A DNA stretch of 39,875 nt. It comes from Thioploca sp. GTDB taxonomy: Bacteria > Pseudomonadota > Gammaproteobacteria > Beggiatoales > Beggiatoaceae. This document shows, piece after piece, positions 1-39,875 of this stretch. A program made the translations under genes and the position numbers. Location: positions 1 through 39,875 of the forward strand of contig DAOUSR010000010.1 of assembly GCA_030627125.1 (NCBI GenBank), read 5' to 3'. Numbering within the stretch: position 1 is the stretch's first letter; each line of letters opens with the position of its first letter. A model generated the notes under the pieces. The model was not told the origin of the DNA and did not search any database. It saw only the letters and a list, made by a program, of their open reading frames with translations.

Positions 1-2
1 AT

Positions 3-2474
3 TTGTTACCCTATCACTGTTTAGATGTAGCTGCGGTTGCAAATTGTTGGTGGCAACAAGATTTCCCCTTACAACAAACATTTCAGCATGCCATAAAAAT
101 TGAACCAGCTCAAATTCGAGCTTGGCTATTATTCTTCATTACTCTGCATGATTTGGGAAAATTTGATGTACGATTTCAACTAAAAGCTAGAAAAGTTGCT
201 CTAAAATTACAACCTTTATTTGCTAAAGCTAATCAATCCTCTTCATGTAAATTTTATCATGGCGTATGGAGTTATAGTTGGTTTGAGATAGAACGTATAA
301 AATATGGATTTGAGAATTACTCTCATGAACATGAATTAGATTGGATGTTACCAGTGGCTTCCCATCATGGTATTCAGATTGATGCAGAAAAACCATCTAC
401 TAAATTTGCTGCTCCAACAGTTATCCAATATGATTCTCAAGCTCGGCAACAATGGGTAGCAGAATTACGTGAATTATTTTTAGCTCCAGTCGGTATTCAA
501 ACCGGTGATGAGCCACCTAAACTATCTCAATCTGTTCAACATTTATTAGCCGGATTTTGTAGTATTTCTGATTGGATAGGTTCTAATCAAGACTACTTTC
601 CTTATGATTCAGATAGCGATAAAAATCTAGCTGATTATCTTAAATCTCGCCATCCTAATGCCAAAAAAGCTATACAAGATTTTGGTTTGTATTGTAAACC
701 AATCCAGCATGGCGGAATGCACATTTTTCCTGAGATAGAAACCCCACGTGGGGTGCAAACTTTAGTTGATAATTTTCCCTTAAAAACTGGTTTGACTTTA
801 ATTGAAGCCCCAACTGGTTCTGGTAAAACTGAAGCTGCGTTAGCATATGCCTCACGATTACTAGCTGCTGGATTAGCTGATAGCATTATTTTTGCGTTGC
901 CCACCCAAACAACAGCTAATGCTATGTTAGAACGAATTGAAGCAGTTGCATCTAAATTATTTCCAAAAGGTAATAATATTGTACTGGCTCATGGTAAGGC
1001 AAAATTTAATCCTAATTTTAAACGTTTTAAGGAAAATGGTAAAAGCATTCAGGGTAAAGAGGAAGCTATAACACAATGTAGCGAGTGGTTGGGTAAGAGT
1101 CGTAAACGGGTTTTTTTAGGACAGATTGGTGTTTGTACTGTTGATCAAGTACTTATGTCGGTATTGCCTATGCGTCATAATTTTGTGCGTTCTTTTAGTA
1201 TCCAAAAAAGTATTTTAATAATTGATGAAATACATGCTTACGATGCCTATATGTATGGCCTAATTGAACGAGTATTGGAAGCACAAGTTGGTGGTAGTGT
1301 TATTTTGCTTTCTGCTACTTTACCTTCACACCAAAAACAACAATTATTTAAAGCTTGGAAATTTCATGGGGAACCCACTAATACATATCCTTTAGTTAGT
1401 CATGTTAGCAATAAATTTATATCTTTTGCACCAACCGAAAAACCAGAATCCCGTTCAGTTAGTTTTACCTTGGAAATTACTGAAAATATGCTACCTTCGG
1501 AATTATTATTGAATCAAGCACTAGAAACTGCAAACAAGGGAGCTAAAGTAGCAATTATTTGTAATTTAGTACATGATGCTCAAAATATTTGGCAACAGTT
1601 AAAACAATTAAATCAAAATATTACCTTACCAATTCAATTATTTCATTCCCGCTTTCGTTTTTGTGATCGGCAGAAGATTGAGACTAGTATATGTAAGCAA
1701 TATGGCAAAAAATCCATAGCTCAAGGCCAAATTTTAGTTGCAACTCAAGTAGTTGAACAGAGTCTTGATTTAGATTTTGATTGGATGATTACGCAATTAT
1801 GTCCGGTTGATTCATTATTTCAACGCCTTGGCCGTTTGCATCGACATGAAAATAAATTCAGAGTAATTGGCTTTGAACAACCTGCTTGTACAGTTTTAAT
1901 ACCAGAAGGTGAATATCCAAAAGGGCAACAGTTTATTTATGGAGATACACGGGTATTGTGGCGAACCCAAAAATTGTTGGAGCAAAATAAAATCGCTAAC
2001 TTTCCAGAAGTTTATCGGGATTGGATAGAATTTGTTTATCAAGAAGGTTTGCGAGATGAACCTGATGTAATAAAACAACAATATGTTAAATTTGAAATGG
2101 AACAAGAAGCTAAACGTATTTGTGCCAGAAATCTAGCTAAAGAAGATACTATATTGTCAGATAGTGATGATAACGTGGCTAGATTAACTAGAGATGGTGA
2201 AATGAGTTTAAACGTTGTTCTAACCATCGAATGTAATGAATTTTTGGATGGAATTTCATTTAAGGAATTAGATGATTGGCAATGGTGGGAAGCGTTGGGG
2301 TTGCAAGCTATTCCTGTGCCGCATAGTTGGAACACTTTGATTGAGTTAGATAAATTACGTGGAGATGAGAAACATTATTTTTTGCGTATGCGTGAATGTG
2401 AAGATGGTAGTTGGGTAGATGAAAGTCAGAATTTTATTTATAGTGATGATTTAGGATTAAAGAAGGTTGTTTGA
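3..2474 (+). CDS. cas3: CRISPR-associated helicase/nuclease Cas3 (type I-E), 5' end cut by window edge
   Basis: HD nuclease motifs (YHCLDVAAV, LHDLGKFD, SHHG, SDWIG), helicase motifs (EAPTGSGKTEAAL, IIDEIHAYD, SATLP, QRLGRLHRH); followed by cas8e. Confidence 0.95.
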   Translation: MLPYHCLDVAAVANCWWQQDFPLQQTFQHAIKIEPAQIRAWLLFFITLHDLGKFDVRFQLKARKVALKLQPLFAKANQSSSCKFYHGVWSYSWFEIERIKYGFENYSHEHELDWMLPVASHHGIQIDAEKPSTKFAAPTVIQYDSQARQQWVAELRELFLAPVGIQTGDEPPKLSQSVQHLLAGFCSISDWIGSNQDYFPYDSDSDKNLADYLKSRHPNAKKAIQDFGLYCKPIQHGGMHIFPEIETPRGVQTLVDNFPLKTGLTLIEAPTGSGKTEAALAYASRLLAAGLADSIIFALPTQTTANAMLERIEAVASKLFPKGNNIVLAHGKAKFNPNFKRFKENGKSIQGKEEAITQCSEWLGKSRKRVFLGQIGVCTVDQVLMSVLPMRHNFVRSFSIQKSILIIDEIHAYDAYMYGLIERVLEAQVGGSVILLSATLPSHQKQQLFKAWKFHGEPTNTYPLVSHVSNKFISFAPTEKPESRSVSFTLEITENMLPSELLLNQALETANKGAKVAIICNLVHDAQNIWQQLKQLNQNITLPIQLFHSRFRFCDRQKIETSICKQYGKKSIAQGQILVATQVVEQSLDLDFDWMITQLCPVDSLFQRLGRLHRHENKFRVIGFEQPACTVLIPEGEYPKGQQFIYGDTRVLWRTQKLLEQNKIANFPEVYRDWIEFVYQEGLRDEPDVIKQQYVKFEMEQEAKRICARNLAKEDTILSDSDDNVARLTRDGEMSLNVVLTIECNEFLDGISFKELDDWQWWEALGLQAIPVPHSWNTLIELDKLRGDEKHYFLRMRECEDGSWVDESQNFIYSDDLGLKKVV

Positions 2475-2513
2475 ATCAGGATTTTTAAAAATAAATTTAA
2501 GTACTGATTCAAA
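2470..2513. repeat. 10-bp perfect inverted repeat TTTGAATCAG...CTGATTCAAA with 24-nt spacer, spanning the cas3 stop
   Basis: Read directly: 2470-2479 and 2504-2513. Confidence 0.8.
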
Positions 2514-2526
2514 CATTAAATAATTA

Positions 2527-2556
2527 TTAACCCCACTATTTGCGGGGATATAACCG
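2527..2556 (+). repeat. Solitary degenerate type I-E CRISPR-repeat-like sequence in the cas8e leader
   Basis: TTAACCCCACTATTTGCGGGGATATAACCG resembles the I-E repeat pattern xxTTCCCCGC....GCGGGGATAAACCG; only one copy, same strand as the operon. Confidence 0.6.
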
Positions 2557-2570
2557 ATTGATTATAAAAA

Positions 2571-4115
2571 ATGAACCTATTAACCGATAAATGGATACCC
2601 GTCACTTTCAACGGGCAATTTAAGCATATTACATTAGAAAATATACTATGCCAAGATGCCGATTGGCAATTACGCTTTCATCGTGACGACATGGCATTGG
2701 CAACTCTGCAATTGATTGTTTGTCTAACGCAAGTGATCTTTATGCCAAATAATGCTCAAGAATTAAGACAACGTTTAAAAAAACCTTTGACTTTTAAGGA
2801 ATATAAAACCTGCATTCAACAATATTTGGATATGTTTGTCCTTAATCATCCACAACATCCTTTCATGCAGACTGCTGAACTCAAAGGTAAATCCGTATCA
2901 CCCCAAAAACTATTTATTGGTTTGCCAGAACAAGCTAGTACTAGTCCAAATGCCCATGCTTTTTTTAATCAAACTATTGAAATTGAAAAAACTTGCTTGC
3001 CTTGCACGACAGTAGCATTATTTCAACAAGCAACTAATGGACTTAGTTTAGGTGGAGTAGCATTTTCAGTAGGATTAAAAGGTTCATCTCCAATCACGAC
3101 ACTTCTAACTGCAAAAAATAATTTGAGAGAAACCATTTGGTTAAATATACTAAATAAAGAATTTATACAAGATAAGACTCATATACTTTTATCTGGTAAA
3201 GAAAATTTACCAACTTGGCTAGAACCCATTGCTATTAGTAAAGAAAAAGTTACAGTTCATACTCATGAAATAGGCTTGTTGAGAGGACTCTTTTGGCAGC
3301 CAGCAAGAATTAAATTAAATATTCATTCTGTTAACGATGAATACTGTGATTCATGTGGAACTGTTACAAATACAATATGTACTGAATTTACCCAAGAACC
3401 ATATACTTACAAAAGGGGTGAAGGGACTTGGATTCATCCCCATTCTCCAAGAATTAAAACAGACAAAGGAATACAATACCTTAAATTTTCTTCCAAAAAG
3501 CCAATATGGGAACAACTAACAGCTTTCTTTTGGGAAATTGAACAGAAGATTAAAACCGGAAACAACAGTTTTACCCCTGCACTTGTTGTATCTCAATCCA
3601 AACAAGTATTTTCCGGTAAAATTTCAATTGTAGCCGGCGGTTATATTTTAGGTAATAGCACTGAAAAAATTGAAGGACGTAGACATGAACTCTTTCAACT
3701 AGAACAAGGTTGGGAAAATGGATTTGAAGATATGAATGAAATTTTGCAGTTTGTAATTGAAATCCCTGATAAATTAAAAACTTCCATATGGTATTTTGTA
3801 AAAAATGCTTGTGATGATGGACTTGGTAAAGAATTGCAAAAAAAATTACCTACCCAAGTCAGAGATGAATTTTATAGACGTTCTGAGACAAAAATTTATG
3901 TGGAATTACAAGATGTTGATTGGGATAAAATTGAAAATTTACAACACCGTTTATTTAAATATCTAAGCAAACTTGCTTTTGATTTATATAAAGAAGTTAC
4001 GCAACCCTACGAACATAATCCGGCTATATATGGTGCAATAGTTGTGGGACACGAAAATTTGTGTAAAGCATTAAATAAACTTAATCCAGAGAAATCAAAT
4101 GAAACCGCAGAATGA
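2571..4115 (+). CDS. casA: Cascade large subunit Cas8e (Cse1/CasA)
   Basis: MNLLTDKWIPV N-terminus, family-like length and position in the operon. Confidence 0.95.
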   Translation: MNLLTDKWIPVTFNGQFKHITLENILCQDADWQLRFHRDDMALATLQLIVCLTQVIFMPNNAQELRQRLKKPLTFKEYKTCIQQYLDMFVLNHPQHPFMQTAELKGKSVSPQKLFIGLPEQASTSPNAHAFFNQTIEIEKTCLPCTTVALFQQATNGLSLGGVAFSVGLKGSSPITTLLTAKNNLRETIWLNILNKEFIQDKTHILLSGKENLPTWLEPIAISKEKVTVHTHEIGLLRGLFWQPARIKLNIHSVNDEYCDSCGTVTNTICTEFTQEPYTYKRGEGTWIHPHSPRIKTDKGIQYLKFSSKKPIWEQLTAFFWEIEQKIKTGNNSFTPALVVSQSKQVFSGKISIVAGGYILGNSTEKIEGRRHELFQLEQGWENGFEDMNEILQFVIEIPDKLKTSIWYFVKNACDDGLGKELQKKLPTQVRDEFYRRSETKIYVELQDVDWDKIENLQHRLFKYLSKLAFDLYKEVTQPYEHNPAIYGAIVVGHENLCKALNKLNPEKSNETAE

Positions 4116-4596
4116 AAATTTCATTAACTTGAAGAGGTGTTTTGATAATGAAGAACAATTTAGTAATGGTGATCGAGCTGCTATTCGGCGAGTAACAGCT
4201 CCTGAAACATTAGAACAGGAAACCAGAGCATTTTATCATTTGCTTAGCATTGCCAAAATACCGCTTAAAGAATTGCAAGGTTGTCAATGGCAAAGTTGGA
4301 AAAATGTGGTTTTTATTCTACCTTGGGTCAAACAGGCTAAGGAAGAACGAACAAATTTAGGTGCTGCACTAGCCAAAGCCGATATAAATGAACGTCGCTT
4401 ATTTCAAATGGTACGTTCTGAAATTCCTAATGATCTAATTGCGTTACGGCGTATTGTCCAACATGCTGAACCAACGGCAAATTGGGGAAAATTAGGAAAC
4501 ATTTTATTTTATTGGAATGGAGATAATAAACAACGGATTCTCCGTGATTATTTTGTTGAACTTGATAATCAGAAAAACAGGAAAAAACATGACTGA
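4099..4596 (+). CDS. casB: Cascade small subunit Cse2/CasB (Cas11e)
   Basis: Size, position, RRV.AP...AFY / LALRRIVQHA-type pattern; overlaps the cas8e 3' end. Confidence 0.9.
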   Translation: MKPQNENFINLKRCFDNEEQFSNGDRAAIRRVTAPETLEQETRAFYHLLSIAKIPLKELQGCQWQSWKNVVFILPWVKQAKEERTNLGAALAKADINERRLFQMVRSEIPNDLIALRRIVQHAEPTANWGKLGNILFYWNGDNKQRILRDYFVELDNQKNRKKHD

Positions 4597-5716
4597 TAAA
4601 AATTTTTTAAATATTCACGTATTAATTTCTCATAGTCCATCATGTCTCAACCGTGATGACATGAATATGCAGAAATCAGCAGTTTTTGGTGGAGTAAGAC
4701 GGGTGCGTATTTCTAGCCAAAGTTTAAAGCGAGCTATGCGTACTAGCGATTACTACAAACAACACTTTGAAAAATCAACTAGAACTCGTATTTTTGTTGA
4801 TAGAATTGTGAAAGAATTACAAAATGGTGTTGAAGATGAAAAACAACTTAAAGAAATTGAAACAACTGGATTGTTTTTAGCAGCTATTGTTGAAGGAAAA
4901 ACCAAACCAGATGATATAAAAAAATTTAAACGTGAAAAAGATAAGCCAATTGAAACTCAAGTCATACCATTTCACTCTCAGGAAATGGAACGTCTGAAAG
5001 AACTACTAAAAGAAGCTGTTAAGCAATCTGAATCTAAACGTATTACCTTTCTTAAAAATGAGTGTAAAAAGATTGAAAATGAGGAAAAATCAAATATTTC
5101 TGTAGATGTTGCATTATCTGGCAGAATGGCAACATCCGATTTAACTTATGGTATTGATGGTGCTTTATCACTAGCACACACAATAACCACCCACCAAGTT
5201 GACTCTGAAATTGATTGGTTCACAGCAGTTGATGATTTGGTTGAAGACAGTGGTGATGTTGGAGCAGGACATTTAAACACTCAAGAATTTGGAGCTGGAG
5301 TTTTTTATCGCTATGCTAGTTTGAATATAGGACAACTACGAAAAAATTTAGGTGGTGCAACACGTAAAGAAGCTTTAAAAATTGCCCAACATCTTATCCA
5401 AATGTTAGCAACAGTAGTTCCAACTGCTAAACAACACAGTCATGCTGCTTATAATTTAGCTGATTTTGTGTTGGTATCATTTAGTGATATACCTATTTCT
5501 GCTGCAAATGCTTTTGAACAACCAATACGTAAAAGTAATAAGGGTTTTTTAAGACCATCTATTGAAGCTTTTCAAAAATATTGGCAGAACATACAGAAAG
5601 GTTATGGTTTAGACGAAAAATCTGCTCATTTTAATTTGTTAAAAGATGAAAATGATTCCAAAAAGTTTGATTGCTATGAGACTTTGGCAGAATTGAAAAC
5701 TTGGATAATTAGTTGA
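4589..5716 (+). CDS. casC: Cascade backbone subunit Cas7e (Cse4/CasC); likely start at ATG 4589 (ORF track opens at 4517)
   Basis: NIHVLISHSPSCLNRDDMNMQKSAVFGGVRRVRISSQSLKRAMR is characteristic; 4589 start overlaps the casB stop (ATGACTGA). Confidence 0.95.
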   Translation: MTDKNFLNIHVLISHSPSCLNRDDMNMQKSAVFGGVRRVRISSQSLKRAMRTSDYYKQHFEKSTRTRIFVDRIVKELQNGVEDEKQLKEIETTGLFLAAIVEGKTKPDDIKKFKREKDKPIETQVIPFHSQEMERLKELLKEAVKQSESKRITFLKNECKKIENEEKSNISVDVALSGRMATSDLTYGIDGALSLAHTITTHQVDSEIDWFTAVDDLVEDSGDVGAGHLNTQEFGAGVFYRYASLNIGQLRKNLGGATRKEALKIAQHLIQMLATVVPTAKQHSHAAYNLADFVLVSFSDIPISAANAFEQPIRKSNKGFLRPSIEAFQKYWQNIQKGYGLDEKSAHFNLLKDENDSKKFDCYETLAELKTWIIS

Positions 5717-5725
5717 TTGAAAATC

Positions 5726-5747
5726 GGTGGGTTTCGCTCTACCCACC
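5726..5747 (+). repeat. REP-like hairpin GGTGGGT-TTCGCTCT-ACCCACC between cas7e and cas5e
   Basis: Perfect 7-bp inverted repeat with TTCGCTCT loop, followed by CTACA; matches the recurrent TGTAGGGTGGGYAGAGCGAAACCCACC-type bacterial intergenic repeat. Confidence 0.8.
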
Positions 5748-5763
5748 CTACAAAGGGTTTAAT

Positions 5764-6474
5764 ATGCAAAATTTTTTAATTCTTCGTTTACGAGGAGTTA
5801 TGCAAGCTTGGGGTGGACATACTTATGAAGATTATCGCCCTAGCCATAACATTCCTACTCGCAGTGGTTTAGAAGGATTGTTAGCAGCTTGTTTAGGTAT
5901 TGATAGAGATGATCTTGATAATCAACGAGCCTTGTCTGATAGTTTTTCTTATGCCATTCGTGCTGATGAGCATATAGATATACAAAATACTGATTACAAA
6001 AAAGAATATTATCCTCAAAAAATTATTGATTTTCATACTGTTAAAGAATCAAGGATGGTAAAGAAAGGTAAGGTAAATACAAATGCAATTATCTCCAGAC
6101 GTGAATATCTTTGTGATAGTTTATTTATAGTGGCTTTAAGTTTTAATAAGCATGCTCTTTATGACTTGCAAACTGTGGCTAAGGCAATACAGAAACCAAT
6201 CTATACTCCGTTTTTAGGACGGCGAAGTTGTCCTTTGACAGCTCCTTTGTATGATGATAAACAAACTGCTGAGCATTTACATGCTGCTTTAATCTCTGTA
6301 CCAGCAAATAATGGTTGGAAGCCAACTGCTATTTATAGTAATCTTGAGCAGTGGGATAATACCTCTAGCAAAAAATTTTCTAATAGTTTAGCAATGCGAG
6401 ATCAACGTATTTTCAACGGTAAAAGACAATTTCACACTCGTATGGTATATATTTATCCACTTGGAGATGAGTGA
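5764..6474 (+). CDS. casD: Cascade subunit Cas5e (CasD); likely start at ATG 5764
   Basis: MQNFLILRLRGVMQAWGGHTYEDYRPSHNIPTRSGLEGLLAACLGI; the upstream in-frame extension is translated from the REP-like repeat. Confidence 0.93.
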   Translation: MQNFLILRLRGVMQAWGGHTYEDYRPSHNIPTRSGLEGLLAACLGIDRDDLDNQRALSDSFSYAIRADEHIDIQNTDYKKEYYPQKIIDFHTVKESRMVKKGKVNTNAIISRREYLCDSLFIVALSFNKHALYDLQTVAKAIQKPIYTPFLGRRSCPLTAPLYDDKQTAEHLHAALISVPANNGWKPTAIYSNLEQWDNTSSKKFSNSLAMRDQRIFNGKRQFHTRMVYIYPLGDE

Positions 6475-6475
6475 T

Positions 6476-7057
6476 ATGTATTTGAGCAAATGGCAGGTAG
6501 AAAAACGTGCTGTCAAAAATATCTATGATGTTCATCGCCGACTGTGGCAAGCGTTTCCCAACTTAGGAAAAAAAGCTACACGCCCATTTTTATTTTATAT
6601 GAGTGAAAAACTTAAGTTTTATGAATTATTAATGCAATCTAGTTATTGTCCTCAATTAATTAAAAATGCTGATTTTAATTTGTTAGCTAGTAAAGTATTC
6701 AATCCTCAATTTGAATCGCAACAGCATTTAAGCTTTTTACTTTGTGCTAACCCAGTTAAGCGTCCTAAACAAATAATCAAAAAATATAACCCCCGAATTC
6801 CTTTACTTAATGAAGATGAACGAATTCAATGGTTACAAAGACAATTATCTGGTGGAGCTATTTTAGAGGAAGTCCAAATTGAAGCTCAAAATGTTTTGTC
6901 TTTTCAGAAAAAACAATATATGGGAACACTTGTAACTGCAACTTATTCTGGGGTTTTACAAGTTGATAATGTTCATCAATTTATTGAAAAATATCAAAAT
7001 GGCATTGGCCCAGCAAAAGGTTTTGGTTGTGGTATGATGTTGATTCGGAAGGTTTAA
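6476..7057 (+). CDS. casE: CRISPR RNA endoribonuclease Cas6e (CasE); likely start at ATG 6476
   Basis: MYLSKWQVEKRAVKNIYDVHRRLWQAF...GIGPAKGFGCGMMLIRKV C-terminal glycine-rich motif. Confidence 0.93.
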   Translation: MYLSKWQVEKRAVKNIYDVHRRLWQAFPNLGKKATRPFLFYMSEKLKFYELLMQSSYCPQLIKNADFNLLASKVFNPQFESQQHLSFLLCANPVKRPKQIIKKYNPRIPLLNEDERIQWLQRQLSGGAILEEVQIEAQNVLSFQKKQYMGTLVTATYSGVLQVDNVHQFIEKYQNGIGPAKGFGCGMMLIRKV

Positions 7058-7204
7058 CTATGTGTGAAATATTAAAGCCAGATAACTCGTAAGCCACGTA
7101 AACGATAGCCTCATGCACCACACAACATACATAAACCATTTAATTCATACTAAATGATTTTAATACTGAAATTGAAAAAGAGATTAAAAATTTAATTTCT
7201 AAAA

Positions 7205-7484
7205 TAGGGTGTGGCTGAAATATAATGTATAATAACACTAAAATCAATAGTTCGGACAGTTTTTAAAAAAAGACTTAAGTGAAAAATTAACTCATTTAAA
7301 TTTAAGTATTTTATAGTTTTAATGCAGTTCACCCAAGAAGTAAATCAGCCTGTAAATAATGGTTGTCAGACCGTTTTTTCAACTCAAACGCAGCATAATT
7401 AGGTGGCAATACTTTTGGAATAAAATTAATTTGTTTGGAGAAATTGACCAAGCTTATTAAATATTATATCTCGGCCACACTCTA
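7205..7484. mobile_element. ~280-bp MITE/IS-remnant-like element with imperfect TIRs and TA at both ends
   Basis: 7205-7226 TAGGGTGTGGCTGAAATATAAT pairs with the reverse complement of 7463-7484 (TAGAGTGTGGCCGAGATATAAT), 19/22 identical; TA flanks suggest IS630/Tc1-like. Confidence 0.6.
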
Positions 7485-7507
7485 AATTAAATTATATAGG
7501 TATAAAA

Positions 7508-7969
7508 ATGTGTAAAAAATGTTGGAGTTTTGCAATTGTTCTTCTAATACTTTTATCTGGAATGACTTATAAATTTATCTTTCAAGGTAGCGTAAAAATT
7601 AGTAATGATGGTAGGTTAGCCATTCAATTAGAACAACCAGAAAAAGATTTAGTTATGTCTGAAATGAGAGCATTTTTGGTAGCTATACAACAGATTACCG
7701 ATGGAATTTTAAAACAAGATATGCAAGCAATTGCGAAATCAGCTCGGAGTGTAGGACTTACAACTCAACGTAGTGTTCCTGGTTCTTTAATTGGTAAGCT
7801 ACCGATAAAATTTAAAAAAATGGGAATGGATACTCATAACCAGCTAGATACTTTAGCTCTTGACGCTATAGAATTAGAAGATTCAGAACACACACTTTCT
7901 CAATTAAACACTTTGATGCAAAATTGCATAACTTGTCATGCTATATATAAATTTGAGGTTAATAATTAA
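7508..7969 (+). CDS. Membrane-anchored/exported cytochrome c'-like (class II) protein
   Basis: N-terminal hydrophobic segment, single C-terminal CITCHAIYKF (CxxCH) as in class II cytochromes c. Confidence 0.65.
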   Translation: MCKKCWSFAIVLLILLSGMTYKFIFQGSVKISNDGRLAIQLEQPEKDLVMSEMRAFLVAIQQITDGILKQDMQAIAKSARSVGLTTQRSVPGSLIGKLPIKFKKMGMDTHNQLDTLALDAIELEDSEHTLSQLNTLMQNCITCHAIYKFEVNN

Positions 7970-8008
7970 TATAGCTACTAATTAGCTGATTCAATTTATA
8001 ATAAAAAT

Positions 8009-9496
8009 ATGAACCCAACATTTTTTAATAGCATTAATTCAGAACAATTTATTACTGATCAATATTGGTCACAAGTAGTTACTACGTTGCATAATATTTT
8101 AAAATTGGAACGACTAATTATTTTAGAATGTAAACTTGGTCTGAACCATGCTAGTAAAATTGCAGCATTGAATTGTTCTTTGCAAGATGTAAATGAACAG
8201 TTTTATCAACAAAGTTCAATTCCAGATATAAGCAATTTTAAGTTTTTAGAACCAACTGAGAACATAGAAGAACAATTATTAATTCCATTATTTTTTAATA
8301 ACAAATTGTATGGTGTTTTGTTATTAAGTGTCAGAAATATGCCACTAAATGATGAGTTTATAAAAACAGCTAAAAATTTTACTAACCAAATAGGTGAAGC
8401 ATTATACCAGCGTCAACAATTTTTAAATAAAACTGAAATTTGTAAAATTGCTGTGAAACGGCGGTTATCTATGTTCGAAAATATCATGGATGATTCGGAA
8501 ACTGCTACTATACTATATGATGTATTTGGAATAGCTGTGCAAGTAAATCAAAGCATGAGAGCTTTAGCACAAATTTTTGAATTAAAACCACAAACTATGA
8601 CAGCGTTAGAGTTTTTAACTGCGGTAAGTAAAATTGATGTGGAAAAAGCTAAACAACGTTTTTGCGACATGTTTTTACAACAAAACAAGATCGTGCAACA
8701 GATTAAGTTATCTGGAATTGTAGAACGTTACTTTATTTTTAATATGCAAGTTTGTTTTGATAAAGATTTAAATATGCAACAAGGCATCTTATGTCAATTA
8801 GTTGATGTTACTAAGATGAAATTACAAAGCACGTTAAAAGAACAAATTGCCGAACGATTAATCTTTCAATTTCGTAATGACATGCAATCAATTTTGACTG
8901 CTAGTCAGTTATTAACTAACCCACAAACAAATGCAACAGACAAACACATTGCCACTAATATTTTACAAAATAAAATTAATAGTCATATTAAAATATTAGA
9001 TCAAGTAGAAAAACAACTTAATATTGAAATGGATGATGATCCTACAAATGTTACCACTTATCCAATTGATGCTAAGGAATCTGTTTTAGATGCTATGGAA
9101 AATGCTTCTATAGAAGCGGTAAAGCATCAGGTAAAATTGGTTGCTAATTTACCAAATTTAGTGAGTTTAATATTTGCTTCTCGAACTGAATTATATTGGA
9201 TAGTTGGTAGTATATTTGCTTTACTAATTGAGGACTCCATACCAAAAACTGATATTGTGATAAACATGGAAGAACGAGAGCATTGGGTAACTTATATCTT
9301 CAAAAATACTGGATTTGGTATTCCAAATGAGAGGTTTCAACAGTATTTACTTGTAAAGGAGTTAGAGGTTGCAGAACAATTTAATGATATTCGCAGAGCT
9401 ATAAATACAGTAAAAATTTGGGATGGAACTTTAACAGCAGAAAGTCAAGTAGGGGTTGGTATTACCTTTGAATTGCGTTTAAGGAGTTTTATTTAA
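8009..9496 (+). CDS. GAF-PAS histidine-kinase-like protein with degenerate H, N and G1 boxes
   Basis: GAF-like N-terminus, PAS-like NIMDDSETATILYD, H-box-like FRNDMQSIL (His replaced by Asn), NTGFGIP G1-like, C-terminal HATPase G2-like DGTLTAESQVGVGITFELRL. Confidence 0.7.
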   Translation: MNPTFFNSINSEQFITDQYWSQVVTTLHNILKLERLIILECKLGLNHASKIAALNCSLQDVNEQFYQQSSIPDISNFKFLEPTENIEEQLLIPLFFNNKLYGVLLLSVRNMPLNDEFIKTAKNFTNQIGEALYQRQQFLNKTEICKIAVKRRLSMFENIMDDSETATILYDVFGIAVQVNQSMRALAQIFELKPQTMTALEFLTAVSKIDVEKAKQRFCDMFLQQNKIVQQIKLSGIVERYFIFNMQVCFDKDLNMQQGILCQLVDVTKMKLQSTLKEQIAERLIFQFRNDMQSILTASQLLTNPQTNATDKHIATNILQNKINSHIKILDQVEKQLNIEMDDDPTNVTTYPIDAKESVLDAMENASIEAVKHQVKLVANLPNLVSLIFASRTELYWIVGSIFALLIEDSIPKTDIVINMEEREHWVTYIFKNTGFGIPNERFQQYLLVKELEVAEQFNDIRRAINTVKIWDGTLTAESQVGVGITFELRLRSFI

Positions 9497-9850
9497 ATGA
9501 AAATATTGATGATTGATGATGACAATGAATTGCGAATATTAGTAAGCATATATATTAGAGCTGCTGGTTATGAAATGTTTCAAGCTATTAATGGACAAGA
9601 TGGTAAAGAAAAATTAAAAACCTTAATACCAGATTTGATTATTCTTGACATGATGATGCCAGTATTAGATGGTATCGGTTTTTTGCGTTGGTTACGTCAA
9701 GATGCTAAATCAAACATACCTGTATTAGCATTTACCAGTATGAATAAATCTGAAACAAATATAGAAATTATAGGGGCAACTGAAATTGCTTTTAAACCAA
9801 TTGAACTTGATGAGTTAATTAAACAAATTGATGGAATTTTAAAAGAATAA
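9497..9850 (+). CDS. Stand-alone receiver (REC) domain response regulator
   Basis: MIDDDNE, LIILDMMMPVLDG, AFTSM, FKPIE conserved REC residues; no output domain. Confidence 0.93.
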   Translation: MKILMIDDDNELRILVSIYIRAAGYEMFQAINGQDGKEKLKTLIPDLIILDMMMPVLDGIGFLRWLRQDAKSNIPVLAFTSMNKSETNIEIIGATEIAFKPIELDELIKQIDGILKE

Positions 9851-10050
9851 TTATTGTAAAAATTAGTTTTGATAAATATAATTAATTTATGTAGCTATTA
9901 ATATATGCCAATATTGTTTCAATAAGCTAAGTATGTTATTCTGACTGGTTTTTATTATAATGTATCTTTAAACTATAATTATTAATATTTTAACTTGATT
10001 TATTTAAAAAATCTGGTAAAAGTTAGAGTTTGAACAATGGCATAATATTT

Positions 10051-10872
10051 ATGAATAAAAAAGCTGAGAAAGGTTCAATAACTGCTAAAGGTGGTTTCGT
10101 AAATGAACATGATATATGTAACAAATTTACAAATTGGAAAATTGATGAGGATGCTAAATCTTGGCTTGAAATAATGGGTTATAAAGTTAATAAAATTCAA
10201 AAAATTAATGCAGTTCAAATTCCACCAAAAATAAGTTTTCACAAAGCTCTGGATTTGGGAATTACGGAAGAGAAATTTAAAGAAACAATTAAATATAAAA
10301 AAGCTGATATTCAGGTTAGAGTTGAGATATTAATTGATGATATTTTATATATTGAAAATATTTCGTTAAAAAAAGCAAATAAAACAGCTGGCTTTAATCA
10401 AGTTGATAAAAGAACTGTTAATACATACCAATCCATGTGGAAATTTGATGATACGATAGCTTTATGGTTAAAAGCGTTTACTGGCGAAATATTTCTACCT
10501 GAAGTTGTAACAAATATAGAAAATTTGAAAGATAAAAAAAGGATATATTTTACAAACATGCCCAATAATATACAGATAAAAATTAAAGATTTTTTTACTG
10601 AAAATAAATTTTTAGTTTTAAGCGATATTTTGCGTGGGCGTGGCGGTTTAAGTGCAGAGTGGTTTTTAGTTACTAGAAAAAATACTAATAATACAGATTA
10701 TATTTTAAAAAATATTAACCAAGTTCTTAATTTTTATGGTAATGGTGATGTAATAATTTCTCCTAGAGGTAGTTTGAAAATTGGTAGAGTAACTATGCAA
10801 AGAAAAGGAGGCACGCCTGATCCAACAAGTTTACAATTTAAAATAAATCCATTAAGTTTATTTGCTATCTAA
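10051..10872 (+). CDS. Type II restriction endonuclease, HinP1I-like (predicted GCGC)
   Basis: KGGFVNEHDICNKFTNWK, GFNQVDKRTVNTYQSMWKFDD, DILRGRGGLSAEWFLV, NFYGNGDVIISPRGSLKIGRVTMQRKGG recognised as HinP1I-type segments; linked to an HhaI-like methyltransferase. ORF track opens at 10030 (TTG). Confidence 0.85.
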   Translation: MNKKAEKGSITAKGGFVNEHDICNKFTNWKIDEDAKSWLEIMGYKVNKIQKINAVQIPPKISFHKALDLGITEEKFKETIKYKKADIQVRVEILIDDILYIENISLKKANKTAGFNQVDKRTVNTYQSMWKFDDTIALWLKAFTGEIFLPEVVTNIENLKDKKRIYFTNMPNNIQIKIKDFFTENKFLVLSDILRGRGGLSAEWFLVTRKNTNNTDYILKNINQVLNFYGNGDVIISPRGSLKIGRVTMQRKGGTPDPTSLQFKINPLSLFAI

Positions 10873-10876
10873 ACTA

Positions 10877-11875
10877 ATGGAACATTTTGATGATTCTTAT
10901 AGGAATAAATTAAAACCATTTAAATTTATTGATTTATTTGCTGGCATTGGTGGTTTTCACCAAGCATTAAGTTCATTTGGGGCAGAATGTGTTTTTGCGT
11001 CTGAATGGGACAAAAACTGTCAAGATGTTTATTTCAATAATTATGGTATAAAACCAGTAGGAGATATTACTAAAGTACCTGAAGAAATAATTCCTTTACA
11101 TGATATTTTATGTGCAGGTTTTCCTTGTCAGGCATTTAGTATTTCTGGTAAGCAGTTGGGATTTAATGACACTAGAGGAACTCTCTTTTTTGATATAGTT
11201 AGAATTATAAAACAGCATAAGCCTAAAATTTTGCTATTGGAAAATGTAAAGAATTTTGCAAAACATGATGATGGAAAAACTCTCAAAGTTGTTAAAAAAA
11301 CTCTATATGATTTAGGTTATATTATTTTTCATAAAATACTAAATGCTTCTAATTTTGGTATACCACAAAAAAGAGAAAGAATATATATACTTGGATTTAG
11401 AGATGATTTAAATATAAATAATTTTATTTTTCCAACTGGTAATGGAAAAACAACAAAACTTATTGATTTTTGTACAGATACTGATGAATCATATGTTATA
11501 AAACGTGACGATATATTTATCCAGAATAATTTGCAATTTGATACTGATATGTTTGGAAATTTTCCACAAAAACCTATTAAAATTGGAATAGTGAATAAAG
11601 GTGGACAAGGAGAAAGAATATATCATGAATCTGGTCATGCAATAACTCTATCAGCTTACGGAGGTGGAGTTGGAGCTAAAACTGGGTTATATTTAATAAA
11701 TGGAAAAATTAGAAAGCTTACTCCTAGAGAATGTGCAAGAATTACTGGATTTCCTGATGAATTTAAACTTCATAACAACAAGAATGTTTCATACCAGCAA
11801 TTTGGTAATAGTGTAGTTATTAACGTGCTACAAAATATTTTAAAAAAAATAATTGATCAATATGAATTGAGATAA
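10877..11875 (+). CDS. DNA (cytosine-5)-methyltransferase, M.HhaI-like (predicted GCGC)
   Basis: FIDLFAGIGGF, CAGFPCQAFSISGKQ, LLENVKNF, PQKRERIYILGF, GKGGQGERIYHESGHAITLSAYGGG, FGNSVVINVLQ; ORF track opens at 10862, ATG at 10877. Confidence 0.93.
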   Translation: MEHFDDSYRNKLKPFKFIDLFAGIGGFHQALSSFGAECVFASEWDKNCQDVYFNNYGIKPVGDITKVPEEIIPLHDILCAGFPCQAFSISGKQLGFNDTRGTLFFDIVRIIKQHKPKILLLENVKNFAKHDDGKTLKVVKKTLYDLGYIIFHKILNASNFGIPQKRERIYILGFRDDLNINNFIFPTGNGKTTKLIDFCTDTDESYVIKRDDIFIQNNLQFDTDMFGNFPQKPIKIGIVNKGGQGERIYHESGHAITLSAYGGGVGAKTGLYLINGKIRKLTPRECARITGFPDEFKLHNNKNVSYQQFGNSVVINVLQNILKKIIDQYELR

Positions 11876-11949
11876 AATCCATTGCTGGAAAATATTTTAC
11901 AAATCAACAATTTGACACAGAGCTTATTCTTTCATTACAAAGGTAATTT

Positions 11950-13203
11950 ATGTTTTCAAACCAATTAAATATTGCAGATTTTGATGCTGAACTATGGCAG
12001 GCGATGCAAAATGAAGTAACTCGTCAAGAAGAACATTTAGAGTTAATTGCTTCAGAAAACTATGCAAGTCCTCGAGTATTACAAGCTCAAGGTTCAGTAT
12101 TGACTAACAAATATGCCGAAGGCTATCCATATAAACGCTATTATGGTGGTTGTGAATATGTTGATATTGCTGAACAATTAGCAATAGACCGAGCTAAACA
12201 GCTATTTAATGCTAATTATGCCAATGTTCAACCACACTCTGGTTCTCAAGCTAATACAGCCGTTTACATGGCTTTGCTAGAACCTGGCGACACTATATTA
12301 GGTATGAAACTATCTGATGGTGGCCATTTAACTCATGGTTCCAAAGTGAATTTTTCTGGTAAAATATATAATGCAATTCAATATGGTTTAGTTCCAGAAA
12401 CTGGTGAAATTGATTATGAACAAGTTGAAGCTTTAGCATTAGAACATAAACCAAAAATGATTATGAGTGGCTTCAGTGCCTATTCACGGGTAGTTGATTG
12501 GCAAAGATTGCGGGATATAGCGGATAAAGTTAATGCTTATTTGGTAGCTGATATAGCTCATGTCGCTGGTTTAGTTGTAGTTGGTTTATACCCTAGTCCA
12601 GTGTCTATTGCTGATGTGGTTACTACAACAACTCATAAAACTTTGCGTGGCCCAAGGGGCGGTTTAATTCTTGCTAGAAATAATCCCGAAATTGAGAAAA
12701 AACTTAATTCAGTAGTCTTTCCCGGTATTCAAGGTGGGCCTTTGATGCACGTGATTGCTGCTAAAGCAGTGGCTTTCAAAGAAGCTTTACAACCAGAATT
12801 TAAAACTTACCAAACTCAAGTGATCGCAAATGCTAGGGCTATGGTAGTGGTAATGTTAGAACGTGGTTATAAAGTTGTATCTAATGGCACGGATAATCAT
12901 CTGTTTTTGTTAGATTTAATTGATAAAGATATTACTGGAAAAGCCGCTGATGCTGCGTTGGGGCAAGCTAATATTACGGTTAATAAAAATACTGTTCCTA
13001 ATGACCCACGTTCACCATTTGTAACTAGTGGTCTGCGAATCGGCACTCCAGCTATTACGACCCGAGGTTTTGGGATTGCAGAAGTGCGTCAAGTTGCTGG
13101 TTGGATCTGTGACATCATTGACGATGTGGAAAATACCGATTTACAAGCATCTGTTAAAATTAAAGTACTAGAACTATGTTCTCGTTTTCCAGTTTATAGT
13201 TAA
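11950..13203 (+). CDS. glyA: Serine hydroxymethyltransferase
   Basis: [48 protein letters not shown]. Confidence 0.98.
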
Positions 13204-13207
13204 ACGT

Positions 13208-14368
13208 ATGACAAATATTATAGAAAATTCTTCTCTAGCAAAATCTTCAATAGAGAATGACCAATATTACATGGCTCGTGCCTTGCGACTAGCAAAAAAA
13301 GGTTTATGGACTACTGATCCTAATCCTCGAGTTGGTTGTATTATTGTGCTTGATGGTAATATAGTTGGTGAAGGATGGCATCAAGAAGCTGGTGAATCTC
13401 ATGCCGAAATCAATGCTTTAAATCAAGCTAAAGAGAAAGCTAAAGGTGCTACTTGTTATGTAACCTTAGAACCTTGTTGTCATCATGGCCGTACTCCACC
13501 ATGTACTGATGCTTTGATTAAATTTGGAATAGCTAGAGTAGTTGTAGCAATGACTGATCCAAATCCACTCGTATCTAGCAAAGGGATTGAACAGTTATTA
13601 AAAGCAGGTATCATTGTAAATACAGGAATCTTAACCAAAGATGCTGAACAATTAAATCCTGGTTTTCTAACTAGAATGCGATATAATAGACCTTATATTC
13701 GTTGTAAATTAGGCATGAGTTTGGACGGACGGACTGCAATGGCTTCCACTGAAAGTCAATGGATTACTTCCCAAGATGCTCGGCGTGAGGTTCAATGTTT
13801 ACGAGCCAGAAGTTCGGCAATTATGACTGGATCTGGTACGGTATTGGCCGATAACCCAAGACTTACTGTTAGGGAAGAAGAATTGCATTATCAGTTACAA
13901 TCTGAGATTAAAGTCAAGCAGCCTCTGCGAGTGGTGATTGATACTCATTTAAGTATGCAACCTGATGCTATTATGTTGGGTCTTACCGGTCAGACCATAA
14001 TTTTTACTGCCTCTAAAAGTGAATCAGTTAAATCAATCTTAGAAAAAACTGGAGCTCATGTTATTAATTTGGCAGAACGAGGTATGGTTGATTTACCAGC
14101 TGCTTGTCAATTGTTGGCTGAACAATATGAAGTAAATGAATTACAAATAGAAGCTGGAGCAACTTTAAGTGGTGCAATGTTACGAGCTGGATTAGTTGAT
14201 GAATTAATAATTTATATGGCCCCTATGTTAATGGGTAATAAAGCCAGAGGTTTATTTAATTTACCCGAAATCGAACATTTAAATCAGCATATTCCGCTTA
14301 ATATTGCAGATATACGTGCAGTGGGACGAGATTGGCGAATTACAGCCTATCCTATTAATAATGCTTAA
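13208..14368 (+). CDS. ribD: Bifunctional riboflavin biosynthesis deaminase/reductase
   Basis: HAEINAL, VTLEPCCHHGRTPPCTDALI, KLGMSLDGRTAMASTESQWITS. Confidence 0.97.
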   Translation: MTNIIENSSLAKSSIENDQYYMARALRLAKKGLWTTDPNPRVGCIIVLDGNIVGEGWHQEAGESHAEINALNQAKEKAKGATCYVTLEPCCHHGRTPPCTDALIKFGIARVVVAMTDPNPLVSSKGIEQLLKAGIIVNTGILTKDAEQLNPGFLTRMRYNRPYIRCKLGMSLDGRTAMASTESQWITSQDARREVQCLRARSSAIMTGSGTVLADNPRLTVREEELHYQLQSEIKVKQPLRVVIDTHLSMQPDAIMLGLTGQTIIFTASKSESVKSILEKTGAHVINLAERGMVDLPAACQLLAEQYEVNELQIEAGATLSGAMLRAGLVDELIIYMAPMLMGNKARGLFNLPEIEHLNQHIPLNIADIRAVGRDWRITAYPINNA

Positions 14369-14581
14369 TTCTTAATTATGAACTAAAATTATTAAGGATT
14401 CGGTGTTTTATACTTTACATAATGCTAATTTATTTAAAAATGTTGATTTGTATGGGTAATTTTTCGTGGTTACCTATAATTGTAGGGGTAAACCCTTGTG
14501 GTTACCCTAACCATTAAATTAAGGGTAATCTCTTGACCCAATACATATTTAAAAAATTAAGCATTCATAATTAAGAATTAA
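14365..14581. mobile_element. 217-bp miniature element-like segment between ribD and ribE bounded by a perfect 18-bp inverted repeat
   Basis: TTAATTCTTAATTATGAA (14365-14382) and its exact reverse complement TTCATAATTAAGAATTAA (14564-14581); interior carries GTAGGGGTAAACCCTTGTGGTTACCCTAACC. Confidence 0.65.
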
Positions 14582-14584
14582 AAA

Positions 14585-15229
14585 ATGTTTACTGGTATTA
14601 TTCAAGCCGTAGGTAAAATATCTCAAAGACAAACTACTGGCACTGATGCTCGTTTATATGTCCAAGCCAATCAACTAGATTGGCATAATGTTCAGTTGGG
14701 CGATAGCATCTCTGTCAATGGTGTCTGTTTAACCGCAGTAATATTGCCCGGAGATGGTTTTTGGGCTGATGTTTCCAATGAAACTTTATTACATACTACT
14801 TTAGGCAAATTAACAATTGGTAGCACGGTTAATTTAGAAAAAGCTCTAACTCCTCAAATGCATTTAGGTGGGCATATTGTTAGTGGCCATGTCGATGGAG
14901 TGGGGACAATTACTCAGTGTTATGAAGAAGGCCGTTCAATTCGATTAAATATAAAAGCTCCAAGTACATTAGCCAAATATATAGCTCCCAAAGGTTCAAT
15001 TTGTATCGATGGTATTAGTTTAACAGTCAATACTGTGCAAAATGCTGAGTTTAGTGTAAATGTCGTACCACATACTCAAGAGCGTACTACTTTAGCAGAG
15101 ATAAAAATTGCTCAACAAGTGAATTTAGAAGTTGATATTATCGCTCGTTATTTGGAAAGGTTATTGCTTTACAGACAAACGGATGAACCAATTAATAAGG
15201 ACTTTCTACAACAACATGGTTTCGCATAA
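14585..15229 (+). CDS. ribE: Riboflavin synthase alpha subunit
   Basis: MFTGIIQAVGKI, SVNGVCLTAV, HLGGHIVSGHVDGVG. Confidence 0.97.
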   Translation: MFTGIIQAVGKISQRQTTGTDARLYVQANQLDWHNVQLGDSISVNGVCLTAVILPGDGFWADVSNETLLHTTLGKLTIGSTVNLEKALTPQMHLGGHIVSGHVDGVGTITQCYEEGRSIRLNIKAPSTLAKYIAPKGSICIDGISLTVNTVQNAEFSVNVVPHTQERTTLAEIKIAQQVNLEVDIIARYLERLLLYRQTDEPINKDFLQQHGFA

Positions 15230-15256
15230 TGGACATTTATTGCGAGGAATTTTATC

Positions 15257-16588
15257 TTGACATCGGCTACTGATGAAAAAATTTCTCTAACTCTACTTAA
15301 ACGACTAGCTATTAGAGGTTCTATCTGGATAATTCTAGGTTTTGGAATTTCGCAAATTATGCGTTTTGGTGGCAACATCGTATTAACCAGATGGTTATCC
15401 CCAGAAGAATTTGGTATTATTGGCATTGTGACTGCTGTGTTAATAGGGTTAGAGATGTTTTCAGATGTTGGTTTGCGGCCCAATATTATTCAAAGCCGAC
15501 GGGGTGAAGAACCAGAATTTATACGTACAGCTTGGACAATTCAGATAATTCGTGGCATTATTCTAGCACTAGCAGCAATAGCATTTGCTTGGCCATTGGC
15601 TTCTATTAATAATGAACCACTGTTAACTATTGTAATTCCAGTTGCTGGTTTGACAGCCATCATATCTGGTTTTAACTCAACTTGGTTATTAGTGTATTCC
15701 CGTCGTATGATATTGGGTAAGCTAGTTATTCTTGACTTGGCAGCCCATTTTTGCAGTTTAATTACGATGATGCTATGGGCTTGGTATTATCCTTCTGTAT
15801 GGGCATTAGTTGCTGGTATCTTTGCCAATCGTTTACTTAAAGTTATTGTTAGTCACACGCTATTGGCTGGCACCAGCATGAAAATTGAGTGGGAACCACA
15901 ATCAGCTAATGAACTGATTCGATTTGGGCGTTGGATATTTATTAGTACTGCTTTGGGATTTATGGTGGCTCGGTTAGATATTTTTGTGTTTGGTAGTATT
16001 GCCGGAATGAGTATGTTAGGGATTTATTTACTAGCTAAAAATTTATCATGTCTTACTGTGGAACCGTTGATAAAATTAGCTTCAACCATCTTATTACCGA
16101 TGTATTCTCGCATAATTGAACAAGACCCAGACGTTCTTCGCAGTCAAACTTTTAAAAGCCGATCTATGTTATTGTTACTATTTTTACCACCATTATGGGC
16201 AGTGGTATTATGGGGTGACCAATTAATAGGGATATTGTATGACGATCGCTATCAAGATGCCGGCTGGATGTTGAAAATTTTAGCCACTGGTATGATTTCC
16301 GCTTCTATTATTAGCACTATAACCCCTGTGCTTTTAGCAGTGGGAGATTCTTTTAGAAATTTAATTAACACAACCAATCGTTTTATTTTACAAATATTAG
16401 GAATGGTAATTGGTAGTTATTATGCTGGTACTACTGGATTTATGATTGGAATTTCTGCTGCGGAATTTTTATGTTATCCCCTACTAGTTTATCTTATTCG
16501 TCCTTATCAAGTATGGTTGCCTTTGTTGGATGGATTAGCTTTTGGATGTTCTTTTATCGTAATTTGGATAGCTTTTGGAATAACTTAA
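15257..16588 (+). CDS. Polysaccharide flippase/Wzx-like (PST family oligosaccharide transporter)
   Basis: Multi-TM protein with GFGISQIMRFGGNIVLTRWLSPEEFGIIGI...GLRPNIIQSRRG typical of the family. Confidence 0.85.
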   Translation: MTSATDEKISLTLLKRLAIRGSIWIILGFGISQIMRFGGNIVLTRWLSPEEFGIIGIVTAVLIGLEMFSDVGLRPNIIQSRRGEEPEFIRTAWTIQIIRGIILALAAIAFAWPLASINNEPLLTIVIPVAGLTAIISGFNSTWLLVYSRRMILGKLVILDLAAHFCSLITMMLWAWYYPSVWALVAGIFANRLLKVIVSHTLLAGTSMKIEWEPQSANELIRFGRWIFISTALGFMVARLDIFVFGSIAGMSMLGIYLLAKNLSCLTVEPLIKLASTILLPMYSRIIEQDPDVLRSQTFKSRSMLLLLFLPPLWAVVLWGDQLIGILYDDRYQDAGWMLKILATGMISASIISTITPVLLAVGDSFRNLINTTNRFILQILGMVIGSYYAGTTGFMIGISAAEFLCYPLLVYLIRPYQVWLPLLDGLAFGCSFIVIWIAFGIT

Positions 16589-16669
16589 TAATTCTTGATT
16601 AACTTCAATATAAATATCAGTCATTTAATTCGTATCAACATATTCTATTCAATTGGGAAATGCTGTAAT
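16589..16669 (+). repeat. Dispersed intergenic repeat copy A
   Basis: TAATTCTTGATTAACTTCAATATAAATATCA...ATTGGGAAATGCTGTAAT aligns with 30991-31071. Confidence 0.6.
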
Positions 16670-16846
16670 GCTCTGGCTTTCTTCCAACTATCCCACTTAG
16701 TTCCTCCTCCTCTCTGTCTTCCATAATTGATTTTATAATCTATTGTTTGTATTATGCTATAGCAATATTTTAAATTTTTATAAAAAATATTCTTAAAAAG
16801 AATTTTAAATTCAACCAAAATAACTATCAATAAATTACCTTATATA

Positions 16847-18145
16847 ATGAGACCTGCACATCTAACATTTTGGTGGTTATGGTTAATTTTAGCCACTATT
16901 GCCACTCTAAATCCATCATTATTAATTTATTGGCAAATTGGTGGCATCATTTTATTATTATCAGCATTGATTGATGCTTGGCGAGTTTGGCGATTACCTA
17001 ACCTTAAAATTAAACGTCAAGTCGCTAATTCATTAGCTTTAGGAGTTTGGAGTGAAGTAACTCTGACTTTGTTTAATCCTACAAATCGCCAGTATTCATT
17101 GGAAGTATTTGATGATTATCCCATTACCAGTGATTTACAAGGCCAACCACAAACCATTATCATTTCTCCCGCAACCACAGTAAAAATGCAATACCGGATT
17201 CGTCCTCAACAACGTGGAGCAATAGATTTTGCTGGGGTACATTTATTGCATTTATCCTCATGGGGATTTTGGAAATTTTATCGTTACATAAAACTAAAAT
17301 CTTCTATACGAATTTATCCAAATTTTGCGACAATGACAAAATACGCATTATTTGCTGCTGAAAATAGATTAGGTCAATTAGGTATCCGACAAATACAACG
17401 ACGAGGAGAAGGACTAGAATTTCATCAATTACGTGAATATCGCACTGGCGACATGTTGCGGCAACTTGATTGGAATGCAACCGCTCGTTATAAAAAATTA
17501 ATTTCTAAAGAATATCAAGATGAACGAGATCAACAAATTATTTTCCTAATTGATTGTGGGCAGCGTATGTTAACTCAAGATGGCATCCTGTCACATTTTG
17601 ACCATTGTCTTAATGCCATATTATTACTTTCTTATGTTGCATTGAAACAAGGAGATGCACTGGGATTGATGACTTTTAGTGGTGAAGAACGTTGGTTAGC
17701 TCCTAGGAAAGGAATGAATACGGTAAATACGGTATTAAATACGGTGTATGATTTGCAACCTAGCACCCATACTAGTGATTATTTACATGCGGCTAATCAA
17801 TTATTAATTAAGCAACGCAAACGAGCTTTAGTAATTTTAATCTCTAATTTACGGGATGAGGATAACGATGAGTTATTACCAGCTTTACAGTTATTACGAA
17901 AGAAACATTTAGTCCTTTTGGCGAGTTTACAAGAACGAGTTTTGGCGGAAGTATTAGAACAACCAGTGTATGACCTTGAAGATGCTTTACGTTATACGGC
18001 TACTTTGAGTTATTTACAACAACGTCAGCAAGCTCATAATAGTTTAAAAAAACATGGTATTGTTTATTTGGATACAATTCCAGACCAATTACCAATCAAA
18101 ATAATTAACCGTTACTTAGATATTAAACGCAGTGGTATATTATGA
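16847..18145 (+). CDS. DUF58 domain protein (MoxR-associated type)
   Basis: GEGLEFHQLREYRTGDMLRQLDWNATARYKKLISKEYQDERDQQIIFLIDCGQRM. Confidence 0.88.
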   Translation: MRPAHLTFWWLWLILATIATLNPSLLIYWQIGGIILLLSALIDAWRVWRLPNLKIKRQVANSLALGVWSEVTLTLFNPTNRQYSLEVFDDYPITSDLQGQPQTIIISPATTVKMQYRIRPQQRGAIDFAGVHLLHLSSWGFWKFYRYIKLKSSIRIYPNFATMTKYALFAAENRLGQLGIRQIQRRGEGLEFHQLREYRTGDMLRQLDWNATARYKKLISKEYQDERDQQIIFLIDCGQRMLTQDGILSHFDHCLNAILLLSYVALKQGDALGLMTFSGEERWLAPRKGMNTVNTVLNTVYDLQPSTHTSDYLHAANQLLIKQRKRALVILISNLRDEDNDELLPALQLLRKKHLVLLASLQERVLAEVLEQPVYDLEDALRYTATLSYLQQRQQAHNSLKKHGIVYLDTIPDQLPIKIINRYLDIKRSGIL

Positions 18146-18169
18146 TGTAGCATTCTGACGAAAATAAGG

Positions 18170-18200
18170 TAGGTTAATTTAGCGAAGCGTAACCCAACAA
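18170..18200 (-). repeat. Second REP-like repeat, related in type to the 5726 element
   Basis: GTAGGTTAATTTAGCGAAGCGTAACCCAACA with GGTTA/TAACC arms around an AGCGAAGCG core. Confidence 0.6.
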
Positions 18201-18255
18201 AATTTTATCTAACCTGACTGGCTACTCTCAGCATCTATAAAATTATAAAAATATT

Positions 18256-21018
18256 ATGTTTAAAAACTTTAAAATTAACAGCAAATTAACCTTGATGGTA
18301 GCTTTACCACTGTTAGGGCTTATTTACTTCACAATAGATAATACTTTAAACAAGTTGGTAATAGTTGAACAGATGGATTCATTGCAGAAATTAGCAGAAC
18401 TTGCAATTAAATCAAGTGCTTTAATTCATGAGTTGCAGAAAGAAAGAGGTATATCGGCAGGTTTTATTGGCAGTTTAGGCCAGGAGTTTGTAACAGAACT
18501 TGAAGCTCAAAGGGTTAATACAAATACTTCTGTAGCTATGCTAAAAAATTTCATAGAAGAAGTATTGGTGTTAAACAATAAAGAAATTCAAGACACTTTA
18601 CAATTAAGTCTAAAAAAGTTAAAAAAAATTAGCACAAAAAGGTTTTTAATCAATAAATTAGAAATAAATGTAGAAGATGAATTACAGTATTATACCAGTA
18701 TTATCAATACCCTATTAACAAACATCAATTATTTATCAAAATTTATCACCGATGGCAAGCTCTCTCATAATGCTATGGCTTATGTAAATTTATTACAAGC
18801 TAAAGAAAAAGCTGGGATTGAAAGAGGAACTTTAAATAATGCTTTCAGTAAAGGTCATTTTGAGCCAATTATATATAAAAAATTTGTGCTATTAGTTGGA
18901 GCTCAGGATATTTATATCAAGAACTTTTTTTTCTTTGCTAATGATGAACAACAACAATTTTACCAAGAAGTAATGAGTCACGATTCTACTAATGAAATAG
19001 AACAAATCAGAGAAATGGCATTTAAAAGAGCTTCCAAGTCGCAAATTTTATCAGAATTACGAACCAATTTTCGGCCTAGAGGATTGATTCAACAAATAAA
19101 TAACTATGTATTATGGGACGAAAATAGTTATCTGGAAGAATTTTATCAGCAATATCAAGAAGCTTTTACTTTATTAGAAAATTATAAAAATTTACCTTAT
19201 GTTTCTAAAATTGAATTTGACAATATTAAAATCATTCAAAATATTTTTAATGAATACAAAAATTCCATAGTCGTTATAGCCGAATTAAAGAAACAATCCA
19301 ATATCTTAGAAGAAATAGAAGCAGTTGTTGATAATATAGATTACACTCCTGCTTCTAAGGCGTTTAATGATTTATTGAATGGTAACTATTTAGGCGTGGA
19401 ACCAATCCATTGGTGGAAAATTGCAACTGATAATATTAATCGCTTAAAAATTGTAGAAGATAAAATTGCCAATGATTTGAAACAGTCGTCTATTCTGTTA
19501 AGAAGACAAGCTCATTCTACCTTTGTGTTTTATTTATTATTAAGTGGCATAACTATTTTATTAACAATATTATTAAATATTTTATTTGCTCATAATATTG
19601 TAACACCACTGAAAGAACTGGTTAAAATCGCTAATCAAATCACTTTAGGTAATCGAGATGTTGAAATTACAATTGATTCTAAAGATGAAACTGGCCAGTT
19701 ATCTAATGCTATGTTGCAAATGGTTTATTCTATCAATTGCTCAGAAAGCATGTTGAAAGATACCAGTATAGCTTACTCTCGATTTGTACCGGATGAATTT
19801 TTAGAGTTATTAAGCAAAGAACATATTTTGGAAATCCAACTTGGCAATCATATAGAAATGGATATGACGATATTGTTTGCGGATATTCGTTCTTTCACCA
19901 CTCTATCTGAAAAAATGTCACCTCAAGATACTTTTAATTTAATTAATTCTTATCTGAAAAAAATGGCACCTATTATCCATGCACATAATGGTATTGTGGA
20001 TAAATATATTGGTGATGCAATCATGGCTTTATTTATGAACGCTGATGATGCAGTGCAAGCTTCCATTGCAATGTTAAAAAAATTAGATGATTGTAACAGT
20101 AGTTGTAATCCAATTCGTCAATATCAAAAAATTAAAGTTGGGATTGGGCTAAATACTGGTAAGCTTATGTTGGGAATTATTGGTGAAGCTAACCGTTTGC
20201 AATGTACTGTTATCAGCGATGCAGTAAATTTAGCATCTCGATTGGAAGGAGCAACCAAAATCTATAAATGCTCGTTAATCATTAGTCAGAATACTTATGA
20301 TAATTTAAATAACCATAATGATTATGCGATTCGTTTTTTGGATAATATTAGAGTCAAGGGTCGTTATGAACGTATTAATATATTTGAAGTTTTTGATTGT
20401 GAACCGTTGGAATCTCAGATTAATAAACGGCAATCATTAGCAACATTTGAGCAAGCTGTACATCTATATCAAGAGCATAAATTTGCTCAAGTGGGAGAAT
20501 TAATGAATAAATGTTTACATTTAAACCCATTTGATGCTGCTGCTGATATTTATTTGCAACGTTGTCGCCGTTTTTTAACAATTGATCATAGTGGTTATTG
20601 GGAGAAAATTGCGGAAAAAATTGATTGGACGAATGCTTTATCAGTCAATGATCCAATTATTGATAGTCAACATCGAGAAATATTTATTAGAATCAAAAAC
20701 TTGGTAATGTCGATAGGAAGTGGAGTTTCAGAAGAAGAAATATATGATATGCTTAGTTTTTTGGGTAGTTATGTCACTTCTCATTTTACTTTAGAAGAGA
20801 TGTATATGGAAATATATAATTATCCGCATTATGCTTTTCACAAAGAACAACATACTAAATTAATAAAGACTTATGAAAGATTTAAACGTCAGTATAAAGA
20901 AAATGGTGGTGATATATATTTAATTTTGCAAATTCAACAAAAGATTGTTGATTGGGTTATTGAGCATATTAATAAAGAAGATAAAGATTTGTGGGAGTTT
21001 TTGGTGGGTAAGCGTTGA
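18256..21018 (+). CDS. NIT-sensor/HAMP/class III nucleotidyl cyclase with C-terminal hemerythrin domain
   Basis: LQKERGISAGFIGS (NIT), TPLKELVKIANQITLGN (HAMP), TILFADIRSFTTLSE...VDKYIGDAIMALF...VISDAVNLASRLEG (cyclase), IDSQHRE/HFTLEEMYMEIYNYPHYAFHKEQH/EHINKEDKDL (hemerythrin ligands). Confidence 0.9.
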   Translation: MFKNFKINSKLTLMVALPLLGLIYFTIDNTLNKLVIVEQMDSLQKLAELAIKSSALIHELQKERGISAGFIGSLGQEFVTELEAQRVNTNTSVAMLKNFIEEVLVLNNKEIQDTLQLSLKKLKKISTKRFLINKLEINVEDELQYYTSIINTLLTNINYLSKFITDGKLSHNAMAYVNLLQAKEKAGIERGTLNNAFSKGHFEPIIYKKFVLLVGAQDIYIKNFFFFANDEQQQFYQEVMSHDSTNEIEQIREMAFKRASKSQILSELRTNFRPRGLIQQINNYVLWDENSYLEEFYQQYQEAFTLLENYKNLPYVSKIEFDNIKIIQNIFNEYKNSIVVIAELKKQSNILEEIEAVVDNIDYTPASKAFNDLLNGNYLGVEPIHWWKIATDNINRLKIVEDKIANDLKQSSILLRRQAHSTFVFYLLLSGITILLTILLNILFAHNIVTPLKELVKIANQITLGNRDVEITIDSKDETGQLSNAMLQMVYSINCSESMLKDTSIAYSRFVPDEFLELLSKEHILEIQLGNHIEMDMTILFADIRSFTTLSEKMSPQDTFNLINSYLKKMAPIIHAHNGIVDKYIGDAIMALFMNADDAVQASIAMLKKLDDCNSSCNPIRQYQKIKVGIGLNTGKLMLGIIGEANRLQCTVISDAVNLASRLEGATKIYKCSLIISQNTYDNLNNHNDYAIRFLDNIRVKGRYERINIFEVFDCEPLESQINKRQSLATFEQAVHLYQEHKFAQVGELMNKCLHLNPFDAAADIYLQRCRRFLTIDHSGYWEKIAEKIDWTNALSVNDPIIDSQHREIFIRIKNLVMSIGSGVSEEEIYDMLSFLGSYVTSHFTLEEMYMEIYNYPHYAFHKEQHTKLIKTYERFKRQYKENGGDIYLILQIQQKIVDWVIEHINKEDKDLWEFLVGKR

Positions 21019-21125
21019 CTTTTTTGGGTAAACTTAAAGAATGAATTAATATGTTATTATCTGATGTTATGTGCAGAGTTTTTAATTTTGGTAAGTGATT
21101 ACTACTATAAAATTTAGGTGATTCC

Positions 21126-22862
21126 ATGTCCAGAATACTAATCCAAAATTATCACAATGAAGTAGAAAAAATTATTCAATATGGTGGTTCTCGCAAAGAA
21201 ACTTCCATTCGGGTAGCGTTTCAGAATTTGTTAAATGCTTATTGTGAAAGCAAAAAATTTATCTTAATTCCAGAATTAGAATATCGTACCAAGCACAATA
21301 CTACGGTTTATCCGGATGGCACGGTGAAAGATGCGTTACGTTTACCTTGGGGTTATTGGGAAAGTAAAGACCAAGCTGATAATTTAGATAAGGAAATTGA
21401 ACGTAAATTTGCTAAAGGTTATCCCAATGACAATATTTTGTTTGAAGATTCAAAAACTGCTATTTTATTTCAAGGCAATAATGAAGTTCAACGGATTTCA
21501 ATTGCAGATGCCGAAAAATTGGATGCACTATTCACTAAATTTATCAATTATGAACGGCCGGAGGTGCGAGATTTTAGGCAGGCAATTGACCGATTTAGAA
21601 CCGATTTGCCCACAGTAGTTGAGGCTCTACGTTCTACCATAGCAAAACAAGCTAGCAATAAGTTTAGCAAGGCTTTCAATAAGTTATTTGAACTTTGTAA
21701 GGATTCGATTAATCCTAAAATTAATGAATTTGATATTAGAGAGATGATTATTCAGCATATTTTGACTGAAGATATTTTCTTGACCGTATTTAATGAGAGT
21801 CAGTTCCATCGGGAAAATGTGATCGCTAAGGAATTGGTAGCGGTGGTAAATACCTTTTTTACTGGAAAGGTGCGGCGAGATACTTTGCAATCAATTGAAA
21901 GTTATTATGCGGTAATTCGGCGGGAAGCGGCTAATATTTCTAATCATCATGAGAAGCAAAAGTTTTTGAAGGTGATTTATGAGAATTTTTATAAAACTTA
22001 TAATCCAAAAGCGGCGGATAGATTAGGCATTGTTTATACTCCGAATGAGATTGTGCAGTTTATGTTGAAAAGCACGGATTATTTATTGGATAAGCATTTT
22101 GACCGTTTATTGGCGGATGATAAGGTGGAAATTCTTGATCCGGCAACTGGTACTGGAACGTTTATTACTGAATTAATTGAATATTTACCTAAAGATAGAT
22201 TGCGAGCTAAGTATAAAAATGAGATTCATTGTAATGAGGTGGCTATCTTGCCTTATTATATTGCGAATTTGAATATTGAGTATACTTATCAGCAGAAGAT
22301 GAAGAAGTATGAGGAATTTAGTAATATTTGTTTTGTGGATACGTTGGATAATGTGGGTTTTGAGTATGGGTATGAGAATCAGCAAAAGGGGTTTATTTTT
22401 GGATTAGGAGAGGAAAATGCGAAACGAATTAAGGAGCAGAATAAGCGGAAGATTTCGGTAATTATTGGCAATCCGCCTTATAATGCAAATCAGCAAAATG
22501 AAAATGATAATAATAAGAATCGTGAGTATAAAGAAATAGATGAAGCGATTAAGCGGACTTATATTGAAAGCAGTACAGCACAGAAAACTAAGATGTATGA
22601 TATGTATACCCGTTTTTTGCGTTGGGCGAGTAATCGATTGGTAGGTGATGGGATTATTGCGTTTATTGTGAATCGGAGTTTTATTGAGAGCCGGCAATCG
22701 GATGGTTTTCGTAAAGTAATTGCGGAGGAATTTGATTTTATTTATCTGGTTGATACGCAAAGTGATGTTCGTAAGAATCCTAAAATTTCTGGGACTAAAC
22801 ATAATGTGTTTGGGATTCAGACAGGGGTGGCAGTTATGTTTTTGGTTCGAGTGAGTGAATGA
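21126..22862 (+). CDS. Type ISP-like restriction-modification protein, N-terminal part (nuclease-like domain + N6-adenine methyltransferase core)
   Basis: YPDGTV...GYWESKD (PD-ExK-like), DPATGTGTFITELIEYL (motif I), VIIGNPPYNANQ (motif IV); ends at KHNVFGIQTGVAVMFLVRVSE, where full-length homologues would be expected to continue. Confidence 0.85.
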   Translation: MSRILIQNYHNEVEKIIQYGGSRKETSIRVAFQNLLNAYCESKKFILIPELEYRTKHNTTVYPDGTVKDALRLPWGYWESKDQADNLDKEIERKFAKGYPNDNILFEDSKTAILFQGNNEVQRISIADAEKLDALFTKFINYERPEVRDFRQAIDRFRTDLPTVVEALRSTIAKQASNKFSKAFNKLFELCKDSINPKINEFDIREMIIQHILTEDIFLTVFNESQFHRENVIAKELVAVVNTFFTGKVRRDTLQSIESYYAVIRREAANISNHHEKQKFLKVIYENFYKTYNPKAADRLGIVYTPNEIVQFMLKSTDYLLDKHFDRLLADDKVEILDPATGTGTFITELIEYLPKDRLRAKYKNEIHCNEVAILPYYIANLNIEYTYQQKMKKYEEFSNICFVDTLDNVGFEYGYENQQKGFIFGLGEENAKRIKEQNKRKISVIIGNPPYNANQQNENDNNKNREYKEIDEAIKRTYIESSTAQKTKMYDMYTRFLRWASNRLVGDGIIAFIVNRSFIESRQSDGFRKVIAEEFDFIYLVDTQSDVRKNPKISGTKHNVFGIQTGVAVMFLVRVSE

Positions 22863-23180
22863 GAATGCCAACTAATCGTTCCCCTATCTATCCGGGTGAA
22901 ATTTTATTAGAAAAGTTTATGCGTCCTTATAATTTAACTATATTGGAATTATCTGAAAAAATAGGCATTTCCTATGAAAAAATTGAGGCAATTATCAATA
23001 GTAGATACGGCTCTTGCTTTGTATTTATCAGAATTATTTGGCACTTCACCTGAATTATGGCTTAATCGTCAGATGCAATGGGAGATTTGGCATTGTTTGC
23101 ATGGAACAGAAGTTAAAAAATTGGAAATGATTCAGCCGATTGTAGCTTCTTCAAACTTTAAACCAGAATTTGTGGGATAA
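22859..23180 (+). pseudogene. HigA-type XRE antitoxin, frameshifted
   Basis: MRMPTNRSPIYPGEILLEKFMRPYNLTILELSEKIGISYEKIEAIINS in one frame, DTALALYLSELFGTSPELWLNRQMQWEIWHCLHGTEVKKLEMIQPI in another. Confidence 0.75.
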
Positions 23181-23207
23181 TTTTTTAAATTCATAGGATA
23201 TTTATTT

Positions 23208-23957
23208 ATGTTTTACAAATATGTAAGTGAAGAATGGATAGATAATATATTAAGAGATCGTTTAATAAGATTTTCACAATTTAAGGCATTAAACGATCCT
23301 TTTGAAAGTCTTATTTTGTTTGATCCAGAGGATACAAAAAGAGTAGCAAAGGATTTTTTTAAAAAAGAAGGGCAAAATGTAATAGGATTTTGCGATGAAA
23401 TGTCCGATCCAAATTTTATAGGAACACGCTTCATGAATAATAATTTTAATGATAATTTTGGAATACTGTCTCTGTCTAAAAATAAAAATAATTTATTGAT
23501 GTGGTCTCATTATACTAATAATTATAAAGGTTTTGTTATTGGTTTTAATTCAGAACATAATTTTTTTTCTGGAAAATATCTGCATGATGACGGTCAACCG
23601 TATCTTTTACGAAATGTGTTATATACAGACAAAAGAAGAATTGTGAAACTTAATGCGTATGATATAATGAATTTTTTTTGTGAAAAACCAATAGAATGGG
23701 CTTATGAAAAAGAAGTTAGAATTTTTAAAATATTGCCTAAAACCAACAAATATTGTGAAATAGATCAATTTGGTCAAAAAATATGTTTGTATAAATTTCC
23801 TAAAGATTTAATACAAGAAGTTATTATCGGTCACAATATAGAACCAGAATTGAGAAAAAAAGTAATTCAATATTGTTTTGAGCTGAACAATGAAATAAAA
23901 GTTTATGAAACAACACTATCGAAAACTAAGTATGAAATAGAATTTAACAAATTGTGA
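23208..23957 (+). CDS. DUF2971 domain protein
   Basis: MFYKYVSEEWIDNILRDRLIRFSQFKALNDPFE...SLSKNKNNLLMWSHYTNNYKGFVIGFN. Confidence 0.85.
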   Translation: MFYKYVSEEWIDNILRDRLIRFSQFKALNDPFESLILFDPEDTKRVAKDFFKKEGQNVIGFCDEMSDPNFIGTRFMNNNFNDNFGILSLSKNKNNLLMWSHYTNNYKGFVIGFNSEHNFFSGKYLHDDGQPYLLRNVLYTDKRRIVKLNAYDIMNFFCEKPIEWAYEKEVRIFKILPKTNKYCEIDQFGQKICLYKFPKDLIQEVIIGHNIEPELRKKVIQYCFELNNEIKVYETTLSKTKYEIEFNKL

Positions 23958-23967
23958 GAAACCTAAC

Positions 23968-24204
23968 ATGCAAACAATAGAACAAATATACCAACAACAT
24001 ATCAAGTCAATTACCATTGATGAGCAGTTGCGTCTTATTGGTTTAATTACGCAAACATTAACAAAACAAAGTGATGACAAGCCATCTTTGGAAAAATCAA
24101 GTAATGCTGATTGGCGTGATAGTATGTCAGAAAAGGTAAAAATATTAGTTTCTGAAGAAGAATTAATCCAACCAATGACTGATATTTGGGAGGATTACAT
24201 TTGA
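23968..24204 (+). CDS. Small antitoxin-like protein preceding a PIN-domain stub
   Basis: 78-aa ORF; stop overlaps the next reading frame (TTGA), typical of antitoxin-PIN toxin pairs. Confidence 0.5.
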   Translation: MQTIEQIYQQHIKSITIDEQLRLIGLITQTLTKQSDDKPSLEKSSNADWRDSMSEKVKILVSEEELIQPMTDIWEDYI

Positions 24205-24275
24205 ACTCTAATTTTTTATTAGATACTCATGCCTTAGTATTTTGGATAAATCAAGAAAATATATCTCAATTATGA
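24201..24275 (+). pseudogene. Truncated PIN-domain (VapC-like) toxin N-terminus
   Basis: LNSNFLLDTHALVFWINQENISQL then TGA; LLDTHALVFW is the PIN N-terminal motif. Confidence 0.7.
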
Positions 24276-25534
24276 AAAAATCAGCTAAAATCTACTATTT
24301 CACTTTAACCGATGAGATGCCTCGTGAGGATAAATTAAGTTGGTTTTCTCACACAAAATTTAAGGACATTCCTTTTGATAGAATTGAGCCGGATAAGAAT
24401 CATAATTGGATTAATATAACTGATAATGATTTTGATGATTTGTTGCCTTTAGCTAATAAAGAAACTAAATTGGCTAAGTCGCAGAAAGAGGAACAGGCGG
24501 TTTTTAAGTTGTTTTCTAATGGAGTTGCTACTAACAGAGATGAATGGGTTTACGATTTTAGCAAACTGAATTTAAAAGAAAAAATTAAATTTTTTATAGA
24601 AAAATATAGTCGATGTTCTAATGATAATTTTGATTTATCTATTAAATGGAGTAGAGATTTAAAAAAAGAATTAAATAGTGGTAAAAAAGTAACTTTTACT
24701 GATAAAAAGATAATTAATAGTTTTTACCGCCCTTTTATAAAGAAATATCAATATGGTGAACGTATTTTAAATGATGTATTGACTCAGAATCATTATGACA
24801 TGTTTGGAAATTATTTAATCAATAATAACAAAATAATCGCAATTGATATGTCAAAAAAACTATTTAATATTTTATCTATAAATCATTTAGTTGATTTACA
24901 TTTCAACGGTGATTCCCAATGCCTCCCACTTTACCACTATGACTCCGAAGGCAACCGCCACGACAACATAACCGACTGGGGTCTAACCCAATTTCAAACC
25001 CACTACCAAGACGACACCATAACCAAAGAAAACATCTTCCACTATACTTATGCTGTACTCCACAACCCAGCTTATCGGCAAAAATACGAACTCAATCTAA
25101 AGCGAGAATTTCCTCGTCTCCCGTTCTATACAGACTTTCCCCAATGGATAAACTGGGGCCAACAACTCATGGATTTACACCTAAATTATGAGCAAGCTAA
25201 GAAATACAAATTAAAACAAATAGATATAGAAACTATCAAGCTAAATAAACCCAAATTAAAAGCCGATAAAGAAGCTGGTAAAATCTACCTTGACCAAATT
25301 ACCACCTTACAAGGAATCCCTTCAATAGCATGGGATTACAAACTAGGCAACCGCAGTGCATTAGAATGGATACTTGACCAATACAAAGAAAAAACACCCC
25401 GTGATCCAACTATCGCCGCAAAATTTAATACCTACCGATTCGCCGACTATAAACTTCAAGTTATTGAATTATTACAACGAGTTTGTACCGTCAGTGTGGA
25501 AACTATGAAAATTATTGGAGAGATGTCGGAATAA
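24272..25534 (+). CDS. Type ISP-like restriction-modification protein, C-terminal part (target-recognition region)
   Basis: KIYYFTLTDEMPREDKLSWF...NWINITDNDFDDLLPL...LPLYHYDSEG...ITDWGLTQFQTHY, QIDIETIKLNKPK...ALEWILDQYKEKTPRDPTIAAKFNTYRFADYKLQVIELLQRVCTVSVETMKII; typical ISP C-terminal sequence. ATG at 24272; ORF track opens at 24242 (TTG). Confidence 0.85.
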   Translation: MKKSAKIYYFTLTDEMPREDKLSWFSHTKFKDIPFDRIEPDKNHNWINITDNDFDDLLPLANKETKLAKSQKEEQAVFKLFSNGVATNRDEWVYDFSKLNLKEKIKFFIEKYSRCSNDNFDLSIKWSRDLKKELNSGKKVTFTDKKIINSFYRPFIKKYQYGERILNDVLTQNHYDMFGNYLINNNKIIAIDMSKKLFNILSINHLVDLHFNGDSQCLPLYHYDSEGNRHDNITDWGLTQFQTHYQDDTITKENIFHYTYAVLHNPAYRQKYELNLKREFPRLPFYTDFPQWINWGQQLMDLHLNYEQAKKYKLKQIDIETIKLNKPKLKADKEAGKIYLDQITTLQGIPSIAWDYKLGNRSALEWILDQYKEKTPRDPTIAAKFNTYRFADYKLQVIELLQRVCTVSVETMKIIGEMSE

Positions 25535-25856
25535 TTAAATATTTTTCTCGTTCCCAACGTCTCGTTCAATGCCATTAATTTAAGGATTTTATATTCATTA
25601 TCAATAATATACATACGGATTATCTATTAAGCAAAAAGTGCATCCTAAAAAATACTCCAATATTTTTAATTAATTGCTGAGTTACGTTATTTCGCTATGC
25701 CAACTGAAATTACATATGTAACATATTGATTAATAATCATGTTCTTAACTCAATGGAATTGCAACCCAGCCTACCTGACTATACCCTTCATCAGCCACGT
25801 CAACTTTTACCGGTGGCTTTACCTATTCGCCTGCTCTATTTATATCGAATTTAATT

Positions 25857-25884
25857 AAAAAATAAGCATTCATAATTAAGAATT
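25857..25884. repeat. Dispersed repeat copy AAAAAATAAGCATTCATAATTAAGAATT
   Basis: 22 bp TAAGCATTCATAATTAAGAATT identical to the copy upstream of ribE (14558-14579). Confidence 0.75.
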
Positions 25885-26083
25885 GCTATACACTTACTTT
25901 GAGTTCAATTATAGGATATAATAACATTATATATAGACAAGTTGGGCAATGTGATTGTAGTGCAAGACTTTTAAAATGAGTTTATATAATGATAGTTAGA
26001 TATTTTAGAAAATATATTCAATGACTTGAGGTGATGGCTATTTTTCAAATATTGAAATTTATGGTTAAAAAAGGAGAATAAAA

Positions 26084-27556
26084 ATGTACATTGTTATGAT
26101 AGCATCTGAATGTGCGCCAGTATCTAAGGTTGGTGGTCTTGCTGATGTCGTTTATGGTCTTAGCAGAGAGCTAGAAGTTAGAGGCAATCAAGTAGAAATT
26201 ATTCTACCCAAATATGCTTGCATGCGTTACGATCATATCTGGGAACTACAGGTTGTTTACCATGATTTATGGGTTCCATGGGGAACAGGAGCAATTAATT
26301 GTACCGTATGGTTTGGCATGGTGGATGGACGCAATTGTTTTTTTATTGAGCCACATTCACCCGATAATTTTTTTAATCGAGAGCAATATTACGGTTTTCC
26401 AGATGATACTATGCGATTTACTTTTTTTAGTAAGGCAACGCTGGAATTTATGTTGCAAACTAATAGGCATCCAGACGTTATTCATTGTCATGATTGGCAA
26501 ACTGGATTGATACCAGTATTATTATTTGAAATCTATCAACAACAAGGTATGTATCATTCCAGAATTTGTTATAGTATTCATAATTTTAGATATCAAGGTG
26601 TTACTGGAACCGACATTCTTTCAGTTACTAAGTTAGATCGTCTAGAATATTATCATCATAAGGATCGTTTACAAGATAATATGCATTCTGGTGCTTTGAA
26701 CTTTATGAAAGCTGGAATCGTTTATTCTAACTTTGTTACTACAGTATCACCACGCCATGCTTGGGAAGCCAGTTATACTGTTCAAGGTTACGGAATGAAC
26801 GATACTTTGCATATCCATAAAAATAAATTTAGTGGAATTCTTAATGGTTTAGATTACAAAGTTTGGAATCCAGAAATAGACCCTTTAATTCCTCATAATT
26901 ATAATATAGCTGATTTAAAAGGTAAATATGCTTGCAAAGAAGCATTGTGTGATAAATTATTATTGCAGAAACAATATAAACCGATCATAGCTTATGTAGG
27001 CCGATTGGATGTACAAAAAGGAGTACACTTAATACGGCATGGTATGGAATACGCTTTACAAAACGATGCTCAATTTATAGTCTTGGGTTCCAGCCCAGAA
27101 GAAAGTATTAATAATGATTTTTTACAGTTAAAGCAAGAACTTAATGATAATGAAAATTGTCATTTAGAAATTGGTTTTAACGAAGAATTAGCTCACCTGA
27201 TTTATGCCGGTTCTGATATGATCATTATGCCAAGTATGTATGAACCCTGTGGATTGGCTCAGATGATTGCTTTGCGATATGGAACTGTACCGATTGTGCG
27301 GTCAGTCGGGGGACTTGCTGATACGATTTTTGACCGAGATTATTCAGATAAAGCAATTACTGCTCGCAATGGCTATGTCTTTCATGAAGCTGATTACGTT
27401 GGTCTTGAATCGGCAATGCAACGAGCTATTGGTTTGTGGCATAATTATCCAGAGCAGTTCCATAAACTCATAATCCAAGGTATGCAATACAATTTTTCAT
27501 GGCATCGTTCTGGCCAAAATTACTTGGATATTTATGAATTAATTCGGAAGAAGTGA
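26084..27556 (+). CDS. glgA: Glycogen synthase
   Basis: SECAPVSKVGGLADVVYGLSREL, HCHDWQTGLIPVL, YVGRLDVQKGVHLI, MPSMYEPCGLAQMIALRYGTVPIVRSVGGLADTI. Confidence 0.95.
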   Translation: MYIVMIASECAPVSKVGGLADVVYGLSRELEVRGNQVEIILPKYACMRYDHIWELQVVYHDLWVPWGTGAINCTVWFGMVDGRNCFFIEPHSPDNFFNREQYYGFPDDTMRFTFFSKATLEFMLQTNRHPDVIHCHDWQTGLIPVLLFEIYQQQGMYHSRICYSIHNFRYQGVTGTDILSVTKLDRLEYYHHKDRLQDNMHSGALNFMKAGIVYSNFVTTVSPRHAWEASYTVQGYGMNDTLHIHKNKFSGILNGLDYKVWNPEIDPLIPHNYNIADLKGKYACKEALCDKLLLQKQYKPIIAYVGRLDVQKGVHLIRHGMEYALQNDAQFIVLGSSPEESINNDFLQLKQELNDNENCHLEIGFNEELAHLIYAGSDMIIMPSMYEPCGLAQMIALRYGTVPIVRSVGGLADTIFDRDYSDKAITARNGYVFHEADYVGLESAMQRAIGLWHNYPEQFHKLIIQGMQYNFSWHRSGQNYLDIYELIRKK

Positions 27557-27568
27557 GTTTTATAAAAT

Positions 27569-27602
27569 GAAGCTAGAGTGAAATCTTATTCACTTTAACT
27601 TC
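27569..27602. terminator. Possible hairpin between convergent glgA and grpE-like genes
   Basis: GAAGCTAGAGTGAA-atctta-TTCACTTTAACTTC, 14-position stem with one mismatch and one G:U; no clear U-tract. Confidence 0.35.
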
Positions 27603-28217
27603 AGCCAATCGAAGAATTTCACTTCCCCACATAAAACCTTTGCGTAATTCTTCTGTAACTATACCATTTTCTATATTTGGTTTCTGTTCTATTTCAATCG
27701 CTCGCATACAGTGTGGATTAAGAGGTTGATTTAATGTTATTATTGGCTGGACTTGATATTCTTCCAGTAGTTGTTCAAAACGTCTCACGGTCATAGATTG
27801 TCCTTCTTGTAAACCTTGAATCAGGTTAATTTCTTGTTTACGAAAATATTTCCAGATTGGAGGTTTATAAGTATTAAGTACTGTCATTCCAGCCGTAATT
27901 CGATCATATATTTCCAAAAAATTCAATAACATTGCACGAGTTACTTCACGGCGTTGGGTAGATTGAGTTTCACGACAACGTTCTAATTCTAAATTAATTT
28001 GTTTATGACTATCTTGCATAGTTGCAAATGTTTCTTTAAATAACTCTAAAGAATTTTTTACTTGCCGTGATTCTAATTTAACTTCGTTGCGTAATGCAGC
28101 TAATTCAGTAAATAAAGAAAATAGATCAGTTTGTGGCACAATATTATTATCTATTTGATTAATTTCTAAATATTCGCTAAATTGAGTTATTAATTTTTGT
28201 TTTGTAGATTCATTCAT
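27573..28217 (-). CDS. Divergent GrpE-like nucleotide exchange factor
   Basis: FEQLLEEYQVQPIITLNQPLNPHCMRAIEIEQKPNIENGIVTEELRKGFMWGSEILRLAEVKVNK resembles the GrpE C-terminal domain. Confidence 0.7.
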   Translation of the reverse strand: MNESTKQKLITQFSEYLEINQIDNNIVPQTDLFSLFTELAALRNEVKLESRQVKNSLELFKETFATMQDSHKQINLELERCRETQSTQRREVTRAMLLNFLEIYDRITAGMTVLNTYKPPIWKYFRKQEINLIQGLQEGQSMTVRRFEQLLEEYQVQPIITLNQPLNPHCMRAIEIEQKPNIENGIVTEELRKGFMWGSEILRLAEVKVNKISL

Positions 28218-28600
28218 AATTTAGTAGTGCTGTTAGATAAGGCTAATAATTTTATCATGACAAGCTATATGCCACCAAATTTTCTAAATAATATCATAAT
28301 ATTTTCCAGTTGAATTATAATGATGTAAACTGCATTTTAGTATATACTATTAACATATAAAAGAACCAAAAATTACTCTTAAATAGTTATAATAATAATT
28401 CTCAATTAACCCTGTAAAATATTATAAATAAATATCTTAAATACTTGCATCATTACAAATCAGCACTCTTGACAGGTCTTTCTATTGATTTCTGGTTTCT
28501 CTGAGCTGGGAATGATTAAGAAGCTATTCTGTATATGGATTTGCTTTATTATATATAATTAAGGTATAACAAGTAACTACAAATATTATTAAAAATAACT

Positions 28601-29539
28601 ATGATAAATGTGAACAATACAAAGTGTATGTTATGCGGAAATGATAACTACAAACTAGTTTATAATGCACAAGATGAAGAACATGGGATTGAAGGTACGT
28701 TTACCTATGTTAGATGTAAAAAATGTGGGCTTGTTTATATGAATCCTCAAATTACTAATGAGAAATTGGCACAATACTATCCTATAAATTATTTTCCTCA
28801 TAAGATTGTAAAAAACTCGCCAGAAAATAAAGGAAAAAAATCAAATAGTAAGCTAGTTACTGCTATAAGAAAATTCTTTTTCCAACATGATAATATTAGC
28901 AAAGTCCCTTCATCTATAATCAATAACCTAAATTCAGAAAGTAAGGTGCTAGATGTAGGTTGTGGTAATGGTACTTTTATTAATGATATTAGGAATAAAA
29001 CTCAATGTCATATTGATGGTATTGATTTTTCTGAAACAGCTGTAAAATCAGCTAAAGAAAGTTATGATCTTGATATTATCAAAGGGACTGTTGAGGATTT
29101 GCCATTTTCTCCACAATCTTTTGATTTAATAACTGCATGGTGGTTTCTAGTACATGTTAATAATCCTAATGAAGTACTACAAAGTATTGCCAAACATTTG
29201 AAAGATGATGGTGATTGTATTATTGGAGTCCCAAATTTCAATAGTTTTAATGCAAGATATTTCAAAGAGAAGTGGTTCCATCTTGATGCACCAAAACATC
29301 TATGTATTCATACTCCTTTTACCATAAAAAAAATGTTAGAAAATAATGGTTTTTATGTAGAAAAAATTATTTACGATAACACTCCTTCTGGTTTTTTTGG
29401 TTCTTTAAATAATTTTTATAAAATAAAACAAGATAAGCTTCCATCTTTTTTGATCAAAGTATTATTTGTTTTTATTGCAATAACATCATGGTTTAAAGTT
29501 TCAGACCTATTGATAATACATGCAAAAAAAATCAAATAA
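28601..29539 (+). CDS. Class I SAM-dependent methyltransferase with N-terminal zinc-ribbon
   Basis: CMLCGN...CKKCGLVYMNPQ; VLDVGCGNGTFINDI; IDGIDFSETAVKSAKE. Confidence 0.85.
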   Translation: MINVNNTKCMLCGNDNYKLVYNAQDEEHGIEGTFTYVRCKKCGLVYMNPQITNEKLAQYYPINYFPHKIVKNSPENKGKKSNSKLVTAIRKFFFQHDNISKVPSSIINNLNSESKVLDVGCGNGTFINDIRNKTQCHIDGIDFSETAVKSAKESYDLDIIKGTVEDLPFSPQSFDLITAWWFLVHVNNPNEVLQSIAKHLKDDGDCIIGVPNFNSFNARYFKEKWFHLDAPKHLCIHTPFTIKKMLENNGFYVEKIIYDNTPSGFFGSLNNFYKIKQDKLPSFLIKVLFVFIAITSWFKVSDLLIIHAKKIK

Positions 29540-29742
29540 TAAATACTAGCTTATAAATTGGGCTTTGAACAAGAGCTGATTGTAAAATTGCATATCTTTG
29601 TCCAATTTTCATCTGATTTTTCTGTAGAACATTATGTCCTATCGCCATAACATATGCACGCATTAATGATTCTACAAATTTACTATTATAAACGGTAATT
29701 TTTCTACCTTTGTGTGGGCTATTGTCTGAATTAAGATTTTTA

Positions 29743-29808
29743 GGATTTAAGGATGGATAGGATTTTAAAATCGGTTTTACAGGTTTTATCCTGTACATCC
29801 TTTAATCC
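29743..29808. repeat. Nested inverted-repeat element (GGATTTAAGGATG...ACAGGTTTTATCCTGT...CATCCTTTAATCC)
   Basis: Outer 13-bp arms (29743-29755, 29796-29808; one mismatch) around inner ACAGG/CCTGT hairpin 29779-29794. Confidence 0.6.
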
Positions 29809-30082
29809 GTTAAATCTTGTTCAAACACTTAAATAATCACAACCGCCGGAATTTTGGCAATCCGCTCACCATTATAATATCAGTATGTTCATCAGCAATT
29901 TTTCGCAACTTATTAAGAATATATTAAGAGCTTAGAAGCTTTTTGCATAATATTCAGTTATTAAAATTTAATTTCGATAATTATAATATTGATTTCTCAT
30001 AATTTGATATGATTAACTTAGCTTAAGTATAAATTTGAATGGAAAATTGTATCTATGAATGAGGTATTACAATTTAATCGCT

Positions 30083-30973
30083 ATGGACAAACCTAAATTA
30101 TCTTTAGGGCCAATTTTATATTATTGGCCACGTGAAACATTATTCAACTTCTATGAACAAATAGCGGCCTCAAATGTTGATATTGTTTACTTAGGAGAGA
30201 CTATTTGCTCTAAACGTAAATCATTGCGTAGTTCTGATTGGTTGGAATTAGCTACCAAATTAACCGATGCTGGCAAAGAAGTAGTGTTATCAACCTTATG
30301 TTTAATCGAAGCCGAGTCTGAACTTAAAACCTTGCGTAGTTTATGCGACAATGGTAAATTTATGGTAGAAGCTAATGATATGGCTGCAGTACAATTATTA
30401 GAAGGCAAACCATTCATAACTGGTCATAGTGTAAATATTTATAATAACAATAGTTTAGACTTTTTAGCTAAAATTGGCTTAGTTCGTTGGGTACTGCCAG
30501 TAGAATTGTCTCGTGATACCTTGGCCGATTTTCAAACAAGTCGTCCTAAAGGAGTAGAAACCGAAGTTTTTGTATATGGACGTTTACCATTGGCCTATTC
30601 TGCCCGTTGCTTTACTGCTCGCTCTCATAATTTACCCAAAGATGATTGCCAATATCGCTGTATAGATTATCAAGATGGTTTAACTTTGTTTAGCCAAGAT
30701 GATAAGCCATTTTTGACGCTAAATGGTATTCAAACTCAATCCGCTTATACCTATAATTTACTATCTGTATTGCCAGATATAATTTCTTTAGGAGTGGACG
30801 TATTGCGTATTAGCCCTCAGTCACTCCATACTGATAAAATAATTGAATTTTTTAACGATTGTTTACAAGATCAAGCAACTATACCTGATAGATTATCTAA
30901 AATACGACGGTTAATGCCAATGGGAAGTTGCGATGGATATTGGTATGGTACTGCTGGTATGGATGAAAAATGA
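30083..30973 (+). CDS. ubiV: U32-family protein UbiV (O2-independent ubiquinone biosynthesis)
   Basis: LSLGPILYYWPRETLFNFYEQIAASNVDIVYLGETICSKR...; ARCFTARSHNLPKDDCQYRC Fe-S cysteines; likely start at 30083. Confidence 0.85.
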   Translation: MDKPKLSLGPILYYWPRETLFNFYEQIAASNVDIVYLGETICSKRKSLRSSDWLELATKLTDAGKEVVLSTLCLIEAESELKTLRSLCDNGKFMVEANDMAAVQLLEGKPFITGHSVNIYNNNSLDFLAKIGLVRWVLPVELSRDTLADFQTSRPKGVETEVFVYGRLPLAYSARCFTARSHNLPKDDCQYRCIDYQDGLTLFSQDDKPFLTLNGIQTQSAYTYNLLSVLPDIISLGVDVLRISPQSLHTDKIIEFFNDCLQDQATIPDRLSKIRRLMPMGSCDGYWYGTAGMDEK

Positions 30974-30990
30974 TAAGATATAGCAATTTT

Positions 30991-31071
30991 TAATTCTTAA
31001 TGAAATTCGATATAAATATCAAGTTCTTAATTTGCATTGAGATAATACGTTAAATCGGGAAAAGCTATAAT
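30991..31071 (+). repeat. Dispersed intergenic repeat copy B
   Basis: TAATTCTTAATGAAATTCGATATAAATATCA...ATCGGGAAAAGCTATAAT aligns with 16589-16669. Confidence 0.6.
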
Positions 31072-31091
31072 ATGAATTACGTTTAGCCTAA

Positions 31092-31709
31092 TTAAGGTAC
31101 AATCTGTATTTGTGGCGGTAGAGGCGGTAAATCAAGCTCTTGAGGCGAAACTTGAATACTTTTTCTAGTGTGAATAATTGACTGACTCATCCATTGAAAA
31201 AATGCTTTGATAGTTCCTTGGGAAATTTCTTCGGTTTTAATGATAACATCGGTAATCTTTTGTAAATTATCAATATTAGCATTTATCCCAGCAGCAAACA
31301 CAATCAAATTAGCCAGCTGTTTAGATTTAAATTCAGCCGCTTCTGCTTCCCAACTATCAGTAGGTATGCCATCAGTCATCAAAAATACCAATGGCTTCCA
31401 ATCTTGTTTCTCAGTAGTATTTTCTTCAGTCTCTAAACAATTTATTAATAAACGTAAAGCTGTTCCTAATGCGGTCGTGCCTTGAGCTTTAATCTGCGGT
31501 TCTTGAAATTTAATTATTTCTGTCAATGGAATCAACTGATCGGCAGTGCTACTAAACGTTATCACTGATAAATACACGGTTTCCAACGCCATCGGTTCAT
31601 CGAATAGATCATCCAATAAAGCCCTGAGTCCTTGCCTGACTTGCTCTATAGGTTGGCCAGTCATAGAAGCGGAACAATCTAACAATAGATATACTGGTAA
31701 TTTACGCAT
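31092..31709 (-). CDS. VWA domain protein (TerY/YegL-like)
   Basis: LLLDCSASMTGQPIEQVRQGLRALLDDL, GTTALGTAL, MTDGIPTD MIDAS residues. Confidence 0.88.
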   Translation of the reverse strand: MRKLPVYLLLDCSASMTGQPIEQVRQGLRALLDDLFDEPMALETVYLSVITFSSTADQLIPLTEIIKFQEPQIKAQGTTALGTALRLLINCLETEENTTEKQDWKPLVFLMTDGIPTDSWEAEAAEFKSKQLANLIVFAAGINANIDNLQKITDVIIKTEEISQGTIKAFFQWMSQSIIHTRKSIQVSPQELDLPPLPPQIQIVP

Positions 31710-31774
31710 TTTTAATTCTTGATTAAATTCAAAACTTTTTAATGTATTAGGGTAACCACAAGGGATTACCCCTA

Positions 31775-31904
31775 CGAATCAATATATTATGTAGGGGCAA
31801 TCCCTTGTGGTTACCCTAACCTGTGGTTGCCCTAACCCACGAATCAATATATTATGTAGGGGCAATCCCTTGTGGTTGCCCTAACCTGTGGTTGCCCTAA
31901 CCAT
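31775..31904. repeat. Two tandem 65-bp units containing GTAGGGGCAATCCCTTGTGGTT(A/G)CCCTAACC, preceded by an inverted copy at ~31749-31774
   Basis: Units 31775-31839 and 31840-31904 nearly identical; related sequence at ~14485-14515. Confidence 0.85.
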
Positions 31905-32584
31905 TAAGAATTAACCAGCCTCCCATCAACTATGGTTAAAGTTCGATCCATACGTTTGGCTAAATCTGGAGCATGAGTTACCAATACTAAACTAGTGCCA
32001 ATCATATGATTTAATTCTAAAATACGTTCATATACTTGTTCGGCAGTACGTTGGTCTAAATTGCCAGTTGGTTCATCGGCCAAAACACAGCTAGGTTCGG
32101 TAACTAAAGCCCGTGCTACAGCAGCTCGTTGCCGTTCGCCACCAGATAATTCACCGGGTTTATGTTGCAACCGTTTTTCTAAGCCTATTTGAATCAAAAT
32201 AGTAGCGGCTTTATCTTGGGCTTCTGCAACGGATAAGCCTTTTATTAATAATGGCATACAAACATTTTCTAAAGCAGTAAATTCTGCTAATAAATGGTGA
32301 AATTGGTATACAAAACCTAAGTGCAAATTCCGCCATAAACCCCGTTGAGCTTGGTTTAATTTATCTATCTGTTTGCCAACTACCCACACTTCACCAGTGG
32401 TAGGATTATCTAAGCCGCCCAATAGATGCAATAGAGTGCTTTTGCCAGCTCCAGAACTGCCAACGATAGCGACTTGTTCACCCTTACGAACGGTCAAATT
32501 TACTTCTTGTAATACATCAACTTCCAGATCAGCTTCTTTAAAACTTTTGCTAATATTTTTACAATCTAGGACTATATCATTCAT
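31904..32584 (-). CDS. lolD: Lipoprotein-releasing ABC transporter ATPase
   Basis: [51 protein letters not shown]. Confidence 0.95.
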
Positions 32585-33827
32585 AACGCAAAGCCTCAGC
32601 TGGTTGAGTACGTGAAGCTTGCCAAGCTGGATAGATAGTTGCTAATAGACTGATTACCATTGATAAACCAGCTATTTTATACACGTCAAACCAACGTAAA
32701 TCCGAGGGTAAATCGCTAATATAATAAATATCTGAAGATAAAAACTGGACATTAAAAAAATGTTCAATCGCTGGTACTACGGTTTCAATATTCAAGGCTA
32801 AACCAATTCCACCTCCTAGTCCCAGCATAGTACCAAATATCCCAATCAAAACTCCTTGTACCATAAAAATCATCATAATAGTGCTTGGAGTAGCTCCTAA
32901 AGTTCGCAAAATAGCAATATCTGCTTGTTTGTCAGTTACTACCATCACCAAAGTGGAAACAATATTGAAAGCTGCCACTGCCACAATTAGGGTCAAAATT
33001 ACAAACATGACCGTTTTTTCCATTTTAATAGCTTCAAAAAAGTTCTTATGCCGATAACTCCAATCATAGCTGTAATAACCAAATGGTAATTGTTTTTGCA
33101 ATTCGGTACTAAATGGTTTGGCAATAAACATATCATCTAATTTAATATTTAGCCCATTAACGCTACCAGCCGGCATCCGCAATAATTTTGCGGCATCATC
33201 AAGATGGAGTAAGACTAAGCCACTATCAAATTCGTGCATCCCAATATTAAAAATGCCGCCTATGGTGAAACGCTTCATGCGTGGCAACAGCCCAACCAAA
33301 GTTACCGAGGCTTGTGGTACTACTAAGGTTACTTTATCCCCCATTCCTACTCCAAGAGTACGAGCTAATTCAGTGCCTAAGATTAAATTAAACTTGCCAG
33401 ATTGCAAATTATCCAGTTCACCAATTATCATTTTATCTTTAACTTTAGATACTTGTGGTTCATATTGAGGTGAAATACCTTGTAAAAAAGTACCCTCAAC
33501 ATTTTTGTTATAAGTTACCATAGCCTGACCTTGGATAAATGGAGCAATTCCAATTACATGAGGTTTGGTGGCTAGTTTCTCAGCTAATGGTTCCCAATCA
33601 CTCCAATAGTTATCTAAAGTATTAACTACTACATGGGCTGACATGCCTAACATACGATGACGTAATTCTTTCTCAAAGCCATTCATCACGGATAATACGG
33701 TGATCAATGCCGTTACTCCCAAAGCAATACCTAGCATGGAAGAAAGTGAAATGAAAGAAATAAAATGATTACGGCGTTTAGCACGGGTATAACGTAATCC
33801 GATAAAAAGAGGTAGGGGTTTAAACAT
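32577..33827 (-). CDS. lolC: Lipoprotein-releasing ABC transporter permease (LolC/E family); likely start at 33827
   Basis: [52 protein letters not shown]; overlaps lolD. ORF track opens at 33905. Confidence 0.93.
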
Positions 33828-33951
33828 ATGCTCAGTAGATGTTATTATGTTTTGAAAAAAAATTATAGTTAGCCCGACTATAAACAAGCTTGGGAATGAA
33901 GTCAAGTTATTACTACAAGGACCAGCAGATTTTCCACTAGATCAAAATCAG

Positions 33952-34428
33952 CTAGCCCAAGATTTTTCCTAACCATGATTTTTTCGCCCGACTTGTTTCC
34001 AAGCCTTTTTCAGCAAGAAAACTACTGTATTTTTTATCTTCATGTAAGATATGTTTTTTTAACCAACTCCTTAAGAAAGAAATTAACTCGGTAGTGATTT
34101 CTTCACCTTGTTCGACTTTATCTTTCAGTGTGATTACTTGTTTTTTTAATTCTTCATGTTGCTGTTTGTGTTTTTCATACCTTGGATAATTAAAAATCCT
34201 AAATAAGCTTTCTTCAACCGAAAAATGTATTATCGTATACTGCACTAATTCAGTTAATATTTCATTAGCGACAGCAACATTATGCTTAACCACCGCTTCA
34301 TTAAAAAGTCGGTTAATCAAATCAATTAAAATTTTATGTTGCTCATCAATCTCTTGAATACCAACACTCAGTTCATCATCCCAAGTAATAAATTCTCTTT
34401 CCATAATATTATTAAACGTATTTAACAA
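33952..34428 (-). CDS. Bacteriohemerythrin
   Basis: IDEQHK, HFSVEESLFRIFNYPRYEKHKQQH, HILHEDK metal ligand pattern; likely start at the internal MEREFITWDDEL. Confidence 0.93.
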   Translation of the reverse strand: MLNTFNNIMEREFITWDDELSVGIQEIDEQHKILIDLINRLFNEAVVKHNVAVANEILTELVQYTIIHFSVEESLFRIFNYPRYEKHKQQHEELKKQVITLKDKVEQGEEITTELISFLRSWLKKHILHEDKKYSSFLAEKGLETSRAKKSWLGKILG

Positions 34429-34524
34429 ATAATTACCTAATATCTTCTACCAATTTAGCAAGATACAGGATGTTTTTTCATTTCCAACAAAATAGTTAAG
34501 AATAAAAAATTCGGTATTTAGCAA

Positions 34525-35490
34525 TTAAATAACTTTAGCTCGTAGTAAATCGTGCATGTGCAACACACCGATTAAATGGTCATCTACAACTAACAAAGTA
34601 GTAATTTTATTATTTTGCATTATAGTCAAAGCATCAACAGCTAAACAATCGGCAGTTATAGTTTTACTAGCAACTGTCATTACTTGAGTAATTTTAGTGG
34701 TATGGATATCAATTTGCTTATCCAAAGCCCGCCGTAAATCACCATCAGTAAAAATACCAACTACCTTTAAATTTGAGTCGATGATAGCTGTCATACCCAA
34801 ACCTTTGCGAGTAATTTCCTCTAACGCATCGCGCAAGGTTGCAGTGACTGGAACGGTTGGTATAGATTCACCAGTATGCATAATATCACCAGTTAATAGC
34901 AATAATCGTCGGCCTAGTTTACCACCCGGATGAGAACGGGCAAAATCCTCAGCTTGAAAACCTTTTGCCTCTAACAACGCAATTGCTAACGCATCTCCCA
35001 TCACTAATGCTACAGTAGTGCTTGAAGTAGGAGCTAAACCTAATGGGCAAGCTTCTTTTTCAACACTGATATCAATATTTACTGTAGCAGTTTGAGCTAA
35101 AGTAGAGTTTTTATCACCAGTTAGAGTTATTAAAGGTATGGCTAATCGCTTGATAAGTGGCAAAATTACCAAAATCTCTTCCGTTTCTCCCGAATTAGAT
35201 AAAGCCAATACCACGTCTTTAGCTGTGATCATACCTAAATCACCATGACTAGCCTCACCCGGATGGACGAAAAATGCTGGACTACCTGTACTGGCCAAAG
35301 TAGCAGCAATTTTATTTGCGATATGACCAGATTTACCCATGCCGATAACTACAATTCGTCCTTCGCATTGCAACATAAATTCACATGCCTGTACGAAAGC
35401 ATTATCTATTCGAGCTATCAAGGCTGCCACTGCTTCCATTTCCGTTTGGATTACTGCCAACCCTAAAGTGCGTAGTTTATCGGCTTGCAT
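34525..35490 (-). CDS. kdsD: D-arabinose-5-phosphate isomerase (SIS + CBS domains, KpsF/GutQ family)
   Basis: VVIGMGKSGHIANKIAATLASTGSPAFFVHPGEASHGDLGMI; two CBS repeats. Confidence 0.95.
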   Translation of the reverse strand: MQADKLRTLGLAVIQTEMEAVAALIARIDNAFVQACEFMLQCEGRIVVIGMGKSGHIANKIAATLASTGSPAFFVHPGEASHGDLGMITAKDVVLALSNSGETEEILVILPLIKRLAIPLITLTGDKNSTLAQTATVNIDISVEKEACPLGLAPTSSTTVALVMGDALAIALLEAKGFQAEDFARSHPGGKLGRRLLLLTGDIMHTGESIPTVPVTATLRDALEEITRKGLGMTAIIDSNLKVVGIFTDGDLRRALDKQIDIHTTKITQVMTVASKTITADCLAVDALTIMQNNKITTLLVVDDHLIGVLHMHDLLRAKVI

Positions 35491-36312
35491 TTAAATATCC
35501 CGCAATAATTCGTTTAATCCTACTTTGCTACGGGTTTTGGCATCCACTTGTTTAACAATCACGGCACAGTATAAACTGTATTTACCATCTTTGGATGGCA
35601 AGTTACCAGACACTACTACGGAATAAGGTGGAATGTAACCATAGCTTATTTCTCCAGTGCTACGATTGTAAATTCTAGTGCTTTGGCCGATATAAACTCC
35701 CATGGAAATTACCGCTCCTTCATCGACGATAACTCCTTCCACAACTTCTGAACGAGCTCCAATAAAACAATTATCACCAATTATGGTAGGGCCAGCTTGC
35801 ACAGGTTCTAACACTCCACCAATGCCTACTCCACCAGATAAATGGACATTTTTACCAATTTGCGCACAAGAACCAACAGTCGCCCAAGTATCAACCATGG
35901 TGCCGCTATCTACATAAGCCCCAATATTGACGTAAGATGGCATTAATACTACGTTGGGAGCAATATAAGCACCTTTACGTACAGTGGCTGGTGGTACAAC
36001 TCTTACTCCAGATTCAGCAAATTCACGAGAATTAAAATCATTAAATTTAGACTCAACTTTGTCGTAATAGTTGGTAAAGCTACCTTTAATAAAATTATTA
36101 TTAGCCAAACGAAATGATAATAACACTGCTTTTTTGGCCCATTGATTTACTATCCATTTATCTTGGTGTTTTTCTGCTACTCGTAAAGTTCCAGTATCAA
36201 GTAAATTAAGGGTTTCTGCAACAGCTTCTTTTATTTCATTACTGACATTGCTAGGACTGAGTTCAGCCCGATTGTCAAATGCTGATTCGATAATACCTTG
36301 TAAGTTATTCAT
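35491..36312 (-). CDS. dapD: 2,3,4,5-tetrahydropyridine-2,6-dicarboxylate N-succinyltransferase
   Basis: [68 protein letters not shown]. Confidence 0.97.
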
Positions 36313-36514
36313 ATTATTTAAATATTAAGTTATGAGCGTATAAGATAGATAAGAACTATAATTAATTATTTTACACGAATTTTTAAAATTAATATGTAGA
36401 ACTTTGGAAAAGATGAATAAGAATGAAGTTATTGTATATTCAATTTTATTTTAACATATTGAATTTATTAATAATAATTTTTTCTGGATTTATCAATGCG
36501 TAAGTCCTACATAA

Positions 36515-38680
36515 TTAAGAATTACTGTAAATAATAGGCAGAGGTTTTTTCAGCCAATTTTCAAATTCTGTCCTAGATAAAGGAACACTAAATAAATACC
36601 CTTGAATTTCATCACATTGGTGTTTTTTCATAAAATCAAGTTGAGCATTGGTCTCTACACCTTCTGCTACAACTTTTAGATTCAAACATTTGGATAAAGC
36701 GATAATGGCAGAGTTAAGGGCAAAACTATCTGGATTAGTATCTACATCACAAACAAAGCTTCGATCAATTTTTAAAGTATCAAAAGGGAATTTTTTTAAA
36801 TAACTTAACGAAGAATAACCAGTACCAAAATCATCCATCGCAATATATACCCCCATTTCTTTAATTTCTAAAAGTGTTGTGTGACTAGTTTCTGAATCCT
36901 CCATTAAAACTCCTTCGGTGATTTCTAATTCTAAGTATTCTGGTGGTAAATTACTATCTTGAAGGGCTTTTTGGATAATTGTCAGAAAATCCGGTTTTTT
37001 TAATTGGACAGCAGATATATTTACCGCAACTTTTAGTTTAAAGCCTTGTTCATGCCAACGTTTAGTATGTTTACAGGCTTGGCGTAATACCCATTCTCCT
37101 AATAGACAAATCAAATCGGTTTCTTCTGCTAATGAAATAAAATGTACTGGAGAAATTATCCCTTTTTCTGGATGATTCCAACGTACTAATGCTTCCATAC
37201 CAACTGTTTTATACTTAGTTATTTCGACCTTTGGTTGATAATAGACTTCTAGTTCGTTGTGTTCTATAGCTTTGTGTAATTCATTTTCTAGAATAAGACG
37301 TTGGCGGGCTTTAATGTTCATGGATTGATGAAAGAATTGAAAACTATTTCGTCCTTGTTTTTTAGCATTATGCATCGCCATTTCAGAACGAATCAATAGG
37401 TTATCAGTATCTTGGCCATCGTTGGGAAATATTGCTATTCCAATACTTACAGTAAGATGAAAACTTTCTTTTTTTACGATAAAAGGTTCTTGCAATATTT
37501 TGTAAATACGTTGCACAACATACTGTATTTCGTTTGGGCTATTAATGTCTGTCAATAACAACACAAATTCATCACCGCCCAATCTTACTAAAGTATCATT
37601 TTCATTATTAGATTGGTAATAAACCTGTTCTGGTATAGGTAATTTTCCTCGCGTTAAAGAATCGCTAGTACGTATACATTTAGTTATCCGTTCGGCAATT
37701 TGTTGTAATAATATATTCCCTGTCTTTTGCCCCCAAGTATTATTAATTCGTTTAAAATGGTCTACATCCAATGATAAAATAGCAAATGTACGATCGTAGC
37801 GTTTTGATTGTTCAATAGTTTTTTTGAGATATTCATTTAAAAAAACCCGATTAGGCAGATTGGTAAGGTTATCGTAATAAGCCAGACGAACTATTTTTTC
37901 TTCAGTTTTTTTCCGTTCTGTAATATCCTGTATAGTAACTATCCATTGTTCTTGGCCGTTACTATCTTGCTGTAATTCCGCCTCTTGATAAATATTTTTA
38001 ATAGCATTATCTTGGGTGATAATATTATGTTCGATAACAAAATCTTTATTACCATATAAGTAATTAGAAAATTGAATCCGAATTGATTCACGTTCTTCCC
38101 GTAAAACAAAGTCAAGCAATTCCTTGGGATGTTTGAAATTTGCTGAATTTGGCAATCCCAAAATATTCAGGGCTTGTTTGGAAATATGAAAAATACCCTG
38201 TTTTATATTCCATTCCCAGTAGCCAAGCCGAGCTATCTTCTGAGCATTACGTAAACGAGTTTCATTACTATATAGACGAACAAATAATTGACTAGAACGT
38301 AACATGTAACGCAGACGATAGGCTAATATGGTGTAGTTAATCGGTTTGGTGGTAAAGTCAGTAGCACCTGAGTCATAAGCATGGTTGATGGATTCAATGT
38401 CATTTAACCCTGTCATCATGACTATAGGAACATGTAAACCTGCTGGTAATTTACGCAATAAAGCACAGGTTTCAAATCCATCTATCCCTTCCATAATTAT
38501 GTCAAGTAAAATAATATCTGAAGGATTTTGACTAAAATGTTCAATAGCTTGCTCACCACTTTCAACTTCTTCAACCAATAAACCAGATTGTTGCAATGTT
38601 TCTCGGATCAATAACCGATTCATTTCGTCATCATCAACCACTAAAACTTTGGAGGAAGTAATTTCGGGTAAATTCATCAT
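36515..38680 (-). CDS. REC-PAS-GGDEF-EAL response regulator
   Basis: VLVVDDDEMNRLLI/LLDIIMEGIDG (REC), GYWEWNI (PAS), RLGGDEFVLLL (GGDEF intact), GMEALVRWNHPEKG...DDFGTGYSSLSYLKKFPFDTLKIDRSFV (EAL intact). Confidence 0.95.
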   Translation of the reverse strand: MMNLPEITSSKVLVVDDDEMNRLLIRETLQQSGLLVEEVESGEQAIEHFSQNPSDIILLDIIMEGIDGFETCALLRKLPAGLHVPIVMMTGLNDIESINHAYDSGATDFTTKPINYTILAYRLRYMLRSSQLFVRLYSNETRLRNAQKIARLGYWEWNIKQGIFHISKQALNILGLPNSANFKHPKELLDFVLREERESIRIQFSNYLYGNKDFVIEHNIITQDNAIKNIYQEAELQQDSNGQEQWIVTIQDITERKKTEEKIVRLAYYDNLTNLPNRVFLNEYLKKTIEQSKRYDRTFAILSLDVDHFKRINNTWGQKTGNILLQQIAERITKCIRTSDSLTRGKLPIPEQVYYQSNNENDTLVRLGGDEFVLLLTDINSPNEIQYVVQRIYKILQEPFIVKKESFHLTVSIGIAIFPNDGQDTDNLLIRSEMAMHNAKKQGRNSFQFFHQSMNIKARQRLILENELHKAIEHNELEVYYQPKVEITKYKTVGMEALVRWNHPEKGIISPVHFISLAEETDLICLLGEWVLRQACKHTKRWHEQGFKLKVAVNISAVQLKKPDFLTIIQKALQDSNLPPEYLELEITEGVLMEDSETSHTTLLEIKEMGVYIAMDDFGTGYSSLSYLKKFPFDTLKIDRSFVCDVDTNPDSFALNSAIIALSKCLNLKVVAEGVETNAQLDFMKKHQCDEIQGYLFSVPLSRTEFENWLKKPLPIIYSNS

Positions 38681-38689
38681 TTTTATTTG

Positions 38690-38990
38690 GTCATATATCG
38701 ATACTGTTCTTCAACGTGATTAGCATGAATATCTTGCTCATCATGTGTTTGAGTAGTATCGGGATGTGTGAGAAGGTAAGGTTTTAGGTGGAAGGCGGCA
38801 TGAACCAGTTCGTAGCTGCACACATTTTAAATAGTGTATTTCCATAGCATCTTTCACCATCTGATAAGAAGGTAACATCCTTAATTGATGTAGTCAACAC
38901 TCCATTATATCTTGGAACAGCACTTACCACATGATCAATGATAAATCCGGCTTGCATCGTTTTCTTACAACTATATATAGTTCATCACCT
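38690..38990 (-). pseudogene. Decayed IS1-like transposase remnant
   Basis: Reverse-strand pieces in shifting frames: GDELYIVVRK, LTTSIKDVTFLSDGERCYGNTLFKMC, RLPPKTLPS, DIHANHVE; consistent with the SDGERRYGN...HANHVEA transposase pattern. Confidence 0.55.
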
Positions 38991-39111
38991 ATCAAACGTT
39001 AGGTTAATGAATTCTTTGATACATTAAATATTTTGCTAATTTTACTTTGGATTTTATGCAACTGGTGAATGTTATATATTACCATTATTGTTAAAGTAGA
39101 TAGTTAAATAG

Positions 39112-39765
39112 TTATAAATTTCCAATAATTTCCTTCAAATGTTCCCAATCTTTAATCAATCCAACTTTAAGAAATGCTACAAGTTTATCTTCATAATCTT
39201 CTCTAAGGTATTTTTTATCATATGTAGCAAGGTCTGTATTCCAAATATTTACACCTGTTTCAAATTCCTTGATTTCTGGAAATATCTTTGCTCTTAAAAT
39301 TGCCGCCACCTGAATATAACAACCTAAATTATTCTTCCCTTTTCTATCGGGTAACCACTGATCAATAGCTAAATTTAGTGTTTTAAAAACATTCCCTCCA
39401 TCATCACGTAATTGTAATAAATGTTTACTTAGAAAAACATCAATGACATGAAAGTGAAACATAGGCGATAGTTTTTCAGCAGCATAAATCAGAAAATGTA
39501 ATTGTGCGTAAGTTCTTGATGCTTTACCTCGTCCTTTTGCAAAGACAATTTCATTGGTATTTATATTTAGTTCTTTTGCAATTATTTGTATAAATCCTTG
39601 GGTTGCTTTTGATTGTAAAAATAAAGTTTGATTCATTATTTTTTTCCCATCTAAGATTCTTTGTGCATTTCCTAAACTAAATAAATCTGTTATAGCAAAA
39701 TCAGTATAAAATGATTGGTAGTCCTGAACAAAGTAGTGGTACATGAAATATGAATGAAAATCCAA
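39112..39765 (-). CDS. KilA-N-like domain protein
   Basis: QSKATQGFIQIIAKELNINTNEIVFAKGRGKASRTYAQLHFLIYAAEKLSPMFHFHVIDVFLSKHLLQLRDDGG resembles KilA-N (WxHP..A..LA.WLSP.F). Confidence 0.6.
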   Translation of the reverse strand: MDFHSYFMYHYFVQDYQSFYTDFAITDLFSLGNAQRILDGKKIMNQTLFLQSKATQGFIQIIAKELNINTNEIVFAKGRGKASRTYAQLHFLIYAAEKLSPMFHFHVIDVFLSKHLLQLRDDGGNVFKTLNLAIDQWLPDRKGKNNLGCYIQVAAILRAKIFPEIKEFETGVNIWNTDLATYDKKYLREDYEDKLVAFLKVGLIKDWEHLKEIIGNL

Positions 39766-39875
39766 ATAGCTCCAATGTGATTTGAAAGTTTTTTGGAAAA
39801 AGAAAGAGTGCTTCTGACTAAACGGACAACGAAGTAACGAACGAATGTGAGATCAATTCGTTGTCTAATTGTACG

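Follow-up and report, generated by a model that had tools for sequence, protein, structure and literature searches.

The restriction-modification (R-M) locus in the 39,875-nucleotide stretch of Thioploca sp. DNA analysed here (the window) probably encodes a natural two-subunit enzyme, in which a DrdV-like type IIG protein is divided into an RM and a specificity (S) subunit within a translationally coupled operon, and in which the site of the cut accommodates exchangeable type II toxin-antitoxin (TA) modules. We put the probability of this reading at about 0.66. The split itself, which recurs at one structural position in several phyla, is a recurrent, selected architecture. The original prediction, of a natural split in a coupled operon and not simple decay, is strongly supported by the single position of the cut, the existence of wholly split clades, purifying selection and intact motifs; what needed amending were the family name given to the enzyme and the reading of the intervening block as no more than accessory genes.

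The window locus

The N-part and the C-part of the enzyme are separate ORFs 1.4 kb apart, not a single polypeptide (Table 1). Their positions and the three stop/start overlaps were exactly as predicted, and neither half contains internal stops. The nuclease residues D64 and E79-x-K81 are present in the N-part, in columns that are conserved or invariant in relatives, together with methylase motifs I (DPATGTGTF, 338-346) and IV (NPPY, 449-452), likewise conserved among relatives. Pfam matched ISP_coupler and N6_Mtase/Eco57I in this half, for which a nuclease- and methyltransferase-like character had been proposed. The C-part, thought to be target-recognition-like, matched Type_ISP_C (PF18135) over the whole 342-position model (E 7e-88). 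Both ORFs aligned as consecutive pieces to the PADLOC model REase_MTase_IIG (1024 positions), the N-part to positions 6-586 and the C-part to 598-1010. At the level of sequence, this confirmed the two ORFs as one DrdV-like enzyme cut in two, with both halves intact.

No internal terminators were found on the + strand of the window locus, and promoter-like sites were no commoner there than expected by chance. A single transcript would carry the N, TA and C genes, and termination-reinitiation at the ATGA overlaps would couple their translation. Ordinary chromosomal genes flank the R-M locus on both sides; inspection of the translations by eye indicated a cyclase-like protein with a hemerythrin-like C-terminal part upstream (18256-21018) and a glycogen synthase-like protein downstream (26084-27556).

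Table 1. Features of the split R-M locus, in positions of the window.
Feature	Position	Strand	Description
N-part ORF	21126..22862	+	578 aa; PD-(D/E)XK nuclease, coupler and N6-adenine methylase core; C-terminal end GVAVMFLVRVSE followed by the stop
ATGA overlap, N-part stop / HigA start	22859..22862	+	read from the sequence
HigA-family antitoxin relic	22859..23180	+	frameshifted, its 5' half being read in the frame of 22859 and its 3' half in that of 22974
DUF2971 protein	23208..23957	+	249 aa, full length; Pfam PF11185, E 2e-7
Small antitoxin-like ORF	23968..24204	+	78 aa; homologues in same-genus genomes
TTGA overlap, antitoxin-like stop / PIN frame	24201..24204	+	read from the sequence
PIN (VapC-like) toxin relic	24201..24275	+	first ~23 residues only, rest deleted
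ATGA overlap, PIN-stub TGA / C-part ATG	24272..24275	+	read from the sequence
C-part ORF	24272..25534	+	420 aa; N-terminal start MKKSAKIYYFTLTDEM; last methylase beta-strand and target-recognition / ISP C-terminal specificity domain

Type of enzyme

Genes of this kind are labelled 'type ISP restriction/modification enzyme' by NCBI, and type ISP was also the family originally proposed. The proposal holds insofar as a coupler, an N6 methylase and an ISP C-terminal specificity domain are all present across the two halves (Pfam), homologous to those of the Type ISP enzymes LlaGI and LlaBIII. However, when aligned to a profile built from 42 fused relatives, LlaGI and LlaBIII begin to match only at residue ~152, their helicase-bearing N-terminal part having no counterpart, and no helicase family was among the Pfam matches of the window's enzyme. 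Type ISP enzymes have an SF2 helicase, between nuclease and coupler, and ATP-driven translocation; as this helicase is absent, true Type ISP identity was ruled out. The two separate ORFs also depart from the single polypeptide of Type ISP enzymes. In contrast, the profile matched 7LO5/7LVV (1029 aa), which we take to be structures of DrdV, from end to end (7LO5 aligned over 1-1011). The homology extends through nuclease, coupler, methylase and target-recognition domain (TRD) over ~1000 aa in total, a feature of DrdV-like type IIG enzymes. DrdV likewise has an N-terminal nuclease, a methylase, a C-terminal TRD and no helicase, and its domain order and mechanism have been described (PMC10201449). 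Because LlaGI and LlaBIII match only in part and no helicase is found, the inexact label 'Type ISP' is better replaced by helicase-less, DrdV-like type IIG, which is what the window's enzyme is by its sequence. DrdV is one chain, whereas the window's enzyme consists of two, cut in a methylase beta-hairpin and with genes between them.

Recurrence and structural position of the cut

From the best 80 genome loci, 40 relatives, and 390 cyanobacterial, 369 gammaproteobacterial and 396 Bacteroidota genomes, we obtained 146 unique near-full-length N-part homologues, 140 of them with a visible stop. In 39 of the 140, the stop falls 1-21 codons after the same residue; none falls at 22-100 codons, eight lie elsewhere in the C-part and 93 at the natural end. 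The same cut position thus occurs in at least 38 loci besides the window, in several phyla and usually with another TA pair in the gap, which speaks against chance and bears out the suggestion that the split architecture should be sought in other genomes; relatives are far from all being uninterrupted. The window's own genome has a second such split (L188), intact and with VapB and PIN genes in its gap. Some split loci sit in multi-megabase contigs and, with the same cut in many genomes, an assembly artefact was ruled out.

Downstream of 35 of the 39 split N-parts, at a distance of 15-2639 bp, lies a C-part in the same orientation. Among these downstream ORFs, 29 are full length (407 aa or more), two run off the contig and four are broken; for the other four split N-parts, the sequence examined contains no C-part. 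Some split copies therefore do decay.

The AF2 model of L006, a fused homologue, is of moderate quality (mean pLDDT 81, pTM 0.62) and places the cut at a 6-residue turn (582-587) between strands 573-581 and 588-593. The cut is thus predicted to fall in the turn of a beta-hairpin with which the methylase fold ends, a location that would leave the last strand of the fold to be supplied by the C-part. The RM subunit would then comprise nuclease, coupler and methylase core, and the specificity subunit the last methylase strand and the TRD. We infer that the subunits most likely join again through strand pairing across the severed hairpin, giving an active enzyme.

TA modules between the enzyme halves

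At least 55 of the 76 gap ORFs matched type II TA families, namely DUF2281 (14), PIN (12), DUF433 (6), DUF4258 (5), MqsA (5), DUF5615 (3), ParE (3), HicA (2) and, once each, RhuM-Fic, UPF0175, VapB, HicB and ParD. As a control, 15 TA-family matches were counted among 150 ORFs in the 1.5-kb flanks of the same loci. The gaps are enriched over the flanks (Fisher p 1.5e-21), a value to be read with the related loci not being independent and the flank count limited to 25 listed families, single-match families beyond the list being left out. Adjacent intact toxin and antitoxin genes occur in gaps of relatives, as DUF2281+PIN, DUF433+DUF5615, VapB+PIN, HicA/HicB and other pairs. Other gaps contain a Bro-N/DinD-like gene (L077), a DUF3800 gene (L071) or an IS (L185), and one (L083) has IrrE-like plus PIN-like genes on the opposite strand. 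Three split loci (L041, L052 and L168) have little or nothing in the gap.

ATGA-type overlaps of -4/-1 occur at 13 of 31 left junctions and at 16 of 30 right junctions. With such overlaps common at both junctions, translation of the N, TA and C genes is probably coupled, and a TA module between the halves would be kept in step with the R-M subunits. Such a module most likely links the keeping of the R-M operon to neutralisation of the toxin (addiction), and it may also serve as a second barrier against phages. PrrC in EcoprrI and the RhuM/Fic/HEPN toxins of type I operons (PMC3710099) offer a parallel, on which the module could act upon loss or inhibition of the R-M system.

Alternatively, the TA genes could be selfish passengers that settle in the hairpin turn as the sole insertion-tolerant place, next to an enzyme that works in two pieces without any functional link to them. 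This alternative shares the working split enzyme with our preferred reading and differs from it only on the role of the TA genes. In-frame insertions in the same turn of fused homologues (L008, L013, L076 and L081), the cassette-less split loci and the rapid turnover of TA families speak for it; against it stand the strong bias toward TA modules over other cargo and the frequent -4/-1 overlaps with both enzyme halves. We consider it a serious contender, at somewhat below even odds.

Several gaps may carry traces of past exchange. Those of L041 and L168, which lack TA genes, contain palindromic GC-rich (REP-like) repeats, possibly scars of cassette loss. In L175 (G291:C22), a second, 68-aa copy of the N-part tail lies between two TA modules, suggesting tandem acquisition via recombination at the split junction. 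In L050, L075, L173 and L170, a DUF4258+MqsA-like pair is followed by an orphan DUF2281-type antitoxin without PIN toxin, a pattern suggestive of layered replacement of TA modules.

The cassette of the window

The block in the window had been described as a HigA remnant, a DUF2971 gene, an antitoxin-like ORF and a PIN stub, and each of the four was recognised. The HigA relic matches TIGR02607 positions 2-44 in one frame and 47-78 in another; no HigB toxin ORF was found beside it. The DUF2971 ORF also matches, over its full length, the PADLOC candidate defence family PDC-S31 (E 8e-33) and may have a defence role of its own. No Pfam family matched the small antitoxin-like ORF, whose homologues in two same-genus genomes are 82% and 69% identical; one of them is followed by a PIN toxin frame, itself frameshifted. 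The window's PIN stub is nearly letter for letter identical to the first residues of this same-genus toxin (LLDTHALVFWINQENISQ), and its remainder has been deleted, yet the stop/start overlap with the C-part is preserved.

An adjacent intact toxin and antitoxin are therefore absent from the window, HigA being frameshifted without HigB and PIN reduced to a stub. The window's own TA cassette is decayed, with the antitoxin and DUF2971 remaining, and no TA function can operate there now because its TA genes are dead. The description of the block as accessory genes is incomplete, since nearly all relatives have a type II TA module there, drawn from many families, and the window's own has decayed. 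In this genome the resident TA modules have been reduced to relics plus DUF2971 while the enzyme halves stayed intact. A homologue of the window's antitoxin also lies near a short C-part-like fragment in L202 (G004:C146), apparently the ruin of a similar locus.

Evolution and selection

The N-part tree requires at least 15 changes of split state and the C-tail tree 18, and a single ancient split with vertical inheritance was rejected (AU test of a single split clade, p-AU 4e-74). The split state persists, as two cyanobacterial clades of 14 and 10 rows in the N-part tree are wholly split. For N-parts, dN/dS is about 0.01-0.1 in split-split pairs and equally low in fused ones, so that the relaxed selection expected of a recent inactivation is not seen. 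Comparison of the window with a fused relative (L014) gave about 0.12 for the N-part and 0.2 for the C-part, like fused-fused pairs, although dS was near saturation and these values are rough. Recurrent changes of state, together with the low dN/dS of split pairs, make decay of the halves unlikely.

These data bear on the possibility that TA genes or mobile DNA simply hit a fused R-M gene, leaving its halves as decaying, non-functional relics. The decayed cassette of the window, the IS in L185 and the broken C-parts would all be in keeping with such insertional inactivation; against it stand a cut position shared by 39 loci, two old clades that are wholly split, the purifying selection on the N-part, intact catalytic residues alongside the full-length C ORFs, and overlaps preserved at both junctions. 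We consequently regard it as improbable. That the halves are uncoupled, with an N-part that acts as nuclease/methylase by itself and a C-part that is a store of specificity, either unused or exchangeable, would suit the far greater divergence of C-parts than of N-parts in close pairs (L179/L180, N-part 99% vs C-part 78% identity), but is very improbable given the same contrast in fused pairs (L017/L112, 93% vs 75%), an N-part without the last methylase strand and any TRD, and a C-part almost always directly downstream. A role of the split as a TRD-exchange device is also unsupported, the contrast between N- and C-parts being equal in fused pairs.

Both halves of the window's enzyme group with Thiotrichaceae in the N-part and C-tail trees. 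Residues ~541-615, around the cut, are closer to split loci of other phyla than to the window's own family; most of the remaining enzyme is closest to its own family, except for part of the TRD region (~660-735). This suggests that the split junction and the cassette may have been imported by recombination. In addition, a junction type was linked with the split state over 15 independent pairs (about 8 with vs 0.5 against; median p 0.016, range 0.004-0.07). More tentatively, the junction could be a mobile unit, made up of the tail of the N-part, the TA cassette and the beginning of the C-part (in some cases with the TRD), that is transferred between phyla via homologous recombination in the conserved flanks, turning fused enzymes into split ones, with the addiction module holding the new form; we hold this to be possible but rather unlikely.

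Relation to known systems

Single-chain type IIG enzymes are usually seen as the final, fused form of type I-like systems. In the loci described here the course is reversed: time and again, and always at one structural position, a type IIG enzyme becomes an RM + S pair. Natural RM + S pairs are known among type IIB enzymes, where BcgI and BsaXI combine a fused RM subunit with a separate specificity subunit, as proposed here (PMC11997821); however, the S subunit of BsaXI contains two TRDs and its target is bipartite, whereas the window's C-part has one TRD and the last methylase strand. Engineering has proceeded in the opposite direction, as EcoKI M and S can be fused with activity kept (PMC3510504; PMC6158711).

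The seam of the split enzyme also becomes a docking place for TA modules. Toxins embedded in R-M operons as a second-line defence occur in the EcoprrI hsd operon, with PrrC, and in type I operons with RhuM/Fic/HEPN (PMC3710099), but type I genes are separate by origin, while the gene cut in the present loci is a single-chain one and mostly carries two-gene type II TA modules. Between hsdM and hsdS of the same genomes, a search of ~1.5 kb flanks for homologues of the gap ORFs found gap TA families in one clear case (L221) among 30 hsdS loci. The TA systems listed for Synechocystis include DUF2281-PIN, DUF433-PIN and DUF4258-HicB, and the cyanobacterial type II systems include families also present in the gaps (DUF2281-PIN and DUF433-PIN); there they are free-standing or in defence islands, whereas those of the gaps lie inside a split R-M gene (PMC4963859). 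A full-text literature search, whose coverage excluded most subscription papers, found no published split IIG gene with TA genes inside. Since type IIG enzymes and R-M operons with an embedded toxin are already known, the window locus is a variant of both.

These loci are a set of naturally split methylases, of use in protein engineering as well, and they make it possible to test directly whether an R-M system is stabilised, or backed up, by the TA genes within it. Gene callers and R-M surveys may miscount split enzymes as broken genes or orphan methylases. In a plasmid collection we found five homologues, and the two inspected, from Geminocystis and Rhizobium phaseoli, are annotated as single long genes.
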